The notes beneath the pieces were generated by a model. That model did no database searches. It was not told where the DNA came from and worked only from the letters and a program-made list of their open reading frames with translations. The translations under genes were made by a program, and so were the position numbers. Of a stretch of 64,000 nucleotides of DNA, positions 1 through 64,000 are shown in pieces (within the stretch, counting starts at the first letter, position 1; each line of letters starts with the position of its first letter). The stretch is from the NCBI GenBank assembly GCA_021202895.1, contig JAJQCE010000024.1:57910-121909 (forward strand), written 5' to 3'. The DNA comes from Ruminococcus sp. (GTDB taxonomy: Bacteria > Bacillota > Clostridia > Oscillospirales > Ruminococcaceae).

Positions 1-513
1 AATTGGAGCAAGGTTTCAGGCGCAGACGGTTACAGAGTTTACCGCTATGATTCCACAACTAAGACGTATGTCAAGGTTAAGACGATTAAAAGCGGCAGCA
101 CTACAACCTACCGCGACAGCGGTCTTAGCGCTGCTAAAACCTATAAATATAAGGTTAAAGCCTACACAAAAGAAGGCGGCACAACAACCTGGAGCTATGC
201 ATCGTCAGTAAAGACTACCGTCACAAGACCTAAAACCACTAGCTTTACAAGCTCGTCTAAAACCTCTACAGCTATAAGACTTAACTGGAAAAAGGTTAGC
301 TGCACAGGCTATAAAATTCAACGCTACAACAGCAAAACAAAGTCTTGGGTGACGATAAAAACCATCACCTCCTCCTCGACAACCACCTATAGAATTTCAG
401 GGCTTAGCAAAAATACAACCTACAAATTCCGCATAAGAGCTTATAAAAAGGCTTCGTCGGTAACAAAGTTCGGCAAATACAGCTCCGTTTATACGGTGAA
501 AACGAAAAGTTGA
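1..513 (+). CDS. Fibronectin type III repeat surface protein, C-terminal part (5' truncated by window)
   Basis: An open frame runs from base 1 to a TGA at 511-513, so only the C-terminal ~170 residues are visible. Two consecutive ~85-residue modules can be read. Each has the W-x-K-V-x-G-Y-x-(V/I)-x-R-Y pattern, a T-x-Y/L strand and a Y-x-(Y/F)-(K/R)-(V/I)-(K/R)-A-Y strand typical of fibronectin type III domains in Gram-positive extracellular enzymes and adhesins. The modules are rich in Lys, Thr and Ser. No sorting motif, dockerin or membrane anchor follows, so the protein ends on an FN3 strand. FN3 modules usually act as spacers next to a catalytic or binding domain, which would lie upstream of the window. 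The host protein's activity cannot be inferred. Confidence 0.85.
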   Translation, partial: NWSKVSGADGYRVYRYDSTTKTYVKVKTIKSGSTTTYRDSGLSAAKTYKYKVKAYTKEGGTTTWSYASSVKTTVTRPKTTSFTSSSKTSTAIRLNWKKVSCTGYKIQRYNSKTKSWVTIKTITSSSTTTYRISGLSKNTTYKFRIRAYKKASSVTKFGKYSSVYTVKTKS

Positions 514-552
514 CGTAATATGTGAAAAGCTTGTGTAATTTGTCTTATTCGC

Positions 553-607
553 TTGAAAAACGAACATAAATGTGCTATAATAGTATCAGCTGAAATTGGC
601 TGATACT
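553..607 (+). promoter_or_regulatory. Sigma-A promoter with inverted repeat over the start site
   Basis: TTGAAA (553-558), a 17-base spacer and TATAAT (576-581). A perfect 9-base inverted repeat, AGTATCAGC/GCTGATACT (582-590/599-607), begins directly after the -10 box and so covers the expected transcription start. It could be an operator or a 5' mRNA hairpin. The following Ts come before the RBS of the gene at 630. Confidence 0.7.
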
Positions 608-629
608 ATTTTTTAGGAGATGTTTTTTA

Positions 630-1229
630 GTGAGTGAAGAACAGGAAAAGAGCGAAGAAAAGCTTGTCGATTACTCGTCCGATGAAACCTATGATAGAAA
701 GCACGCTATGCTTTTAGCTCTTTTAAAATGGCTTGAGTGCGATTTTTTCGGAGCGTTTATTTTCCTCTCACTCCTTGCAATGACGCTCATGCTCGGTAAT
801 GCAGGCAACTTTATTTTTGGAACTATCGGACTTTTGCTCTATATATGCGTGCTTGCGGATTTCGGACTTAAAGAGGGAGCTAAAGCTCATACAAAAAAAA
901 TCATAAGAGGAGACGACACAGGTTCAAACTTCGGTCTTAAGCTAGGTCTTGTCGCCATGCTTCCCGCACTTTTCTCATATATCCTGCTGCTGATGTCCTA
1001 TTTTGACGTAGTAGGCTCGACAGTGCTTATTTTTAAAATTCTAAACTCTGGACTTTGGGGATATATAAATATCTTTGCTCCCTCAATGCAAATCGAGGAC
1101 GTTTCATCAACACTTCTTATCATCTACCCCTTGACAATGCTTATTTACCCCCTTACTGTTTTCTTTACATTCAAAATGGCATATAACAATGTTGACATAA
1201 AAACAAAAATCATGTACAAAAATCAATAA
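630..1229 (+). CDS. Multi-pass membrane protein of unknown function
   Basis: The GTG start has AGGAG 10 bases upstream. The protein is 199 residues with a charged, acidic N-terminal tail of about 40 residues, then four or five hydrophobic segments (roughly residues 39-55, 58-76, 103-125, 128-150 and 160-182). The overall arrangement recalls small Yip1-like or DUF membrane proteins, but no diagnostic motif is visible, so no function is assigned. It is followed 15 bases later by a lipoprotein gene and then recQ on the same strand, so the three may share the promoter at 553-581. The lipoprotein may act with it at the membrane. That link is inference from spacing only. Confidence 0.75.
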   Translation: MSEEQEKSEEKLVDYSSDETYDRKHAMLLALLKWLECDFFGAFIFLSLLAMTLMLGNAGNFIFGTIGLLLYICVLADFGLKEGAKAHTKKIIRGDDTGSNFGLKLGLVAMLPALFSYILLLMSYFDVVGSTVLIFKILNSGLWGYINIFAPSMQIEDVSSTLLIIYPLTMLIYPLTVFFTFKMAYNNVDIKTKIMYKNQ

Positions 1230-1244
1230 GGAAGGGCTTAATCT

Positions 1245-2027
1245 ATGAATTTTTTAAAAATCATCACCTCTGCGGCTTTAACGGCATTGTGCCTCTCCTC
1301 CTGCTCAGGCTCTGCTGATGAAAGCACAGATGAATTTACAGATGAAAAAACCTACGCCGAAACGCTTTCAGATAACCTTGACGCAGGGCAGTATTATATA
1401 GACATGGTTATTTCAGGCACAGATTACGAAACCGATATGCCCTGTATCATGATTGAAAACGGCAGCGACGGCTATGTATCTATGACGCTCAGCGGAGTTG
1501 TAACTGAGTTTTATACGGTTGATTCCGCCACATACATGATTATGGAGGACATCTGCTGCTATCAGCTCACTGATGAAACTGGCGGCTTCGGAAACGGTTT
1601 TTTAAAAATCGGCGAGGGCGATTCCTTGACAGATACAAGCTCGCAAGACGGCATAGTCACAGAAATATACACCTCCTCAGGAGATTCATCAGAGTCAGCT
1701 AATGAAACCTACACATTTACCTTTGACGAAGAATCAGGCGACCTATTAAGCTTCACAGCTAAAAGCGATAATGAAACAACTACCGCCGATATAAATTCCA
1801 TCTCATGGGAGGGTTCAGAAATTGTAATGCCCGACATAACAGGCTGGAGCGATATTTCAAATGAAAATATTGACGAGGATACGCAGCTAAAAATCACACT
1901 TTATTTCATGGGAGTCACAGAGCAAATGCTTGAGGATAACGGCACCACCTTTGACGAAGCAATAAAACTCAGCGATGAAGAGCTTAACGATTTGCTCGAC
2001 AAAATGGAAATTGATATTTATAATTAA
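1245..2027 (+). CDS. Secreted lipoprotein, unknown function
   Basis: A 260-residue protein with an N-terminal lipoprotein signal (hydrophobic run then LSSC, Cys about residue 20). It should be lipid-anchored on the outer face of the cytoplasmic membrane. The mature part is acidic and rich in Ser, Thr, Asp and Glu. It has the feel of a small beta-rich fold similar to LppX/LolA-like lipoproteins, with repeated short strands such as YYIDMVISGTDYETD and a C-terminal acidic helix. That resemblance is only structural intuition. It starts 15 bases after the membrane protein gene and ends 14 bases before recQ, so it is in the same transcription unit. No catalytic motif is visible. Confidence 0.8.
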   Translation: MNFLKIITSAALTALCLSSCSGSADESTDEFTDEKTYAETLSDNLDAGQYYIDMVISGTDYETDMPCIMIENGSDGYVSMTLSGVVTEFYTVDSATYMIMEDICCYQLTDETGGFGNGFLKIGEGDSLTDTSSQDGIVTEIYTSSGDSSESANETYTFTFDEESGDLLSFTAKSDNETTTADINSISWEGSEIVMPDITGWSDISNENIDEDTQLKITLYFMGVTEQMLEDNGTTFDEAIKLSDEELNDLLDKMEIDIYN

Positions 2028-2041
2028 AGGCAGAAAACGAT

Positions 2042-4189
2042 ATGAAACAAAAGCTTTTGAAAAATTACTTCGGATATGAAGCCTTCAGAGATGGTCAGGA
2101 AAAAATAATAGATGAAATACTCTCAGGCAGAGATGTTCTCGCCATTATGCCTACAGGCGCAGGAAAATCGGTTTGCTACCAGCTTCCTGCGCTTATGCTT
2201 GATGGAATAACTGTTGTAATTTCACCGCTTATCTCTCTTATGAAGGATCAGGTAAATTCGCTGATTCAGTCAGGCATAAGCTGCGCCTACATAAATAGCT
2301 CGCTTAATCCCAGCCAGCTGGGAATTGTGATGGAAAGAGCAAGAAACAATCAGTATAAAATCATCTATATAGCCCCCGAAAGACTAATGACGCCCTCCTT
2401 TATCAGCTTTGCTGAAAATGCGAAAATCAGCATGATTTCAGTTGACGAGGCGCACTGCGTTTCTCAGTGGGGACAGGATTTTCGCCCGTCCTATGTAAGC
2501 ATACGCGAGTTTGCGGCTTCTCTCCCCTTCCGCCCGATTATCTCCGCATTCACCGCCACCGCCACAGACGCTGTGAAAAAAGATATAGTAAAAATGCTTG
2601 CGCTTAATAATCCCTATACCGTAACCACAGGCTTCGACAGAAAGAATCTTTACTTTAGCGTTTGCGAGCCTGACAATAAGCTTTTAAAAACCAGACAGCT
2701 TGTCGAGCAATCAAAAAATTCATCAGGTATAATTTATTGCAGCACAAGAAAAAATACAGAAGCAGTGTACGACTATTTAAATTCTGTAGGAATCCCCTGC
2801 TTAAAATACCACGCAGGACTTTCCGATGACGAGCGCAGACGCAATCAGGAGGATTTTATCTGCGACAGAGTTAAGGTTATGGCGGCAACTAACGCTTTCG
2901 GTATGGGAATTGATAAATCAAACGTCAGCTTTGTAATTCATTATAATATGCCAAAGGATATAGAAAGCTACTATCAGGAGGCAGGCAGAGCAGGTCGCGA
3001 CGGCTCTGAAGCACTCTGTACACTGCTCTTTTCAAGACAGGATATCCGCACAAACAGATTTTTAATTGATAAAACAGCAGAGGACTCACAGCTTGACCCC
3101 ACTCTTGCCGAAGCTCTTCGTCAGCGTGATTATATGCGCCTTAACGAGATGGTTAAATACTGCACAACTACAGATTGCCTGCGACACTTTATTTTAAGCT
3201 ATTTTGGTGAAAAATCAAACGACTACTGTGGCAAATGCTCCTCCTGCGAAAACGGCTGTGTAACCGAGGACGTAACAATAGCATCTCAGAAAATTCTCTC
3301 CTGCATCTTTAGACTTAAACAGCGAAATCTTAAATTCGGAGAAACGATGGTTACAGATATTCTCTGCGGCTCTAAAAATAAAAAGCTCCTTGATATGAGC
3401 CTTGACAGTCTAAGCACCTATGCAATTATAACAGATGTTAAACGAGAAAAAATCCGCCAGATTATTCAGGGACTTTGCGGCAGAGGCTATATCAGAAAGG
3501 ACGAGCATGACGCTCTTGTGTTGACTGCCTCCGCAAAAGAAGTGCTTATAGACGGCAAAAACGTGACGATGAGCTTTAAAAAGAAGAGCGAAACAAAGCC
3601 TAAGGTTATTAAAAAAGCATCGGGAAGATATGAGGAAAACGAGGAGCTTTTCGAGCTTTTAAAGCAGCTTCGACTTTCAATCGCTCAAAAAGCAAGGGTT
3701 CCCGCTTACATAATTTTTCCCGATTCCTCTCTCCACGATATGTGCCGTAAGCTTCCTAAAACTCTTGACGAATTTTCAGATGTTTCAGGAGTAGGACAAA
3801 ATAAGCTTCAACGCTACGGCAAGGATTTTGTCAGGGTGATTAACGACTTTGCAGCTAAAACAGATAAAAATCCAGAGCACAGCAATACCAATTCCCCTGA
3901 ACAGCTCTCCTCTAAAAGAATAATAAAGCCCCTCACCCTTGAACAGCTTTCTCAGAAAAAAGCCGATGAACTCGGCTCGAACGCACAGGATGAAAGAGAA
4001 AAAATTCTGAATTTCCTTTCAAAGCAAGGCTTTGTTGCCTTAGATAATTCAAACCTCACAGTAACAGCTCTGGGCGGCACAAACGGAATACATCTCTCAA
4101 CAACATTTTCAGACGATGAACTCGTTACAGAAATCGTACTGAAAAAAAACGTCCAGCTTTTGATTGAAAAACAATTGTACAATTCCTAA
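2042..4189 (+). CDS. recQ: ATP-dependent DNA helicase RecQ
   Basis: The 715-residue protein has the full RecQ order. The superfamily 2 ATPase core shows Walker A MPTGAGKS (about residues 36-43), DEAH in SVDEAHCVSQWGQDFRP and SAFTATAT, then a second RecA-like domain ending in the arginine finger region YYQEAGRAGRDG. A zinc-binding RQC subdomain follows (CLRHFILSYFG...CGKCSSCENGC), then a winged helix and an HRDC domain (about residues 540-610, PAYIIFPDSSLHDMC). It unwinds 3'-5' and works in recombination repair and fork restart. The ~100-residue C-terminal extension after HRDC ends in another helical segment, making it somewhat longer than E. coli RecQ. It is followed by an intrinsic terminator at 4218. 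Confidence 0.97.
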   Translation: MKQKLLKNYFGYEAFRDGQEKIIDEILSGRDVLAIMPTGAGKSVCYQLPALMLDGITVVISPLISLMKDQVNSLIQSGISCAYINSSLNPSQLGIVMERARNNQYKIIYIAPERLMTPSFISFAENAKISMISVDEAHCVSQWGQDFRPSYVSIREFAASLPFRPIISAFTATATDAVKKDIVKMLALNNPYTVTTGFDRKNLYFSVCEPDNKLLKTRQLVEQSKNSSGIIYCSTRKNTEAVYDYLNSVGIPCLKYHAGLSDDERRRNQEDFICDRVKVMAATNAFGMGIDKSNVSFVIHYNMPKDIESYYQEAGRAGRDGSEALCTLLFSRQDIRTNRFLIDKTAEDSQLDPTLAEALRQRDYMRLNEMVKYCTTTDCLRHFILSYFGEKSNDYCGKCSSCENGCVTEDVTIASQKILSCIFRLKQRNLKFGETMVTDILCGSKNKKLLDMSLDSLSTYAIITDVKREKIRQIIQGLCGRGYIRKDEHDALVLTASAKEVLIDGKNVTMSFKKKSETKPKVIKKASGRYEENEELFELLKQLRLSIAQKARVPAYIIFPDSSLHDMCRKLPKTLDEFSDVSGVGQNKLQRYGKDFVRVINDFAAKTDKNPEHSNTNSPEQLSSKRIIKPLTLEQLSQKKADELGSNAQDEREKILNFLSKQGFVALDNSNLTVTALGGTNGIHLSTTFSDDELVTEIVLKKNVQLLIEKQLYNS

Positions 4190-4217
4190 TATCCATATTT
4201 GTAAATAATTTACTGTA

Positions 4218-4247
4218 AATCCGAACCATTTTGGCTCGGATTTTTTT
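4218..4247 (+). terminator. Intrinsic terminator after recQ
   Basis: Stem AAATCCGAACC/GGCTCGGATTT with one mismatch and a short loop, followed by a seven-T run. It closes the recQ transcription unit. Confidence 0.85.
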
Positions 4248-4325
4248 GTGCATATAGTACAAATTGAAGAGTTTAAATCTGTGCAAACAAACAGTTTAAA
4301 TTTTAATTTAGACATATTTCGTTAA

Positions 4326-4349
4326 TTGTTGCACATTTTTGTGCAACAA
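4326..4349. promoter_or_regulatory. Perfect 9-bp inverted repeat upstream of the phage-head cassette
   Basis: TTGTTGCAC/GTGCAACAA separated by six bases (ATTTTT). The arm shares TTGTGCAA with motifs upstream of several other promoters in the window (see findings). No convincing -35/-10 pair was found between it and terS. It is a candidate operator or terminator-like hairpin. Confidence 0.5.
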
Positions 4350-4391
4350 AAGTGCGAAAAAAGCCTAATTATGAAGGGGGTCGAAAATAAA

Positions 4392-4532
4392 GTGAGCGAA
4401 ATTTACCAATTCCAAAAGGAAAAACAGGAGGTTAAAAAAATGAAAAATAAGTACGAAATCTTCGCCTATAAGTATTCCGAGTGTGGGAACTGGGCTTGCT
4501 CAAAATTTCGCTCATGCTTTTCTTTATCATAG
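4392..4532 (+). pseudogene. Truncated duplicate of the terS 5' end
   Basis: A frame beginning at GTG 4392 (AAGGGGG upstream), or at ATG 4440 (AGGAGG 8 bases upstream), encodes MKNKYEIFAYKYSECGN. This is identical to the first 17 residues of the intact terS at 4599, but it then diverges into unrelated sequence and stops at 4532. The two 51-base stretches differ at six positions, all synonymous third positions. So this copy diverged while its protein was still under selection and was truncated later, or it came from a related functional gene by recombination. The 4371/4392 starts add an extra N-terminus not present in the second copy. It is unlikely to make a working product. Confidence 0.75.
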
Positions 4533-4565
4533 CAAGCCCTATAAATTTGCACTTCGTGCAAATTT
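4492..4565. repeat. Two hairpins separating the two terS starts
   Basis: GGGCTTGCT (4492-4500) pairs with AGCAAGCCC (4531-4539). AAATTTGCAC/GTGCAAATTT (4543-4552/4556-4565) forms a perfect 10-bp hairpin with a TTC loop. They occupy the insertion between the truncated and intact terS starts and could be the remains of a small mobile element. Confidence 0.5.
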
Positions 4566-4598
4566 CCAAAATTCAGCACAATGCAGAAAGGATAAAAA

Positions 4599-5042
4599 AT
4601 GAAAAATAAGTACGAAATTTTTGCCTATAAATATTCTGAATGTGGTAACATTTATGAGGCTGCTAAAGCGGCTGATATTTCACCGCTTGACGCAGTTGCA
4701 ATGATGATTAATGCCAAGGTATTTAAAAAGGCAAAGGAATTTAAGCAAAGCAGAATAAGCTGTCCTGCGTCAGAGGGTCTGAGGCGGATAGCTTTCGGAA
4801 GAAATAACGACGCTGTAAAGCTTGCGTTTTCTGAGGAGGTCACTCCGCAGATGATTGAAAATTTAGATTTGTACGGAGTAAGTGAAATCAAATGCGGCAA
4901 GGGAGTGGTTGAAATTAAATTTTTCGACAGGCAAAAGGCGCTTGACGCACTTTACCTTGCGGAAAGCGAACAGGCAAATGAAAACAGTGCGGAGAATCTA
5001 ATAACTGCCATCTACGGCAAACGAGAGGATGATATGCCTTGA
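4599..5042 (+). CDS. terS: Phage terminase small subunit
   Basis: The 147-residue protein begins MKNKYEIFAYKYSECGN and has an N-terminal helix-turn-helix-like segment (YEAAKAADISPLDAVAMMIN), as terminase small subunits do to recognise packaging sites. The role is supported mainly by position: its stop overlaps the start of terL (TTG 5039) by four bases. The RBS GAAAGGA lies 8-9 bases before the ATG. The C-terminal half (QKALDALYLAESEQAN...) probably contacts TerL or oligomerises. A partial duplicate of the gene start lies just upstream. TerS normally selects the DNA to be packaged, so in a domesticated particle it would decide cargo specificity. Confidence 0.8.
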   Translation: MKNKYEIFAYKYSECGNIYEAAKAADISPLDAVAMMINAKVFKKAKEFKQSRISCPASEGLRRIAFGRNNDAVKLAFSEEVTPQMIENLDLYGVSEIKCGKGVVEIKFFDRQKALDALYLAESEQANENSAENLITAIYGKREDDMP

Positions 5043-6283
5043 AGCTAAAGATGCTTTCAGATAAACAGAAAAAAATTTTCACATGGTGGAAAAATAAAGA
5101 GCCCTGCGAATTTGACGGTATAATCTGCGATGGCGCAGTCAGATCCGGAAAAACAACCTGTATGTCATATTCCTTTGTCGTATGGTCAATGCTCAGCTTT
5201 AATCATTCAAATTTTGCGATATGCGGAAAAACAATAAGCTCTGTAAAAAGAAATTTTCTCGAACCGCTGATCGCTTTTTCAAGGGAAATCGGATTTAACG
5301 TTGAGCAAAAGGCTTCAAAAAACTACATTGAAATTTCCTCTGCAAAATACCGCAACAGATACTATATTTTCGGTGGCAAGGACGAGGGCTCTGCGGCAAT
5401 AATTCAAGGCATGACGCTAAGCGGAGTGCTGTTTGATGAAACTGCGCTGATGCCTAGAAGCTTTGTCGAGCAGGCAGTTGCCAGATGCTCTGTGCCGGGT
5501 TCAAAGCTGTGGTTTAACTGCAATCCAGAAAGCAGCTCACATTGGTTCAAACGGGAATGGATAGACAAGTGCAAAGAAAAGCGGCTTTACCATCTTCACT
5601 TTACACTTGACGATAATCCTGCTCTTTCCAAAAAAATCAAGGATCGCTACAAAAGACTTTACAGCGGAGCTTTCTACGAAAGATTTATTCTGGGAAAATG
5701 GTGCGATGTGACAGGTCTTATCTACCCCATGTTCAAGGAAAAGCTTCATGTTGCAAGACTGCTTCCCGAAAGCTTTGAAAGGTATATAGTAAGCTGTGAC
5801 TACGGCACTGTAAACCCATCAAGCTTCGGACTGTGGGGACTTTCAAACGGAATATGGTATCGTATCAGCGAATACTATTACGATTCTAAAAAAGAAGGTA
5901 TGCAGCGAACGGACGAAGAACACTATGCAGCTTTAGAACGGCTTTGCGGCGACAGAAAAATTGAAAAGATAATTTGCGACCCTTCAGCCGCTTCCTTTAT
6001 CACCTGTATTCGCCGTCACGGAAAATTTGCGGTAACGCCTGCTAAAAATGATGTTCTCAGCGGAATAAGGCGTGTCGGCGATATGCTAAGCTCAGGCAAA
6101 ATAAAAATTTCCTCCGCCTGCACCGACTGTATTCGTGAATTTTCCCTTTACCGCTGGGACGACTCGGCGGCGGCAGATCGCCCACTTAAGGAAAACGACC
6201 ACGCAATGGACGATCTGCGTTACTTTGTAAGCGACATATATAAAGGCGACGACTGCTTTTTTGTAATGTCGCTGGAACGATAA
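5039..6283 (+). CDS. terL: Phage terminase large subunit (PBSX-like)
   Basis: The 414-residue packaging motor starts at TTG overlapping the terS stop. Walker A is GAVRSGKTT (about residues 34-42). Walker B with its catalytic Glu is VLFDETAL (about 130-137), and the coupling region is KLWFNCNPESSSHW. The C-terminal RNase H-like nuclease shows SCDYGTVNP (about 250), ICDPSAASF (about 317) and a late acidic AMDDLRYF, the usual three-Asp metal site. All key residues appear present, so both ATPase and nuclease should be active. This argues against simple decay. Domain order and length match the PBSX/TIGR01547-type terminases of Firmicutes. Confidence 0.95.
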   Translation: MKLKMLSDKQKKIFTWWKNKEPCEFDGIICDGAVRSGKTTCMSYSFVVWSMLSFNHSNFAICGKTISSVKRNFLEPLIAFSREIGFNVEQKASKNYIEISSAKYRNRYYIFGGKDEGSAAIIQGMTLSGVLFDETALMPRSFVEQAVARCSVPGSKLWFNCNPESSSHWFKREWIDKCKEKRLYHLHFTLDDNPALSKKIKDRYKRLYSGAFYERFILGKWCDVTGLIYPMFKEKLHVARLLPESFERYIVSCDYGTVNPSSFGLWGLSNGIWYRISEYYYDSKKEGMQRTDEEHYAALERLCGDRKIEKIICDPSAASFITCIRRHGKFAVTPAKNDVLSGIRRVGDMLSSGKIKISSACTDCIREFSLYRWDDSAAADRPLKENDHAMDDLRYFVSDIYKGDDCFFVMSLER

Positions 6284-6312
6284 TTTAATACACTGGGAGG
6301 TGTGTCTTTTAG

Positions 6313-7464
6313 TTGAAAAGGAAAAATAATAAGCAAAAAACAGTTTTTAGTGAAATCAGCGCATCCGCTCCACAGCAGGGAGGCTTCAGGCTTGCGCCTC
6401 ATCCGCTGACCTTTGAGGAGGGGTTATACGAGGAGCTTCGTGCAAAGGTACCGATTATCGATGCGGCTATTTCAAAAATAGTCAGACTAACCTGCGGCTT
6501 TAAATTAAGCTGTGACGACAAATCAACCGAGCAGAGAATAAACGACTTCTTTGCGACCTTACCTGTATGCGTATCGGGAAGCTCTCTTGAAACCTTCAGC
6601 GAAATCTACCTCGATTCACTGCTGACCTACGGCAGAGCGTTCGGAGAAATTCTCGTGAGCAGCCGCACACATTCGCTGTCAGGACTTTACTGCGCAGACT
6701 GTACGCTTTACAATGTGCGTCCTACGGAAAATGAGCAGGGCTATGAAATTTACAGTATCCTGACCAGAGAAAGGCTTAGCACTGCTCACCCTGAGCGGCT
6801 GCTCTACACAGCGCAAAATCCCACGCCAAAAAATCCAAGCGGCGTATCTCTGCTGAGAGGACTTCCAGCACTAAGCTCAGTGCTTATGCGGATTTACGAG
6901 GCTGTCGGACAAAACTTTGACCGTGCGGGAAATGTGCGCTATGCCGTAACCTACAAGCCGTCAACGGAAAATGACTCGGCTTTTGCAAAGCAAAGAGCAG
7001 TTGAAATAGCCGAGCAATGGTCTGACGGCATGGCGGCATCAAAGGCAGGCTGCATTAAGGATTTTGTCGCTGTGGGAGATGTTGATATTAAGGTTATCGG
7101 CGCTGATGGAATCATGCTCGACACGGAAATTCCGGTTCGCCAGATTTTAGAACAGCTTATAGCAAAGCTTTCTATTCCACCCTTCCTTCTGGGACTGAAC
7201 TGGTCTACAACCGAGCGCATGAGCAGTCAGCAGGCTGATATACTGACAAGCGAAATCGACTACTACCGCAGGCTTCTCACTCAGGCTATAATGAAAATAG
7301 TCAGATTCTACTGCGCCACAGAGGGCATAAACAAAAGAGTCAGCGTTGAGTGGGACAATGTAAATTTGCAGGACGAGGAATCGCTTGCGCTTGCGGCTTT
7401 GTACCGTGCGCAGACAGCACAGCTTGAACAAAATCTGAAAGGAGTAAACAGCTATGGAAACTAA
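6313..7464 (+). CDS. Phage portal protein
   Basis: A 383-residue protein starting at TTG with GGGAGGTG upstream. It lies directly after terL and before the protease, the standard position for the portal. Visible portal-like features are an N-terminal region that leads into PIIDAAISKIVRLTCGFKL, a central LLYTAQNPTPKNPSGVSLLRGL and a C-terminal clip/stem segment, ISTERMSSQQADILTSEIDYYRRLL-like (TTERMSSQQADILTSEIDYYRRLLTQAI). It would form the dodecameric ring through which DNA enters the capsid. It is shorter than SPP1 gp6, in the range of compact HK97-type portals. The last bases overlap the next gene by 11, implying translational coupling. Confidence 0.88.
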   Translation: MKRKNNKQKTVFSEISASAPQQGGFRLAPHPLTFEEGLYEELRAKVPIIDAAISKIVRLTCGFKLSCDDKSTEQRINDFFATLPVCVSGSSLETFSEIYLDSLLTYGRAFGEILVSSRTHSLSGLYCADCTLYNVRPTENEQGYEIYSILTRERLSTAHPERLLYTAQNPTPKNPSGVSLLRGLPALSSVLMRIYEAVGQNFDRAGNVRYAVTYKPSTENDSAFAKQRAVEIAEQWSDGMAASKAGCIKDFVAVGDVDIKVIGADGIMLDTEIPVRQILEQLIAKLSIPPFLLGLNWSTTERMSSQQADILTSEIDYYRRLLTQAIMKIVRFYCATEGINKRVSVEWDNVNLQDEESLALAALYRAQTAQLEQNLKGVNSYGN

Positions 7465-8365
7465 TGAAAACAATGAATTATCGAATGAGCTTGAGCTTAT
7501 CAACAAGCTTTCAAGACGTAAGCTTAACGAGGACGAGGTGTATATCTTTTCGGTAATTCTCTGCGACAACGAAACGGACAGAGATAACGAGAGATTTTCA
7601 ATAGCCTCTCTCAGGAAGCTTGCAGAGCTTTTTGTCGGCAAGACGGGAATTTTTGACCACGACCCAAAGGGAGCAAATCAAACTGCGAGAATTTTCTCAA
7701 CGCAGCTGCTTCAAGAGCCCGAAAAACGCACGCATTCAGGTGAGGTTTACACCTATCTGAAAGCTAAAGCCTACATGATGAGAACCGACAAAAATTCCGA
7801 CTTTATCAAGGAAATTGACGGCGGAATCAAAAAGGAGGTAAGCGTATGCTGCTCGGTAAATCACGAAATTTGCAGCATATGCGGCGAGGACAAAAAAAGC
7901 TCATCCTGCTCTCACATCAAAGGCGAATACTACAGCGGAAAGCTTTGCGAGGGTATTTTAGACGGCGTTACAGACGCATACGAATGGTCCTTTGTCGCAA
8001 TTCCTGCGCAGCCAAATGCCGGAGTAACAAAGTCATTGACAAGTATAAGCGATGGAAAAGTAAGCGAAAGCAATGAGAATTTGACAAAATCGCTTGAGAG
8101 AAGGCTTGAAAAAAGCAAGGCTGACATATCAAAAGCCAAGGACGATATTTTAACGGAGATTATCCGACTGGGACAATTTTGCGTACCTGCATTTAATCCC
8201 GAAACAACAAGAGCGTTATGCGCTAATATGGATATTGATCAGCTTCTTAGCTTTAAAGAGCAAACAAGAAAACAGGTAAAGGTGCAAACGCCTAAAAGCA
8301 CACTTGCGGCAAGTGAAAATTATGCCGCTAAAAACTTGAAATTTAAAATGAAAAAAGGAGAATGA
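7454..8365 (+). CDS. Prohead maturation protease with C-terminal scaffold-like region
   Basis: A 303-residue protein between portal and capsid genes. The N-terminal ~200 residues fit a prohead protease: VYIFSVILCDNETDRDNERF, the catalytic His candidate in GIFDHDPKG and the Ser in KKEVSVCCSVNHEIC, then AYEWSFVAIPAQPNAGV near the end of the domain. An insert with four Cys/His (ICSICGEDKKSSSCSHI) may bind zinc, which is not usual for the family. Residues ~215-303 are charged and helical (SLERRLEKSKADISKAKDDILTEI), as expected for a fused scaffold (delta) domain. It would cleave the capsid scaffold and itself during maturation. The assignment is good from context and moderate from sequence. Confidence 0.8.
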   Translation: METNENNELSNELELINKLSRRKLNEDEVYIFSVILCDNETDRDNERFSIASLRKLAELFVGKTGIFDHDPKGANQTARIFSTQLLQEPEKRTHSGEVYTYLKAKAYMMRTDKNSDFIKEIDGGIKKEVSVCCSVNHEICSICGEDKKSSSCSHIKGEYYSGKLCEGILDGVTDAYEWSFVAIPAQPNAGVTKSLTSISDGKVSESNENLTKSLERRLEKSKADISKAKDDILTEIIRLGQFCVPAFNPETTRALCANMDIDQLLSFKEQTRKQVKVQTPKSTLAASENYAAKNLKFKMKKGE

Positions 8366-8371
8366 TTATTT

Positions 8372-9340
8372 ATGTACACAGATGTAAAACTTGAAAAGGG
8401 ACTATATTCAATCACGTCAAAGAGCTTCACACAGGCACTTGCGGAGCTTGATCCTGACAGTGACTACAAGGGAACAGAGCTTGAGGGCTTAGACGCATTT
8501 GAGCGTCAGCTAAAGAGATTCGACATTAAGGTTGCGGGAAACTGCTGCGACAGAGTGGAAAAGTTTTTCCTCTCCACTGATTCAGCCGTGCTTTTTCCTG
8601 AGTACGTTCGCCGTCAGATAAAGGAAGGAATGGACTCGGTTTCAATTCTACCCGACATCACAGCGGCTCAAACCTACACCGATTCAATTGATTTTCGTGC
8701 TTTAACAATGACCGCAGATGGTGAAGAAGCTGACATAGATCAGTTGGCGACTCTTCCTGAAACTACAGTTACACTTGCTTCCTCATCTTCAGCTCTTACA
8801 AAGTTCGGAAGACAGCTTGCCTGCTCATACGAGTCAATCCGCAAGCAGCGTCTTGAAGCATTTGGAGTAATACTTCGCACCTTGGGCGCACAGATTTCCC
8901 GTGCTATAAATTCAAAATGTATCGAAGTGTTATCTGACGCCGCTGAAGCTTCAACATATTCATCCGATATAACCTATGCGGATCTTGCTTCCTTCTGGGC
9001 GGCAATGGACGAATACGACATGGACGTCATGCTTGCTTCACCTGAAATGATGGCTAAGATTTTAGCACTTGACGAGATGAAGTACTGCGTCACAGACTTT
9101 ATGTCAGGCGGCAAGGTAGTTACTCCATATGGTGTAACTATTGTCAAGTGTTCTGCACTTGATTCGGATACTGCAATTGGAATAGACAGTAAATGCGCCG
9201 CTGAGGTTATCTATGGAACCGATGTTATCGTTGACAGCGACAAGCTCATTTCAACACAGTCAGACAACATTGCAGCTTCAATCATGTGCGGCTTTGCGGT
9301 ACTGACAAGCGATGCAGTAAAAAAGCTTCAGCTGGCATAA
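8372..9340 (+). CDS. HK97-fold major capsid protein
   Basis: A 322-residue protein with AAAGGAG upstream, directly following the protease. It has the HK97-type architecture: an N-terminal arm, E-loop-like segment, then ALTKFGRQLACSYESIRKQRLEAFGVILRTLGAQISRAINSKCIEVL (spine helix and P domain) and the late KVVTPYGVTIVKCSALDSDTAIGIDSKCAAEVIYGTDVIVDS typical of the A domain. It would form the icosahedral shell. A terminator follows at 9391, so capsid transcripts can end here and give more capsid than downstream connector protein. The reading frame is intact with no internal stop, suggesting maintained function. Confidence 0.9.
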   Translation: MYTDVKLEKGLYSITSKSFTQALAELDPDSDYKGTELEGLDAFERQLKRFDIKVAGNCCDRVEKFFLSTDSAVLFPEYVRRQIKEGMDSVSILPDITAAQTYTDSIDFRALTMTADGEEADIDQLATLPETTVTLASSSSALTKFGRQLACSYESIRKQRLEAFGVILRTLGAQISRAINSKCIEVLSDAAEASTYSSDITYADLASFWAAMDEYDMDVMLASPEMMAKILALDEMKYCVTDFMSGGKVVTPYGVTIVKCSALDSDTAIGIDSKCAAEVIYGTDVIVDSDKLISTQSDNIAASIMCGFAVLTSDAVKKLQLA

Positions 9341-9390
9341 GTAAAAACTTAATTATCTTTATAAAAAATCCAATCCAAAAATTTAAAACA

Positions 9391-9414
9391 GGGGCGGTTC
9401 GCCGTCCCTTTTTC
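9391..9414 (+). terminator. Intrinsic terminator after the capsid gene
   Basis: GGGGCGG-TTCG-CCGTCCC (one G-T pair) followed by TTTTTCT. It lies inside the head cassette, between capsid and connector genes, so it probably sets the capsid to connector ratio. Confidence 0.8.
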
Positions 9415-9440
9415 TATAAAAATATGAAAGGAGAATACCT

Positions 9441-9821
9441 TTGCAATATTTAAGCTTTGACAATGTTAAAGAAATATTTTTAAGAACAACGGGTGTAAGC
9501 GAGGATGATTTTGAACACTCTCAGCTGCTGGAAAATGCAGAGGACTTTGTACTTTCTCATCTGAGCGTTTCTTATGATGAGCTGACCAGCGTACAAGTGA
9601 GCCTTTGTGAATATGCTGCGGCAGCGGTTGCAGTGTACGACTATTCATTTGAGCTTTACCTTAGACAGCAGGCAGTCATGAGTGAAAGCGGGGAGGTCAC
9701 GCTGACAAGAGCGGACAAATACCAGCTTGAAGCATCTGGAAGAATGAGAAGCAATGCGCTTAAGCAGCTTTACTGTGCGGAAATTGCAGAGCCGAAGGAC
9801 TTTGCGTTTATTAAAATTTGA
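9441..9821 (+). CDS. Head-tail connector protein (gp6-like)
   Basis: A 126-residue protein from TTG with AAAGGAG 8 bases upstream. It is largely alpha-helical (LLENAEDFVLSHLSVSYDELTSVQVSLCEYAAAAVAVYDYSFELYLRQQ), the size and secondary structure expected of the head-completion/connector proteins that sit below the portal. No catalytic motif is expected. Assignment relies on position just after the capsid gene and on this helical pattern. It would form a ring under the portal and help retain DNA. Confidence 0.7.
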   Translation: MQYLSFDNVKEIFLRTTGVSEDDFEHSQLLENAEDFVLSHLSVSYDELTSVQVSLCEYAAAAVAVYDYSFELYLRQQAVMSESGEVTLTRADKYQLEASGRMRSNALKQLYCAEIAEPKDFAFIKI

Positions 9822-9835
9822 AAGGAGCAAATTGA

Positions 9836-10255
9836 ATGTTGATAAGTCAGACAGTGACGGATTACATAAGTGAAAGACTGACTGAAGCAGGCTTTAGTCC
9901 ATGTAAAATTTACGAAGCAGATTTAGGATTAAAGACAAATGGGGCGATGAGTGCGGAGTATCCTGCGCTCATTACAGTAAACAAGGTTTCCCTCAACCAA
10001 TATTCTAAAGCAGCTTCAGATTTATGCCGTGCGGAGGTTTCTTTGAACGTTCAATGCTTTGGAAGCAAAAAAGGATTTTACGATGCAGATGCTTTGCAGG
10101 AGATGACGGAAACCGCTCTTAGTGAAATTTTATTTAATTCAGAGATGATAATCTCAAAATTAAGCTGTTCTCAGATAAAGAAAAACATCAAATATGGCAG
10201 GCTTGAGCAGGATTTTGACACCATATTAATTACATCAATTGAACAGGAGGAATAG
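9836..10255 (+). CDS. Putative head-closure or tail-terminator protein
   Basis: A 139-residue protein with AAAGGAG upstream. It shows a mixed alpha/beta pattern (VTDYISERLTEAGF...YPALITVNKVSL...RAEVSLNVQCFG...LSEILFNSEMIISKLSCSQIKKNIKYGRLEQDFDTILITSIEQ) similar to tail-terminator/neck proteins of siphophages. It sits in the usual place for such a protein. It ends in TAG three bases before the next start. A true TAG stop here is evidence that TAG is not reassigned in this genome. Confidence 0.55.
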   Translation: MLISQTVTDYISERLTEAGFSPCKIYEADLGLKTNGAMSAEYPALITVNKVSLNQYSKAASDLCRAEVSLNVQCFGSKKGFYDADALQEMTETALSEILFNSEMIISKLSCSQIKKNIKYGRLEQDFDTILITSIEQEE

Positions 10256-10257
10256 GA

Positions 10258-10611
10258 ATGAATTCTACAGGTGTTATAAACTCTGTTATATATAATGGAA
10301 GTGTCTACTACTTTGAAACGCTGAAATTTACAATTGCAAACAAGGTAGAGGACTCAGCTCTTATTGACGGAGATCTTTACAGAATAAAGGCCGCAAGTGC
10401 AAGCGAGATAATTTATCTCAAGACTAGAATATCTCACAGTAAAATATTTACATACAGAGCACTTTTAAAATCGCTTGCCCAAAACGTTTCAAGCATAAGA
10501 ATTAACGCAACCTTATTTTCAAACCTAACTCTTATGACGGGGAAAATCAGTTCTCCTGAATCTGAGGAATTTGCTACTTGTGAAATTACTCTTACGGAGG
10601 TAGAAGCATGA
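10258..10611 (+). CDS. Small beta-rich protein of the head cassette, unknown role
   Basis: A 117-residue protein predicted to be mainly beta strands (NSVIYNGSVYYFETLKFTIANKVEDSALIDGDLYRIKAA). It is not recognised. A minor tail or tail-tube-adaptor role is possible from its place between the neck-like and hub-like genes, and from the overlap of its stop with the next start (ATGA, 4 bases). It is too short and divergent to call a tail tube protein. Confidence 0.55.
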   Translation: MNSTGVINSVIYNGSVYYFETLKFTIANKVEDSALIDGDLYRIKAASASEIIYLKTRISHSKIFTYRALLKSLAQNVSSIRINATLFSNLTLMTGKISSPESEEFATCEITLTEVEA

Positions 10612-11534
10612 ACAATTTCACTCTTACAATTACAACTTCGGACGGAGATATAACTCTGACTCAAGGTGTAAGCTTCACCTTTGAAAAGGAGCGATACACG
10701 GGATACACTAAATTCAGCGGAACCTTTATAGGAAGCTGTGAGCCGTCAGACATTTTATACATCAGCTTTTATTACCAAACGAAGCTTCTGCACTGCGGCT
10801 TTGCGGACAAGGTTTCATGCAGACAAACGAGCGGAAAAAATACGGTGACAATAAGCTCCTATGGATTTACAATGCTGTTAGGGCAAAATTTATCAGAGCC
10901 TGGAATTTTATCCTCGCCTAATCTTGACACTTTGCTTGACACGGATTTAGACTTTTATGGGATAACGCACCAAAGCAGCACTTCTGCTGTAAACTACCTT
11001 TACATCAACGACAACACTACAATATGGGATTCTATCTGCAACTATACGCTCAAAGCTTACGATAGCTTCCCTGTTGTAATAGGCGCAAACAAAGTTGTAT
11101 GCAAGGCTTCGGGAAATACCGCTTACAGCTACGATACGGAAAAGATTGTATACACTGAAAGCGGAGTGCATCTAACAAATTTGATTTCCAAAGCCTACAC
11201 AAACGACAGCGATGGAGACTGGAGCTACGAACTGGAAAACTCCTATGCCGCAGAGAGAAACATCATAAAGCAAAAATACTATCAGCAGGACAAGGAATTT
11301 TTATACAACCTAAACGTTCAGCTAGAACAAAAGATTCAGTATGCAGACAAAGGCAGAGAATACGCAAAATATAAATACGTGGGATACAAAGGCGAAGATT
11401 TACTTGACACAGTTACTTTAAGCAATGGAAACATAAACCTTTCCTCCGCAGAAGTTGATTATATCAAAATAGACGGCTCTAAAAAGGGAATATTTACAAC
11501 AATTTCCTGCTACTTTGATTCATACTGCAATTAA
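10608..11534 (+). CDS. Putative baseplate-hub-like protein
   Basis: A 308-residue protein that starts inside the stop of the previous gene. The order of motifs recalls the tail hub/late-control-D family (T4 gp27/Mu gp44-like). An N-terminal beta domain handles a bound axis (FEKERYTGYTKFSGTFIGSCEPSDILYISFYY), then SSYGFTMLLGQNL, then a helix-strand unit INDNTTIWDSICNYTLKAYDSFPVVIGANKVVCKA, and a C-terminal beta section. If correct, the cassette has a hub but no visible tail tube, sheath or tape measure. It is the last gene before a strong terminator. Confidence in the exact role is low; confidence that it is a structural protein of this cassette is higher. Confidence 0.55.
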   Translation: MNNFTLTITTSDGDITLTQGVSFTFEKERYTGYTKFSGTFIGSCEPSDILYISFYYQTKLLHCGFADKVSCRQTSGKNTVTISSYGFTMLLGQNLSEPGILSSPNLDTLLDTDLDFYGITHQSSTSAVNYLYINDNTTIWDSICNYTLKAYDSFPVVIGANKVVCKASGNTAYSYDTEKIVYTESGVHLTNLISKAYTNDSDGDWSYELENSYAAERNIIKQKYYQQDKEFLYNLNVQLEQKIQYADKGREYAKYKYVGYKGEDLLDTVTLSNGNINLSSAEVDYIKIDGSKKGIFTTISCYFDSYCN

Positions 11535-11541
11535 GAAAAAG

Positions 11542-11574
11542 GCGCACCTGTTAGATGCAGGTGCGCTGTTTTTT
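11542..11574 (+). terminator. Intrinsic terminator closing the head cassette
   Basis: GCGCACCTG/CAGGTGCGC stem with a seven-base loop, then TGTTTTTT. It also faces the converging ilvE gene. Confidence 0.9.
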
Positions 11575-11594
11575 ACAATACACTTTCAAGTGGC

Positions 11595-12662
11595 TCAAAG
11601 CTTAACTATCCAGCCGAACTCGTCCTCAATTTTACCCCACTGGATACCTGTAAGCGTATCATAGAGCATCTGAGAAACCTTGCCAATTTTGTTGTCATTT
11701 ATAATCATAATCTTATCTCCCCATTTTAGATGACCTACAGGGGAAATAACTGCGGCTGTACCAGTTCCGAAAACCTCGTCAAGCTTGCCGTCGTCATAAG
11801 CCTTTGATACCTCTTCAATCGAGATTTTTCTCTCGGTAACCTTATATCCTTGTTTTCTGCAAATTTCAATAGCGGACTTTCTGGTAATTCCCGAAAGAAC
11901 AGAGCCTGTAAGCTGAGGAGTAACAACCTCTCCGTCAATTACAAAGAAGATGTTCATAGAGCCAACCTCTTCGATATACTTCTGCTCTACTCCGTCAAGC
12001 CACAGCACCTGCTCGTAATCCTGATTATGAGCCTCGTCCTGTCCCTTAAGAGAAATAGCGTAGTTTGCAGCGGTCTTTGCAAAGCCCGTTCCGCCTCTTA
12101 CCGTTCTGACATACTTCTGCTCCACATAAATCTTAACTGGATCAAGACCTGTCGAATAGTACGCGCCTGACGGCGAAAGGATAATCATAAACAGATAATG
12201 ATCCGCAGGACATACGCCTACATAATCATCTGTAGCGAAAATAAAGGGTCTTATGTAAAGCGATGCTCCGTCAGTATGAGGAACCCAGTCCTCCTCAAGC
12301 TTAACGAGAGTCTTGGTCGCCTCAACCATAAATTCCTCGTCAAAAGGAGGAATAACCATTCTCTCAGCAGAAATATTCATTCTCTTGAAATTTTCATCAG
12401 GTCTGAAAAGCTGAACTGTGCCGTCGGCTGTTCTATATGCCTTTAAGCCCTCGAAAATTTCCTGTCCATAATGCAGGCAACAAGTGGCGGGCGAAAGCGA
12501 AATATCTCCGAACGGAACTATTCTGGGGTCATGCCAGCCCTCTCCTGTGTCATAGTTCATAACAAACATATGGTCGGTAAAAATATGCCCAAAGCCAAGC
12601 TTGGTTTCATCCGCCGGCTTTTCCTTTGGCGTAGTGGTACGCTCGATTCTGATATCTAACAT
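11595..12662 (-). CDS. ilvE: Branched-chain amino acid aminotransferase
   Basis: A PLP-dependent class IV transaminase for the last step of Val, Leu and Ile synthesis. Diagnostic segments are GQEIFEGLKAYRTADGTVQLFRPDENFKRMNISAERM, the Schiff-base Lys in RGGTGFAKTAANYAISLKGQ..., and YEQVLWLDGVEQKYIEEVGSMNIFFV followed by TPQLTGSVLSGITRKS. ATG 12662 (MLDIRIERTTTP) was chosen because GAAGGA lies 5-6 bases before it. The track start at 12680 overlaps that RBS. Length 355 residues is normal for the type II BCAT group. It has its own promoter at 12747-12775, and no leader peptide or T-box is evident in the ~80-base leader. Confidence 0.95.
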   Translation of the reverse strand: MLDIRIERTTTPKEKPADETKLGFGHIFTDHMFVMNYDTGEGWHDPRIVPFGDISLSPATCCLHYGQEIFEGLKAYRTADGTVQLFRPDENFKRMNISAERMVIPPFDEEFMVEATKTLVKLEEDWVPHTDGASLYIRPFIFATDDYVGVCPADHYLFMIILSPSGAYYSTGLDPVKIYVEQKYVRTVRGGTGFAKTAANYAISLKGQDEAHNQDYEQVLWLDGVEQKYIEEVGSMNIFFVIDGEVVTPQLTGSVLSGITRKSAIEICRKQGYKVTERKISIEEVSKAYDDGKLDEVFGTGTAAVISPVGHLKWGDKIMIINDNKIGKVSQMLYDTLTGIQWGKIEDEFGWIVKL

Positions 12663-12746
12663 ACAAAATCCTTCTTTCAAAAAATTTAATCCTTACATCA
12701 CAAAAATTGTGAAAAGGATATTTATTATCAAAATAGCCCACTTTAT

Positions 12747-12775
12747 ATTATATACTAAAACCGAAAGATTTTCAA
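12747..12775 (-). promoter_or_regulatory. Sigma-A promoter of ilvE
   Basis: On the minus strand TTGAAA (12775-12770), 17-base spacer, TATAAT (12752-12747). Confidence 0.8.
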
Positions 12776-12899
12776 TAGCGCAGGCGCATTATTCATAGAT
12801 TTTTGATAATTTATTATTCGATTTGACAAATTGTCGTAGGAAGCTTTGAAAAAGTTCTGTCTAAATCAATAGCGCAAAGAATTTTTCATACAAAAGAGA

Positions 12900-12928
12900 T
12901 TGACAAGCTGAAAAAAAAGGAGTATAAT
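12900..12928 (+). promoter_or_regulatory. Consensus sigma-A promoter
   Basis: TTGACA (12900-12905), 17-base spacer, TATAAT (12923-12928). It drives the small gene at 12989 and perhaps 13296. The remaining 12776-12899 intergenic stretch shows nothing else recognisable. Confidence 0.85.
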
Positions 12929-12988
12929 AAAAGTAAGAAACATAGTCAGGTACGAAAGTACAAAAAATTTAGAAAGAGGTAGACAAAT

Positions 12989-13201
12989 ATGTCAATTAAC
13001 GAGCTTGAAAGCGGAGCGCTTATCACGATTACAGAGGGAACTACATCATATGATGCGATTTTTGTTAAGGCTTACGAGCATCACATCAACTTCAAGCATC
13101 TTACAAAATCGGGAAACAGCTACAACACAGGTTTGAATCTCTGGGACATACAGTGCGGAAACGCAGTTATTTATTTTAACGACGAAAAGGTTACAGTCTG
13201 A
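12989..13201 (+). CDS. Small cytosolic protein, unknown
   Basis: A 70-residue protein with AGAGG upstream of the ATG and a perfect promoter 61 bases before it, so it is very likely expressed. The sequence (SGALITITEGTTSYDAIFVKAYEHHINFKHLTKSGNSYNTGLNLWDIQCGNAVIYFNDEKVTV) looks like a single small beta-barrel or SH3-like fold, without Cys pairs or membrane segments. No family is recognised. It is followed by a large hairpin and then by a zinc-ribbon membrane protein gene on the same strand. Confidence 0.75.
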   Translation: MSINELESGALITITEGTTSYDAIFVKAYEHHINFKHLTKSGNSYNTGLNLWDIQCGNAVIYFNDEKVTV

Positions 13202-13204
13202 ATT

Positions 13205-13246
13205 TTAAGGCAAAAAATGCACAAATATTGTGTGTCTGTTGCCTTA
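13205..13246 (+). terminator. Large intergenic hairpin after the 70-aa gene
   Basis: TTAAGGCA/TGCCTTAA outer stem with inner CACA/TGTG pairing. There is no T-run directly after it, so it may be a processing or attenuating structure rather than a full terminator. Confidence 0.4.
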
Positions 13247-13295
13247 AGCACACTGTGCGGCGGTTTACTTTTTTGAAAAGGAAAGGATTTTTCAA

Positions 13296-14164
<869 letters not shown>

Positions 14165-14168
14165 GAGA

Positions 14169-14195
14169 AAAGAGCCGTAACATCGGCTCTTTATT
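14169..14195. terminator. Bidirectional terminator between convergent genes
   Basis: AAAGAGCCG/CGGCTCTTT with a six-base loop and T-rich flanks on both strands, serving 13296-14132 (+) and 14202-14633 (-). Confidence 0.8.
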
Positions 14196-14201
14196 ATGCC
14201 T

Positions 14202-14633
14202 TTAAAACAATCCGAAAAATTTTTTGTCAGCACGTTTCTTTTCAACACAGTCAATTTCTATGCTGTCGCTGTCATCGCTTCCCTCAAAGATTACCGTGAC
14301 AACACAGCCCTCTGAGCTGTCCTCTAAAAAGCTAATCTCAGTAGACCTATAATTGATAGACTTTGAGCAAATATACTGATATTCTTGCGTTTCATTATCC
14401 ACAACATAAATCTTAAGGCTTGTAGTATCCTCAGATCCGCCGAATGTAGCGGGATCCTTAAGCTCTACTGAATATGTGCCGTCCTCTGTTGTGTAGGCTT
14501 CATAATCCTTATCCTCTAAAGCAGTAAACTGATTATTCTGATAATTGAAATAGTAATTATAAATACCCACAGGCAAAGCGACAAACACAATTAAAATTGT
14601 GATAATCGTAACTATAACCTTTGAATGATCCAT
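14202..14633 (-). CDS. Small membrane-anchored extracellular protein, unknown
   Basis: A 143-residue protein with one N-terminal membrane segment (VIVTIITILIVFVALPVGIYNYYF), an acidic predicted beta-rich outer region (KDYEAYTTEDGTYSVELKDPATFGGSEDTTSLKIYVVDNETQEYQYICSKS) and a C-terminal basic end. The RBS GGGAGGGGGAG precedes the ATG. It is likely a cell-surface protein held by an uncleaved signal anchor. No family is recognised. Confidence 0.75.
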   Translation of the reverse strand: MDHSKVIVTIITILIVFVALPVGIYNYYFNYQNNQFTALEDKDYEAYTTEDGTYSVELKDPATFGGSEDTTSLKIYVVDNETQEYQYICSKSINYRSTEISFLEDSSEGCVVTVIFEGSDDSDSIEIDCVEKKRADKKFFGLF

Positions 14634-14687
14634 AAATCAACTCCCCCTCCCTGAGTAATTCATCAACCGATTCATGCTTACATACTA

Positions 14688-14716
14688 AGTATATAGTATT
14701 TTTTAAAAATTGTCAA
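14688..14716 (-). promoter_or_regulatory. Sigma-A promoter for the 143-aa gene
   Basis: TTGACA (14716-14711), 17-base spacer, TATACT (14693-14688) on the minus strand. Confidence 0.75.
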
Positions 14717-14805
14717 TAGTCAAATTGTTAAATCTTTTCTTTGAATATTTGATTTTTTCAGACAAATTGCAGTAGTTTGCTAAAAAATACTTAAATGAGT
14801 GTTGT

Positions 14806-15465
14806 CTAAAGCCTTAGCAGCTTATCTAAAACGTCTGTGACGTCAGCAAGGCTGTCGCATACAGCGTAAACTTTAGCTTTAAGCTCCTCATCAGGCTGTG
14901 ACAAATCGGGAACCATTATCGGAATACAGCCTGCACGATATGCAGATTCTATCCCGTTAGGCGAATCCTCAAGCGCCGCGCATTCGTTCGGCAAAAATCC
15001 AAGCTTTGCCGCTCCCTCAAGGTAGGTATCTGGATCAGGCTTGCCGTTTTTAATCATATCTCCGCACACAAGCTCGTCAAACGGTTCAAGTGCGTTAATT
15101 GAGCTTAAATAGCGTCTTGTCCGCTGAGAATCGGTAGCTGTGCAGACTGCGCATTTAAGTCCGCTCTGCTTTATATAGTCAAGCAGTTCATAAAGTCCTG
15201 CCTTAGCTTCAATTCCATTTTTAGATATATAATCGTCCATAAGCTCAATGCGCTTAGCTCTCACGGCAGGGTAATCAAAATCCTCTCCGAAAATTGAGCG
15301 CAGGTGAGGTGCGGAATATTTTGAGCAGAGTGAGCGTATTCCGAGAACGTGCTCGGGCGTCATATGATAGCCGTAAAAGGCGGCGGCTTCACACCAAAAG
15401 CGTGACAAAAGCTTCTCAGTATCGGTTATAAGTCCGTCCATGTCAAACAAAACAGCTTTAAGCAT
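14806..15465 (-). CDS. HAD-superfamily phosphatase/phosphomutase (beta-phosphoglucomutase-like)
   Basis: A 219-residue HAD hydrolase. Motif I is DMDGLITDTE, motif II is CAVCTATDS, the conserved Lys is in GKPDPDTY, and motif III is ALEDSPNGIESAYRAG. The cap domain is helical and placed between motifs I and II as in subfamily IA. Such enzymes dephosphorylate or isomerise sugar phosphates; the exact substrate is unclear. ATG 15465 (MLKAVLFDMDG) is preferred over the track start because AGAAGGAG lies 7 bases before it. The track's extra nine residues read through the RBS. Confidence 0.92.
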   Translation of the reverse strand: MLKAVLFDMDGLITDTEKLLSRFWCEAAAFYGYHMTPEHVLGIRSLCSKYSAPHLRSIFGEDFDYPAVRAKRIELMDDYISKNGIEAKAGLYELLDYIKQSGLKCAVCTATDSQRTRRYLSSINALEPFDELVCGDMIKNGKPDPDTYLEGAAKLGFLPNECAALEDSPNGIESAYRAGCIPIMVPDLSQPDEELKAKVYAVCDSLADVTDVLDKLLRL

Positions 15466-15498
15466 AGGGCTTCTCCTTCTTTTCTGATTCATATTCCT

Positions 15499-15527
15499 AT
15501 TGTATCACAAAATATGCAAAAAAGCAA
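15499..15527 (-). promoter_or_regulatory. Probable promoter of the HAD hydrolase gene
   Basis: TTGCTT, 17-base spacer, TACAAT on the minus strand. It lies back-to-back with the galE promoter. Confidence 0.55.
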
Positions 15528-15561
15528 GGGTAAACCTATGAAAAATTGTTTGCTTAAACAC

Positions 15562-15590
15562 TTGAAAAAAATTTAAAGGTGTGGTATAAT
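15562..15590 (+). promoter_or_regulatory. Sigma-A promoter of galE
   Basis: TTGAAA (15562-15567), 17-base spacer, TATAAT (15585-15590) preceded by TGTGG as in many promoters here. Confidence 0.85.
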
Positions 15591-15628
15591 ATACGTAGAA
15601 AGCTTATTACGAAAGGACTGGTTGATTT

Positions 15629-16642
15629 ATGGCAAATATTTTAGTCACAGGCGGAGCTGGCTTTATCGGAAGCCACACCTGTGTTGAGCTTTTAAATGCA
15701 GGGCATGACATTGTTGTCGTTGACAACTTTTCAAATTCCAAGCCAGAAGCGCTTAAGCGCATAAAGGCTATCACGGGCAAGGATTTTAAATTTTACGAGC
15801 TGGATATTCTGGAGCTTGACAAGATGGACAAGGTTTTCAAAGAGAACAGCATTGACGCTGTAATTCACTTTGCAGGACTTAAGGCGGTAGGCGAATCGGT
15901 CGAAAAGCCGGTTGAGTACTACCACAACAACATTACTGGCACGCTTATGCTGATTAAGGCTATGCGCCAAAACGGCTGCAAGAGGATAGTTTTTTCTTCA
16001 TCGGCTACTGTTTACGGGGTTGACAATCCTGTGCCGTATGTTGAAACTATGCCCACTCACACCTCAACGAATCCTTACGGCTACACAAAGGTGATGATTG
16101 AGCAGATTCTGACTGACGTTTGCGCTTCAGACCCAGAGTGGAGCGTTTCGCTTCTGAGATATTTCAATCCGATCGGAGCGCACAAGAGCGGCTTGTTAGG
16201 CGAGGATCCTAACGGCATACCGAACAACCTTTTCCCCTACATCGCACAGGTTGCAGTCGGAAAGCGTGAATTTTTAGGCGTTTTCGGCAACGACTACGAC
16301 ACACCTGACGGTACGGGAGTGCGCGACTACATTCACGTTATGGACCTCGCAAACGGTCATCTCTGCGCCGTGGACTATGTGCTTGAACACAAGGGAGTTG
16401 AGGCGGTTAATCTCGGCACAGGCAAGGGTTCAAGCGTATTTGACGTGCTCCACGCATTTGAAAAGGCTTGCGGACGTGAGCTTCCCTACAGGATTCTTCC
16501 TCGCAGAGCAGGCGATATAGCTTGGTGCTATGCAAATACCGACAAGGCTAAGGAGGTATTCGGCTGGACGGCTAAGTACGGTCTTGACGAAATGGCGGAG
16601 GACGGCTGGAACTTTACCAAAAACAATCCTGACGGACTTTGA
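15629..16642 (+). CDS. galE: UDP-glucose 4-epimerase
   Basis: A 337-residue short-chain dehydrogenase fold enzyme that interconverts UDP-glucose and UDP-galactose. Seen: the NAD-binding VTGGAGFIGSHTC at residues ~5-17, VVVDNFSNSKPEAL, HFAGLKAVGES, the catalytic SSSATVYG with Ser and the YGYTK Tyr-Lys pair (NPYGYTKVMIE), and RYFNPIGAHKSGLLGEDPNGIPNNLFPYIAQVAVG. Its length and motif set are standard. It stands alone between its own promoter and terminator. It may supply UDP-galactose for the polysaccharide whose priming transferase lies at 23.7 kb. Confidence 0.97.
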   Translation: MANILVTGGAGFIGSHTCVELLNAGHDIVVVDNFSNSKPEALKRIKAITGKDFKFYELDILELDKMDKVFKENSIDAVIHFAGLKAVGESVEKPVEYYHNNITGTLMLIKAMRQNGCKRIVFSSSATVYGVDNPVPYVETMPTHTSTNPYGYTKVMIEQILTDVCASDPEWSVSLLRYFNPIGAHKSGLLGEDPNGIPNNLFPYIAQVAVGKREFLGVFGNDYDTPDGTGVRDYIHVMDLANGHLCAVDYVLEHKGVEAVNLGTGKGSSVFDVLHAFEKACGRELPYRILPRRAGDIAWCYANTDKAKEVFGWTAKYGLDEMAEDGWNFTKNNPDGL

Positions 16643-16654
16643 TTTAAGCAATTT

Positions 16655-16690
16655 AAAAAGCAGATGTGTTGTGAAATGCGTCTGCTTTTT
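16655..16690 (+). terminator. Intrinsic terminator after galE
   Basis: AAAAAGCAGA/TCTGCTTTTT stem with a 16-base loop that can pair further, ending in a T-run. Confidence 0.8.
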
Positions 16691-16763
16691 ATCGAATTTC
16701 GCAGCTTAATTTGTGCAAAATGTACAAAAATCAATTTCGAGGAAAGATAATTTAAAAATCCGC

Positions 16764-16792
16764 TTGACATCAGAGCGAATTTGTGGTAAAAT
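16764..16792 (+). promoter_or_regulatory. Promoter of the tRNA-Ser pair
   Basis: TTGACA (16764-16769), 17-base spacer, TAAAAT (16787-16792). A TTGTGCA-N5-TACAAA motif lies ~50 bases upstream at 16711. Confidence 0.8.
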
Positions 16793-16837
16793 AATTAAGT
16801 GGTTCGGCGAATATGTCGGAGCAAGCTTTCTACTTTT

Positions 16838-16923
16838 GGACAGGTGTCCGAGTGGTTTAAGGAGCCGGTCTTGAAAACCGGTGATACGGCAACGTACCGT
16901 GGGTTCGAATCCCACCCTGTCCG
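16838..16923 (+). tRNA. tRNA-Ser (anticodon TGA)
   Basis: Class II cloverleaf: acceptor GGACAGG/CCTGTCC, anticodon stem CCGGT/ACCGG with loop CTTGAAA (anticodon 16872-16874), a long variable arm and the GGTTCGAATCC T-arm. CCA is not encoded. Confidence 0.96.
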
Positions 16924-16926
16924 TAT

Positions 16927-17016
16927 GCGGATTTACCCAAGTGGTGAAGGGGCTCGCCTGCTAAGTGAGTAGGTCGTGAAAACGGCGCTAGAGTTCGAAT
17001 CTCTAAATCCGCGCCA
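16927..17016 (+). tRNA. tRNA-Ser (anticodon GCT)
   Basis: Acceptor GCGGATT/AATCCGC, anticodon loop CTGCTAA (anticodon 16960-16962), a long variable arm and T-arm TAGAG-TTCGAAT-CTCTA. CCA is encoded, unlike in the tRNA three bases upstream. The two are co-transcribed. Confidence 0.95.
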
Positions 17017-17018
17017 AT

Positions 17019-17052
17019 AAAAAAGCTGTAGGCTTATGTCTACAGCTTTTTT
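17019..17052. terminator. Terminator after the tRNA-Ser pair (and facing sortase)
   Basis: AAAAAAGCTGTAG/CTACAGCTTTTTT 13-bp stem, symmetric, so it can also stop the minus-strand sortase operon ending at 17085. Confidence 0.88.
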
Positions 17053-17084
17053 GCGTTAAAAGCCGCCTTGAAAGCAAAGCGGCT

Positions 17085-17831
17085 TTATTCTAAATATCCA
17101 ACTAAAATCGTTCTCGAATCGTTGCTGTCCCTTGTGCAGGTTGAAAGAACCACCAGATTTTCTTCGGTAAGCTCACTTGGTTCAAAGTCGGTTTTGCAGA
17201 TTGCAACATCTGAAAGCATCTCTAAATAGGTTTCTCTGTCAGATTTTGCAGGGTGAACCACGCTGTAAACAAATGCGTCGCTTTCCACAACTGCGCAGGC
17301 TATGAAGCTTATAGTCTTAATTTCATGCTCCAGCGTCAGCGTGCCAGTCGGGTGTTCGTTGAAGTAGGTCTGATTCTTGAAGTTCAGAAGTGGGGCGAAA
17401 ATGTACTTGTTCGAGTAGTTGTGACCGTAGATTATCGAGTTAAAATCGGTGAAATCGGAGCTGTTTCTATAGTCTAGAAACGGGCAGCCGTACACGCTGT
17501 AATCCCCCTCAAAGCTATGCTTAAGGTAATAGGAGTTATCCTCGCACTGCATTACGGGGAAGTCTATCGCTGTATCTGGAATGTTGAGCCATGCTACCAT
17601 CTGCGGATTTATCGCCTGAGCGTCGGCTAGAAGGTTGACTTCATCGCTTTCTTCACCGCTCGGCTTGACTGAAGAATAAATCTGAGTCTGCGCTTCGTAA
17701 TCCTCTGATGTATTGGTTTCGCTTGATTGACTGAAATAGTAATATGCCGTGCCGCCAATAATTATCAAAATTAACAAAATTATAATCACAGTCGCAATAC
17801 GGCGTTTGCGCTTGCCTTTAGTCTTCTTCAT
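17085..17831 (-). CDS. srtB: Class B sortase
   Basis: A 248-residue membrane-anchored transpeptidase. It has a basic N-terminus and one membrane segment (ATVIIILLILIIIGGTAYYYF), then the sortase barrel. NPQMVAWLNIPDTAIDFPVMQ, the catalytic His in NSIIYGHNYS, the catalytic Cys in VVLSTCTRDSNDSR and the Arg of the same segment are all visible, in class B order. It would cleave a sorting signal and attach the protein to peptidoglycan or to another surface subunit. The likely substrate is the PPNTG protein two genes upstream (19155-19952). Its start overlaps the end of the preceding exported-protein gene by 14 bases. It is the last gene of the SipW operon. Confidence 0.95.
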   Translation of the reverse strand: MKKTKGKRKRRIATVIIILLILIIIGGTAYYYFSQSSETNTSEDYEAQTQIYSSVKPSGEESDEVNLLADAQAINPQMVAWLNIPDTAIDFPVMQCEDNSYYLKHSFEGDYSVYGCPFLDYRNSSDFTDFNSIIYGHNYSNKYIFAPLLNFKNQTYFNEHPTGTLTLEHEIKTISFIACAVVESDAFVYSVVHPAKSDRETYLEMLSDVAICKTDFEPSELTEENLVVLSTCTRDSNDSRTILVGYLE

Positions 17832-18636
17832 CGGTCACGTTTGCGTTATTATATGTATCCTGATAATCGTCAAAATATCCTGCGATTATGTCGCCATTTT
17901 CATCATCATCGCCAAAGCTTGTAATTTCTACCATTCCAGTCGGAACGCACTGAGCGGTGACTATTATGTTATAGTCGGTGTCGAAAATGCCGTCGTATTC
18001 AGCTTTCAGAACTGGGATTAAAATATAGTCGAACAAATTTTCGGTATTACCACCTGCGGCTAGAGCGGCTAGTTCAGCAGAATTTGAACCTGTATAGTAG
18101 AACCAACCTGTATAATCATATGTAACTGTGCTGTCTTCATCGTCTGTTACAGCATCGCTATCATCATCATCATAATAGTAGAACGCAGAATTTTGGCTCG
18201 ATACACCATCATCGCCAAACTCATAAAGCTGATATGAAGTTCCCTCATCATCTGTTGAAGTGGAATAAAAATATATCGCAGAAAGTATCGCTTTGCCTCT
18301 TGCCGAGTTGGTGATGTCTTCTCCGTTTTCGTCCGTTATCGTTATCTGCATACGGATATAGACTTCGGTGTCGGAATTGTTGAGGACGTATGGGTCTTTG
18401 GCTATCGTCATACCTGGCTCGCTCAGCTTGGCGTCAGATTTGCCGCTTGAGTACCAGCTCGGCTCTAAAAGTGAGATTTGGTACTCCTGCGCTTCAAGCT
18501 CGTTTGTTACGGTGTCTCTGCTGGTGAAAAATGCCAGTGTGATTCCTGCAATTAGGAGCGCAGCAAGCAGAACTATTATGCAGATTGTATAAGTTGTGCG
18601 CTTGCAGCTGAACAGCTCTTTAATTTTCGTACTCAT
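17818..18636 (-). CDS. SipW-dependent-type exported protein (TasA/BsaA-like)
   Basis: A 272-residue protein. The N-terminus (TYTICIIVLLAALLIAGITLAFFTSRDTVTNELEAQ) is the alternate signal peptide seen on proteins matured by SipW-type signal peptidases: a hydrophobic core ending in a (A/T)-x-A-x-F-T-x-x-D motif. The mature part is acidic and predicted beta-rich, with an aromatic YYYDDDDSDA stretch. The gene overlaps the signal peptidase gene before it and the sortase gene after it, so the three are coupled. By analogy with Bacillus TasA/TapA it could be a fibre or matrix component. It has no sorting signal of its own. Confidence 0.85.
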   Translation of the reverse strand: MSTKIKELFSCKRTTYTICIIVLLAALLIAGITLAFFTSRDTVTNELEAQEYQISLLEPSWYSSGKSDAKLSEPGMTIAKDPYVLNNSDTEVYIRMQITITDENGEDITNSARGKAILSAIYFYSTSTDDEGTSYQLYEFGDDGVSSQNSAFYYYDDDDSDAVTDDEDSTVTYDYTGWFYYTGSNSAELAALAAGGNTENLFDYILIPVLKAEYDGIFDTDYNIIVTAQCVPTGMVEITSFGDDDENGDIIAGYFDDYQDTYNNANVTDEED

Positions 18637-19165
18637 TGCGTTCCCTCCTTTTGCTTTTTATCCATCTGACAAGTGTGAAAGCTGCTCCTAAAAGCAGATA
18701 TGCCGCCAACAGGCAGATTATTACAACTATCACTCTGCGAACGGTTGTGCTATTGGTGTAAAATGCCAGAGAACCTATTTTTGGGATTCCGAAAACCACC
18801 TTGCCAAGGACGTTTTGATAGTCTGACGGGGTGGAATCGGCGGTGTTGTTCATGTCGCCTTTGGTGTAAATCTGCTCGTTTTCCGTGTCGTTTTCTACCA
18901 CTCTGTGAGTTACCACAGCATCGCCGCTTGTCACGAATGAAATCACATCGCCCTCGGCTAAATCCTCCGGTGCAGTGTTGTCAACTAAAACCAGTGTGCC
19001 AACGGGGTAAATATTTTTCATGCTCTGGGTTTTCACCACATAGAATCTGTAGCCGAAAGCGTACAGAGCAATCATTGCTATTCCTATAAAAGCCATCAGC
19101 GCAAATACTAACGACGTCAGAATGTGCGCTGCTTTTTTTACGTATGTAAGTTTGTTATGCGCCAT
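18620..19165 (-). CDS. sipW: SipW-type (ER-type) signal peptidase I
   Basis: A 181-residue protein with an N-terminal membrane segment, YRFYVVKTQSMKNIYPVGTLVLVD (catalytic Ser in TQSM), GDAVVTHRVVEN (the His that replaces Lys in ER-type peptidases), IYTKGDMNNTADSTP and a C-terminal membrane segment. This Ser-His dyad and the C-terminal helix identify the SipW/archaeal type rather than bacterial SPase with Ser-Lys. It should cleave the alternate signal peptides of the neighbouring exported proteins. It overlaps the PPNTG gene upstream (10 bases) and the TasA-like gene downstream (17 bases). This is the intact copy; the second copy at 21323 is interrupted. Confidence 0.93.
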   Translation of the reverse strand: MAHNKLTYVKKAAHILTSLVFALMAFIGIAMIALYAFGYRFYVVKTQSMKNIYPVGTLVLVDNTAPEDLAEGDVISFVTSGDAVVTHRVVENDTENEQIYTKGDMNNTADSTPSDYQNVLGKVVFGIPKIGSLAFYTNSTTVRRVIVVIICLLAAYLLLGAAFTLVRWIKSKRRERNEYEN

Positions 19166-19952
19166 TTAGCTCTCCGCCCTGAGTATCTTCGTTTTCACGG
19201 CTGTTACGTCTTTTTTTAATTAAAATGGCTATCAGGATAAAAATTATAAGTATTGCCAAAATCGCAATTACTGCGAAATATCCAATATTTCCGGAATCGA
19301 AAATTCCAGTGTTCGGAGGCGTGTATTCCTCGTCAACCGCCGCATAAAAAATCCACCGAAACCACACCTTGCCCTCGATATAGTTGTCGCCGCTTTCAGC
19401 TTCCAAAATTTCCACTCCATCAGAGCTTACAAGCCTTGTGCCATAATTCTTAAAATAGTCCGCTGTGTCGCCCGTCCATGTTATCGACACGCTAAGCGTC
19501 GCAGAATCGTTCGGCTCGTACAGACCTAAATCAATAGGTTCGTCCGCTAAATTCACAGTGCCGTCAGAGCTAAGTCCTGACACTGAGCCTGTAAAAACCT
19601 CCTCGCCGTCCAGGGTGAAAACTGCCGTGCAGCCGTCCTCAAGGTTAAAATCTCCGCTCCAGCCTATCGGCTCGGCATAGAAATAAATGTGATAAGCCTT
19701 GTCCTCTCGCAGGTTCATAATTTCAATATTTTTAGTGTACTCTGTGTCCGGCTGCATATTTTCCACATAGAAAAAATACTCGCCGTCCTCGCTCACTGCG
19801 TTGCCATCGCTGTCCATAACTGTCAGCTCTTCCAGAAGTCCCGCTGCCGTTCCATCGGGCAGTGTGACCTCCGCAGCCGCCGAAAGCGTGCTGCAAAGAA
19901 TCAGAGCGGCAGACAGAAATGCTGACAAAGTAAATTTGACTGCGCTTTTCAT
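19155..19952 (-). CDS. Sortase-anchored surface protein with PPNTG signal
   Basis: A 265-residue protein. ATG 19952 (MKSAVKFTLSAFLSAALILC) is used because AAGGAGAG lies 7 bases upstream. The track start is 30 bases earlier. It has a classical signal peptide, an acidic ~200-residue beta-rich region with two Ig-like stretches (EYTKNIEIMNLREDKAYHIYFY; SATLSVSITWTGDTADYFKNYG), then YTPPNTG, a hydrophobic helix and KKRR, the layout of a sortase sorting signal. PPNTG departs from LPXTG and fits a dedicated sortase, probably the srtB two genes downstream. Its N-terminal signal lacks the SipW-type motif, so two export routes meet in this operon. It may anchor the SipW-dependent fibre to the wall, as TapA does in Bacillus. 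Confidence 0.85.
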   Translation of the reverse strand: MKSAVKFTLSAFLSAALILCSTLSAAAEVTLPDGTAAGLLEELTVMDSDGNAVSEDGEYFFYVENMQPDTEYTKNIEIMNLREDKAYHIYFYAEPIGWSGDFNLEDGCTAVFTLDGEEVFTGSVSGLSSDGTVNLADEPIDLGLYEPNDSATLSVSITWTGDTADYFKNYGTRLVSSDGVEILEAESGDNYIEGKVWFRWIFYAAVDEEYTPPNTGIFDSGNIGYFAVIAILAILIIFILIAILIKKRRNSRENEDTQGGELNGA

Positions 19953-20024
19953 TAGCCGCTCTCCTTTCATAATTCTATGCAAGACCTTTGTCCTGCCAAC
20001 GCCTTTATCTCTGCAAGCCGTTCC

Positions 20025-20045
20025 GACGCCGCCGCCTGCGGCGTC
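20025..20045 (-). repeat. GC-rich intercistronic hairpin
   Basis: GACGCCGC/GCGGCGTC with a five-base loop and no T-run. It lies between the TasA-like gene (20108) and the PPNTG gene, so it probably protects or separates transcript segments. Confidence 0.5.
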
Positions 20046-20107
20046 ATCTCAGCTTTTATCTTGAAATTTTTTGATTTCGCTTGGGGTTAGTCTTATTCTG
20101 TTTCTGT

Positions 20108-21268
20108 TTAATCACCATTACCTGATGCGCTAGGATCAGACCAAGTTACTGTTGTTGTGGTGTTAGCCACTTTCGTTTCATCATCTGCATCTTTAACAAT
20201 GATTCCCTCTTCATTCACATAGACTTTATTATTATCATCAATCGATGCTTCATATCCCCATCCTAGAGCGTTTACAGCCTCTGTACTAACTTCGCCAACT
20301 CCGTTTTCTCCAACGTTTTCTGTAACAGCCTGTGCACTAGCAAGAGCTACATTCAGATCATAAGTAAATGAAGTATAAGCTTCAGCAGTAACGTCATCAT
20401 CAAGCTCCATAGCTTTTACAAGCAGCTCAGATGTTTCACCTGCGCCAAGAACGTGGTTGTAGTAGAATGTCCACGTGTCAGTGTCATAAACCGCTGTCCA
20501 GTTATCTTTATAATCATCGTCAAGATAAATGTTAATTACGATGTCGTCAGCAGTTGAACTTGTATCAGTACCAGCATATGTAGCCGTGATGTACCAGCCT
20601 GTACTTGCATTACCTAAAATTGTAGAACTGAAAGTGATTGTAGCATTATCAACCGTTTTCTCAACAGCATAACTAGCTGTATATGTGCCTTCACTTTCAC
20701 TGATAGAGCTTACTTTGTAATAGATATTATCATCTGCATCATAATAATACCCTACATAAGTACCATCCGAACGCTCAAAAACATACAACCCTGTTGTTGA
20801 AGGTGTATAATCCTCAGAAGAAACAGTATTGTCAGTAATTGTTTCACCTGCCGCATAAACAAGCTGTCCGCCCGCCTGAAGCGAGGTTACCTCATCAGAA
20901 GTAAGCGTCACGTAAGTATCAGACCCATTTGCACTTGGAATATCTGTTGATGTACTTTCATACGTCAAGCTTAATGTATCCGTCAGTTCAACCTTAACAA
21001 ATGCCGCAACATTTCCTGTGTTTACTGCCGCAACTTCCTTTGTGATAGTCTGTCCCGGAGTCCACTGCTCGGGCGGTGTGAAATCTTCAGTAATTGATAC
21101 GCCGTAGCTGCTCGACGCACTAAGCTCGTTGACTACCGTGTCCTCTGATGTAAACCAAGCGAACGTGCCGCCGATTGCAATTAAAGCGGCGAGAATAACA
21201 GACGCCACCAACGCCCTTTTCTGCTTGGCATTTTTCTTTTTGTTCTGTGTAGTTGTTGTACTTGTCAT
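20108..21268 (-). CDS. SipW-dependent exported protein (TasA/BsaA-like), large
   Basis: A 386-residue protein. The N-terminal KKKNAKQKRALVASVILAALIAIGGTFAWFTSEDTVVNELSAS contains the alternate signal peptide with the A-W-F-T-S-x-D motif. The mature protein opens with a TasA-like first strand (YGVSITEDFTPPEQWTPGQTITKEVAAVNTGNVAAFVKVELTDT), a pattern shared by camelysin/TasA proteins where N-T-G-x-(V/A)-x-(A/V)-(Y/F)-V-(K/R)-(V/I) recurs. The body is rich in Thr, Tyr, Ser and Asp with few basic residues, suggesting an extracellular fibre or matrix protein. It would be the main substrate of the adjacent signal peptidases. It could be a surface appendage or matrix subunit. Confidence 0.88.
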   Translation of the reverse strand: MTSTTTTQNKKKNAKQKRALVASVILAALIAIGGTFAWFTSEDTVVNELSASSSYGVSITEDFTPPEQWTPGQTITKEVAAVNTGNVAAFVKVELTDTLSLTYESTSTDIPSANGSDTYVTLTSDEVTSLQAGGQLVYAAGETITDNTVSSEDYTPSTTGLYVFERSDGTYVGYYYDADDNIYYKVSSISESEGTYTASYAVEKTVDNATITFSSTILGNASTGWYITATYAGTDTSSTADDIVINIYLDDDYKDNWTAVYDTDTWTFYYNHVLGAGETSELLVKAMELDDDVTAEAYTSFTYDLNVALASAQAVTENVGENGVGEVSTEAVNALGWGYEASIDDNNKVYVNEEGIIVKDADDETKVANTTTTVTWSDPSASGNGD

Positions 21269-21322
21269 AATTCAAAACTCCTTTTTATAATATCTATATT
21301 TAAACGCCGAGAATGCGTTAAT

Positions 21323-21967
21323 TTACTTATTTTCAGACTGCTCCTCGACAGCCTTTTTTCCTTTATTCTCAGACGGTTCAAGATAAATCCTAAGCAGCCT
21401 AAAGAAGATAAATATCAAAACAATAATCGCAATTACAAAATACCATCTTAGCTGAACAAATTTGATTATGTAGCCCAGCTTCGGAATACTAAACGTAACC
21501 TTGCCGATAACCCTGCTCTCGTCAAGCAAAAAGCCGTCCTCGTCCTCGTTAGCGTCGCCCTTTGTTGTAAAGCAGGTAACGCCCGTGCCCTCGTAGTCGT
21601 CAAACTTCTACGTAACTCTATGCGTAAGATAAGTATCGTAATCGCTCGACGGATTAAAGGTAATAACATCGTCAACCTCAATCTCGTCCGCATCGCAAAC
21701 CCTTACGATAACCAAATCCCCCACCGAAAGCTCAGGCTCCATCGAGGGAGTAAGAACCGTGTAGTAACGGTAGCCGAAAATCGACTTGTCATTGCTCCTG
21801 TCAGCCGCAAATATCAAAGCCGCAATGATAATGCAAATCGCCAGCAAATAAATGAAGATATTTCTAAAAACCCTCAAGACAGCCAACCCGACAGCCTTAC
21901 CGCTGTGCGAATCACCCTCGACCGCCGTTTCCTTAACCTCATCACTCATCTCGGTAAAGCTCACCAC
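21323..21967 (-). pseudogene. Second SipW-type signal peptidase, interrupted by in-frame TAG
   Basis: One frame of 215 codons is split only by a TAG at 21608-21610. The first part (119 residues) has a membrane segment, YRYYTVLTPSMEPELSVGDLVIV (Ser) and YDTYLTHRVT (His). The stop follows immediately. The remainder reads on in the same frame: KFDDYEGTGVTCFTTKGDANEDEDG... SRVIGKVTFSIPKLG, then a C-terminal membrane helix, exactly the continuation expected. So a single nonsense change (for example GAG or AAG to TAG) or a sequencing error separates it from a full enzyme. The N-terminal fragment keeps both catalytic residues but lacks the rest of the fold. TAG ends other genes here (for example at 10253-10255), so readthrough by code change is unlikely. 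Confidence 0.85.
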
Positions 21968-22010
21968 TTTCCTTTTGCTCCATTTTTATATCTGTATGTA
22001 AATCTTAGAG

Positions 22011-22925
22011 TTAGTCATCTTCGTCATCTGTGCCATCATCAGTGGTTTCCGTAGCCTCTTCCGTTGCCGCTGTAGCAGTTGTCGCTTGTACGAGCGAGCT
22101 GTTTTCATCAATTGAAACATTACTCCAACGAGCGTCAACCGCACCGCCCTCCGTCTGAATCGCATCGGTAAGCACATCAATTTGTAGTGTGATGCCATAT
22201 TCTTCAAGGATTGCATACGTGTCACTTGAAATTGTAACGCTTGCTAAAAGCTGCTCGGTAGTATCTCCCGCCTCAACGGCAGTCTTGTAATAAAAATACC
22301 CATCAGCCGAGTTGTAGAACCAGTATTCAGACCAGCCATCAGCTAAAGTAAAGGTAACATCGCCGTTGGTGAAAGAAGTCGCCGTGCCATCTGCAAGCGA
22401 ATCTGAATCAGTTACCGCTGTGAGCTCATCAAAAGATTCAAGCCCATATTCCGCAGCATCACCCGATTGAATATCAACGTCAATTTCACTTGTAGATGTT
22501 TGAGTTTCACTATTTTCATCTTCATATTCGCTTGTAGTTGTAAGCGTTGTCACATATCTGGGAACTAAAGCAACACGAACGTAGGATTTAACGTAATTGC
22601 TGTCAGCAGCGCTAGTTGTCGTAATCTCAACAGGCTTTGAAGCCGTATAAGATACAACCTCAGACCCGTTTTCATCAGACGAAGTGTCCTCCGACCAAGT
22701 TACGGTATTAGTTTTTTCCGTTATATCAGCATATGAAGATGAGTCAATTCCGCTCTCCGTTACCGCAACCTCAATCTCCGCAGGCGTGAAGCTGTTAGTC
22801 GCCGACTTATTAACTTTGGTGTCGCTGTTTGCAAAAACCGAAAGCACGCAGGCAACCGCAAACGCAAGCAGTGCAACAATTATAATCGGGACTCTATATT
22901 TTTTAAATGTGCTAGTATTTTCCAA
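22011..22925 (-). CDS. SipW-dependent exported protein, first gene of the operon
   Basis: A 304-residue protein if started at TTG 22925, which has AAAGGA 10 bases upstream. The track ATG at 22955 has no RBS. The N-terminus (STFKKYRVPIIIVALLAFAVACVLSVFANSDTKVNKSATNSF) fits an alternate, SipW-type signal peptide, with the cleavage region A-x-x-N-S-D replacing the usual F-T-D. The mature region has a TasA-like DxYVKSYVRVALVP strand, acidic Thr/Ser-rich loops and a Asp/Glu-rich C-terminus (TTDDGTDDEDD). It is likely a minor surface or initiator subunit, by analogy with TapA. It is the first gene after the operon promoter at 23010-23038. Confidence 0.82.
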   Translation of the reverse strand: MENTSTFKKYRVPIIIVALLAFAVACVLSVFANSDTKVNKSATNSFTPAEIEVAVTESGIDSSSYADITEKTNTVTWSEDTSSDENGSEVVSYTASKPVEITTTSAADSNYVKSYVRVALVPRYVTTLTTTSEYEDENSETQTSTSEIDVDIQSGDAAEYGLESFDELTAVTDSDSLADGTATSFTNGDVTFTLADGWSEYWFYNSADGYFYYKTAVEAGDTTEQLLASVTISSDTYAILEEYGITLQIDVLTDAIQTEGGAVDARWSNVSIDENSSLVQATTATAATEEATETTDDGTDDEDD

Positions 22926-23009
22926 ATCAGCGCCGTCCTTTCTTTTCCAAATCATCAGACGCTAAAAAAGTCATTTCAAAATTTCACATCATATTTCACT
23001 ATCAAAAAA

Positions 23010-23038
23010 ATTATACACCATTTATTCAACTTTGTCAA
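23010..23038 (-). promoter_or_regulatory. Promoter of the SipW operon
   Basis: TTGACA (23038-23033), 17-base spacer, TATAAT (23015-23010) on the minus strand, with a homopolymeric C/G tract directly upstream of the -35 box. Confidence 0.88.
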
Positions 23039-23049
23039 CCCCCCCCCCC
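23039..23049. repeat. 11-base poly-C (poly-G on the operon strand) tract
   Basis: Eleven consecutive C on the plus strand, abutting the -35 element of the SipW operon promoter. It is the only G/C homopolymer of such length seen in the window. Confidence 0.95.
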
Positions 23050-23279
23050 TTAAAAAAAATCATTTAATCAGTCAAAATTCATCATTTTCAATAAATTCTC
23101 CGCCTAAAAACTGTTGGATTTGCACAGTTTTTATATTAACAATTTCAAATGAAATTCATATCGTTACAAATATTCATTTTCCAAATCATTATTATCAAAT
23201 TTAAACTTATACAAATTAAACCCATTTTTCCTATTTAAACCCATTTTGCTCAAAATACAATTTTTTTGTTGTAGCCCTC
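23050..23279. other. AT-rich intergenic stretch
   Basis: No gene seen. It contains a hairpin AAAAACTG/CAGTTTTT (23106-23132) that could act as a weak terminator. Confidence 0.6.
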
Positions 23280-23308
23280 TTGACAAATGCAAAAAAATGT
23301 GGTATAAT
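23280..23308 (+). promoter_or_regulatory. Promoter leading through repeat copy 1 to tRNA-Leu
   Basis: TTGACA (23280-23285), 17-base spacer, TATAAT (23303-23308). The -10 lies at the edge of the repeated element. Confidence 0.8.
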
Positions 23309-23548
23309 AAAAGTATGATGTCTCCCGTCTCTTAGGCGGCGGGTGCCATTCTGACTTTCAGTAGGGGATATAATCCCCTACTGAAACCCAGCGGAGCTGG
23401 TAAGAACATGGTAAGAACATTTTTTTGGACGAAACTAATGTTCTTACAAGTTCCGTGCGGAACAAAAGTTACTTACGCTCCGAACTTTTATTGCAAGCGT
23501 TCGCAATCAAGCTTAAGCAAGCTTAGCTTGCCTTGCTCCGCTTTAAAT
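23301..23548 (+). repeat. Palindrome-rich ~240-bp repeat, copy 1
   Basis: It is nearly identical, inverted, to 29831-30067. Successive internal hairpins are TTTCAGTAGGGGA/TCCCCTACTGAAA, GTAAGAACAT/ATGTTCTTAC, AAAAGTT/AACTTTT and TTGCAAGCG/CGCAA. A GGCGGCGGG hairpin near the GATGTC end and AT-rich ends resemble non-autonomous IS200/IS605-type elements, but no transposase is present. Copy 1 has an extra tandem GGTAAGAACAT. It could instead be a structured RNA transcribed from the promoter at 23280. Confidence 0.85.
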
Positions 23549-23559
23549 AGATGTGCAAT

Positions 23560-23641
23560 GCGGGTGTGGTGAAATTGGCAGACACGCAAGATTTAGGTTC
23601 TTGTGCCATATGGTGTGCAGGTTCAAGTCCTGTCACCCGCA
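23560..23641 (+). tRNA. tRNA-Leu (anticodon TAG)
   Basis: Acceptor GCGGGTG/CACCCGC, anticodon stem CAAGA/TCTTG with loop TTTAGGT (anticodon 23594-23596), a variable arm, and the GGTTCAAGTCC T-arm. CCA is not encoded. It lies directly after repeat copy 1. Confidence 0.96.
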
Positions 23642-23644
23642 TGA

Positions 23645-23682
23645 AAAAGCTCCGTGGCAACTCGCCAAGGAGCTTTATTTTT
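23645..23682. terminator. Terminator between tRNA-Leu and convergent sugar transferase gene
   Basis: AAAGCTCC...GGAGCTTT stem extended by TGGC/GCCA, then TATTTTT. It overlaps the 3' end of the minus-strand gene. Confidence 0.85.
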
Positions 23683-25072
23683 AAACCCTTTCAAGCTCTT
23701 CCTTATGCTCCTCACGCTCAGTTTTAATCGGCTTCTCGTCAACGCCCTCAGTAGCGTCAGGCACAAAAACAATCTTAATAGTCATGAGAATCAGCTTAAA
23801 ATCAAGCCTCAGCGACTGCCTTTCAATGTACATCAAATCCAGCTTCAGCTTGTCATAAGGAGTAGTATTATACTTTCCCATAACCTGCGCATAGCCCGTA
23901 AGCCCTGCCTTAACCTTAAGTCTGTAGCGAAACTCTGGCATATCCTTTTCATACTCAGCCGCCAGCTGCGGACGCTCAGGGCGAGGTCCCACAAACGACA
24001 TATCCCCCTTAAGCACATTAAAAAGCTGCGGCAGTTCGTCAAAGCGAATCTTGCGGATAATTTTGCCCACAGGCGTGATTCTGTCGTCATTTTTCCCCGC
24101 AAGCTGCGCCCCATTCTTTTCAGCGTCAACAATCATACTGCGAAATTTATGTACCTTAAAAATTCGTCCGTTTTCCGTCAGTCTTTCCTGCGAATACAGC
24201 ACTGGACCGCGGTCATAAAGCTTAATTGCCAGTGCGGTAATAAGCATAAACGGCGAAGCAATAACCGACAGCACCACAGAAAAGAGAACGTCCATTCCCC
24301 TCTTGATAACATGCTGCTCAAACGAAAGTCCGTCATTTCTGCAAAGCAAAAGCGGTGTGTCAAACAAATTGCACTCGTCCGCTCCCCTGACTAAAATGTC
24401 CGAAAGCTTAGGATTCAGATAGGTGCGCACATTATTTTCAAAGGTGAATTTCATAAGCTGATTTTTCAGCTTGCTGGGAATATCGCTGATAATCACAGCC
24501 TCATGCTCCAAAATCCGCTCCTTTATAAGCTCTATATCCTCGTCACAGCTGATAGACTCGTTTATTATGTACTTATCAACCCTGCTGCTCATTTTCTTGA
24601 CTAAATACTGTGCGCTTCGATTGCCGTAGACTATAATCATCTTTCTGGGCGGATAAATGCACTCAAACAGCTTTGTAAAAAGCAGACACCAGACAATAGC
24701 AATTACAATCTCCGCAGCGGTTAGACCAAGCAGCGGCATAATTGAAAGCCGTCCTCGTCCTATAAGGCTGATCTCTAAAAAGGTAATCGCATTTGTAAGA
24801 AGTATACCCAGCGTCTGAGAGCCAATAAGGCTCCCCGCCTTTAAATAACCCAGCCTGAATGCGCTAAAGCTGTTTGCGCTCAGCACATATACAAAGACAT
24901 AGATGACAACCATCAATATATTTCCATAATACCAGAATGGGTCGTTCATCTCACTGTTATAGGATGAATACCATATAACGGAAAATCCATATCCGAACAG
25001 TACAATTATAAGAAACGATGAAAAGAAAGTAATCAGTCTCTTAAATTGATCTCTGTTTTTATTTCTCATCAA
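23681..25072 (-). CDS. Exopolysaccharide priming glycosyl-1-phosphate transferase
   Basis: A 463-residue polyprenyl-phosphate sugar-1-phosphate transferase. Five membrane segments in residues ~10-160 are followed by a cytoplasmic Rossmann-like part (IVYGNRSAQYLVKKMSSRV), another membrane helix and the catalytic bacterial sugar transferase domain from ~270: KRGMDVLFSVVLSVIASPF, GPVLYSQERLTENGRIFKVHKFRSMI, KIRFDELPQLFNVLKGDMSFVGPRPERP and KAGLTGYAQVMGKYNTTPYDKLKLDLMYIE. It loads the first sugar on undecaprenyl phosphate to start an exopolysaccharide or capsule repeat. The start is TTG 25072 or ATG 25069 after GAAAGGA. It is isolated from other polysaccharide genes here. Confidence 0.93.
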   Translation of the reverse strand: MMRNKNRDQFKRLITFFSSFLIIVLFGYGFSVIWYSSYNSEMNDPFWYYGNILMVVIYVFVYVLSANSFSAFRLGYLKAGSLIGSQTLGILLTNAITFLEISLIGRGRLSIMPLLGLTAAEIVIAIVWCLLFTKLFECIYPPRKMIIVYGNRSAQYLVKKMSSRVDKYIINESISCDEDIELIKERILEHEAVIISDIPSKLKNQLMKFTFENNVRTYLNPKLSDILVRGADECNLFDTPLLLCRNDGLSFEQHVIKRGMDVLFSVVLSVIASPFMLITALAIKLYDRGPVLYSQERLTENGRIFKVHKFRSMIVDAEKNGAQLAGKNDDRITPVGKIIRKIRFDELPQLFNVLKGDMSFVGPRPERPQLAAEYEKDMPEFRYRLKVKAGLTGYAQVMGKYNTTPYDKLKLDLMYIERQSLRLDFKLILMTIKIVFVPDATEGVDEKPIKTEREEHKEELERV

Positions 25073-25114
25073 TCACTTACATCCTTTCAAATTCGGTGCT
25101 TTATGCACTATAGA

Positions 25115-25170
25115 GCATCTGACAAAAGCTGTTGCTGTGCAAATGCGGCAAAGCCTTGCGTCAGATGTGC
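25115..25170 (-). ncRNA. Conserved hairpin element R1 in the leader of the sugar transferase gene
   Basis: On the minus strand ATCTGAC.../...GTCAGAT closes a long bulged stem around a loop containing GCATTTGCACAGC. Thirty-one of 40 positions match, without gaps, a second element at 55595-55650, and paired bases change together. It lies between the promoter at 25190 and the gene start, so it is part of the 5' UTR. Confidence 0.5.
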
Positions 25171-25189
25171 GGCAAGATGTCCTTTATAC

Positions 25190-25218
25190 AGTATATCACA
25201 TTTTTAAAAGATAATCAA
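25190..25218 (-). promoter_or_regulatory. Promoter of the sugar transferase gene
   Basis: TTGATT (25218-25213), 17-base spacer, TATACT (25195-25190). The remaining 25219-25376 is AT-rich with nothing recognised. Confidence 0.65.
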
Positions 25219-25376
25219 GTATTTTTTTATGGATTTGTTTTTTCCTTTTTAAATAAACCATTTTTATCACAAAGCACAGCTAATTTTTTTAGAAAATTTT
25301 TCCTTTTATTTTTCTATTTTTTGGAAGTTATTAACTGAATATGCATGCAATAGTAATTTCAGCAAGCAAAAAATAC

Positions 25377-25410
25377 GCTAAAAAGCACCTCTGAATCCTG
25401 CGAGGTGCTT
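25377..25410 (-). terminator. Terminator of the AI-2E-family gene
   Basis: AAGCACCTC/GAGGTGCTT 9-bp stem with a T-run on the minus strand. Confidence 0.85.
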
Positions 25411-25429
25411 GTGATTTTATTCCTTATCA

Positions 25430-26770
25430 TCATTTTTTTACGGCGAAAAGCTTTTTGAGAAGCTTTACTCCCTTAGACTGGCTGTCTGACTGTCCGTCAT
25501 TTTCCTGCCCGTCAGGCTTATCCGAAGCCTCCTCTTTATATTCGTCAGCTTCATCATTGTCATCCGCAGCCGCACCGCCCGAATCTGTAGCTTTAGCAGG
25601 CATAAGCGAGGTCTTGCCGTGCTTTTCGAGCCTGTTATATACAAACTTCTTGACAATATCGTAAATGACTGCAAAGAGCGGAACGCCTATAATCATACCG
25701 ACAACACCCATTATCCCGCCGAAGAATAGTATTGCGAAAAGAATCCAAAAAGCCGACATTTTTGTAGTGCTGCCCATACATCTAGGTCCTATAATATTGC
25801 CGTCAATCTGCTGTAAAACGAGTATAAAGATTATAAACCATATTACCTTTCTAGGCTCGATAACTAAAATCAGCAGTGCGGACGGTATTGCGCCTATAAA
25901 GGGTCCGAAAAACGGAATTATATTTGTCACTCCGACAATAACGCTTATAAGCACGGCGTCCTGATAATTCATTATGCTAAGGACAACAAAGCAAATTATC
26001 CCTATTATCATCGAATCAAGTACCTTGCCTCTTAAAAAGCCGCTGAACATCTTATCGGCATAGAGAATCTCATCATACACCATATCAGCCGTCTTTGACG
26101 GAAAAAGCGCATAGATAAGCATTTTTCCTTGACGTGCAAAGGTTCTGCGTGAAATGAGAAAATATATAGAAATTATAAATCCGATTACTACATTGAGCAA
26201 AAACTGGAGAATCACTCCTATACCGCTTCCGACTCCGCTGAGCATAGGCTGAATCGTCTGCATTGAGGTAGTCAGATCGGCGGTGAGATCCTCAAGGCGC
26301 TCATACACAACGTCAACCGCATTCATCATATAGCGTTTAACATCAGGATATGCTTCAAGCTTCTCATTTGCCCACGCTATAAAATTCACTATATAGTCAG
26401 GAACAGCCTTAACGATTGAAACCAAACTGTCAATTGTTGCAGGAACAATAAGCATTACAACTATCGCAAAAATCAGCAGTGCGGTCAGCGAGCTTAAGGT
26501 TATCGACAATCCGAACGCCCATTTTTTGCTTTTGGGCTTGTCCGGCAGCAGTCTGATAAACATATTTTCAAATTTATTGCAAAGCGGCGCTAAAAGATAA
26601 GCTAAAACTCCGCCGATTAAAAACGGCTGGAGAATATCCAGAATAGACTGAATTATACTTGCCAGTTCGCTTCTTTGGAATACAATATAAATCATAACCA
26701 TAGCAGCCGCAATAACGGCTATTGCGGTCAGACCTGCGGAAACGAATGGATTGTTGCGCTTTTGCTTCAT
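25430..26770 (-). CDS. AI-2E family transporter (PerM/YtvI-like)
   Basis: A 446-residue membrane protein with about eight membrane segments. It has the family signature ILQPFLIGGVLAYLLAPLCNKFE near the N-terminus, a long periplasmic-type central region, GFLRGKVLDSMIIGIICFVVLSIMNYQDAVLISVIVGVTNIIPFFGPFIGAIPSALLILV and GPRCMGSTTKMSAFWILFAILFFGGIMGVVGMIIGVP. Members export autoinducer 2 or act as Na+/H+ or other exporters, so the substrate is not assigned. The C-terminal ~50 residues are charged, low complexity and acidic. AGGAGAG lies 8 bases before the ATG, and a promoter is at 26836. Confidence 0.92.
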   Translation of the reverse strand: MKQKRNNPFVSAGLTAIAVIAAAMVMIYIVFQRSELASIIQSILDILQPFLIGGVLAYLLAPLCNKFENMFIRLLPDKPKSKKWAFGLSITLSSLTALLIFAIVVMLIVPATIDSLVSIVKAVPDYIVNFIAWANEKLEAYPDVKRYMMNAVDVVYERLEDLTADLTTSMQTIQPMLSGVGSGIGVILQFLLNVVIGFIISIYFLISRRTFARQGKMLIYALFPSKTADMVYDEILYADKMFSGFLRGKVLDSMIIGIICFVVLSIMNYQDAVLISVIVGVTNIIPFFGPFIGAIPSALLILVIEPRKVIWFIIFILVLQQIDGNIIGPRCMGSTTKMSAFWILFAILFFGGIMGVVGMIIGVPLFAVIYDIVKKFVYNRLEKHGKTSLMPAKATDSGGAAADDNDEADEYKEEASDKPDGQENDGQSDSQSKGVKLLKKLFAVKK

Positions 26771-26835
26771 AAGTTATGCTCTCCTGACGAGTTGAATAAT
26801 TTTGCTTTTTTACTTTCAACAGAACTTCTATTTTT

Positions 26836-26864
26836 ATTATACAATAAAATAAATTTTTAATCAA
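26836..26864 (-). promoter_or_regulatory. Promoter of the AI-2E-family gene
   Basis: TTGATT (26864-26859), 17-base spacer, TATAAT (26841-26836). Confidence 0.72.
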
Positions 26865-26886
26865 CCCTTTTTATCAATATTTTTCA

Positions 26887-26930
26887 AAAAACGACGCAGA
26901 AGTTTTTCAACAGCATCTCTGCGCCGTCCT
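26887..26930 (-). terminator. Terminator of the L,D-transpeptidase gene
   Basis: GACGGCGCAGA.../...TCTGCGTCG with one bulge, followed by TTTTTT on the minus strand. Confidence 0.75.
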
Positions 26931-26932
26931 TT

Positions 26933-28654
26933 TTACCAGTACATTATAACAGGCGTGTCAAGCTCTACATTTTCATAGACATACTTTGCGGCGTTATACG
27001 GCATATTTATACAGCCATGTGAGCCGTAATTTACATAGCGTGTGCCGCCGAAGGAGGACTGCCATGTTGCATCATGAAGTCCGATGCCAATAGTCGAGAT
27101 ATTGTTCCAATAGGTAACAGGGGTTGACCATGTTTCGCCTGCGGAATTTGAGCCTGTGAGCGTCTTGTTAAGCTCCTTATACCACAGCTTATAAACTCCT
27201 GCCGGAGTATTTCTTTCCTCTGTGGGCTTGCCTGAAACTATATCACATTCATACTCAAGCTCGCCGTCTTTATAGTACCAAAAATGCTGCTCCTCCAAAT
27301 CAACCTCGCAGTATGTATCGCCTATATCATCGTCCGCCGTTCTTACATTGGCATTGCAGGTATAGGTATACTGTGAGTTTGGATTAACATAGTAGTACGG
27401 CTCAGTAGTTGCGGAAATACCGTCCTCTATCAAACCAACAAGCAATGCGCAGGTCTTTTCCTGATCAATCCACCAGCCATAGCAGCCGCTTCCCTGCTCA
27501 ACGGTAATTTCTCCTCTTGTCGTGGAATTAAAGGTTCTGTCCTTGCCGTAGGTATCGTACTCATCAGCCAGCTTCTCTACATACTCCATCGCCTTATCCT
27601 CGTCAACGGTATAGCCGTCAAGCGCATTGTCATTTTCAAAGGTAATCCAATCTATAACCTCGCTTCCGCTTAGTGTTTCAGTTGTGTATGTAAAATCAAA
27701 GGTAAATTCAACATTGTAAAGTGAATTAAGCTTTTCAAGCTCTTCAGCCAGGTCGTCAGCTGTAACCTCCGCCGATTTATAGCAATTACAGTTTTTAAGG
27801 CTTATCGAGTAATCGCCTCTGTCAAGAAAGCCATCGATAAAGTCATACAAATCCTCAACCTTATCCTCGTCAATTACCGTGCCTATAACCTCGTCCACAA
27901 TTTCAAAGCCGTCGTCGGTGCGCTGAATATAGGCGTTCTCAGGCTCAACTGCCTCATCCTGATTTGCAACGATTTTTTCATAAACAGCATCATAAAGCAG
28001 TTCTCTGTCGTAATCATATTTAACGGTAAAAGTGTAGTGCGTTTCTTCAGTTCTGGACTTATACCAGCCTGCATGGTCCTGACCGTTATAGAAATCCTCA
28101 ACGCTGTTTACGATATTATCCTCACCGTCAAGGCTAGTCATCTTAATCATAACCGTTTCGTCATCAGGAGTTATAATTGTAATTGAATCGGGAATATCAG
28201 AATCCTGTCTGACAAGCTCTGCTGCCTCCTCAGCGGTTTTTCCGCTTACGTCAGTATCATTTATATAGGTGTTATCAAGAAAAACTCCATCGTAAAGCGC
28301 CTTGCCGCTTTGATACCACATCACTGTACCTGTGATTGCTCCGCCGATAAGCAGCACAAAAACAACAAGACAAGCAATCAAAGTGCGCTGTCTACATTTC
28401 TTTTTACGGCGCTTAGCCTCCATTTCAGCTTTTTTGCGCTTTTTAGCCGAAGCACTCTTACGCTTTAAATTTGCAGTCGGTTGCTGTGCTTTAGGCGCAG
28501 CATATCTGCGTTCGGGATATGTAGCGCCAGAATCACGCCTCTTTTGTTCAGCCGTTTTAATGTCCTCATTGCTTTTAGTCATTACGCTGCCCGAAATTTT
28601 CTTAGCCATTTCCTCCTTGAAAAGCTGCTCATTTATATTTTTATTCTCAGCCAT
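26933..28654 (-). CDS. L,D-transpeptidase with peptidoglycan-binding domains
   Basis: A 573-residue protein. A basic, disordered cytoplasmic N-terminus (~90 residues, KKRKKAEMEAKRRKKKCRQ) precedes one membrane segment (TLIACLVVFVLLIGGAITGTVMW). The extracellular region has tandem PG-binding-4-type domains (GVFLDNTYINDTDVSGKTAEEAAELVRQ), then a C-terminal YkuD domain: TYCEVDLEEQHFWYYKDGELEYECDIVSGKPTEERNTPAGVYKL and the catalytic YGSHGCINMPYNAAKYVYE (His-Gly-Cys). It makes 3-3 cross-links or attaches proteins to peptidoglycan. The RBS AGGAGAG and promoter at 28696 are clear. Confidence 0.94.
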   Translation of the reverse strand: MAENKNINEQLFKEEMAKKISGSVMTKSNEDIKTAEQKRRDSGATYPERRYAAPKAQQPTANLKRKSASAKKRKKAEMEAKRRKKKCRQRTLIACLVVFVLLIGGAITGTVMWYQSGKALYDGVFLDNTYINDTDVSGKTAEEAAELVRQDSDIPDSITIITPDDETVMIKMTSLDGEDNIVNSVEDFYNGQDHAGWYKSRTEETHYTFTVKYDYDRELLYDAVYEKIVANQDEAVEPENAYIQRTDDGFEIVDEVIGTVIDEDKVEDLYDFIDGFLDRGDYSISLKNCNCYKSAEVTADDLAEELEKLNSLYNVEFTFDFTYTTETLSGSEVIDWITFENDNALDGYTVDEDKAMEYVEKLADEYDTYGKDRTFNSTTRGEITVEQGSGCYGWWIDQEKTCALLVGLIEDGISATTEPYYYVNPNSQYTYTCNANVRTADDDIGDTYCEVDLEEQHFWYYKDGELEYECDIVSGKPTEERNTPAGVYKLWYKELNKTLTGSNSAGETWSTPVTYWNNISTIGIGLHDATWQSSFGGTRYVNYGSHGCINMPYNAAKYVYENVELDTPVIMYW

Positions 28655-28695
28655 TTCTACTCTCCTATATCTATCAAAAAACCTTTTCTACTATT

Positions 28696-28724
28696 ATTAT
28701 ACACTTTTTTATTACAAATTGCAA
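28696..28724 (-). promoter_or_regulatory. Promoter of the L,D-transpeptidase gene
   Basis: TTGCAA (28724-28719), 17-base spacer, TATAAT (28701-28696). Confidence 0.75.
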
Positions 28725-28772
28725 GCCCTTTTTCGGTAAAATCAGGCGATGCAAAAAAATTTCACAAAAAGA

Positions 28773-28801
28773 TTGACAAACTAGAATAAATGTGGTATAA
28801 T
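28773..28801 (+). promoter_or_regulatory. Promoter of small RNA 1
   Basis: TTGACA (28773-28778), 17-base spacer, TATAAT (28796-28801), preceded by ATGTGG as at 23295. Confidence 0.82.
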
Positions 28802-28807
28802 AAAAAT

Positions 28808-28958
28808 GATAAGCTTAGTCTTATCGTATGGAAGTTCTAGACTTCTGTAAAAAGAGGTGCGTCCTACCGTATAAGTGGAAATCTTACAAGAGGTGCGTCC
28901 TACCGTATAAGTGGAAATCTTTAAAAAGGCTGTGGATTTTTTCACAGCCTTTAATTTT
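28808..28958 (+). ncRNA. Small RNA 1 with a tandem 36-nt unit
   Basis: A promoter-to-terminator unit of ~150 nt with no RBS-preceded ORF. The 5' part has two hairpins (GATAAG/CTTATC and GAAGT/ACTTC). Two adjacent 36-nt units (28852-28887, 28888-28923), 34 of 36 identical, follow, and then the terminator AAAGGCTGTG/CACAGCCTTT. Each unit could fold through AAGA/TCTT ends. The ORF-track frame over it (KRCVLPYKWKSY repeated) has no start signal and is judged a shadow. No known RNA family is recognised. Confidence 0.65.
28852..28923 (+). repeat. Tandem duplication of a 36-bp unit
   Basis: Two directly adjacent copies of AAGAGGTGCGTCCTACCGTA..., differing only at the last two bases. There is no spacer, so it is not a CRISPR array. 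Confidence 0.9.
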
Positions 28959-29001
28959 GGCAAGCAAGGTGAAAATATGTTGCAGATTTTTGAAAAAGGG
29001 G

Positions 29002-29030
29002 TTGACAAACGTGATGGAATGGGGTATAAT
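29002..29030 (+). promoter_or_regulatory. Promoter of small RNA 2
   Basis: TTGACA (29002-29007), 17-base spacer, TATAAT (29025-29030). Confidence 0.82.
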
Positions 29031-29036
29031 AATAAT

Positions 29037-29263
29037 AGAAACAGGGAAACCTGTTATGCAGGAACATGAGTTCTGGGTATACTGACGAAACTTTACAGTC
29101 GTTGCGGTATACTAAGTGATGAAACCTTATGTATGGTCAGGGGTGTGTAAGGTGGAGCTCAATAAATGAGGTTGCAAGTGTGCCAAGTCCTGAATAGGTT
29201 GAAAACAGCTGAAGAGAAAACCTGCATAATATAAGCTCTGCTTTTTCGCAGAGCTTATTTATT
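29037..29263 (+). ncRNA. Small RNA 2, structured stand-alone RNA (~225 nt)
   Basis: It runs from a consensus promoter to a hairpin terminator (AAGCTCTGC/GCAGAGCTT at 29233-29256), with no credible ORF. Predicted pairing: a GNRA hairpin ACAGG-GAAA-CCTGT, a long-range closing stem GTTATGCAGG with CCTGCATAAT, GAAC/GTTC, GTATAC...GTATAC and ACCTTATGTA/TGTGTAAGGT. The closing stem and multi-branch interior indicate a folded functional RNA. Size and isolation would suit 6S- or raiA-type RNAs, but I cannot confirm either. UGACGAAAC and UGAUGAAAC recur inside. Confidence 0.65.
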
Positions 29264-29294
29264 GAACATAAAGCTTATCCCTATCAAGTCAACA

Positions 29295-29738
29295 TCAATA
29301 GTGACCGTTTAAATTTGCAATAAAATCAAGGCATTTGGAAAGGTCTTCTGATTGGTTGTCATCTATTTCATCATAGGCAATGTCAAGCTTTTTAAATACA
29401 TTTGCTGAAATTTCGTTTATGTAACTTTTGGCTTTATCTGTGAGCGATATGTTTATTGTATGTCGGTTGGCGGCATTTTGCGAACGGCTGACAAAGCTTA
29501 TATCTACAAGCTGCGCTACCGCACGAGTCGCCTGCTCATTGCTGGTACAAATTCTGCGTGCGATTTCCGACATGCTCAGCATTTCCTCTTTGTTAAGTGC
29601 CAGCAAAAGAATTTGCTGGGTTCTTGTAAGCTTCATCGGGTGTGCGTCAAATGCTTCGAGAACAACACGGCGCAAGGTTGGATACACTTTCATTAATGAT
29701 AATGCTTCGGAATTGTTAAAATAGTTATTATTGTCCAA
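29295..29738 (-). CDS. MarR-family transcriptional regulator
   Basis: A 147-residue protein starting at TTG with GGGAGAGG 7 bases upstream. The winged-helix core is visible: LTRTQQILLLALNKEEMLSMSEIARRICTSNEQATRAVAQLVDISFVSRSQNAANRHTINISLTDKAKSYINEI (helix-turn-helix, then the basic wing). Such proteins are dimeric repressors released by small ligands. Target and ligand are unknown. Repeat copy 2 and a strong promoter lie upstream, so this gene is transcribed through the repeat, in the same arrangement as the tRNA-Leu gene and copy 1. Confidence 0.9.
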   Translation of the reverse strand: MDNNNYFNNSEALSLMKVYPTLRRVVLEAFDAHPMKLTRTQQILLLALNKEEMLSMSEIARRICTSNEQATRAVAQLVDISFVSRSQNAANRHTINISLTDKAKSYINEISANVFKKLDIAYDEIDDNQSEDLSKCLDFIANLNGHY

Positions 29739-29830
29739 GTCAATCCTCTCCCTTTTGTAGTGAATTTATTGCAATAAAATCAGTTGCCTGATTAAAAATA
29801 ATCGCTGTAATTTAAACTATCTTAATTGAT

Positions 29831-30067
29831 ATTTAAAGCGAAGCAAGGCAAGCTAAGCTTGCTTAAGCTTGATTGCGAACGCTTGCAATAAAAGTTCGGA
29901 GCGTAAGTAACTTTTGTTACGCACGGAACTTGTAAGAACATTAGTTTCATCTGAAACAAATGTTCTTACCAGCTCCGCTGACTTTCAGTGGGGGATTATA
30001 TCCCTTACTGAAAGTCAGAATGGCACCCGCCGCCTAAGAGGCGGGGACATCATACTTTTATTATAAC
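29831..30067 (-). repeat. Palindrome-rich ~240-bp repeat, copy 2 (inverted)
   Basis: Reverse complement of copy 1 (23301-23548) with scattered changes, several compensated within hairpins. It lacks the 11-base tandem duplication of copy 1. Both boundaries (ATTTAAAGCG and GATGTC...TATAAT) are shared. It lies between a promoter and the marR gene. The rest of 29739-30262 shows nothing else. Confidence 0.85.
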
Positions 30068-30089
30068 ACATTTGTTCCCCTGTTGTCAA
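30060..30089 (-). promoter_or_regulatory. Promoter leading through repeat copy 2 to marR
   Basis: TTGACA (30089-30084), 18-base spacer, TATAAT (30065-30060). Confidence 0.75.
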
Positions 30090-30262
30090 GAGATAAAAGG
30101 CTAAATTTGCTCTTATTTGCAAATTTTCGATAAATTGTATCATTATCAAAGAAATTGTAATTTATTTTTGGTAATTTTGACTATTTAATAAACTACCAAA
30201 TTGCCTTTGCTCAAAAATTAAAGGAGCTAACATTTGAATAACATCAAATAATTAACTCCATT

Positions 30263-30784
30263 CTATCCCTTAACCACCCTGACACAGCGGTGAACTCTTT
30301 CTGCAAAATCCTCTGGCGTTGAAAGCTTTTTAGATGTAAGCCAACGAATAAGCGAGGAAATAATCGCATCGGTAAAAAACTCTGCGGCAAAAACTGAATC
30401 CTTGTCATCGGCAAAATAAAACTTCAAATATTCGAACAAAATAGATTCAAGAATGTCCTTGAAGTACTCCCTAAAGGAATTTTGTCCTTCAATTTTAAGC
30501 GCCTTTGAATAAAAACGCTTATTTTCATAAAAATACTTGCATACGTCGATGAAATGCTGCCAACCATTATCATCAGGAGAATAATTCAGGGTATGGACAA
30601 ATTCAGTATAAAAAATCCAATTTACAAGGTCGTATTTATCACGAAAATGATAATAGAAGCTTTTTCTGTTCATATTACAACCCTCGCAGATGTCGCCTAC
30701 GCTTATTTTAGCAAAGCTTTTGCTTTCCATCAGGGTTTTCAGACTATCCGCCAAAGCACGCTTGGTAACATTAGAATCAGCCAC
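30263..30784 (-). CDS. TetR-family regulator (DhaS-like)
   Basis: A 173-residue protein. The GTG at 30784 (MADSNVTKRALADSLKTLM...) is used because AAGGAAG lies 7 bases before it and this matches the usual N-terminus of the DhaS-like group. The track start reads through the RBS. The HTH is FAKISVGDICEGCNMNRKSFYYHFRDKYDLVNWIF. The C-terminal ligand domain is of the TetR_C_8 type (YYEN...SFREYFKDILESILFEYL). A direct repeat overlapping its own -10 region suggests autoregulation. The likely targets are nearby genes such as the divergent VanZ-like gene. The ligand is unknown. Confidence 0.9.
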   Translation of the reverse strand: MADSNVTKRALADSLKTLMESKSFAKISVGDICEGCNMNRKSFYYHFRDKYDLVNWIFYTEFVHTLNYSPDDNGWQHFIDVCKYFYENKRFYSKALKIEGQNSFREYFKDILESILFEYLKFYFADDKDSVFAAEFFTDAIISSLIRWLTSKKLSTPEDFAERVHRCVRVVKG

Positions 30785-30824
30785 AAAATCACTTCCTTTT
30801 TTCATTTTGAGAAATACAAGGATA

Positions 30825-30844
30825 TTATATCAAACTTATATCAA
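30825..30844 (-). promoter_or_regulatory. Direct repeat overlapping the tetR -10 box
   Basis: Two copies of TTGATATAA (minus strand) spaced by two bases, an 11-base period. The downstream copy supplies the -10 TATAAT (30829-30824). It is a candidate TetR operator. Confidence 0.5.
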
Positions 30845-30947
30845 CGATTTATGTTTGAATTGTGAAAGATTTTTGACAGAGCCAGTTGATTTAAGCTTTT
30901 CAAATCCTCATCTCAGGCTTGTAACACAGAATTTTACAAAAAAAGCC

Positions 30948-30976
30948 TTGAAACTAGCTCTGCTTTGTGGTACAAT
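30948..30976 (+). promoter_or_regulatory. Promoter of the VanZ-like gene
   Basis: TTGAAA (30948-30953), 17-base spacer, TACAAT (30971-30976). Confidence 0.65.
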
Positions 30977-31039
30977 TGATTTAAAGGCAAATGGGCTTTT
31001 GAATTTTCAGAATTTTATTGCCAAAAGGAGCGATGCACA

Positions 31040-31602
31040 ATGAAAGAAAGCTTTATGCTTGCGCTGGAAAACCGTTTTCCACGGTGGAACGGCGCTATTG
31101 CGATTATCTTTGCGGCGTCACTTTTTTGCTTGCTTATCTTATGCAGAGAAAGCACTGCTCCAAATTAAGAACAGCAGTGGCGGCTCTCCTGTACTTTTAT
31201 ATATTTAATGTGCTTGTGACAACGCTTTTAATGCGTACTCCATACAGCTATTACCGCTGCACCTTAGAAATACAGTTTGTCAATCAGATTTTTGTGCAAA
31301 AGGATTTGTATGCTCTTTCCGAAGCGCTCCTTAATATTATGATGTTTCTGATTCCAAGCATATTTTTGCCGTTTTTCTTTAAGGAGCATGAGGCTTTGAA
31401 AACGCTTTGCTGCGGGCTGGGTTTTACACTTTTTATAGAAATTACACAATATTTTACTCGGCTGGGCGAGCTTCAGACTGACGACTTGATAATGAACTTC
31501 TCAGGCTGTCTGCTTGGAGTGCTGATTTATTTTACGTTGAGATTAACTATCAGCTTTTTTAAAGAAAAAAATAGCTATTCTCAGGTGCAAAAGGCTTCAT
31601 AA
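31040..31602 (+). CDS. VanZ-like membrane protein, probably frameshifted at a T-run
   Basis: The RBS AAAGGAG (31024-31030) is spaced correctly for ATG 31040, whose frame gives MKESFMLALENRFPRWNGAIAIIFAASLF (a membrane segment) but stops at 31168. The following frame, which the track opens at TTG 31018, carries the rest: LRTAVAALLYFYIFNVLVTTLL, ALLNIMMFLIPSIFLPFFF, LGFTLFIEITQYFTRLGELQTDDLIMNFSGCLLGVLIYF. The N-x-x-x-F-(I/L)-P and E-x-x-Q-x-F...DDLI-x-N-x-x-G pattern is VanZ-like. Restoring one T in the T6 run at ~31122 joins the two frames into one plausible protein of ~187 residues. So this is either a real frameshift, a phase-variable tract or an assembly error. Confidence 0.7.
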
Positions 31603-31675
31603 GGTCATTTGCAGAGCTGTTTTATTTTTAAAATGGCATATTTATGAGATATTTTATTAATTTTTCAGAAAGGAC

Positions 31676-31704
31676 TTGCATTTTATATCAAAAAGGTATA
31701 TAAT
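31676..31704 (+). promoter_or_regulatory. Promoter of the nifS-nifU-rnhA operon
   Basis: TTGCAT (31676-31681), 17-base spacer, TATAAT (31699-31704). Confidence 0.72.
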
Positions 31705-31788
31705 GATTACAGCAAAAAGCAGCGACTGGTTTATACATAAATTCCAAAAATGAAACCGGCACTTAAGGTATAGAAAGGACTTAGAAAA

Positions 31789-33000
31789 ATGGAGAAACGC
31801 TTTATTTATGCTGATAATGCCGCAACCACGAAGGTTACGCAGAATGTGCTTGACGCCATGCTGCCTATTTTTACTGAAAATTTCGGCAACGCTTCAAGCA
31901 TATATAATCTTGGAATGGACGCCGCAAAGATAGTTCTCGCTTCAAGAGAAAAGGTTGCGAATGCCCTTGGCGCAAAGGTCAACGAGATCTACTTTACCGC
32001 TGGTGGCTCAGAATCTGACAACTGGGCTATCAAAGGTGCGGCTGAAATCGGTGCGAAAAAGGGCAAGAAGCACATCATAACAACCGCCATAGAGCATCAT
32101 GCGGTTTTGCACACCTGTGAATATCTCGAAAAGCACGGCTTTGAGGTGACATATCTTCCCGTTGACGAGTACGGACGCATAACTGTCGAGCAGGTTGAAA
32201 ATGCTATAAGAGAGGACACCTGCCTTGTCACCGTCATGTTTGCGAACAATGAAATCGGTACTATCATGCCGATTCCTGAAATCGGAAAGCTCTGCCGACA
32301 GAAAAAGGTGCTGTTCCACACAGACGCTGTACAGGCTGTAGGTCATGTGCCGATTAACGTCAAGGAGATGAACATTGATATGCTCTCGCTTTCAGGGCAT
32401 AAAATTCACGCTCCCAAGGGCGTCGGTGCACTTTACATCAAAACGGGAATCGCTCTGCCAAACCTGATCGCAGGCGGTGCGCAGGAAAGAGGCAAGCGTG
32501 CGGGAACGGAAAACGTGCCCGGAATTGTAGGTCTCGCAACGGCAATCACAGATGCCTGCGCAGATATTCCTGAAAAAACCGAGAGAATCGCCGCTTTAAG
32601 GGACAAGCTCATTGATGGAATCCTGCAAATTCCGCAGACACGTCTGAACGGGCATCCAACACAACGTCTTGCAGGCAATGTGAACATCTCAATCAGAGGC
32701 GTTGAGGGCGAAAGTATGCTGCTGTTGCTTGATTTAAACGGAATCTGCGCTTCGTCAGGTTCAGCCTGCACATCAGGCTCGCTTGATCCATCGCACGTTT
32801 TGCTTGCAATAGGACTTCCCCACGAAATTGCTCACGGAAGCTTAAGACTTTCGCTTGGAGAGGATATAACTGAAGAAGAGATTGATTACATCATCGAAAC
32901 TGTGCCTAAGGTGGTAACAAAGCTGCGTTCAATGTCGCCGCTGTGGGAGAGAATTTGCTCAACGGAAGGATTAAATCCTGACGGCACTCCCAAGGCTTAA
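31789..33000 (+). CDS. nifS: Cysteine desulfurase (NifS/IscS type)
   Basis: A 403-residue PLP enzyme that takes sulfur from cysteine for Fe-S cluster assembly. Motifs: [35 protein letters not shown] at the N-terminus, [53 protein letters not shown], the PLP Lys in [19 protein letters not shown] and the catalytic loop Cys in [26 protein letters not shown]. The SSGSACTSG loop is the group I (NifS/IscS) form. The nifU-like scaffold gene follows 37 bases later, forming a minimal Fe-S assembly pair. Confidence 0.96.
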
Positions 33001-33037
33001 ACAAACATACAATTGCTTTTATAAAAGGAGAATTGAA

Positions 33038-33472
33038 ATGATATACAGTGAAAAGGTTATGGATCACTTTGCCAATCCTCGCAACGTCGGTGAAATAGAA
33101 AACGCCGACGGCGTCGGAGAGGTTGGAAACGCCAAGTGCGGAGATATAATGAAAATGTATCTCAAAATCGACAATGGAATAATTACAGACGTAAAGTTTA
33201 AAACCTTTGGCTGCGGTGCGGCTGTCGCCACCTCGTCAATGGCTACCGAGCTTATCAAGGGCAAGCCTATTGAAGAGGCAGTCAAGCTTTCAAACAAGGC
33301 GGTTATCGAGGCTCTGGACGGACTTCCGCCTGCAAAGCTGCACTGCTCTGTTTTAGCCGAGCAGGCTACAAAGGCGGCGCTTTCAGACTACTATCGCAGA
33401 AACGGAATAGATCCCGTGCCGATTGTCGGCAGAATTGAGGACTGTGAAGACTGCGAAAGCTGCGGCATATGA
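33038..33472 (+). CDS. nifU: Fe-S cluster scaffold protein (NifU/IscU-like)
   Basis: A 144-residue scaffold starting [44 protein letters not shown]. The three cluster-ligand Cys are in [19 protein letters not shown] and [15 protein letters not shown]. The C-terminus ([10 protein letters not shown]) has extra Cys residues often seen in clostridial NifU-type scaffolds. It receives sulfur from NifS and passes clusters to apoproteins, including perhaps the ferredoxins of the glt operon. Its stop overlaps the start of rnhA by four bases. Confidence 0.95.
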
Positions 33473-33909
33473 CAAGTGTTGAGATTTTTACAGACGGTGC
33501 CTGTTCAGGCAATCCTGGTCCAGGCGGCTGGGGGGCTGTGCTAAGATATGGGCAGGCTGAAAAGGAGCTGAGCGGCGGCGAAGCTTCAACCACAAACAAC
33601 AGAATGGAGCTTACGGCGGTAATCAAAGCGCTTGAAGCTCTCACACGTCCCTGCAAGGTGACGCTCTACAGCGATTCAAAGTATATAATCGATTCTGTAA
33701 CAAAGGGTTGGGCTAAAAGCTGGCAGGCAAACGGTTGGGTTAAGTCAGACAAAAAGCCTGCTCTTAATCCCGATTTGTGGAAAAGGCTTTTGCAGCTTCT
33801 TGAGGTTCACGAGGTAAGCTTTGTCTGGGTCAAGGGTCATGCAGGGCATCCCGAAAACGAACGCTGCGACCGTTTAGCGGTTGAACAGTCGAAAAAATTT
33901 GCAAAATAA
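33469..33909 (+). CDS. rnhA: Ribonuclease HI
   Basis: A 146-residue enzyme that degrades RNA in RNA-DNA hybrids. The four acidic active-site residues are visible: Asp in [19 protein letters not shown], Glu in [16 protein letters not shown], Asp in [12 protein letters not shown] and Asp in [11 protein letters not shown]. The basic handle region [24 protein letters not shown] is present, as is [11 protein letters not shown]. It is coupled to nifU by an ATGA overlap and ends at a strong terminator. Confidence 0.95.
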
Positions 33910-33910
33910 C

Positions 33911-33945
33911 AAAAAGAGCGGATTCATGATGAACCGCTCTTTTCC
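33911..33945 (+). terminator. Terminator of the nifS-nifU-rnhA operon
   Basis: AAAAGAGCGG.../...CCGCTCTTTT stem ending in a T-run. Confidence 0.88.
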
Positions 33946-34020
33946 TTTGTTCTGTTTAAGCCCAAAATATTTATGCTTGTCATGTACACTTATTTTTAGT
34001 CAGTGAAAAATGTATTTCAA

Positions 34021-34049
34021 TTTGCAAAAAATCCCATCTTGGATTTTTT
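34021..34049. terminator. Terminator of the dnaD-dnaC pair
   Basis: AAAAAATCC/GGATTTTTT, a symmetric stem with T-runs on both strands, adjoining the stop of the minus-strand gene at 34050. Confidence 0.75.
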
Positions 34050-35024
34050 CTATTTTTTTCTCGCTCTCACGACATTTTTCACCTGTCTTATATCCTTTCC
34101 CAAGAAAAGAAAGGTTGTGTATTCATTTAAAAGTCTTGAGGTTATTCTTTCGTCATAGCGTTTATTCATTTGATTTTCGTCAAGATTTGTTGAAATAATC
34201 GTAGGCTTTTTCAGATTGAGCCTGCCGTTTATAATATTGTACACAGCTGAATCGTTGAAGCTGTTCTTAAATTCTGACGCAAGATCGTCAATTATCAGAA
34301 GATCGGCGTTTAATGCTGTATCAAGAGTATTTCCGTCCTCTCGTCTGAAATACTCATTTTCAATTCTCCTTAGAAGGTCGGGTGCAGAGGAAAACACAAC
34401 GAAAAAGCCCTTATCAATAACAGTCTTAGCTATACATGACGACAAGAAGGTTTTGCCCAGCCCTGTTGAGCCTATAAACAAATACGATTGAGATACCTTT
34501 GGAAAATGCTCGCAAAAGCTGACAAAATTATTCTTGTATTTTACCATCTGTCTGCTAAGCGCTTCATTGTCATAATAGTCCGAACGAAAATCGCTGAAAT
34601 CGTGCAGCGCTATAGAGCTTTGCTTGTTAAGCTCATTTATCGTGTAGCTTTTTAAAAGCTTACTGGCACATTCACAGCGGATTCCCTCAACATAGCCTGT
34701 ATCGTGACACCTTTCACAGACATATTTCGCTTCAAGATAATTTTCATCGCCTGTCAAATCATAAACCATAGTCTTTATTCTTTTCTGTATATCTAAATTT
34801 TCCTCTTTCAGCTCCTCCGCCTTGCGCAAAGCGTCCTTGTCATGAGAGGCTACAAGCTTAACAAGCTTAATGCAGCTTACTTTAAGCGACTGCCTGAGTG
34901 TGTATATTTCAGGAGCTTTAGAGTAGACAAATTTTTCTTTCTCCTCAAGCTCAGCAGCTGAACGCTGACGTCTTTGTGCAAGCTCCGCTTCTGTTTTTTC
35001 ATACGCTTGCTCTGTGTACCTCAT
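34050..35024 (-). CDS. DnaC/DnaI-type replicative helicase loader
   Basis: A 324-residue AAA+ ATPase. Walker A is FIGSTGLGKTFLSSCIAK (about 190), Walker B is DLLIIDDLASEF, sensor and arginine-finger features lie in PTIISTNLDENQMNKRYDERITSRLLNEYTTFLF. The N-terminal ~150 residues have charged helices and a zinc-like Cys set (CERCHDTGYVEGIRCECASK). This combination is typical of clostridial helicase loaders (DnaC/DnaI), which place the replicative helicase at origins and restart sites. Its start overlaps the dnaD-like stop by four bases. Confidence 0.9.
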   Translation of the reverse strand: MRYTEQAYEKTEAELAQRRQRSAAELEEKEKFVYSKAPEIYTLRQSLKVSCIKLVKLVASHDKDALRKAEELKEENLDIQKRIKTMVYDLTGDENYLEAKYVCERCHDTGYVEGIRCECASKLLKSYTINELNKQSSIALHDFSDFRSDYYDNEALSRQMVKYKNNFVSFCEHFPKVSQSYLFIGSTGLGKTFLSSCIAKTVIDKGFFVVFSSAPDLLRRIENEYFRREDGNTLDTALNADLLIIDDLASEFKNSFNDSAVYNIINGRLNLKKPTIISTNLDENQMNKRYDERITSRLLNEYTTFLFLGKDIRQVKNVVRARKK

Positions 35025-36043
35025 GCTTCGTCCTCCTCAAAGCTAATAGTATCAGGATCAAACTCCTCAGCCATTTTCCTCCACAGCTTTAAATCATAGG
35101 ACGGCTCTTTCTCCTGATTTTTCTCTTCCTTATAATCCTTTTGATATTTTAAAATATCGTCAAGCTTATCAAAGCCCTTTTCATGCCAGTTTTTCAAAAT
35201 GCCATTTATGTAGTTAAGAATATTTTTTCCTTTTAAATCTCTGCAAATTTCACCGGCATAGCTTACGATTTTTTCATCAAAGCCCCAAGCCTGCCACTGT
35301 TCAAAGTACTCCCTTTGCTTCTTGGTAAGACTTCCCTCCAAACCAAAATCACTTTTGATTTTATTGCTGTAATCTCTCAAAGCAAGCTGTCTCTGAGCTT
35401 CCGCTTCAATCTGGTCATATTCGGTAATTCCCTTTGAAAACCAATCCTTTGCAACCGTTTCAGCATAAGCCATGCTTTTCTTGCCTATATCAACGCAAAA
35501 TTGAAGTATAATAAGAATCTCAGCAGCCGAAAATCCATAATATTCATACAAATTAAGTACAGCGGCAGTTTCGGTGTGATTTATCGGGCGACCGAAAATT
35601 TTCTGCAATTCATCGGTTAGAAGCTTAAGCTCCTTATTCTTTTCAACCTTTTCGGCAAGCTCCTTGGTTGTATAACGAACCTTTGCCGTTGCAGAAGCAG
35701 TCTTTTTCATCGGATTTACAGCCTCAGTAAGGCAAACTGGAAGATTCTCAGACTGCGCCTTAGGAACTGCCTTTTCAGTATTTTGTTCTTTATCCTCTGT
35801 AAGCCTTTCAAAGCAAGCTACACCGCTACTGCTCCAAAACTCAAGTGCGTCCTCAACCTTTCCAACGCTCAAGCCGCACTGCTTAGAAAGCTCAAGCGAA
35901 TCAATAACGCTCTCATTTGTACAAAGCGCACAGAGCAAAGCCTTGTAAAAATCAGCGTCCGCAAACCTTATGAAATTTTCTACAGCACTGCATGGAACGG
36001 TAAAATACTTACCGAATACAGGTGCGCTAATTTTATACTTCAC
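35021..36043 (-). CDS. DnaD-domain replication initiation/restart protein
   Basis: A 340-residue protein from GTG 36043 (MKYKISAPVFGKYFTVPCSAVENFIRFADADFYKALLCAL...). AAGGAG lies 10 bases upstream of it, and the promoter at 36095 would not transcribe the track's start at 36145. It has an N-terminal winged helix-like domain and two DnaB/DnaD C-terminal type repeats: (LQKIFGRPINHTETAAVLNLYEYYGFSAAEILIILQFCV...KSMAYAETVAKDWFSKGITEYDQIEAE) and (KQREYFEQWQAWGFDEKIVSYAGEICRDLKGKNILNYINGILKNWHEKGFDKLDDILKYQ). Together with the adjacent loader it forms the primosome loading unit. Confidence 0.9.
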   Translation of the reverse strand: MKYKISAPVFGKYFTVPCSAVENFIRFADADFYKALLCALCTNESVIDSLELSKQCGLSVGKVEDALEFWSSSGVACFERLTEDKEQNTEKAVPKAQSENLPVCLTEAVNPMKKTASATAKVRYTTKELAEKVEKNKELKLLTDELQKIFGRPINHTETAAVLNLYEYYGFSAAEILIILQFCVDIGKKSMAYAETVAKDWFSKGITEYDQIEAEAQRQLALRDYSNKIKSDFGLEGSLTKKQREYFEQWQAWGFDEKIVSYAGEICRDLKGKNILNYINGILKNWHEKGFDKLDDILKYQKDYKEEKNQEKEPSYDLKLWRKMAEEFDPDTISFEEDEA

Positions 36044-36094
36044 AACAAATCTGCTCCTTTTTAAATCCTGAAACATGGTAACCGAGTTATTTCT

Positions 36095-36123
36095 ATTATA
36101 CCACATTCTAATCAAGGTTGCAA
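36095..36123 (-). promoter_or_regulatory. Promoter of the dnaD-dnaC pair
   Basis: TTGCAA (36123-36118), 17-base spacer, TATAAT (36100-36095). It lies just downstream of the ABC permease stop at 36132. Confidence 0.75.
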
Positions 36124-36131
36124 GTGATTTT

Positions 36132-38357
36132 TTACAAATTTCCAATCAGGAGCGGATTTAAGAGAAAATAATCAAAGAAGTCTATCCCCAGAAGCGAAAG
36201 CAAAATCGGAGCAATCAAAATTGCCGTAGCCGCCACAAATGTAGAGATAAAGCTTTTTAGTTTACTTGAAAGAAAATAAATTATCAGCATTGCAAGAAAC
36301 AGAGCAAGAAATCTTCCAACAGAAATCAAAATCAAGTACTGCTTTATGCTGATGCTCCAATTTTCAAACGCTTCAAGCGAACACAAGGGTGCATCAATCT
36401 GCCTTGTGCCGTAGGTTGAAAGAACGTTATAAAAATAGGGAGCATAAGTCAGAATAAAAATTACAGCTATGATTAGCGTTCCTATTAAAAGCTTAATAAA
36501 AAACGTCGTTTTTCTCCCTCTTTTCGAGGTTTTAAGAAGCACGTTTGCGCCTGTCTGATATTCAACAGAATAAACATAGGTGAGTGAACAGATAAGAACT
36601 GCCATTGCGGTAAGGGCAAGCGTCAAATCCTTGTTTGAAGCTGATACATCACCCATTAAAAGCTTATAGCCGCTGTCATAGACAAACTCGCCGTTTTCAG
36701 TGGTCTGCAAATATTCAGCATGAGAAAGAACCTGCTCAAAAGCAAATTGCGGAGCAAGAATTTCCTGATATTTCATCATAACAAAAATGCCCTCATCAGC
36801 CGATTCAAGCTGGGTATACATTGCATTTTGAGCATCCTCAAATTTCTGCGCTTCAGCATTTATATATTCCTGCTTCTCCTGATTATATTCGCCCTCAAGC
36901 GTAAGCATATACTGCTTGTAATAAACCTCGTCCGCAGAAGAAAAGCTTTCGCTCATCGGTTTATAGGTGACTATTACAGCTGCTAAAAAGATAATTAAAA
37001 TAAAAGCTGCCTTTCCACCTATAAAAATCTTATAACACTCCTGCAAAAAAAGATTTGTCGAACATCCTTTAAAGAGATTGAGACTTGCAAAATTAAGGCG
37101 CTTTGATTTGCTTTTTATAACGCCTTTTTTATCAAAAACAAATATTGATATGAAAGAAAAAATCAATATCAAAAGAAAAATCGAAACAATAAAAACAGGA
37201 ATATAATTTATCGGAAAAGAAAAAACATTTAGATTTAAATACTGCGAAAAAATATCGCTGGTGTTTGCATATGCAAGAATATTGATATATTTAAATAGGC
37301 AAAGATAGCTTGCGGAGGGTATCGTATAATAAAGCACAGCCTCAAGCGCAATAGCTATAAAAAGCGAAGCATAAACCTTAATGGCGGAGTCAAAGATAAC
37401 TGAAAAAAGAAAGATAAGCCCTGCAAATAAAAGATAAACTGAAAGCTTTGAAGCAATAAAAAGCAGAAAAAATTCAAGCACGCTAAGTCTCAAATTACTG
37501 TCGTTAAAATTATAGACCGACTGAATTTGTCTTGACAAATCTCCAAATCCATATGTGAAATATGAAACTGCAAAATTAACGATATAAAGAAGAATTACTG
37601 CGACAAAAGCCGCAGAAAAGCAAACTAAAAGCTTTGAAAAGCCAAGATTTTTTCTGCCTTTAAATGTGGTTCTTGAAAGAATAATCTGATTTAATTCCTT
37701 TTCTCTGGTCAAAATCATAACGGAAATTGTCATTATCATTAAAAAGCCGATTAAATCTGTCGCAAGAAAATCGGTCGCCATTTCAACACCCTTTGAAGGC
37801 GCAACTTCAAGCATTGAGCCTTTTAATTTGATAAAATCATCGGGGGTTTTTTGAATATTTTTATAGCTAAAGGAATCCTCATCTGCAAAAAGAGAAATGC
37901 TGGCCATTTTTGCGGCGGTCTGATCTATCGATTCAAGATAATCGGTATAATTTGCACAGCTCTCAACCTCTGCAAGCACGTCCTTCATCAGCTGCTGTTC
38001 ATTAAAAATATCGTCAGTATAAACCAAATAGCTTTTACTTTCATATTCACTCATAAGCTCATCGCCGTCAATGTTCGGATATTCATTTAGCATATCAGAA
38101 ATATCCTCGCCAAAGGAAAGCATCTGAATAAGCTCAAGCTTCTGACAACGCAAGCTTATTTGTTCATATGCGCTTTGAGCGTCCAATCCATCTAAATCTG
38201 CAAAAACCGTCTTATATTGTGCGGCGGTGTAGTTTTCATTACTCTGATTTTCATTTACATAAAGCAAAATACCGTTTAACACAGCTAAAAAAATAAAAAT
38301 TCCAATCGTGCTTTTTTTGCAGAAAACCTTGACAAGCTCGCTTAAATATATTCGCAT
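36132..38357 (-). CDS. Large ABC-2-type permease
   Basis: A 741-residue membrane protein built of two similar halves. Each half has an N-terminal membrane segment (KVFCKKSTIGIFIFLAVLNGILLYV; ECYKIFIGGKAAFILIIFLAAVIVTY), a ~150-residue extracellular domain rich in charged helices, then several membrane segments. After each outer domain comes a segment typical of ABC-2/FtsX-independent exporters (ATDLIGFLMIMTISVMILTREKELNQIILSRTTFKGRKNLGFSKLL; LTLALTAMAVLICSLTYVYSVEYQTGANVLLKTSKRGRKTTFFIKLL). The two halves look like a tandem duplication/fusion, so one chain can serve as the whole transmembrane part. It follows the ATPase gene by 11 bases. Confidence 0.85.
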   Translation of the reverse strand: MRIYLSELVKVFCKKSTIGIFIFLAVLNGILLYVNENQSNENYTAAQYKTVFADLDGLDAQSAYEQISLRCQKLELIQMLSFGEDISDMLNEYPNIDGDELMSEYESKSYLVYTDDIFNEQQLMKDVLAEVESCANYTDYLESIDQTAAKMASISLFADEDSFSYKNIQKTPDDFIKLKGSMLEVAPSKGVEMATDFLATDLIGFLMIMTISVMILTREKELNQIILSRTTFKGRKNLGFSKLLVCFSAAFVAVILLYIVNFAVSYFTYGFGDLSRQIQSVYNFNDSNLRLSVLEFFLLFIASKLSVYLLFAGLIFLFSVIFDSAIKVYASLFIAIALEAVLYYTIPSASYLCLFKYINILAYANTSDIFSQYLNLNVFSFPINYIPVFIVSIFLLILIFSFISIFVFDKKGVIKSKSKRLNFASLNLFKGCSTNLFLQECYKIFIGGKAAFILIIFLAAVIVTYKPMSESFSSADEVYYKQYMLTLEGEYNQEKQEYINAEAQKFEDAQNAMYTQLESADEGIFVMMKYQEILAPQFAFEQVLSHAEYLQTTENGEFVYDSGYKLLMGDVSASNKDLTLALTAMAVLICSLTYVYSVEYQTGANVLLKTSKRGRKTTFFIKLLIGTLIIAVIFILTYAPYFYNVLSTYGTRQIDAPLCSLEAFENWSISIKQYLILISVGRFLALFLAMLIIYFLSSKLKSFISTFVAATAILIAPILLSLLGIDFFDYFLLNPLLIGNL

Positions 38358-38368
38358 TTTTTCACCGC

Positions 38369-39229
38369 CTAATCAAAGTAATAAAGATACAAGTCCTCTA
38401 AATCAGGTTTACAAAGCCTAAACTTAAAGTCGCTTGGAGTGTCGTCTGAAATGATTCTAACATAAATTTTTTTATCATCCTTTGAAATATTTCCTACTTT
38501 TTTATTTTTTGAAATTTCCTCTAAGCCTTTTTCATCGGTTTTTATTTCATAAACCTTGCTGCTGATTTTTTCACAAAGAATATGCGGTGCGCCGCTGTCG
38601 ATAATTTCTCCCTGCTTTAAAAGCAAAACCTCTTTTGCGATAAATTCAACGTCGGAAACTACATGAGTAGCAATTATAACAATTTTTTCAAAAGCAATCT
38701 GAGAAATTAAATTTCTGATTCTGATTCGTTCTTTCGGGTCAAGTCCAGCCGTCGGCTCGTCTAAAATTATAACCTTTGGATCACCAAGCATAGCCTGTGC
38801 AATGAGAGCTCGCTGCTTCATTCCTCCCGAAAATCCGCCAAGCTTTTTATTTGTACTGTCTTTAAGGTTTACAAGGCTGAGAAGCCGTTCAATATCCGAT
38901 TTGGCATCCTGCTTTTTCATGCCCTTAAGCGCAGCCATGTAGTAAAGAAATCTTTCAAGTGTAAAATTTGGATAAATGCCCTGCTGCTGCGGCATAAAAC
39001 CGAGTATTTTTCTGAATTCCGCTCCCATTTCAACCGTGCTTTTTCCGTCAAATTTAACGCTTCCAGAGGTTGCTTTTAAATTGTCGGTGATTATATTCAT
39101 AAGCGTGGATTTTCCTGCACCGTTTGGTCCTAAAAGTCCGTAAACTCCAGGATTAAATTCATATGAAAAGCTCTTAAGGGCGGTAAAATCGCCATAGTTT
39201 TTCGTTAAATTTTCTAAAGTTAAAATCAT
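38369..39229 (-). CDS. ABC transporter ATP-binding protein
   Basis: A 286-residue ATPase of the drug/peptide exporter class. Walker A is GLLGPNGAGKST, the Q-loop is in MPQQQGIYPNFT, the signature is LGGFSGGMKQRALIAQAML, Walker B is KVIILDEPTAGLDP and the H-loop is in IIATHVVSD. It partners with the 741-residue permease. The start codon ATG 39229 follows directly on the stop codon of the degenerate lipoprotein gene (TAA-ATG), with GGAGGG inside that gene's 3' end as the RBS, so it is translationally coupled to it. The ABC pair is the last part of the small-secreted-protein locus. Confidence 0.93.
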   Translation of the reverse strand: MILTLENLTKNYGDFTALKSFSYEFNPGVYGLLGPNGAGKSTLMNIITDNLKATSGSVKFDGKSTVEMGAEFRKILGFMPQQQGIYPNFTLERFLYYMAALKGMKKQDAKSDIERLLSLVNLKDSTNKKLGGFSGGMKQRALIAQAMLGDPKVIILDEPTAGLDPKERIRIRNLISQIAFEKIVIIATHVVSDVEFIAKEVLLLKQGEIIDSGAPHILCEKISSKVYEIKTDEKGLEEISKNKKVGNISKDDKKIYVRIISDDTPSDFKFRLCKPDLEDLYLYYFD

Positions 39230-39497
39230 TTAGCCCTCCAACTGTGTAATTGCCTTTTTGTAGTATTCATTCGTTCCCTCTTCATCATTTATAATTAAAA
39301 ATACTGCTTCTTTAACTTTAGTTATATAAACGATGTCATAGCTATTATCAAGTTTTGTCAAGGTTTTATCTGCTTCGTTAAAAAATAATCAAATTCGCTG
39401 CCATTCAACAAGGAATAGCCGTATACGCTGCAATCATCTTCCTCAGTATGAGAGCATTGCGGTTTATCACAAAGCGGAGCACTTTCCATCATTGAAA
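39230..39497 (-). pseudogene. Degenerate third C-x4-C-x-H lipoprotein gene
   Basis: Reading frames on the minus strand give FFDFSMMESAPLCDKPQCSHTEEDDCSVYGYSLLNGSEFDYF. This aligns with the C-x4-C-x-H...C segment of the two intact lipoproteins at 40984 and 44412. A T6 run then shifts the frame. The continuation NEADKTLTKLDNSYDIVYITKVKEAVFLIINDEEGTNEYYKKAITQLEG ends at TAA 39230, touching the ATPase start. A second T-run slip lies just upstream, and the signal peptide and most of the propeller-like body are missing. It is the remnant of a third cassette member. Confidence 0.65.
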
Positions 39498-39624
39498 AAT
39501 CAAAAAATCAAGTCTGTCAAAGGCTTTTATATGTTTTAAATAAAATTCAGCAATATAGACAATTATAATTTGAAGTTTTTGTGCATTATTATGTAAAGAT
39601 ATTTTTTTTTAAAGAATCAGGGCA

Positions 39625-40959
39625 TTATTTCTTTGACAATTCAGTTGAAAACTCAGAGATTAAATTTTCAATATTTGCAGCTTCTAATTCTTGTTTTAGA
39701 GATTGTATCTCCTCATCCAAATTATCACTTTTATAAAGTTCAGTATTGTATTCAACTTGATTTGAAAGATCATTATTTAAGTGAATATCCATGGCTGGAG
39801 ATTCCAAAACATTTTCGTCATAATATTTAATTTTATCCTCAGGTAAATCAAATTTTAATAAATAATCCCCTGTCCAAAGCAAGCTCTCATCTAAACCAAA
39901 AATTAGTTTATTAATATAGCTATCTATCACTTCGCCGCTGCTGTCAACAGCATAACCATTAACGGTTTCATAATCTGAACCGTAAATCAGACAATTTGCA
40001 AGACCACTATCACTGTGTAAAAGCTCAAGAATTTTAAAAGCAGCATCTTTATTTTCACTTGACGACAAGATACCAGTTGAAGCAGAATATCTTGTACCTA
40101 AAATAGCTTTGGTAGAAAAGGTATATATGTTTTCTTTTGTGATTCTTTCTGTATCCTTGGTGATACAAATAGACCAGTCATCGCTTTCATCGTCGTCATC
40201 AATTAATTTTCCATCATTATATAAGGTATTCATTTCGCTAAGCCAGTCAATGCAATCACTGCACTCAAAAGGATTAAGAACCTCGCAATCTTGCGAAATA
40301 AGAACGCCCTCGTTCAGCTCATATCCATAATATGAAACAAATTCAAAGCCATTAAGCTGATATAAAAGAATACCGTCATCGCCAAGTATATCGCTTAATT
40401 CAGAAATTGTTCCGCTGAAGCTTTCGGCAGATTCTTCGCCAATTTTGTCAAGATTGAAAATTATTTTAACTCCAATGTCCTGAGCAGTGCAGTTTGGAAA
40501 GGTGTATATACTACCGTTATATTTCACACTGTCCCAGAGCATTGAAGAAATTTGCGAATATATCTCACTATTTTCAAGATAGCTGTCAAGATTTTTATAG
40601 TATCCTGAAGAAATAAGCTCTTCTGCGACATCAGTGTCGTCATCATCAAAGCCTGTAAAAGCAATGTCAGGCGAAATGCTTTTTAGTTCACTATTATAAT
40701 TATCAAAGCTTAATGTTGTAATCTTCAGACCGAAATCATAGCCATTTTCTGCAAGCATATTGTTGAACAGATCAACATTTTCGTCTGAAATACTTACTAA
40801 ATCTGGCACTGCCCACTCAACATAAGTTTCAATATCACTTGTGTTTTCAGTACTGCTTGTAACGGAATCGGTCTCTTTTTTCTCACTTTCAGTAGCTTTT
40901 GAGCAAGAGGAAAGAAAGAATGTTGAAGCACATATAATACAGAAAATATTTTTTCTCAT
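39625..40959 (-). CDS. Solute-binding-like lipoprotein (cassette A)
   Basis: A 444-residue protein with a lipoprotein signal (CIICASTFFLSSCSKA). The mature part resembles family 1 extracellular solute-binding proteins: SSENKDAAFKILELLHSDSGLANCLIYGSDYETVNGYAV is the usual late segment. Some key features, such as the sugar-binding aromatic cluster, cannot be confirmed. The body is unusually acidic (DDDDTDVAEELIS, LIDDDDESDD). A paralogue is at 42813. No importer permease is encoded nearby, only an exporter-type ABC pair, so it may bind a secreted peptide or another surface ligand rather than feed an importer. Confidence 0.75.
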   Translation of the reverse strand: MRKNIFCIICASTFFLSSCSKATESEKKETDSVTSSTENTSDIETYVEWAVPDLVSISDENVDLFNNMLAENGYDFGLKITTLSFDNYNSELKSISPDIAFTGFDDDDTDVAEELISSGYYKNLDSYLENSEIYSQISSMLWDSVKYNGSIYTFPNCTAQDIGVKIIFNLDKIGEESAESFSGTISELSDILGDDGILLYQLNGFEFVSYYGYELNEGVLISQDCEVLNPFECSDCIDWLSEMNTLYNDGKLIDDDDESDDWSICITKDTERITKENIYTFSTKAILGTRYSASTGILSSSENKDAAFKILELLHSDSGLANCLIYGSDYETVNGYAVDSSGEVIDSYINKLIFGLDESLLWTGDYLLKFDLPEDKIKYYDENVLESPAMDIHLNNDLSNQVEYNTELYKSDNLDEEIQSLKQELEAANIENLISEFSTELSKK

Positions 40960-40983
40960 AATTTAGCCTTTCTAAATCATTCT

Positions 40984-42171
40984 TCATTTAAATTTTTTTA
41001 TAAATTTTAATGAATTGATTTTGCCAGAGTAGAAATCCTCTTTTTCTATACAACCCATTACGTAATCAGATTCATTATAGTAATTTAAAAAAATAGTATT
41101 ATCAGTCACCGCTGAAATTATGAAATCTGTATCAGCGTCCATCTGAATTTCCTCTATTTCTTCGGATTCAAAGTTTAAAAAATATGTTTTATTTTCACTG
41201 TTGCGAATTATTACACCATCTTTATCGATAGTAAATGAGCAGTCTGAATACTCTGCTTCAAAAGAAAAAATATTCATATCTGAAAGTCTGATTATTTTAG
41301 GTATTTTATCATTTACACAAACATATCCATAATTCATATCGTTGCAGGTTGCATTTGACGACCATAATATATTTTCGCTATTATCTTTAATGTTAAAATC
41401 GATTATCTCCAATTGTGAAATACTATCAATATATTCTGAAAATTCTTCTGAATCAAGATCCCATTCATCATAATCTACAGATTCAGACAGATAAAAATAA
41501 GCATAATAAATATCATCATCTGAAATATATACGCTTCTAATTTGTCCTTGATAGTTTTCTTTAACATCTGTAGAAATAACTGTGCCATCGTTTAAATTAA
41601 TTGCAGAAACAGTTGACCTGGATTTTTCAAGATTTTCTCCATTTTCATCGAAAGTACTAGAGTAGCCTAATATCAGATAATTCTCACTATAACGAGCTAC
41701 GGTAATCGACTGCGCATCAGAAATTTCTGCAATATCCTTTCTGTTTGTGCCGTCTGTATCAGCACGACAAAGCTTTTTATATGAAAATCCTGAATAATCA
41801 TCGTTATCAATGTTTGGAGTATAAAGAAAATATAAATTATCTCCAATTACAGCTGTGCAGGTTGTGTCAATTCCTTCAACAAAACCATCACAATCAGGTG
41901 TGGGATTTGTCGAAGACTCACCCTCATGGGTGCAATTTGCCTTTGAACAAATTGCGGTATCATAGCCACTTTCAATATCAAAATAATGAAGAATACTTTC
42001 ATCTGAAATATATGTAATGCCCTTATCCGTAAAGCTGTAATCTAAAAGCGATGACATACTGACATTTAAATTTTCATTTGAACTTTCGTCAGTAGAATCA
42101 GAGGATTTACACGACGATAAAAATAATGATAATGTAATTAACAAAATACAATAGTAGTTTGTTTTTTTCAT
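40984..42171 (-). CDS. Cys/His-motif surface lipoprotein (cassette A)
   Basis: A 395-residue lipoprotein (LLITLSLFLSSCKSS) starting at ATG 42171 with GAGGTG upstream. The track start is four codons earlier. Near residue 75 it has AICSKANCTHEGESSTNPTPDCDG, a C-x4-C-x-H-x(n)-C motif that may bind a metal or form disulfides. The body is made of repeated beta segments of ~45-50 residues (for example DTAICSK, NLYFLYTPNIDNDDYSG, ITVARYSENYLILGYSS, IYYAYFYLSES), suggesting a beta-propeller outside the cell. Paralogues: 44412 (intact) and 39230 (degenerate). Function is unknown. Confidence 0.75.
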   Translation of the reverse strand: MKKTNYYCILLITLSLFLSSCKSSDSTDESSNENLNVSMSSLLDYSFTDKGITYISDESILHYFDIESGYDTAICSKANCTHEGESSTNPTPDCDGFVEGIDTTCTAVIGDNLYFLYTPNIDNDDYSGFSYKKLCRADTDGTNRKDIAEISDAQSITVARYSENYLILGYSSTFDENGENLEKSRSTVSAINLNDGTVISTDVKENYQGQIRSVYISDDDIYYAYFYLSESVDYDEWDLDSEEFSEYIDSISQLEIIDFNIKDNSENILWSSNATCNDMNYGYVCVNDKIPKIIRLSDMNIFSFEAEYSDCSFTIDKDGVIIRNSENKTYFLNFESEEIEEIQMDADTDFIISAVTDNTIFLNYYNESDYVMGCIEKEDFYSGKINSLKFIKKFK

Positions 42172-42188
42172 TAGACACCTCATAAATT

Positions 42189-42220
42189 AAAGCGTTATAC
42201 ACATATAGATATAACGCTTT
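42189..42220 (-). terminator. Perfect 11-bp hairpin after secreted-protein gene A
   Basis: AAAGCGTTATA/TATAACGCTTT with a ten-base loop and no strong T-run on the minus strand. It lies between gene A and its lipoprotein gene, so it is probably a leaky terminator or mRNA-protecting structure, as in the parallel position of cassette B. Confidence 0.6.
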
Positions 42221-42238
42221 AAAATCTATATGTTTTAA

Positions 42239-42625
42239 TTAGTAGGTAGCAGAAGTAGATGCACTCCAACTTTGTGATGAATAAGTAACAGAGTGTGTCG
42301 CTTTTTCCTTCACGCTTCTACAACCTGACGGAGCAGAAAAGCTTACAGACGCAGAGTACATATATCCATTAGATTTAGAAACTTGGCCTGTTTTTAATGT
42401 AGAAGTATTAACATAAGAATATGTTCCCGTCACTCTCGCTGTTGTATTTGCAGAAGTTGATGTTGAACTTGAACCCGTTGTAGCTGTCACCTTAGATGTT
42501 CCTTTAACAGAATACCCAGATAAGGTACCTGTTTTTGTGTTAGCTGAAACTCCAAAATTCGTCATGCTTACCGCCATCATCATAGCTGCGCCGATTGCTA
42601 CTATCCTTTTCTTAAAACAGGTCAT
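42239..42625 (-). CDS. Small secreted Ser/Thr-rich protein A
   Basis: ATG 42625 (MTCFKKRIVAIGAAMMMAVSMTNFGVSA) is used. AGGAGGT lies 5-6 bases upstream, and the track start reads through the leader. It is 128 residues: a Sec signal peptide of 28 and a mature part of about 100, rich in Ser, Thr, Gly, Tyr and Val with alternating strand-like pattern and one Cys (PSGCRSVKEK). There are no charged clusters, LPXTG or double-Gly leader. The RBS and the first six codons are nearly identical to secreted protein B (46043). The product could be a bacteriocin-like protein or a secreted surface adhesive. There is no enzymatic motif. Confidence 0.8.
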   Translation of the reverse strand: MTCFKKRIVAIGAAMMMAVSMTNFGVSANTKTGTLSGYSVKGTSKVTATTGSSSTSTSANTTARVTGTYSYVNTSTLKTGQVSKSNGYMYSASVSFSAPSGCRSVKEKATHSVTYSSQSWSASTSATY

Positions 42626-42684
42626 TTTAAGACCTCCTGTTGAAATTATTCCGCTAATATTAAATATACTAATGTTACAATTTA

Positions 42685-42756
42685 ATAATAACATACTACC
42701 ATTGCTTTGTCAATAGTTTTTTTTAAAAAAAAAAGAAATTTTGTATAATTGCACAA
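42685..42756 (-). promoter_or_regulatory. Promoter and upstream motif of secreted-protein gene A
   Basis: TTGACA (42713-42708), 17-base spacer, TATTAT (42690-42685). The upstream motif TTGTGCAATTATACAAAA (42756-42739) matches the one upstream of gene B at 46149-46166. The A/T tract between them is also shared. The rest of 42757-42812 shows nothing. Confidence 0.7.
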
Positions 42757-42812
42757 ATTTTTACTTAAAGCTTTGTAAAATATGACAAAATCAAAAATAA
42801 TTTTTTTATAAA

Positions 42813-44393
42813 TCACGAATTGAAATGCACAAATTTTTTCAACTGATTATTAGTTTCATCCAGAGCATTGTCAATATCAGCAGCATCAAGCTTTTCATTT
42901 GCTGCCTCAAGCATATCCTCATATCCGCTATAGTCACCATAATCACCATAAAACAAACCATAAAATTCATCATAAATTTCAGCAATCGTATCAAGCTTAG
43001 CTTGTAAATCGTCTGAAACTTCAAATTTATAGTATGCAGAAATCTCTGAATTTTCATTGCATAGCTCAACATCTTCAGATTTTTGAGGATTATCATTAGA
43101 ATTTGAATCTGCAATAATTGGATTAGTCATAGTTTCATTGACGTCATAAAACGGCAAAGCGTGATAATTTAAACATTTAACGCCGTCTATAACGGTATAA
43201 TTTCTACCTTCAACACCATTATAAATCAATTCAGCAAGCTCTTCATCAGTGTTTAACAGTGCTAGAAGTTCAAAAGCACTTTCCTTATTTTCACTGCTGG
43301 AGGAAATTCCTACAGCACAATTTATGCTTTCTTCCTGTAAATATCCTTTAGAAATGACAGTTGATATACTATTATAAAGCGGCATTGCAATGTCAACGCT
43401 GCAAATTAGAGGCAGATATTCATTCATTCCATTAGTAATATATCCTTTTTCGACATAATCATTTATTAGCTTAAAATATTCTATTGCAGTTTCGTTCTCA
43501 AAAATATTTTCAGGTTCACCTGTTTCTGCATTGATGAAAATACCATTATATTTATAAAAGCCAAGAATTTCATAATATAAATCAATATCTGGACTAAGAT
43601 ACAATCCGCTATAACCATCAGAAGCAAACGAATCAAGATAGGGTTCTAAATCCTCAATTCTTTCAATTGAACTAATATCGAGATTATAGCTTTCACAACT
43701 GCTTTCGTCAAAAGTTAAAACTAAAGGAACAGCTAAATCGTAAATGCTTGATTTTGCATAAATAACTCCGTCAAAGGTTGTTGTCTGCGCCCAAACTAAT
43801 TCATCAAACTGGTTATAAAAAATTTCCCCAAGTTCGCTTTCAAAATAATCATTAAGCGGCTCCAAATAACCATTTTCAACAAACAAATCAAAAGTATCAG
43901 CATAACCGTCGAAATACTCAAATGAGTAACCAGTATTGACAATATCAACCTGCTCGCCATTTTCTATCATTTGCTCATAGACATCAAAATTTTGATTTAA
44001 TTCTTCAGTTATATAATCCATCTCGCCATTTAAAATAAAATCTACATAAAAATCATACCCTTTTTCATCAAGATAGTCATTTACAGCATTTTCTATAGCG
44101 ACCTCATCATAAATTATTTCTTGGTCAATAGAAACAGCAAATGCATCATAATTTGTTAAATAAACTAGTTTGTTTTTGCCATCATATGTATTAGGCTCAA
44201 CATCGTCAACCTCAAAGCTGCAAAAACCGCTTTCGTCAGTGCTATAGATAACCTCTGTTTGATCACTTGACAAAGCTTCCTCTTCATCAATGTTTTCTCC
44301 ATTTGATCCTTGACTGCTAAAATCCGAAACGGACGAACATGACGTTCCTAGCATCGATAGAAAAACTAAAAAAGCTAAATATTTATTTTTCAT
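42813..44393 (-). CDS. Solute-binding-like lipoprotein (cassette B)
   Basis: A 526-residue lipoprotein (FLVFLSMLGTSCSSVSD). The mature chain again follows the extracellular solute-binding fold: TGEPENIFENETAIEYFKLINDYVEKGYI and ISSSSENKESAFELLALLNTDEELAELIYNGVEGRNYTVIDGVKCLNYHALP are characteristic of family 1/LplA-like binding proteins. It is very acidic and Tyr-rich. It is a longer paralogue of 39625-40959, each preceded by a C-x4-C-x-H lipoprotein. The C-terminal ~60 residues form a helical, charged tail (YDEFYGLFYGDYGDYSGYEDMLEAANEKLDAADIDNALDETNNQLKKF). Confidence 0.75.
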   Translation of the reverse strand: MKNKYLAFLVFLSMLGTSCSSVSDFSSQGSNGENIDEEEALSSDQTEVIYSTDESGFCSFEVDDVEPNTYDGKNKLVYLTNYDAFAVSIDQEIIYDEVAIENAVNDYLDEKGYDFYVDFILNGEMDYITEELNQNFDVYEQMIENGEQVDIVNTGYSFEYFDGYADTFDLFVENGYLEPLNDYFESELGEIFYNQFDELVWAQTTTFDGVIYAKSSIYDLAVPLVLTFDESSCESYNLDISSIERIEDLEPYLDSFASDGYSGLYLSPDIDLYYEILGFYKYNGIFINAETGEPENIFENETAIEYFKLINDYVEKGYITNGMNEYLPLICSVDIAMPLYNSISTVISKGYLQEESINCAVGISSSSENKESAFELLALLNTDEELAELIYNGVEGRNYTVIDGVKCLNYHALPFYDVNETMTNPIIADSNSNDNPQKSEDVELCNENSEISAYYKFEVSDDLQAKLDTIAEIYDEFYGLFYGDYGDYSGYEDMLEAANEKLDAADIDNALDETNNQLKKFVHFNS

Positions 44394-44411
44394 TACAAGC
44401 GCCCTTTCTTC

Positions 44412-45587
44412 TTAATATTCTAATTGCTCAAAACAAAACTGTGCGTTTTCAAAATTTAAGCTCCAAAAATCCTCATCACTCAAAATACCGAAGCTGTCCT
44501 GCTCGCTATTTTGATAAAGAATAATATGAACATCAGAAATATGAGCTTCTATACCGAGATAGAAATCATCATCAAATTCTTTTTCTAACGTTATTTCGTT
44601 GTTTTTTAAGCTGTAAAGCCTAACGCCTCTGGTTTCAGTCGAATCAGAATTTTCATAACTATATATATAAAATATATCATCATCCTTTCTATATAATTCA
44701 TAAACGTAGCGGTCGGATTCAAATAACAGCTCACTTTCTTCACTGTTTAAGTCAAGCGAATATGCCTTTGAAATGTTATTATCATCTGATAATGTATAAA
44801 GAACTTCGTCATCAATATAGTTGTTTATAACTAAATTTTTATCTGATTTAAACAATTCTTCGCTTGAATTACCGCTCATGTCACACGACATAAATTTTGA
44901 AAGATACTCATCACTGACTACTTCTTGAAATCCGATATATACATTATTATCGTAAATATACAAGCTGTTCATGCTAAAAATTACCTTGTTTTCTTCGCCT
45001 AAATCGGCTAATTCTTTATAAGTCCAATCATCGAAATTTAAAACACATAAATAATATTCACCTGTGATATTTTGAGTTTCCAGATCGTCAACGTTATATC
45101 TAGTACCCACAAAAACGAGATTTCCATCTATAAAATACGGATATATCATTGTAGAAAATGAAATTTCTGATGTAAAAACTTTCTTTCGATTAAGACCGTC
45201 CGTATCAGCCTCATAAATAATAAACTCATTTAAATTACTATGGCAAATTGAATATAGCTCGTCATTATATGTAAAAGCATAATGATACATCATTCCGTAA
45301 GGCGATGCTGCAGTGCATTTTGTATCAGGATTTTCCGAATATGTCTGATGCTTGCAGTCTGGCTGAGCACAAAAAACCTCGTAGCTGCCGCTTTCAAAAT
45401 CCATAAAAAAAAGCAAATCGTTGTTCATTGTCGGATTGTCAAAAGCATATTCACCGCAAATTGCAAGATTTCCATTAAATTTAACTTCACTTGATTCAGT
45501 GCTATCAGAATCACTGTTTTTATCTGAATTGCCACATGAAGAAAACAGGAGCAAAGCGGATATTAAAAAGATAATTTTCTTTTTCAA
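44412..45587 (-). CDS. Cys/His-motif surface lipoprotein (cassette B)
   Basis: A 391-residue lipoprotein (KIIFLISALLLFSSCGNSDKN), starting at TTG 45587 with AAAGGA 10 bases upstream. It contains FCAQPDCKHQTYSENPDTKCTAASPYG, the same C-x4-C-x-H...C motif as the cassette A paralogue, and the same propeller-like series of beta segments (NDLLFFMDFESGSYEVF, LYIYDNNVYIGFQEV, DDDIFYIYSYENS). It begins 88 bases after secreted-protein gene B, separated by a hairpin, and ends 19 bases before the solute-binding-like gene. The role is unknown. Confidence 0.75.
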   Translation of the reverse strand: MKKKIIFLISALLLFSSCGNSDKNSDSDSTESSEVKFNGNLAICGEYAFDNPTMNNDLLFFMDFESGSYEVFCAQPDCKHQTYSENPDTKCTAASPYGMMYHYAFTYNDELYSICHSNLNEFIIYEADTDGLNRKKVFTSEISFSTMIYPYFIDGNLVFVGTRYNVDDLETQNITGEYYLCVLNFDDWTYKELADLGEENKVIFSMNSLYIYDNNVYIGFQEVVSDEYLSKFMSCDMSGNSSEELFKSDKNLVINNYIDDEVLYTLSDDNNISKAYSLDLNSEESELLFESDRYVYELYRKDDDIFYIYSYENSDSTETRGVRLYSLKNNEITLEKEFDDDFYLGIEAHISDVHIILYQNSEQDSFGILSDEDFWSLNFENAQFCFEQLEY

Positions 45588-45625
45588 TTAATGATTTTCC
45601 TTTCATAATTGCTTTTAAGACATCA

Positions 45626-45657
45626 TTAAGGGATTGCAAAAAAAGCAATTCCCTTAA
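45626..45657 (-). terminator. Hairpin after secreted-protein gene B
   Basis: TTAAGGGATTGC/GCAATTCCCTTAA with one bulged base and a seven-base loop, in the position matching the hairpin after gene A. It is likely a partial terminator giving more secreted protein than lipoproteins. Confidence 0.6.
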
Positions 45658-45674
45658 CACCTTCATAATTTACT

Positions 45675-46043
45675 TTATACAAGTGATCCTGTAAATACGG
45701 TTGCGCTCTTGTATTTATGTACAATTGTAGCAGATTGAAAAGTTCCTCCTGATGGAGTAGAACAATTAGTACTTACCGCAGTTTTTCCTGAATTACCACT
45801 TCCTGTGTTATATTTGACTCCATTCTTTTTGTAATAAAGTGTTACTGTGACACTTACAGAATTTGAACTTCCATCTGCTGATGAAGTTGATGCATATACA
45901 GAAGAACTAGTTGATTTATAAGCAGTACAATTTGCTCCACTTTTACAAAGATTTGTATATGCACTTGCATTAATACCCATCATGCTTACCGCCATCATTG
46001 CCGCAATACCCATTGTTGTAACCCTTTTTTTTAAATTAGTCAT
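45675..46043 (-). CDS. Small secreted Ser/Thr-rich protein B
   Basis: 122 residues: signal peptide MTNLKKRVTTMGIAAMMAVSMMGINASA, then ~94 mature residues. The mature part has three Cys (NLCKSGANCTAY..., STNCSTPSGG) and a Ser-rich beta-like pattern (SNSVSVTVTLYYKKNGVKYNTGSGNSGKTAVS), ending IVHKYKSATVFTGSLV. It differs from protein A in the mature region but shares leader, RBS and promoter. A two-disulfide-plus fold is not possible with three Cys, so one may be free, lipidated or paired between chains. Possible roles are bacteriocin, pheromone-type or surface protein. This is undecided. Confidence 0.8.
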   Translation of the reverse strand: MTNLKKRVTTMGIAAMMAVSMMGINASAYTNLCKSGANCTAYKSTSSSVYASTSSADGSSNSVSVTVTLYYKKNGVKYNTGSGNSGKTAVSTNCSTPSGGTFQSATIVHKYKSATVFTGSLV

Positions 46044-46096
46044 TTTAAAACCTCCTAAAAATAATAATTTTCAAAGCATATATATGCTTTAGATTA

Positions 46097-46166
46097 ATCA
46101 TAACATATACTCCTCAGCTTGTCAATAGTTTTTCCAAAAAAAAATAAATTTTGTATTGTTGCACAA
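46097..46166 (-). promoter_or_regulatory. Promoter and upstream motif of secreted-protein gene B
   Basis: TTGACA (46125-46120), 17-base spacer, TATGAT (46102-46097). The upstream motif TTGTGCAACAATACAAAA (46166-46149) and the intervening A/T tract match those of gene A. Confidence 0.7.
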
Positions 46167-46228
46167 TTTTTGACGTCAAATTTGTACAATTTTACAATCA
46201 ATGTATTTCGCTTAATCAATGCTAAACA

Positions 46229-46268
46229 TAAAAATAAAAAACCTCAAAAGCACAGAGCTTTCAAGGTT
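46229..46268 (-). terminator. Terminator after tRNA-Leu (CAG)
   Basis: AACCTTGAAAGC/GCTTTTGAGGTT (with two G-T pairs) followed by TTTTATTTT on the minus strand. Confidence 0.78.
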
Positions 46269-46275
46269 AAAAAAG

Positions 46276-46359
46276 TGCAGGTGACGGGACTTGAACCCAC
46301 ACGACATTGCTGTCACAGGCACCTGAAGCCTGCGCGTCTGCCTATTCCGCCACACCTGC
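46276..46359 (-). tRNA. tRNA-Leu (anticodon CAG)
   Basis: Acceptor GCAGGTG/CACCTGC, anticodon stem CAGGC/GCCTG with loop TTCAGGT (anticodon at 46325-46323), variable arm, GGTTCAAGTCC T-arm. CCA is not encoded. It is 102 bases downstream of queT. A 9-bp inverted repeat (ATTTTCTTT/AAAGAAAAT) lies between them. Confidence 0.96.
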
Positions 46360-46461
46360 ATATAAAAATAGAATCCTCGAATTTTCTTTCAAAACACCGA
46401 ATCTTCAAAGAAAATCCGAGTGACCCTATGAACTGAACGAGCTATTGCCCGCCCTAGTTTG

Positions 46462-46965
46462 CTAAATTGTTTCCTGCTCGTTTTTTATCATGCTCATAAA
46501 CGCTTTGTTTTTAGAAAGCGCTTTCATGAGCAGTCCGCCGACAATGGTAACGCATACAATTTCTCCGATTGCCACCTCAATCATCGACAAAACAAGCGGC
46601 GCATTAAGTACTATCCACAGCTCAAGTCCGACAAATACCGCATTAAACAGTACTGGAAAAATCGAAGCTGTGAAAAAGTTTAATTTGTTCCTCGAAAGAT
46701 AAATACATACTCCTGCAAAAAGCGTTGCGGCTGTTCCTACTACCGTATCAATAACGCCTACCATGCTGAAGATATTTGCAATAAAGCAGCCTAGCGTCAG
46801 CGCAACAACATAATCCTTGCTGAACAAGCACAGCAGCATAAGTGCTTCTGCAACTCTGAACTGAATACTTCCATACGACAGTACCGATAAAGTGACTGTC
46901 AAAACCACATAAATTGCTGCAATCACTCCTGATTTTACAATTCTTCTTGTGCTTAAAGCTTCCAT
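46462..46965 (-). CDS. queT: Queuosine precursor transporter QueT
   Basis: A 167-residue membrane protein with about five or six membrane segments. GVIAAIYVVLTVTLSVLSYGSIQFRVAEALMLLCLF and TLGCFIANIFSMVGVIDTVVGTAATLFAGVCIYL are the QueT family signatures, with the FR-x-A-E motif seen in this ECF-type substrate component. It imports a queuosine precursor (preQ1 or preQ0) using the general ECF energising module encoded elsewhere. The assignment is supported independently by a preQ1-I riboswitch just upstream. The gene follows fba without a separate promoter, so they are probably co-transcribed. Confidence 0.95.
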   Translation of the reverse strand: MEALSTRRIVKSGVIAAIYVVLTVTLSVLSYGSIQFRVAEALMLLCLFSKDYVVALTLGCFIANIFSMVGVIDTVVGTAATLFAGVCIYLSRNKLNFFTASIFPVLFNAVFVGLELWIVLNAPLVLSMIEVAIGEIVCVTIVGGLLMKALSKNKAFMSMIKNEQETI

Positions 46966-46974
46966 TATTTATCT

Positions 46975-47016
46975 CTCCTTGTTTTTATTATTGAGTGGTT
47001 ATCTAGGCTACACTCA
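46975..47016 (-). promoter_or_regulatory. preQ1-I riboswitch controlling queT translation
   Basis: On the minus strand GAGTG-TAGCCTAGATAAC-CACTC is followed by AATAATAAAAACAAGGAG. This is the compact hairpin plus A-rich tail of class I preQ1 aptamers, where the tail pseudoknots into the loop. The tail contains the Shine-Dalgarno (AAGGAG) of queT, so ligand binding would hide it. It lies between the fba stop and the queT start. Confidence 0.85.
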
Positions 47017-47032
47017 TTTATTAAATTTTAAT

Positions 47033-47896
47033 TTATGCCTTTCCTACAGATCCGAAGAGTACCATCTTCTCCTTAACCTTAGCTTTGATTGCATCGCAAC
47101 CAGGCGCAAGAAGCTTTCTCGGGTCAAATCCCTTGCCTCTCAGATCCTTTTTCTCTTCAATGTACTTTCTTGTAGCAGCCTGGAATACCAACTGGCACTC
47201 GGTATTTACATTGATCTTTGCAACTCCAAGCGAAATAGCTTTCAAAATCATATCGTCAGGAATACCCGTTCCGCCGTGAAGTACAAGCGGCATATCTCCA
47301 ACCTTTTCCTTAACAGCCGCAAGCGTTTCAAATGAAAGTCCAGGCCAATTTGACGGATAAACGCCGTGAATATTTCCGATTCCTGCGGCAAGCATTGTAA
47401 CACCTAAGTCTGCAATCATCTTGCACTCATCGGGATCAGCACATTCGCCCATTCCTACAACTCCGTCCTCTTCGCCTCCAATAGCTCCAACCTCAGCTTC
47501 AATCGAAAGTCCGAGAGAATTGCAGGTTTTAACAAGTTCGGTAGTTTTTTCAATGTTTTCCTCTATAGGATAATGAGAGCCGTCAAACATGATTGAGGAA
47601 AATCCTGCCTCTATGCACGCCTTTGCGCCCTCAAACGTACCGTGATCCAAGTGCAAAGCAACAGGAACGGTAATTTCAAGCTCTTCAAGCATACCGTTTA
47701 CCATGCCTACTACAGTCTTGTAACCGCACATATACTTTCCTGCGCCCTCAGAAACGCCAAGAATTACAGGCGAATTGCACTCCTGTGCAGTCAGAAGAAT
47801 GGATTTTGTCCACTCAAGATTGTTAATATTGAACTGTCCTACCGCATAATGATTGGCTTCCGCCTTTTGCATCATTTCTTTAGCTGAGACTAACAT
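47033..47896 (-). CDS. fba: Fructose-bisphosphate aldolase, class II
   Basis: A 287-residue zinc-dependent aldolase from ATG 47896, with GGAGGG 9-10 bases upstream. The track's TTG is two codons earlier and too close to the RBS. Motifs: AVGQFNINNLEW, HLDHGTFEGAKACIEAGFSSIMFDGSHYP (zinc His, catalytic Asp), SIEAEVGAIGGEEDG, GIGNIHGVYP, PLVLHGGTGIPDDMILKAISLGVAKINVNTECQLVF. It splits fructose-1,6-bisphosphate into two triose phosphates in glycolysis. Its own promoter lies at 47964-47992. Confidence 0.96.
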   Translation of the reverse strand: MLVSAKEMMQKAEANHYAVGQFNINNLEWTKSILLTAQECNSPVILGVSEGAGKYMCGYKTVVGMVNGMLEELEITVPVALHLDHGTFEGAKACIEAGFSSIMFDGSHYPIEENIEKTTELVKTCNSLGLSIEAEVGAIGGEEDGVVGMGECADPDECKMIADLGVTMLAAGIGNIHGVYPSNWPGLSFETLAAVKEKVGDMPLVLHGGTGIPDDMILKAISLGVAKINVNTECQLVFQAATRKYIEEKKDLRGKGFDPRKLLAPGCDAIKAKVKEKMVLFGSVGKA

Positions 47897-47963
47897 CTTC
47901 AAACACCCTCCGTTATTATATTTTAAATTTTGTCATTGCAAATATTACTTTTACAACAATAAT

Positions 47964-47992
47964 ATTATACACTCTTTTACGCTTTATTTCAA
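47964..47992 (-). promoter_or_regulatory. Promoter of fba-queT
   Basis: TTGAAA (47992-47987), 17-base spacer, TATAAT (47969-47964). Confidence 0.8.
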
Positions 47993-48048
47993 GTCCTTTT
48001 TTATGTCTTTTACATTTGCAGGAACATTTTTTAACATTCCATACACAA

Positions 48049-48621
48049 TTACGGCTCGTAGGTTTTTATAACCTCCTTAGCCACCTCAAGCTTTGTGCAG
48101 CGCATATCCATAGCCTGCTTTTCAAGATACCTATGCGCTTGAGTTTCCGTGAAATTTAAATACTGCATAAGCGCAAACTTTGCTCTGTTTATAGTCCTTA
48201 GCTCCTCAAGCCGTTTATGAAGCTTGATATTTTCCTTTTGAAGTCCGAGCATTCTCTTTCTTGAAGCGTTTACAAGATGCAGGCAATCGTAAAAGGCTTT
48301 TTTATTTATAGGCTTAGAAATCACAGCGACTCCGTAATCCTCAAGGCTGTACGATACCTCATCGCTGTTTTCAGCCTTTACAATCATTATGCAGCCCGAA
48401 AGCGTAGACTGTGTAATATGCTCCGCAAGCTCGTGCCCATACTCGTCGGAAAGCGGAGAATTTATCAGCACAGCATCATAATCATTCTGAGCAATAGACC
48501 TCCTTGTTTCACTTCCAGTATTTACAACCGCCTGTTGACAGTTTGGATATGTTTCTTTGACAAGACCTACAATAACGCTTGTCGCCTTTTCTCCGCTTGA
48601 AGCTATAAGCACTCTTTCCAT
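48049..48621 (-). CDS. ANTAR-domain response regulator
   Basis: A 190-residue protein with a degenerate receiver domain (ERVLIASSGEKATSVIVGLV...DYDAVLINSPLSDEYGHEL...MIVKAENSDEVSYSLEDYGVAVISKPI) and a C-terminal ANTAR RNA-binding domain (RLEELRTINRAKFALMQYLNFTETQAHRYLEKQAMDMRCTKLEVAKEVIKTYEP). The acceptor Asp position looks altered (VLINSP in place of LLDxxMP), so activation may not be by phosphorylation. ANTAR proteins prevent termination in leader RNAs. It is the last gene of the glt-glnA cluster, whose leader contains an intrinsic terminator, so that operon is the likely target. Confidence 0.93.
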   Translation of the reverse strand: MERVLIASSGEKATSVIVGLVKETYPNCQQAVVNTGSETRRSIAQNDYDAVLINSPLSDEYGHELAEHITQSTLSGCIMIVKAENSDEVSYSLEDYGVAVISKPINKKAFYDCLHLVNASRKRMLGLQKENIKLHKRLEELRTINRAKFALMQYLNFTETQAHRYLEKQAMDMRCTKLEVAKEVIKTYEP

Positions 48622-48694
48622 ATAAGAACCCCCTTGTAGTTTCTGCGTTTTTCCCTCAACAATTTATTGAAAGACGTTCTGATATGCTTTTAGC

Positions 48695-50008
48695 TTAAAG
48701 CGTGTAGAAATACTTGACTGTTTCGTAAATTTCCTTATTCTGCGCCTGCTCAAAATCTGCGCACATTTCCTTTTTCTTATCCATCACATACGCAAGCATT
48801 CTCTTGTCCATACTGTTTTTTATAAAATCGCTGTCCTCAGCCGCCGCAACCGCCTGTGAAAGGCTTGACGGTATCTTTTCAAAGCTTGTCTCAAAGCTGT
48901 CTGAGCTGTCAAGTGCTTTTACAGCCTCAGGCGAAGAGCAGCCGCTTTTCACTCCGTCAATGCAGGCGTTAAGTATCAGTCCAAGTACAAAGTACGGATT
49001 GCAGGTGTTGTCAGGAGTACGTACAATAAGTGCACCTGTTCCATCGCTTGTAGTTTTAAGTTTAATAGGAGCATTTATATTTACATCTGTCCAGAAGGAA
49101 TATTTCATTGAATCAATCGCAGTCATTCTTGAATAGGAATTTGTAATACCATTTAAAAAAAGTGTCATTGCAGGGAGATTTTTTATCAGTCCGCCAATCA
49201 TCTTTTCCGCTAAATTTGTAAGCCTACCGTCCTTTCTTTTGAAAACATCACTGCCGTTATTTTTGCAATTAAGCACAATCTGCAAGCTGCTGCCGCTCTT
49301 GTCAGGCAGCGGCTTAGGCATGAACGAAGCATACAGTCCGTTTATTGAAGCGACTGATCTTATGGTATTTTTAAATGTGATGAGATTATCCGCCGCACTT
49401 ATCGGCGCAGAGGAATTGAAATCAATCTCATTTTGTCCTGGTCCCGCTTCATGACGCGAGCTGCTTGGATAAATTTCCATCTGCTCAAGAGTCATACAAA
49501 TATCACGTCTTAAATTTTCTCCTCTGTCTACAGGCGCAACGTCACAGCAGCCTGCATTATCGTGAGGAATCTTTGTCGGCAAGCCCTTGGAATCCAACTC
49601 AAACACATAAAATTCGCATGAGGTTCCCGCTTTGAAATCAAGTCCAAGCTTTTTTGCCTTTAAAACCACATCGTTAAGGTAGTGTCTGCCATCGCCTTCA
49701 AACGGAGTACCGTCCTCTCTGAAAATACTGCAAAAAAGCCTCATTACTCTGCCCTGCTGAGGACGCCATGGCAAAAGCGAAAGCGTGTCAAGCACAGGCT
49801 TAAGCACTAGATCCATATCAGAAACACCCATAAACCCATCCATCTGTGAAGCGTCAAATCTGTATCCGTTTTTAAAAATGCCTGGAAGCTCATTTGCAAG
49901 CACAGAAATTGCCTTAAGATTGCCGAATACATCACAAAACATCAGCTTTATAAATTTAACATCGTTTTCCTCAACAAATTCCAAAACCTCTCGTCCCGTA
50001 TAGCCCAT
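48695..50008 (-). CDS. glnA: Glutamine synthetase, type I
   Basis: A 437-residue GSI. It makes glutamine from glutamate, ammonia and ATP. Motifs: VKFIKLMFCDVFGNLKAISVLANELP, FDASQMDGFMGVSDMDLVLKPVLDTLSLLPWRPQQGRVMRLFCSIF, the metal-site segment AGTSCEFYVFELD, YPSSSRHEAGPGQNEIDF and YASFMPKPLPDKSGSSLQIVLN. No adenylylation loop is obvious. The RBS is GGAGG and the start is ATG 50008. It sits directly downstream of the split glutamate synthase genes, so GS and GOGAT are made together. It also has a local promoter overlapping the end of the upstream gene. Confidence 0.93.
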   Translation of the reverse strand: MGYTGREVLEFVEENDVKFIKLMFCDVFGNLKAISVLANELPGIFKNGYRFDASQMDGFMGVSDMDLVLKPVLDTLSLLPWRPQQGRVMRLFCSIFREDGTPFEGDGRHYLNDVVLKAKKLGLDFKAGTSCEFYVFELDSKGLPTKIPHDNAGCCDVAPVDRGENLRRDICMTLEQMEIYPSSSRHEAGPGQNEIDFNSSAPISAADNLITFKNTIRSVASINGLYASFMPKPLPDKSGSSLQIVLNCKNNGSDVFKRKDGRLTNLAEKMIGGLIKNLPAMTLFLNGITNSYSRMTAIDSMKYSFWTDVNINAPIKLKTTSDGTGALIVRTPDNTCNPYFVLGLILNACIDGVKSGCSSPEAVKALDSSDSFETSFEKIPSSLSQAVAAAEDSDFIKNSMDKRMLAYVMDKKKEMCADFEQAQNKEIYETVKYFYTL

Positions 50009-50062
50009 TTTAATTCCTCCGTTTCAATATATCAAAATAAAAATTTCACTGATAAAACGCAA

Positions 50063-50105
50063 AGCTTTAAAGCTAAGAGGAACAGTGAAATCCGCTGTTC
50101 CTCTT
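50063..50105 (-). promoter_or_regulatory. Hairpins at the 5' end of the glnA transcript
   Basis: AAGAGGAACAG/CTGTTCCTCTT (11-bp stem, nine-base loop) begins right at the predicted start, then a palindrome AGCTTTAAAGCT follows. It could stabilise the mRNA or be an ANTAR target, although the loops are not the six-base type. Confidence 0.45.
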
Positions 50106-50108
50106 TTT

Positions 50109-50137
50109 ATTATACACTTTTTAATTGTCCGTGTAAA
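50109..50137 (-). promoter_or_regulatory. Internal promoter of glnA
   Basis: TTTACA (50137-50132), 17-base spacer, TATAAT (50114-50109). The -35 lies within the last codons of the upstream gene. Confidence 0.7.
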
Positions 50138-50843
50138 GCTGTTTGTATGGATTTTTTGTGTCGGGAGTTAAAACAAAAAATCTGCTGTTAATTATTTCGT
50201 CATAATTCATTTCAAACTTCTCGCAAAAGCTCTTTACATAGCCGCTTATCTCCGACATATCTCCTGAATCAGCTTCCTTATACTTAACCTGCGCAGGCAA
50301 ATCCCAAGGAGCTTTGTTGGTTCTTAAGAAAATCTTTCCTCCATGCATTCCTGTACCGCAGAAGCGTCCGACAACGTTTTTGTTTTCATATCCAATGCCA
50401 AGAACTACTATATAGCCTCCTGCCTGATATTCGCCCAAAAAGCTTCCTGCCTTTCCGCCTATGACAAGCGCAGGAATGTGCTCCATATAGCTTTTCATAT
50501 GTATTCCTGTGCGGTAGCCTGAATTTTCACGAACGTAAATCGTTCCGCCCCTCATAGCATAGCCTGTAGCGTCGCCTGCCGAACCATAAATTGTAATCGA
50601 GCCTTTGTTCATAGTATCGCCGCAGGCGTCCTGAGCGTTACCGTTTACAACTATATCGCACCCGTCAAGGTATGCTCCGAGCGCATTTCCAGGAGTGCCG
50701 TTTATAATAACGCTGCCGTTCTTTTTACCTGCCGCTATATATCTCTGACCTATACAGTTGTCAAGCTCTATAACCTCATCATCGCACGACTTTACCATCT
50801 CGTTCAGCTTTTGAAAGTGCATTAAATCTACCTGTATTCTCAT
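50121..50843 (-). CDS. Glutamate synthase, GXGXG (C-terminal) domain as a separate subunit
   Basis: A 240-residue protein made almost wholly of the right-handed beta-helix repeat found at the C-terminus of classical GltB: GKKNGSVIINGTPGNALGAYLDGCDIVVNGNAQDACGDTMNKGSITIYGSAGDATGYAMRGGTIYVRENSGYRTGIHMK (repeated G-x-(I/V)-x-(I/V)-x-G). It acts as the structural part of glutamate synthase and lines the ammonia path. In this organism the classical GltB is split over three genes (54138, 52588, 50121). Confidence 0.93.
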   Translation of the reverse strand: MRIQVDLMHFQKLNEMVKSCDDEVIELDNCIGQRYIAAGKKNGSVIINGTPGNALGAYLDGCDIVVNGNAQDACGDTMNKGSITIYGSAGDATGYAMRGGTIYVRENSGYRTGIHMKSYMEHIPALVIGGKAGSFLGEYQAGGYIVVLGIGYENKNVVGRFCGTGMHGGKIFLRTNKAPWDLPAQVKYKEADSGDMSEISGYVKSFCEKFEMNYDEIINSRFFVLTPDTKNPYKQLYTDN

Positions 50844-50866
50844 ATATGATTCCTCCTTGTCGTGCT

Positions 50867-52099
50867 TTAGTGGCTCTGAGCCAGATCTGCGTAACGCTTT
50901 TCGGCTGAAAATGCCATAAGCTGCGGCTTGCGCTTTATAAGCTCAAAATCAATGCTGTCAAGCGGCGTCTGATTTTTTATCAGAGCCGTATAAATTCCCG
51001 CTCTTTTTATATCGCCTATCATGATATATCCCATCAGGCGGTTATTCTTATAAAACAGCTTCTTATAATTTTCGCCCTCTCGCTCGGTATAAACATTTCC
51101 GTCATAAGAGCCTGCGGTAATCATATGATAGCCAAACATTCCCATTGCGTTCATAGGTATAGCGTTATCATAGGTTTTCTCGCCGCCGCCCATGTTTACA
51201 CCCGCAGCTTCACCTTGAAGATAAGCGTTCGGCAAAAGTGCAAGCACACGCTCCGCACCGATTGTTATATCGTAAGATTCCGTGCAATCGCCTGCCGCAT
51301 AAATATCCTTAACCGATGTTTCGCACTTGTTGTTAGTCTTTATTGCTCTCCCACATTCTCCGCCTACATCCTTAAGCAAAGAAATATTCGGTCTCACTCC
51401 GACTGCGACAACCAAAATATCAAACTCAACCTCTGCACCGCTCTTTAAAATTGCTTTGTCAGGGAAAATTTCATCTGTGCTGTCGTTTAAATAAAAGCTC
51501 ACTCCGTGCTTTTCAATTGATTCCTGAACAATCTGCGCTCCCTCTGCGTCAAGCACCGATGGGAGAATCCTGTCCGCCATATCTACAACGGTAATTTGTC
51601 CCACCTTATCAGCAATTCCCTCAACGCATTTAAGACCAATAAGTCCTGCTCCTATAACCAGCACCTTGCTGTCAGGCTTAATCGCTTCACCAAGCGCATG
51701 AGCGTCGTCAAGCGTCATAAAAGTAAATTTGTTTTCAACTGTATCAAGCCCTTTCATAGGCGGTACAAAAGGCGACGAGCCTGTCGCTATAAGCAGCTTG
51801 TCATAGCCTATAACCTCTCCTGATTCAAGCTTTACATTATGCTTTTTCGGATCTATAGCTGTGACTGTTTTTCCAAGCATCACATCTACAAGGTTATCCG
51901 CATAAAAGGAATCGGGACGATATTTCATTCTCTGCTCATCGGTTTTCCCATAAAGCAGGTAGGAAATAAGCGGACGCGAATATGTATGATACTTTTCACT
52001 TGAAATAATAAGTATTTCAGAGAACTTGTCAACGCTTCTTACTCCCTCAACGCAGCCTATTGCCGCCGCAGAGTTTCCGATAATTACAATCTTACTCAC
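50867..52099 (-). CDS. FAD/NAD(P)-dependent oxidoreductase of the glutamate synthase operon
   Basis: A 410-residue flavoprotein starting at GTG 52099 (MSKIVIIGNSAAAIGCVEGVRSV), with AAGGAGGG 6 bases upstream. The track's ATG is nine codons earlier, inside the previous gene. It has two nucleotide-binding Rossmann motifs (VIIGNSAAAIGCVEG; VLVIGAGLIGLKCVEGIA), LLIATGSSPFVPP, YAAGDCTES and a C-terminal dimerisation domain, as in NADH:rubredoxin/nitrite reductase-type enzymes. It probably passes electrons from NAD(P)H through the neighbouring ferredoxin to the FMN subunit, in the role of GltD. Confidence 0.9.
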   Translation of the reverse strand: MSKIVIIGNSAAAIGCVEGVRSVDKFSEILIISSEKYHTYSRPLISYLLYGKTDEQRMKYRPDSFYADNLVDVMLGKTVTAIDPKKHNVKLESGEVIGYDKLLIATGSSPFVPPMKGLDTVENKFTFMTLDDAHALGEAIKPDSKVLVIGAGLIGLKCVEGIADKVGQITVVDMADRILPSVLDAEGAQIVQESIEKHGVSFYLNDSTDEIFPDKAILKSGAEVEFDILVVAVGVRPNISLLKDVGGECGRAIKTNNKCETSVKDIYAAGDCTESYDITIGAERVLALLPNAYLQGEAAGVNMGGGEKTYDNAIPMNAMGMFGYHMITAGSYDGNVYTEREGENYKKLFYKNNRLMGYIMIGDIKRAGIYTALIKNQTPLDSIDFELIKRKPQLMAFSAEKRYADLAQSH

Positions 52100-52112
52100 T
52101 TTTCGTCCCTCC

Positions 52113-52544
52113 TTATCTTTCTTCAAATACTATAGCGTTGTTCGGACAGCCCGATACGCACGCAGGCTCTCCGCAGGCATTCTTTGTGCAAAGCTCGCAC
52201 TTCTGAACCGCATGACCCTCGCTGTCAGGCATAATACAGCCGTAAGGACATGACAAAATGCAGGTATAGCAGCCCACGCATTTATCGTGATTAAAGGAAA
52301 TAACTCCGTCCTCAATCGTAAGCGCACCTGTTATACAGCTCTTAACGCAGAGCGGATTTTCACAGTGGCGGCAGGAAACGGCAAAGTTGATTCCATTGCC
52401 CTCCTCCACCTGTATTTTAGGATTTATCGCAACTCCCTTAAGAGCATTCACCATGCTGTCCTTTCCCGAATTTGCATATGCGCAGTAATATTCACAGAGA
52501 TGACAGCCAAGACACCATTTTTCATTTACATAAATTCGTTTCAT
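52113..52544 (-). CDS. 4Fe-4S ferredoxin-type electron carrier of the glutamate synthase operon
   Basis: A 143-residue protein with four Cys-rich clusters: CLGCHLCEYYCAYAN, CRHCENPLCVKSCITGAL, CVGCYTCILSCPYGC and CELCTKNACGEPACVSGCPNNAI. This pattern, with 16 or so Cys, is that of the HycB/DmsB-like electron-transfer subunits carrying four [4Fe-4S] clusters. It probably links the FAD subunit (50867) and the FMN subunit (52588). It lies 44 bases after the FMN subunit gene and 13 before the oxidoreductase gene. Confidence 0.92.
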   Translation of the reverse strand: MKRIYVNEKWCLGCHLCEYYCAYANSGKDSMVNALKGVAINPKIQVEEGNGINFAVSCRHCENPLCVKSCITGALTIEDGVISFNHDKCVGCYTCILSCPYGCIMPDSEGHAVQKCELCTKNACGEPACVSGCPNNAIVFEER

Positions 52545-52587
52545 AGCAAAACCATCCTCACTCTCGACTTAAATTTTGTACCCGTCA

Positions 52588-54093
52588 TTATTCTCCTGCA
52601 TGCTTTATGCCGAGAATTGAAAGCTCTCTGTCCGAAAGACCGATTCCTCTGAGCATAAGTCTGTTTCCTCTGAGCGATTCAATGGAGTTGATTCCCATTC
52701 CGCCCATGATTTCTTTAATTTCGTGATCCCATGCGCGTACAAGATTAACAAGTCTTTTGTATCCAATATCGGGATTAAGCCTTTTAACAAGCTCAGGACG
52801 CTGTGTCGCAATTCCCCAGTTGCACTTGCCCTTTTGGCAGGATCTGCACAGGTGACAGCCCATCGCAAGGCAGGCTGAGGTAGCTATATAGCAGGCATCC
52901 GCACCGAGAGCAATAGCCTTTACAAGGTCGGACGAGCTTCTTATCGAACCGCCGACTACAACCGCAACATTATCTCTGATTCCTTCTTCTCTAAGGCGAG
53001 CGTCAACGCTTGCAAGCGCAAGCTCTATCGGAATACCTACATTATCACGGATTCTTGTGGGAGCAGCTCCCGTTCCGCCTCTGTAGCCGTCAATTGCGAT
53101 TATATCCGCTCCGCTTCTTGCAATACCCGAAGCGATAGCCGCAACATTATGAACAGCCGCAATTTTTACTATAACAGGCTTTTTATAATCGCTTGCCTCC
53201 TTAAGCGAGAAAACAAGCTGTCTTAAATCCTCAATCGAATAAATATCGTGGTGAGGCGCAGGTGAAATTGCGTCGGCTCCCTTTGGTATCATTCTCGTTT
53301 TGGAAATATCCTTTGAAACCTTTATTCCAGGAAGATGACCGCCGATACCAGGCTTTGCGCCCTGACCGATTTTAATTTCAATCGCCGCACCTGCATTTAA
53401 ATAGTCCTTTGAAACGCCGAAACGTCCTGACGCTACCTGAACTATTGTATTTGCGCCGTACTTGTAAAAGTCCTCGTGGAGACCGCCCTCGCCTGTATTG
53501 TAGTAAATTCCAAGCTCTTCAGCGGCTCTTGCAAGCGATTCGTGAGCATTGTAGCTTATCGAACCATAGGACATAGCTGAAAACATCACAGGAGTTGTAA
53601 GCTTGAGCTGCGGAGCCATGTTGTTTACAAGTCTGCCGTCCTTGTCACGAACCACCTCCGTAGGCTTCTTGCCCAGATATGTAGTAGTTTCCATAGGCTC
53701 GCGAAGCGGGTCGATCGACGGATTTGTAACCTGCGAAGCGTTCAGCAGAATTTTATCCCAGTAGACCGGAAAAGGCTCTGGATTTCCCATTGACGAAAGC
53801 AAAACTCCGCCTGAATTTGCCTGACGGTAAACCTCGGTAATTGTCTTTCCCGTCCAGTTTGCATTTATTTTAAAAGTATGATCGCTCTTTACAATCTTAA
53901 GCGCTTTTGTCGGACATAGTGAAACACAGCGGTGGCAGCATACGCATTTTGCGTTGTCAGCGACCATTTTTCCCTGCTCCGAATCATAGAAATGCGCTTC
54001 GTTTGAGCATTGTCTTTCACAGACTCTGCAGGCGATACATTTATTAGTATCTCTAACAACCTCATATTCAGGATACAGATAATCTATAGCCAT
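52588..54093 (-). CDS. Glutamate synthase FMN-binding subunit with N-terminal ferredoxin domain
   Basis: A 501-residue protein. Residues ~15-65 hold two [4Fe-4S] motifs (CIACRVCERQCSNEAHF, CVCCHRCVSLCPTKALKI). Residues ~90-500 are the glutamate synthase central FMN domain: TTPVMFSAMSYGSISYNAHESLARAAEELGIYYNTGEGG, KIGQGAKPGIGGHLPG, DIYSIEDLRQLVFSLKEA, VKIAAVHNVAAIASGIARSGADIIAIDGYRGGTGAAPT, and a Cys cluster CLAMGCHLCRSCQKGKCNWGIATQ. It reduces 2-oxoglutarate plus ammonia to glutamate. This ferredoxin-fused form is the archaeal-type GltB2 found in many Clostridia. Confidence 0.95.
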   Translation of the reverse strand: MAIDYLYPEYEVVRDTNKCIACRVCERQCSNEAHFYDSEQGKMVADNAKCVCCHRCVSLCPTKALKIVKSDHTFKINANWTGKTITEVYRQANSGGVLLSSMGNPEPFPVYWDKILLNASQVTNPSIDPLREPMETTTYLGKKPTEVVRDKDGRLVNNMAPQLKLTTPVMFSAMSYGSISYNAHESLARAAEELGIYYNTGEGGLHEDFYKYGANTIVQVASGRFGVSKDYLNAGAAIEIKIGQGAKPGIGGHLPGIKVSKDISKTRMIPKGADAISPAPHHDIYSIEDLRQLVFSLKEASDYKKPVIVKIAAVHNVAAIASGIARSGADIIAIDGYRGGTGAAPTRIRDNVGIPIELALASVDARLREEGIRDNVAVVVGGSIRSSSDLVKAIALGADACYIATSACLAMGCHLCRSCQKGKCNWGIATQRPELVKRLNPDIGYKRLVNLVRAWDHEIKEIMGGMGINSIESLRGNRLMLRGIGLSDRELSILGIKHAGE

Positions 54094-54137
54094 TTTAATA
54101 CCATCCCTTCTTTACGAATAAGCCAGGCGAAAGCTGA

Positions 54138-55244
54138 CTATCTTACAAAAATCTTGTCCTTGTAGCTGTCAAGCGTTACAATGACAGGCTGACCGCCGTT
54201 CGGCGACCAAATCTTATCAAGATTAGGCTCGATAACTCGTATAGCACATTCCTCCGACGCCATGTAAACCATATCGTCCTTTTCTCCGATAACCATGCTT
54301 CTCAGCTTTAGTCTGTCGTTAAGAGCCATAAGCCCGCCCTCAAAACCAAGTATTATTGAAAAAGGTCCTGTGATAAGCAAGCTTGAATATGCCGCCCTAA
54401 GATAACGCTCTACCGCAGCCTCCTCTTCAGGCAGCTGGTCTATTGTAGACCAAAACGGCGCAGCTATAACCTTTGCCGCTTCCTCAAGGCTAAGTCCCTT
54501 TTTCCTTAACAGATAATCTATAATGTATGTAATTACCTCAGTGTCTGTCTGAAGAGTACACTTGTAGCCGTACATCTCTATATTTCTTCTGTTTGCGTCA
54601 TAGCTTGAAATTTCTCCGTTGTGAACTATTGAATAGTCAAGCATTCCAAACGGATGCGCTCCTCCCCACCAGCCGGGAGTATTAGTAGGGTATCTTCCAT
54701 GCGCCGTCCACGCATAGCCCTCGTACTCATCTAGTCTGAAATACTCTCCGACGTCCTCAGGATAGCCGAGAGCCTTGAATATTCCCATATTCTTTCCGCA
54801 GGAAAAGACGTAGGTTCCGTCAATGTTTGAATTGATATGAATAACGCACTGCGAAACATATTCCTTTTCATCAAGCTTTGAATCCTTAAGCTTTGTCTTA
54901 AGCGGCTCGACAAAATATCTCCAAATAAGCGGCTCGGCGATAATTTTATCGCTCTTGCGAACAGGGATTTTAGACAGATTTATAATGTCAAAATGACTGT
55001 CCAAAAATCTCTCACACTCCTCACGAGCCTCATTTCCATCGTAAAATACATGAAAAGCGTACAATTCAGGATATTGCGGATAAATTCCATAGCCCGCAAA
55101 ACCGCCGCCAAGTCCGTTTGAACGGTCGTGCATTGTAGAAATCGACGTTATCATTTCTCTTCCGTTAATGTTCTTTCCGCTTTTAGAAATGACGCCTGAA
55201 ATCGCACATCCTGACGGTATCCTTACTTCACCCTCACGCAGCAT
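54138..55244 (-). CDS. Glutamate synthase glutaminase subunit (class II amidotransferase)
   Basis: A 368-residue Ntn-type glutaminase, the first gene of the operon, with AAGGAGG 7 bases before ATG 55244. It begins MLREGEVRIPSGCAISGVISKSGK: the nucleophile Cys is at position 13, so a 12-residue propeptide must be removed to expose it, as in other class II amidotransferases. Further motifs are MHDRSNGLGGGFAGYG, YAWTAHGRYPTNTPGWWGGAHPFGMLDYSIVHNGEISSY and CTLQTDTEVITYIIDYLLRK. It releases ammonia from glutamine and passes it to the FMN subunit. Confidence 0.93.
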   Translation of the reverse strand: MLREGEVRIPSGCAISGVISKSGKNINGREMITSISTMHDRSNGLGGGFAGYGIYPQYPELYAFHVFYDGNEAREECERFLDSHFDIINLSKIPVRKSDKIIAEPLIWRYFVEPLKTKLKDSKLDEKEYVSQCVIHINSNIDGTYVFSCGKNMGIFKALGYPEDVGEYFRLDEYEGYAWTAHGRYPTNTPGWWGGAHPFGMLDYSIVHNGEISSYDANRRNIEMYGYKCTLQTDTEVITYIIDYLLRKKGLSLEEAAKVIAAPFWSTIDQLPEEEAAVERYLRAAYSSLLITGPFSIILGFEGGLMALNDRLKLRSMVIGEKDDMVYMASEECAIRVIEPNLDKIWSPNGGQPVIVTLDSYKDKIFVR

Positions 55245-55320
55245 ACAAATTCCTCCTTATAAATTAGTTTTTACGAATCTGACTTTTACAAACCACATTC
55301 GCCCCATCGCCGTTAAAATC

Positions 55321-55366
55321 AAAAAAAGTTCGGTCAAACGGGTATAACTATGCCGTCTGATCGAAC
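55321..55366 (-). terminator. Leader terminator (attenuator) of the glt operon
   Basis: On the minus strand GTTCGATCAGACGG pairs with CCGTTTGACCGAAC (one mismatch, one G-T), directly followed by TTTTTTT. It lies ~25 bases after the predicted transcription start and ~80 bases before the first gene, so transcription should stop here unless antitermination occurs. Confidence 0.85.
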
Positions 55367-55388
55367 GTCCTTGTTCCTTGCTCTAATT

Positions 55389-55417
55389 ATTATATCACTT
55401 TTTTTATCGCTTGTCAA
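55389..55417 (-). promoter_or_regulatory. Promoter of the glt operon
   Basis: TTGACA (55417-55412), 17-base spacer, TATAAT (55394-55389) on the minus strand. The stretch 55418-55594 holds no gene. Confidence 0.85.
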
Positions 55418-55594
55418 GCGTTTTTTTACACAAAATTGTGAGAAGTTAAGCGGTATTTTTTGTGCTTTGTTTGTACATACTGCACAATAAATCGACAATT
55501 TTTTAGCGTTAGCATAGGCGAACTCGATGTAAATGACAGCAATCAAGTACCCTGCAAAATTCACCGCCCAGATTTAATCAGGGCAAAATTTTAT

Positions 55595-55650
55595 GAGCAT
55601 ATGACAAAAACCATCGCTGTGCAGATGCAACAAGGGGTTTGTCAGGCACC
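55595..55650 (-). ncRNA. Conserved hairpin element R2
   Basis: TGACAAACC.../...GGTTTTTGTCA stem with a GCATCTGCACAGC loop on the minus strand, just after the stop of the 65-residue gene. It is homologous to R1 (25115-25170). Paired positions vary in step. Confidence 0.5.
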
Positions 55651-55654
55651 CTTA

Positions 55655-55852
55655 TTAAACTCTTTTCTCTAGCAAAAAATACGAGCCTGTCGAATCATTC
55701 TCCGAGTTTTCAAAGCCTTTGATCTCCCAACCGTTAGCAAGCATTAAATTAAGCTTTTCAATACGTCTAAACCTGTCAAGCTCGGGAGCGCATACCCGTG
55801 AAGCATTGGATATGCTGTCAGAATTTTTTGAAATAAAAAACTTTTTTTGCAC
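55655..55852 (-). CDS. Small cytosolic protein (65 aa), unknown
   Basis: It starts at GTG 55852 with AGAGGCG 7 bases before it and a consensus promoter upstream, so expression is likely. The sequence (KNSDSISNASRVCAPELDRFRRIEKLNLMLANGWEIKGFENSENDSTGSYFLLEKRV) resembles the short DUF4177-type proteins whose core is N-x-x-x-x-x-G-W-(E/K)-(I/V), but the match is weak. It has one Cys and no membrane segment. Confidence 0.65.
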   Translation of the reverse strand: MQKKFFISKNSDSISNASRVCAPELDRFRRIEKLNLMLANGWEIKGFENSENDSTGSYFLLEKRV

Positions 55853-55901
55853 AGTGCATCGCCTCTTTCGACGGTCACATATTATTTTTGCTTACATATA
55901 T

Positions 55902-55930
55902 ATTATAGCACAAAATTTAGTACAGTTCAA
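55902..55930 (-). promoter_or_regulatory. Promoter of the 65-aa gene
   Basis: TTGAAC (55930-55925), 17-base spacer, TATAAT (55907-55902). Confidence 0.72.
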
Positions 55931-56082
55931 GAGCTTAACAATATTTTTTTTATTTAACAAAAATACATGAAAATCGAGAGAAATCTTGACGAAAGCTAAG
56001 TTTTTTGGTTGGAATTTGCATTATAAAAATAAATTTGACGTCTAAAAAACCTTTTATTTTCAAAATATTTGCAAAAAGCATA

Positions 56083-56111
56083 TTGACATTTTCCCGATAA
56101 TATTGTATTAT
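56083..56111 (+). promoter_or_regulatory. Promoter of the SGNH hydrolase gene
   Basis: TTGACA (56083-56088), 17-base spacer, TATTAT (56106-56111), overlapped by a TATAAT three bases downstream. Confidence 0.75.
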
Positions 56112-56144
56112 AATATATGAGTGTATTTCAGAGGGTGATAATAT

Positions 56145-57146
56145 ATGAAAAGGGTCGGTCGCATAAATTTAGTTTTTCGTTTAGCAGTCTTTTTTATATA
56201 TTTACTCTCCGTTAATTTTTGCGCATATGCGCAAAGCAGTGATTTTATCGTTGAAACTAACTATCCGCCGCACATAGTCTTTTTGGGAGATTCGATTGCG
56301 GCAGGCTATGGGCTCGATGGATATTCAAGCGATAACAACACTCTTTGTGCATCATACGCAAATATACTTTCTGCAATATTTGATTCCGCGCTTGACGATG
56401 AAGCGGGATTTTCTTCGGAAAATGCTGCAAAAAACGGAATGACGTCCTCTGATCTGCTTGAAAAGCTTTCACAAGGAGAGTACGATGAAATGCTTACAGA
56501 TGCCGATGCCATTGTACTTTCCATTGGAGGAAACGACCTGCTAAGACCCTTTCGGGAAATTCTCGCTGAGGATTTGAGTCTGAGCGAAAGGCTTGATAGG
56601 TTTACCTCACTAAGCGATGAGCTTGACAAAAGGCTTGATGAATTTGAAGAGCTTTTGCCTCAGATTGTCAATTCGATTTTTTCATGCTCGGATGCAAAGC
56701 TTTTCGTGCAGACGCTATACAATCCCTTTGATGGATTTTCCATCACTTCTCTTGACGAGCTTGCGGATGAAAAAATCAGCAGACTAAACGAAATTATTTT
56801 TGAATGCAGCGACAACAACAATTTTTTAGTTGCCGACATTGCTCAGAGCTTTGAAGGAAGAGCACAGGAGCTTACCAACATTTCCAACTATGACATTCAC
56901 CCAAATGCGCAAGGACACGAGGAAATTGCAAGAGTGCTTGAGCCTCTAATAGAAGGCGAGGTTTACACCTACTACGATGCTCAAGCTGCAATGCAGTATG
57001 CTCTTGAAGAGGAAAATGCCGCACAGCTTGAAAAGCAAAATAAAAAGACTGCTGTTATTATCGCAGCCATATCTGCTTTTTTAATTGCTTTAATTTGTAC
57101 GATTGTATTTTTTATCCGAAGAAAATTAGGGGCAAAACGCTCCTGA
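56145..57146 (+). CDS. Membrane-anchored extracellular SGNH/GDSL hydrolase
   Basis: A 333-residue protein with an N-terminal signal peptide (FRLAVFFIYLLSVNFCAYA) and a C-terminal membrane segment followed by RRKLGAKRS. The four SGNH blocks are visible: IVFLGDSIAAGYGL (Ser), NGMTSSDLL (Gly region), VLSIGGNDLL (Asn) and YDIHPNAQGHEEIARVL (Asp-His). So it is a complete esterase/acylhydrolase displayed outside the cell, acting perhaps on acylated polysaccharide, peptidoglycan or lipid. The C-terminal helix keeps it on the membrane. No terminator separates it from the NYN gene. Confidence 0.92.
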   Translation: MKRVGRINLVFRLAVFFIYLLSVNFCAYAQSSDFIVETNYPPHIVFLGDSIAAGYGLDGYSSDNNTLCASYANILSAIFDSALDDEAGFSSENAAKNGMTSSDLLEKLSQGEYDEMLTDADAIVLSIGGNDLLRPFREILAEDLSLSERLDRFTSLSDELDKRLDEFEELLPQIVNSIFSCSDAKLFVQTLYNPFDGFSITSLDELADEKISRLNEIIFECSDNNNFLVADIAQSFEGRAQELTNISNYDIHPNAQGHEEIARVLEPLIEGEVYTYYDAQAAMQYALEEENAAQLEKQNKKTAVIIAAISAFLIALICTIVFFIRRKLGAKRS

Positions 57147-57208
57147 AGAACTAATTTTTTCAGACTGTGATTTTTCGTCAAAAATATTTTTTGAAAGGAA
57201 AAATTTGT

Positions 57209-59323
57209 ATGAAATCATTTCTTATTGATTTTGAAAATGTAAAGTCCAAAGGACTTACAGGAATTGAAAGCCTTAACGAGGAAGACCATGTTATAATTTT
57301 CTACAGTGAAAATTCTGACACAATAAGCTTTGAAATGCACTACATGGTAATGCAGGCTAAGGCAAAGATTGACTACATGAAGGTAAGAGTTGGAGGAAAA
57401 AACGCTCTTGATTTTCAGCTTTGCTCGCTCATGGGATACCTTGTAGCCAAGGGAAACAACACTCACATTTTTGTAATAAGCAACGACAAGGGCTTTGACA
57501 AGCTCCATGACTTTTGGAAAAACACATTTCCAGACATTACATACTGCTCGGTTTACAGATGCACGAACATTGAATCCGCTATGAACTATGCAAACAGAAC
57601 GAATCCTGATGAGGACATAAGCGCATACATTCATGAAAATATTTATGACGATGAATATGAGGCTTCTGCAAACTCCTCAAGGATTTTTGAATTTAACTTT
57701 AACGGTAGCGACAATTTTGTTGTCAAAAAAAGCTTTTCAGATGCTAACATACATTCACACACGCCCAAAAAGCAAAGAGATTTTCGCGATTCAACTGATT
57801 CATTCCAAGGAAAAAAATACTTTGTTTCAAATACCGAGGATAAATTTGTCACATCAGCGGCAGTTGTAACAGATGAACACGACAACGATAATTACGTTCT
57901 AAAAAAAGCCTCTCCCTATGAGGAAAAGCTGCTCAAGGCTTTTACTCCTGATGGCTTTTCGGAAATTGACGTTCTATGCTTAGCGTTCAAGGGCGCAAGG
58001 AATCCATTTGAGCTAAAGAAAATTCTAAGCGAGGATTTTGGAATAATACTTGAAAAGGGCATATTTGAAACAATTGAAAAAAATTTTGATTTTATAAAAA
58101 AGCAGCTTGATATTTTAAACTCCTATTTAGATGAAAGCGAAAGCAATATTGAATCAAAGCTTGACCGTGCGATTGAGATGCAGCTTAAGCTTGACAAAAT
58201 TAAACCTATAGATATAGGTTTAACGAACAAAGCTGATAAAAAAGCCGAAAAAAAACAGCCTGATAAAAAAGCAAAACAGGATGATAAAAGAGCAAACACA
58301 GACAAAGAATACATGGCTTTTAGAAAAAGGATTTCAGATATTCTAAAAAGCAAGGCTACTCCAGCAGAGATAAAGACAGTTTTCGGCTCTATGGAAAAAT
58401 CCGACAACGACCTCGACCTTTGCTTAGATCTTATAGACAAGCTTGGCTGGGCAAGAGGAAGCGAAATTCACACTATCATAAAGCCTGAATTTATGACTTA
58501 TATTGGCGAATCAAATGCTGAGGGAAAACCTAAAAAGGTTGACAATGCTATGAAAAAGCGTCTTCATTCAACGCTTGACAAAAAGATTACGCCTGACGAA
58601 TTTTCTGGAACTGTATCTATGATAAACTATTCGGTAAATGAAAACGACCTTATAGATAATCTTACCACACGATTTGGTCCTGAGCGTGCAGAGGTGATTT
58701 TTAATCTTGTGCGTTACGACTTCAATGCTTTTGTAAGGGGAGAATTAAATCAGGAGGACAACAGCGATTCATTCAGAAAGGTTGACGTTGCTGCAAAAAA
58801 GCGTCTGCATACTATTCTCGATAAAAAAATCGGACAAGACGAGTTTTCGGGAGTTATCGTTCAAATGAACAGCTCGCTCACTACCGAACAGCTTCACCAA
58901 AACCTTGTCCGCCGCTTTGGTCAATCGCTTGCAAGTCAGATTTACCGTCTTGTAAAGGATGAATTTATCAAGCTTTATTCAGATGACGCCGACAAAGGCA
59001 AAGCATCAGACGAAAAGCAAATTAAAGATGAGCTTGCAGATATTCCTGCTGATGAAAATGTCTTTCTCAAATCAAACAAAAGTCCTGCTTCTATAGAGGG
59101 AGAAAATTTGATGAAAGCACTGCTCAAGGATTTGGAATACACAGATTATGAATTTGAGCTTATAAGGTTCGATCTTCTCAACAGCAAAACTCCAAAGGAA
59201 TTTTATCTTGCCATGGTTAAAAAATTCAAGAAAAGCAGAGGTCTTAAATTTTATAATGCGCTAAAGAATGAATATAAAAATCTCAACAGTCTCTTTTCCG
59301 CTGAAATTAAGGAGCCGCAATGA
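57209..59323 (+). CDS. NYN-domain (PIN-like nuclease) protein with repeated helical modules
   Basis: A 704-residue protein from ATG 57209 (MKSFLIDFENVKSKG), with GAAAGGA upstream; the track starts 14 codons earlier. Residues ~1-130 are a NYN/PIN-like domain: FLIDFENVKSKGLTGI, VGGKNALDFQLCSLMGYLVAKGNNTHIFVISNDKGFDKL, with the Asp residues at positions 6-7, ~66 and ~91 that bind metal in these RNases. After ~90 low-complexity residues come four or five related helical modules of ~60-70 residues. Two are clearly tandem: KKRLHSTLDKKITPDEFSGTV... and KKRLHTILDKKIGQDEFSGVI.... An EK-rich coiled linker (~320-400) separates the halves. Its stop overlaps the phosphodiesterase start (ATGA). Confidence 0.85.
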   Translation: MKSFLIDFENVKSKGLTGIESLNEEDHVIIFYSENSDTISFEMHYMVMQAKAKIDYMKVRVGGKNALDFQLCSLMGYLVAKGNNTHIFVISNDKGFDKLHDFWKNTFPDITYCSVYRCTNIESAMNYANRTNPDEDISAYIHENIYDDEYEASANSSRIFEFNFNGSDNFVVKKSFSDANIHSHTPKKQRDFRDSTDSFQGKKYFVSNTEDKFVTSAAVVTDEHDNDNYVLKKASPYEEKLLKAFTPDGFSEIDVLCLAFKGARNPFELKKILSEDFGIILEKGIFETIEKNFDFIKKQLDILNSYLDESESNIESKLDRAIEMQLKLDKIKPIDIGLTNKADKKAEKKQPDKKAKQDDKRANTDKEYMAFRKRISDILKSKATPAEIKTVFGSMEKSDNDLDLCLDLIDKLGWARGSEIHTIIKPEFMTYIGESNAEGKPKKVDNAMKKRLHSTLDKKITPDEFSGTVSMINYSVNENDLIDNLTTRFGPERAEVIFNLVRYDFNAFVRGELNQEDNSDSFRKVDVAAKKRLHTILDKKIGQDEFSGVIVQMNSSLTTEQLHQNLVRRFGQSLASQIYRLVKDEFIKLYSDDADKGKASDEKQIKDELADIPADENVFLKSNKSPASIEGENLMKALLKDLEYTDYEFELIRFDLLNSKTPKEFYLAMVKKFKKSRGLKFYNALKNEYKNLNSLFSAEIKEPQ

Positions 59324-59850
59324 AATATCTTATCGCTTCAGACATACACGGCTCATCACTTTGGTGTGAAAAGCTGATAAACGCTTTTTCAGAGCTTAGT
59401 GCCGACAGGCTTATACTTCTTGGCGATTTGCTTTATCACGGTCCGAGAAACGACCTGCCAGATGACTATTCTCCGAAAAATGTTATAACAATGCTCAACT
59501 CTTTAAGTGATAAAATTATCGCCGTAAGAGGAAACTGTGATACAGAGGTTGATCAGATGGTGCTTGATTTTCCTATTCTATCCGACAGCGCATGGGTCTG
59601 CGATTTCGGGCAGAGAATATTCTGCTCGCACGGTCACATCTTCTCACCTGAAAAGCTCCCGCCGCTTAGCGACGGCGACATATTTCTTTCAGGCCACACT
59701 CACATTCCGACTGACAGAATTATTTTGCAGGGGCAAAAGCAGATTCGCTGCATAAATCCCGGCTCGGTTTCAATTCCGAAGGAAGCCTCAAAGCATCGCT
59801 GTCTGATATGGGAAAACGGCGTATTTACAGAGATTTTACTTGACCTATAA
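59320..59850 (+). CDS. yfcE: YfcE-type metallophosphodiesterase
   Basis: A 176-residue calcineurin-like phosphoesterase with all metal-site motifs: ASDIHGSSLW (DxH), LLGDLLYHGPRND (GDxxxxG), VRGNCDTEVD (GNCD), FCSHGHIFSP and SGHTHIPTD (GHxH). It would hydrolyse phosphodiesters; YfcE/MJ0936-type enzymes act on small substrates, and the physiological one is unknown. The four-base overlap with the NYN gene implies equal production, so the two may act on RNA ends or nucleotides in one pathway. That link is inference. Confidence 0.93.
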   Translation: MKYLIASDIHGSSLWCEKLINAFSELSADRLILLGDLLYHGPRNDLPDDYSPKNVITMLNSLSDKIIAVRGNCDTEVDQMVLDFPILSDSAWVCDFGQRIFCSHGHIFSPEKLPPLSDGDIFLSGHTHIPTDRIILQGQKQIRCINPGSVSIPKEASKHRCLIWENGVFTEILLDL

Positions 59851-59902
59851 CCCATTCGCCGATTTTAAGCAAGCTTACATCGAACTTTGCTCCGAGACAA
59901 AA

Positions 59903-59936
59903 AAATTTCCGTCTGAATTTTCAGGCGGAAATTTTT
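59903..59936. terminator. Bidirectional terminator
   Basis: AAATTTCCGTCTGA/TCAGGCGGAAATTT 14-bp stem with T-runs on both sides, shared by the yfcE gene (+) and the 58-aa membrane protein gene (-). Confidence 0.88.
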
Positions 59937-59940
59937 ATCT

Positions 59941-60117
59941 TTACAATACCTCAATAAGAAGCTTTATGAGCATAGCTGCGAAAATTACTACGCCGATACC
60001 TACGGAAATTCCGTATATCTTTCTGGAATCAGCATCTGCCTTTTCCTTAATAAGATAATACAAGCCAAAGCCGATGATCAAAGCTCCTATTAAAATTCCG
60101 ATAATACTAATGATCAT
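59941..60117 (-). CDS. Small two-helix membrane protein coupled to the P1B ATPase (58 aa, not in ORF track)
   Basis: ATG 60117 overlaps the last 11 bases of the ATPase gene. GGAGGAAT within that gene's 3' end is a strong RBS. The product MIISIIGILIGALIIGFGLYYLIKEKADADSRKIYGISVGIGVVIFAAMLIKLLIEVL has two hydrophobic helices joined by a charged loop. It is too short for the track. It is probably an accessory or stabilising subunit of the ATPase, given the coupling. No metal-binding residue is visible (Met apart), and no family is recognised. Confidence 0.8.
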   Translation of the reverse strand: MIISIIGILIGALIIGFGLYYLIKEKADADSRKIYGISVGIGVVIFAAMLIKLLIEVL

Positions 60118-61993
60118 TTTTATTCCTCCATTTCAACAGCAATGCTGAATTTATTACAACAGTCACAGAACCTGCATTATGAACAAGCGCACCTATAACA
60201 GGATTAAGCGTTCCAATAATCGCAAGAATAATCGACACAAAATTGAGCGTCATTGAAAAGGTAAGATTTAGCTTTATCGTCCTCATCATACGCTTTGAAA
60301 GTGCCAGCAAATGCGGCAGATTCTTTATCTCGTCGTCAACAATTGCAATATCCGCAGCATCGATAGCAATGTCGCTTCCTACTCCGCCCATCGCTATTCC
60401 GACATGAGATTTTTTAAGCGCAGGCGCATCGTTTATCCCATCTCCAACCATGCAGATTAGGTCATTATTTTTTTGTAAAGAAGCTATATACTCAAGCTTA
60501 TCCTCTGGCAGACAGTTTGCTTTAACCTCATTGATATCAAGGCTCTTAGCTTTTGCTTTTGCCGCATTTTCATTATCTCCTGTAAGCAAAATGGGCTTGA
60601 CTCCAAGCTCCTTAATCGAAGCAATCATTTGCCCGCTTTCCTCACGAACTGCGTCTGAAAGAGCTATAAATCCCGACAATTCATTCTCAGCTGCAATATA
60701 TGTAAGAGTACAGCCGAGGTCGATATACTTTTGAGCGACAGCTTCAACTGCTTTTGTGTCAACCGAATATTCGTCAAGCATTTTTTTGTTGCCTGCAATG
60801 ATTCGCCCGCCGTCAATCAAAGCACTTACGCCTCTACCAGGAATCATCTCAAACCCTTCGGGCTGTGAAATCTGAGAGCCGTATTTTTCTTTGAAGCTTT
60901 TGACAATCGCCTTTCCCAGAGGATGCTCGGAATTTAATTCACAGCTTGCCGCAAGAGAGAAAAGCTCTTTATCAGACAAGCTTTTATTTGCGCTGAAAAC
61001 CTCTTCAACCTTTAATACTCCATAGGTGAGCGTTCCCGTTTTGTCAAAGGCTATCTTTTTAACAGCCGCAAGCCTTTCAAGCGCATCGCCCTCCTTAACG
61101 AGAAATCCGTAGCTTGTCGCATTTCCAATAGCAGCCATTATAGCCGTCGGAGTAGCAAGCACCAGCGCACAGGGGCAGAAAACTACAAGAATTGTCACAG
61201 ACCTTATAATTTCACCACTGAAAATCCAAGTCAGAGCCGCAGCCGTCAGCGCAATAACAACAATCCAGGTCGCCCATCTATCTGCAATGCCTACAATTTT
61301 AGCTTTACCTGCGTCCGCAGACTGTACAAGCCGAATCATTCTCTGAATTGAACTGTCTTCACCGACTCTTGTCGCACGCAATTCAAATGCGCCGAATTGA
61401 TTAACAGTGCCGCTTGAAACCTCATCGCCGATACCCTTATCCACAGGAAGCGACTCGCCCGTCATTACCGCCTGATTTACAGATGTCTGACCTGAAATAA
61501 TAACTCCATCTACAGGAACAGTTTCGCCTGGAAGAACTCTTATTAACGCACCAACCTCAACCTCCTCAGCTGGGATTACCGATTCTGCTCCGTCAACAAT
61601 AACTCGCGCTGTGCGAGGCGTCAGGGAAACAAGCTTTTCAATGCCCTCTCTTGACTTTGACGCAGTTAAATCCTCAAGCAATCCGCCAAGCTGCATAATA
61701 AACGCAACCTCACCCGCCGCAAAGTCCTCGCCGATACACACCGATGCAATCAGTGCCATGGAAACAAGCACATCAGCCTTAATATCAAACCGCAAAATAA
61801 GCCCTGCAATTGCCTTTAAAATTATCGGCAAGCCGCAAAGAACCGTCGAAATCCAAGCTGCGTCAAACGGCAAAGCGTCAAACCCAGCCAAGCTAAAAAC
61901 AAGCGAAAGAGCAGAAATTGCAAGCAAGGTGATGTCTTTTTTTGTACCGCCTATCTCAAGCAGGTCTTCCATTTTTTCTAACAATGCTTTCAT
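60107..61993 (-). CDS. P1B-type heavy metal-transporting ATPase
   Basis: 628 residues from ATG 61993 (AGGAGG 7-8 bases upstream; the track uses the TTG codon before it). Motifs: TGES in AVMTGESLPVD, the membrane metal site VVFCPCALVLATPTA, the phosphorylation motif AFDKTGTLT, the SEHPLGKAI nucleotide-site motif, MVGDGINDAPAL, and the C-terminal LVHNAGSVTVVINSALLLKW. No N-terminal HMA domain with CxxC is present, so it is a short form. Metal specificity is uncertain: the CPC motif suits Cu, Zn or Cd, while HNxGS is seen in other groups. A CsoR-type repressor upstream argues for copper. Confidence 0.9.
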   Translation of the reverse strand: MKALLEKMEDLLEIGGTKKDITLLAISALSLVFSLAGFDALPFDAAWISTVLCGLPIILKAIAGLILRFDIKADVLVSMALIASVCIGEDFAAGEVAFIMQLGGLLEDLTASKSREGIEKLVSLTPRTARVIVDGAESVIPAEEVEVGALIRVLPGETVPVDGVIISGQTSVNQAVMTGESLPVDKGIGDEVSSGTVNQFGAFELRATRVGEDSSIQRMIRLVQSADAGKAKIVGIADRWATWIVVIALTAAALTWIFSGEIIRSVTILVVFCPCALVLATPTAIMAAIGNATSYGFLVKEGDALERLAAVKKIAFDKTGTLTYGVLKVEEVFSANKSLSDKELFSLAASCELNSEHPLGKAIVKSFKEKYGSQISQPEGFEMIPGRGVSALIDGGRIIAGNKKMLDEYSVDTKAVEAVAQKYIDLGCTLTYIAAENELSGFIALSDAVREESGQMIASIKELGVKPILLTGDNENAAKAKAKSLDINEVKANCLPEDKLEYIASLQKNNDLICMVGDGINDAPALKKSHVGIAMGGVGSDIAIDAADIAIVDDEIKNLPHLLALSKRMMRTIKLNLTFSMTLNFVSIILAIIGTLNPVIGALVHNAGSVTVVINSALLLKWRNKNDH

Positions 61994-62018
61994 CAAACGT
62001 CCTCCTTAACTAAAATTG

Positions 62019-62069
62019 TACCTATCGGGGTATATGTATATTATACAATAGGGGGTATGGGTTTGTCAA
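62019..62069 (-). promoter_or_regulatory. ATPase promoter with two CsoR-type operator half-sites
   Basis: TTGACA (62069-62064), 18-base spacer, TATAAT (62045-62040) on the minus strand. One site (ATACCCCCTAT on the minus strand) lies in the spacer and TACCCCGATAGGTA lies just after the -10. Both have the TACCCC pattern of CsoR boxes. Confidence 0.75.
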
Positions 62070-62136
62070 TAAAGAAATAAAAAATCAGCGATTTAAACAA
62101 AAGCGAGCAATTATTTTTGTTTAAATCGCACAATTT

Positions 62137-62412
62137 TCAACTCATATTAGCAAAGCGTTCAACCGCCTTAGTAAAGTCGGCAATAGTCTTATCCGCATCA
62201 CCGTTTTCAATTCCATCTCTGACACAATGCTTGATGTGCCCCTCTAAAACCACCTTACCGCAGCCATGAAGTGCTGATTTTGCCGCATTGATCTGAGCCA
62301 GAACGTCCTCGCAAGGAACGTCCTCATCAACCATTCTGTCAATAGCCTGAACCTGTCCTATAATTTTCTTTAATCTGCGATGCAGATTTTCAGCGTCCAT
62401 ACATTGTTTCAT
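62137..62412 (-). CDS. csoR: CsoR-family metal-sensing repressor
   Basis: A 91-residue all-helical protein with AGGAGG 7 bases before ATG 62412. The metal site is Cys34, His59 and Cys63 (VPCEDVLAQIN...LEGHIKHC), with the 25- and 4-residue spacing of copper-type CsoR (36/61/65). The N-terminal HRRLKKIIGQVQAIDRMVDEDVPC is the family signature. Apo-protein binds DNA; Cu(I) binding releases it. The likely targets are the two TACCCC boxes in the ATPase promoter 70-120 bases downstream. It has its own promoter. Confidence 0.95.
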   Translation of the reverse strand: MKQCMDAENLHRRLKKIIGQVQAIDRMVDEDVPCEDVLAQINAAKSALHGCGKVVLEGHIKHCVRDGIENGDADKTIADFTKAVERFANMS

Positions 62413-62439
62413 AAAGCCGCCTCCTATACGTTAATGGAT

Positions 62440-62483
62440 AATGTATACATTTATATTATATCTCTTTAAGCGTAGTTTGTCAA
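62440..62483 (-). promoter_or_regulatory. Promoter of csoR with a 12-bp palindrome
   Basis: TTGACA (62483-62478), 17-base spacer, TATAAT (62460-62455). AATGTATACATT (62440-62451), a perfect palindrome, lies at the start-site side. It is a candidate operator. Confidence 0.7.
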
Positions 62484-62818
62484 GCGGGATTTTGAAATTT
62501 CCGCTGATTTTTTCTTTTATCTATTGACTTTTCACAGCTAGTCTTTCTTCATTTTTAAGCCCTAGAACATTATTCTATCACATTTAATCTGTTAAATCAA
62601 TTTGATTTGCTATTTACTCGTGATTTCAGCGTTTTATGCAAAATCAGGTTTGTCCTTTTTGACATAGGCAGATTTGCATCTCCTAATTAGATTCTTAGCT
62701 TTATAATGCGTTGCTCAATTTTCTATTTTTTCAGCAAAAAAAGAAAATGTTCATATAAAAACTATAGTAAGTTTACAAACATTGTTCAGTATCAAACGAG
62801 TTTTATGTCAAAAAAAAG
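62484..62818. other. Intergenic region without recognisable features
   Basis: AT-rich, no ORF with an RBS, no tRNA-like or long inverted repeat. Only short imperfect hairpins are present. Confidence 0.6.
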
Positions 62819-62899
62819 TTGACATCTTCTTTGAAATGTTGTATAATTAAAAAGTAGATATGCTCATTAGCGCATTTGTTGCGCTTTTTATGCGTATCT
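62819..62899 (+). promoter_or_regulatory. Promoter and leader hairpin of the final gene
   Basis: TTGACA (62819-62824), 17-base spacer, TATAAT (62842-62847). A nested hairpin follows: outer AGATATGC/GCGTATCT (62856-62863/62892-62899) and inner AGCGCA/TGCGCT (62869-62874/62880-62885) with a T-run after the inner stem. The ~235-base leader up to 63084 has no ORF. Confidence 0.65.
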
Positions 62900-63083
62900 C
62901 CTTGAATTTGAATAATATCGCCTTCAAGTACAGCTTTTTCACTGGATTTTATACCTATAATGGCTGTTTAGGCTTGAACGTGTTATTTTTATAAATGAGA
63001 TTTTTATATTTTTTAATATGGTTTTATAGCGGCTTAGCGGATTCTTGTCGCTGTGGAACAAGAAACGAAAGGATTTGATTTAA

Positions 63084-64000
63084 TTGAAAACAAAAAATTG
63101 CCCTTTTTGCAGTAAAAAAATTTCAGACGAGGCTATAATATGCAAATACTGCCATCGTTTGCTTATAGATGAAAACGGAAACGATATACAGCCCGATGAA
63201 GCAGTGGCTGCTGCTGAGGACATGGAAGAAATCACTATTGACAAGGAAACAATAGAAGCTGCAAAGAATTATTCCGAGCAGACTGCTGTCAGTGAGGATA
63301 AAACTATTATATACAGCAAGGAAGATCTTTTAAATGCGCTCAACGATTCTTCAGAAATAGATGATTCGGAAGCTAAAGATTCATTTGAAAACGGCTATAC
63401 ATATGAAAACGAAACAGAAGATAACAGCGAGTCCTTTGAAAATACTGATTATGATGAATACTATAGCAGCGAAGAATCACAATCAGAAAATAGCTTTGAT
63501 GATCATACAGATTTTTCCGACTTTCAGGTTTTCGCAGATGAACTTGAAAACACTGATAATGATAAAACCTATCAAAACGACAATGAGCTTTCAGATTACC
63601 AGGATGAAGGTGATGAACAGACTGGGGACGACCCAAGACGTACTTTTATTATCACTGCAATCATAACTGTTGGTATTTTGATTATAATTATAGCGGCAGT
63701 TTGTGTAGGCTTCAGACTGTTTGGCATGGGAAGCGATGATGAAAGCTCCTCTGCAGTGATAACGACGACCCCGAAAACAACAGCATCAGCAGAGGAAGAT
63801 TCCACAGCCTCTGCGGTTGAATATGTTCCACAGGTTACAGATGAAACTGTTTCAGAAGAGCCTGAGGAAACAACTGCAAGCAGTGAAGCTTCTGATCCTG
63901 TAGATGAGGAAAGCGAAACAGATTCAGAGTCTGCGGAGGACAGTGCCGCTGACACTGATTCATCAGAAGCTGAGGATTCAACTGAAGACACTACAAGCTC
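63084..64000 (+). CDS. Zinc-ribbon, single-TM protein with long acidic Ser/Thr-rich tail (3' truncated by window)
   Basis: The frame opens at TTG 63084 (GAAAGGA 10 bases upstream) and runs past the window end, so it is missing from the track. The N-terminus MKTKNCPFCSKKISDEAIICKYCHRLL is a zinc ribbon (CxxC...CxxC). Residues ~25-180 are acidic and disordered, with many Glu, Asp, Ser and Tyr. One membrane segment follows (RTFIITAIITVGILIIIIAAVCVGFRLF, about 188-212). The visible outside part is a Ser/Thr/Glu-rich stalk without fold. It parallels the 278-residue zinc-ribbon protein at 13296. Both are of unknown function. Confidence 0.85.
   Translation, partial: MKTKNCPFCSKKISDEAIICKYCHRLLIDENGNDIQPDEAVAAAEDMEEITIDKETIEAAKNYSEQTAVSEDKTIIYSKEDLLNALNDSSEIDDSEAKDSFENGYTYENETEDNSESFENTDYDEYYSSEESQSENSFDDHTDFSDFQVFADELENTDNDKTYQNDNELSDYQDEGDEQTGDDPRRTFIITAIITVGILIIIIAAVCVGFRLFGMGSDDESSSAVITTTPKTTASAEEDSTASAVEYVPQVTDETVSEEPEETTASSEASDPVDEESETDSESAEDSAADTDSSEAEDSTEDTTS

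Follow-up and report, generated by a model that had tools for sequence, protein, structure and literature searches.

A PIN7 nuclease-like protein with tandem helical modules, encoded in a probable three-gene operon of Ruminococcus

The window analysed here, a stretch of 64,000 nucleotides from a Ruminococcus contig, encodes a protein of 704 amino acids (57209..59323, + strand; assigned from its ORF, a Pfam match and a module profile) in which an N-terminal domain of the PIN7 family is followed by a long linker and by four to five copies of a small helical module. The near-constant partner of the PIN7 domain is this single unannotated module, which expands along one lineage and is used by a HEPN-like protein too. 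The PIN7 family is already a Pfam entry; in the literature searched (open-licence papers), we found no description of the module, of its expansion and its occurrence in the HEPN-like protein, or of the operon. We think, with about even confidence, that the protein is a cytoplasmic metal-dependent endoribonuclease involved in housekeeping RNA turnover, whose tandem modules would tether it to RNA or to an RNA-bound partner. Establishing whether the module binds RNA or protein would reveal the target of the whole PIN7 family, and, if our reading is true, bacteria would have built a MARF1-like multivalent endoribonuclease independently.

The PIN7 domain corresponds to residues 1-130 (57209..57598, +), as delimited by the Pfam match, conservation and an AF2 model; PF18475 itself matches residues 5-105 with 102.4 bits, for a cut-off of 34. 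An earlier note, made from the letters of this DNA, had spoken of an NYN nuclease-like protein. This holds for a domain with a nuclease-type acidic site, but Pfam assigns it to PIN7, and its narrower NYN family is absent from the matches to the window protein up to E 1. The acidic site is indeed complete, as the note had it, and D7, E9, N10, N65, D68 and D93 are invariant in 86 of 86 aligned relatives drawn from several Clostridia families, so that a lack of conservation in homologues, which the note had named as a possible refutation, is not what is observed. The only replacement of S91 in these 86 sequences is T. In genome contigs, relatives were found with an alignment of the N-domain; the full-length query found none, its patterns lying mostly in variable regions.

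The AF2 model of the PIN7 domain is confident (pLDDT mostly >83). In the PDB, its top fold match is to mouse Marf1 (NYN domain), which we count in favour of the RNase reading although the match is weak (E 0.53, probability 0.93). CARF-type Rossmann folds score almost equally well, and nothing falls below E 0.001. We count these last two points against the RNase reading, and likewise the fact that no PIN7 protein with a reported activity or tested function was found in the open-licence literature searched. Among solved structures, no credible relative emerged from sequence searches with the full protein, the PIN7 profile or the module profile. Metal-dependent RNA cleavage is nevertheless what we predict, because the acidic site is conserved and because of the family membership. 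Catalysis by the PIN7 domain appears supported by the conservation of its residues, which suits a working metal site. What the sequences show is the domain with its invariant acidic site, the modules and their almost constant fusion to PIN7, and a conserved gene order; we infer RNA as the substrate, its cutting, the tethering by modules and the housekeeping role. In three loci, an intact PIN7 gene with a single module is immediately followed downstream by a degenerate PIN7-like gene whose acidic site is partly changed (L078:9212-10117, L079:7766-8512 and L087:7524-8018, all on the - strand), and two genomes of the own genus have a second, short PIN7 gene (L018, L019).

The long linker seen previously is borne out: residues 137 to about 235-248 (57617..57913, +) are predicted to be disordered (pLDDT <50). 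The linkers of relatives are of low complexity, and AT-hook-like RGRPRK motifs are present in 12 of 81, for 0.35 expected from shuffles (L112, L121, L138, L143, L145-L147, L150, L156, L158, L160 and L170). We count this excess in favour of our reading, but such motifs would point to DNA as much as to RNA, which is a caveat on the RNA substrate.

The module, of about 65 residues, was followed with a profile built up from modules C and D, the most similar pair (41% identity). This profile finds 138 modules in 81 proteins, including four in the window protein, all on the + strand: module B (residues 365-437, 58301..58519; E 1.1e-12 over residues 377-428), module C (residues 446-511, 58544..58741; E 1.2e-12 over residues 452-505), module D (residues 527-600, 58787..59008; E 2.4e-16 over residues 533-586) and the C-terminal module E (residues 626-697, 59084..59299; E 1.5e-16 over residues 636-689). 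The AF2 model places the helices of module B at residues 357-380, 385-397, 401-412 and 414-437. Its confidence is low at module C; it is high at module E (pLDDT about 96), which occupies the place of the single module of distant relatives. The four to five helical modules announced by the earlier note are therefore firm for four of them (E 1e-12 to 1e-16), whereas the fifth, a degenerate copy that we call module A (residues 236-307, 57914..58129, +), has the expected four-helix layout in the AF2 model but is marginal by sequence. Tested with a first-module profile, it reaches 8.8 bits via one intermediate relative, while the highest score among 2000 shuffles is 8.2.

Modelled by AF2 on the 138-row alignment, the module consists of four helices and is strand-free (pLDDT 83). 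No Pfam family covers the 138 modules, the scattered matches concerning at most 5 of them, and in fold searches of the PDB and of viral models no match had an E below 2.8. Position 50 is Tyr in 135 of the 138 copies. Position 54 is Lys or Arg in 99% of them, and positions 30, 39 and 43 are basic in 70-82%; we count these conserved residues, the Tyr included, in favour of our reading. Against RNA binding we count the near-neutral charge of the window modules (net -3 to +3), where many RNA-binding domains are strongly positive, and the fact that no ligand is known for any fold or sequence relative of the module.

PIN7 proteins are present in many genomes of gut Ruminococcus, Oscillospiraceae and Lachnospiraceae. 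Most of the proteins of this Pfam family are annotated 'PIN domain-containing protein', and they have in common with the window protein the N-terminal domain, the acidic residues and the C-terminal module, which was found in 76 of the 78 complete PIN7 proteins that were examined and also occurs in PIN7 relatives from other families. To judge from these sequences, PIN7 plus a C-terminal module is a constant unit, the final module ending nearly every relative. The module is missing in L166 and L168 (both complete) and in the incomplete L170, all of which terminate in long tails that are charged and of low complexity. Among relatives the number of modules is one to three, where the window protein has four to five, and the count tracks kinship, increasing toward the window protein: among complete proteins, all nine in the own-genus set have three modules, 39 of the 41 in the next ring (Ruminococcus) have two, and 24 of the 27 from the remaining, distant relatives have one. 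All module matches but one in 61 near genomes lie in a PIN7 ORF or in its contig-split remainder. A class-wide sample gave nine matches outside the own genome, seven with the PIN7-plus-module layout; in this sample the module match of one PIN7 ORF (L235) is weak, and a match in a cation-transporter-like ORF (L240) was dismissed as due to chance.

The sole non-PIN7 carrier of the module in the 61 near genomes is a protein of 347 amino acids (L221:1476-2516, +) with an unrelated N-domain, which contains the sequence LRNTFLH (R-N-x3-H) and matches the phage family phrog_18591. Three proteins with 40-49% identity to it (L246-L248) have kept both the module and the motif (LRNTFLH or LRNQFLH, in the form LRNxFLHxG), and two others (L251 and L253), whose similarity to L221 is confined to the N-domain, have kept LRC-x-[FY]-LH. 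The motif of HEPN RNases follows the rule Rx4-6H, with a polar residue after R (PMC3710099). L221 and L246-L248 resemble this superfamily, having R-N-x3-H and then a small residue and G; Pfam HEPN gives no match for proteins of the L221 type. Since the module ends a HEPN-like protein too, it accompanies two unrelated RNase-type domains. This is the strongest hint to its role: a module common to PIN7 and putative HEPN proteins would aim RNases at something.

We propose that the N-terminal PIN7 domain would cut single-stranded RNA in a metal-dependent manner, and that the flexible tail of four to five four-helix modules would form a multivalent tether to RNA or to a partner bound to RNA, more modules giving higher avidity. 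In its own genus the protein would serve RNA turnover as a housekeeping enzyme, and it would be co-expressed from one operon with a membrane-anchored SGNH hydrolase and YfcE, a common substrate not being required. More tentatively, and here we are rather doubtful, the module may be an RNA-binding or RNA-machine-binding domain placed on unrelated PIN7 and HEPN-like ribonucleases and multiplied to tune the hold on RNA, which would make the window protein a bacterial counterpart of the MARF1 layout. MARF1, with its NYN domain and eight LOTUS domains, is alike in having one NYN/PIN domain and a row of small repeats, and the NYN domain of human MARF1 is a proven endoribonuclease (PMC6294520). The window protein differs from it in that its modules are not of the LOTUS fold (no match), in having no RRM and in the absence of any detectable sequence relation. 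A bacterial NYN/PIN-like protein, the CRISPR-associated NYN protein of Bacteroides fragilis, is reported to cut single-stranded RNA with Mn2+ (PMC11346440), which is the activity that we predict here. This protein belongs to a type III CRISPR locus, whereas no CRISPR context is seen at the window gene, and the abstract of its description mentions no tandem modules, unlike what we see in the window protein.

Both ORFs of the gene pair described by the earlier note are confirmed in position, and they do share four bases, ATGA, the stop of the PIN7 gene overlapping the start of the next one (59320..59323, +). The latter encodes a YfcE-type metallophosphodiesterase of 176 amino acids (59320..59850, +), assigned from NCBIfam matches (PRK09453, 205.7 bits for a cut-off of 117; TIGR00040, 80.5 bits) and from its complete metal-binding motifs (SDIHG, GDLLYHG, GNCD, SHGH and GHTH); E. 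coli YfcE (1su1) matches it over the full length (E 2.8e-45) but has a different genomic partner. The pair as such stands; what had been missed is a third gene upstream, encoding a membrane-anchored hydrolase of the SGNH/GDSL type (56145..57146, +; Pfam PF13472, 73 bits) with a signal-like N-terminal segment and a C-terminal transmembrane helix. It is separated from the PIN7 gene by 62 bases, on the same strand, and the PIN7 gene has its own ribosome-binding site AAAGGA (57194..57199, +), followed by the ATG start. A promoter-like site, TTGACA-17-TATTAT, precedes the trio (56083..56111, +; 11 of 12 positions in a consensus scan), a resemblance that by itself does not show function, and a strong hairpin with a T-rich tail, likely an intrinsic terminator, follows YfcE (59901..59936, +; -20.8 kcal/mol, z -6.9). 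Because of the common strand, the ATGA overlap, the promoter-like site before the first gene and the hairpin after YfcE, the most likely arrangement is a three-gene operon, SGNH-PIN7-YfcE, rather than a gene pair.

Of 13 genomes in the own genus, 12 have the PIN7 gene, and the one that lacks it is 56% complete; the SGNH gene is upstream in 12 of 12, and YfcE is downstream or on a matching split contig in 11. We count this constancy of the PIN7 gene and of SGNH before it in favour of our main reading. We surveyed the operon in the 52 nearest loci of a named collection, taking as denominators the loci with enough sequence. SGNH precedes PIN7 in 41 of 51, and YfcE follows it in 35 of 50, with a PIN7-YfcE gap of at most 13 bases in 35 of 35 and the four-base overlap in 11 of these 35. 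The pairing of PIN7 with YfcE is therefore not unique to one genome, contrary to what the earlier note had considered as a second refutation. Since the flanking genes vary among Ruminococcus loci, the SGNH-PIN7-YfcE block is kept as a unit. YfcE is unlinked from PIN7 in R. albus; in this species and its close relatives (L112, L114-L117, L120, L121 and L127), PIN7 is followed by uvrC in the same direction. YfcE was not found in four relatives that keep SGNH-PIN7, G909-G912 (L101, L111, L113 and L149), some of whose assemblies may be incomplete. At 25 more distant loci, YfcE is downstream in none, and neither SGNH nor YfcE is a partner. The R. albus case, the four relatives and the distant loci together indicate that PIN7 does not need YfcE, and the necessary two-enzyme system envisaged by the earlier note is not upheld. 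Co-occurrence of the two genes in the family, estimated by matching two genome lists, is weakly above chance (9/15 versus 27/84, p 0.047, kinship being ignored).

One could still imagine that PIN7 and YfcE, with SGNH, belong to one pathway, in which PIN7 would make RNA fragments and YfcE would hydrolyse phosphodiester or cyclic-phosphate products. The closely spaced PIN7-YfcE order, kept in most of the nearest loci between differing flanks, and the signals that bracket the trio are in favour of this idea. We find it rather unlikely, however, in view of the unlinked or absent YfcE just described, of the many genomes that have YfcE without PIN7, and of the tighter linkage of SGNH than of YfcE, the SGNH product being yet predicted to face outward. 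The main rival is another one and concerns the modules, which could be protein-docking or self-association domains bringing PIN7 to a partner complex, for instance a degradosome, polymerase or ribosome, their repetition providing multivalency. It stays the main rival because of the near-neutral charge of the window modules. It would also agree with the all-helical fold and its weak likeness to the docking domains GIPC GH2, PDZD7 HHD and Pyrin (all E >4), and with a module common to PIN7 and HEPN-like proteins, as docking domains are. We regard docking as a serious possibility, though one that we would place below even: the nearly invariant Lys/Arg at position 54 and the further conserved basic positions are less expected, and no neighbour gene is constant across families as a candidate partner.

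The defence role suggested by the earlier note supposes an anti-phage or abortive-infection effector, with PIN and HEPN RNases using one sensor or adaptor module. The patchy distribution of PIN7 beyond the genus (found in 30 of 149 genomes of the family and in 10 of 300 of the phylum), the location of some PIN7 relatives on plasmids and the phage-family match of the HEPN-like co-user could be read in this way. Nevertheless, PADLOC gave nothing significant for the PIN7 or the YfcE protein, and among 106 genes neighbouring distant relatives it matched four (E 1e-15), one of the four models being a polymerase-type family whose set includes DNA polymerase I. The named neighbours are ordinary (prfA, dnaK, trpB and rhaA, for example), PIN7 relatives were unconfirmed in viral contigs at the sensitivity used, with one match in a phage collection, and the conserved synteny in the own genus, where nearly every genome has the gene and SGNH always precedes it, is hardly that of a defence gene. 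We think that the defence role is improbable and that the suggestion should not be retained. We give even less credence to a PIN7 domain that would be non-catalytic and bind RNA or nucleotide only. It could be argued from the lack of reported PIN7 activity in the literature searched and from the degenerate paralogues found beside intact genes, but it fits poorly with site residues that are all invariant in 86 of 86 relatives. We continue to favour a catalytic PIN7 endoribonuclease that its modules would anchor to RNA or to an RNA-bound partner.

Several other genes recur around PIN7 without being retained as partners. An AraC gene (cluster c3) frequently precedes PIN7, and some relatives have a gene for RNase G, UvrC or Nth beside them; all were rejected as clade-local neighbours. 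In the window itself, a gene for a heavy-metal P-type ATPase (60107-62412, -), with a CsoR-like regulator gene close by, is of an ordinary kind.
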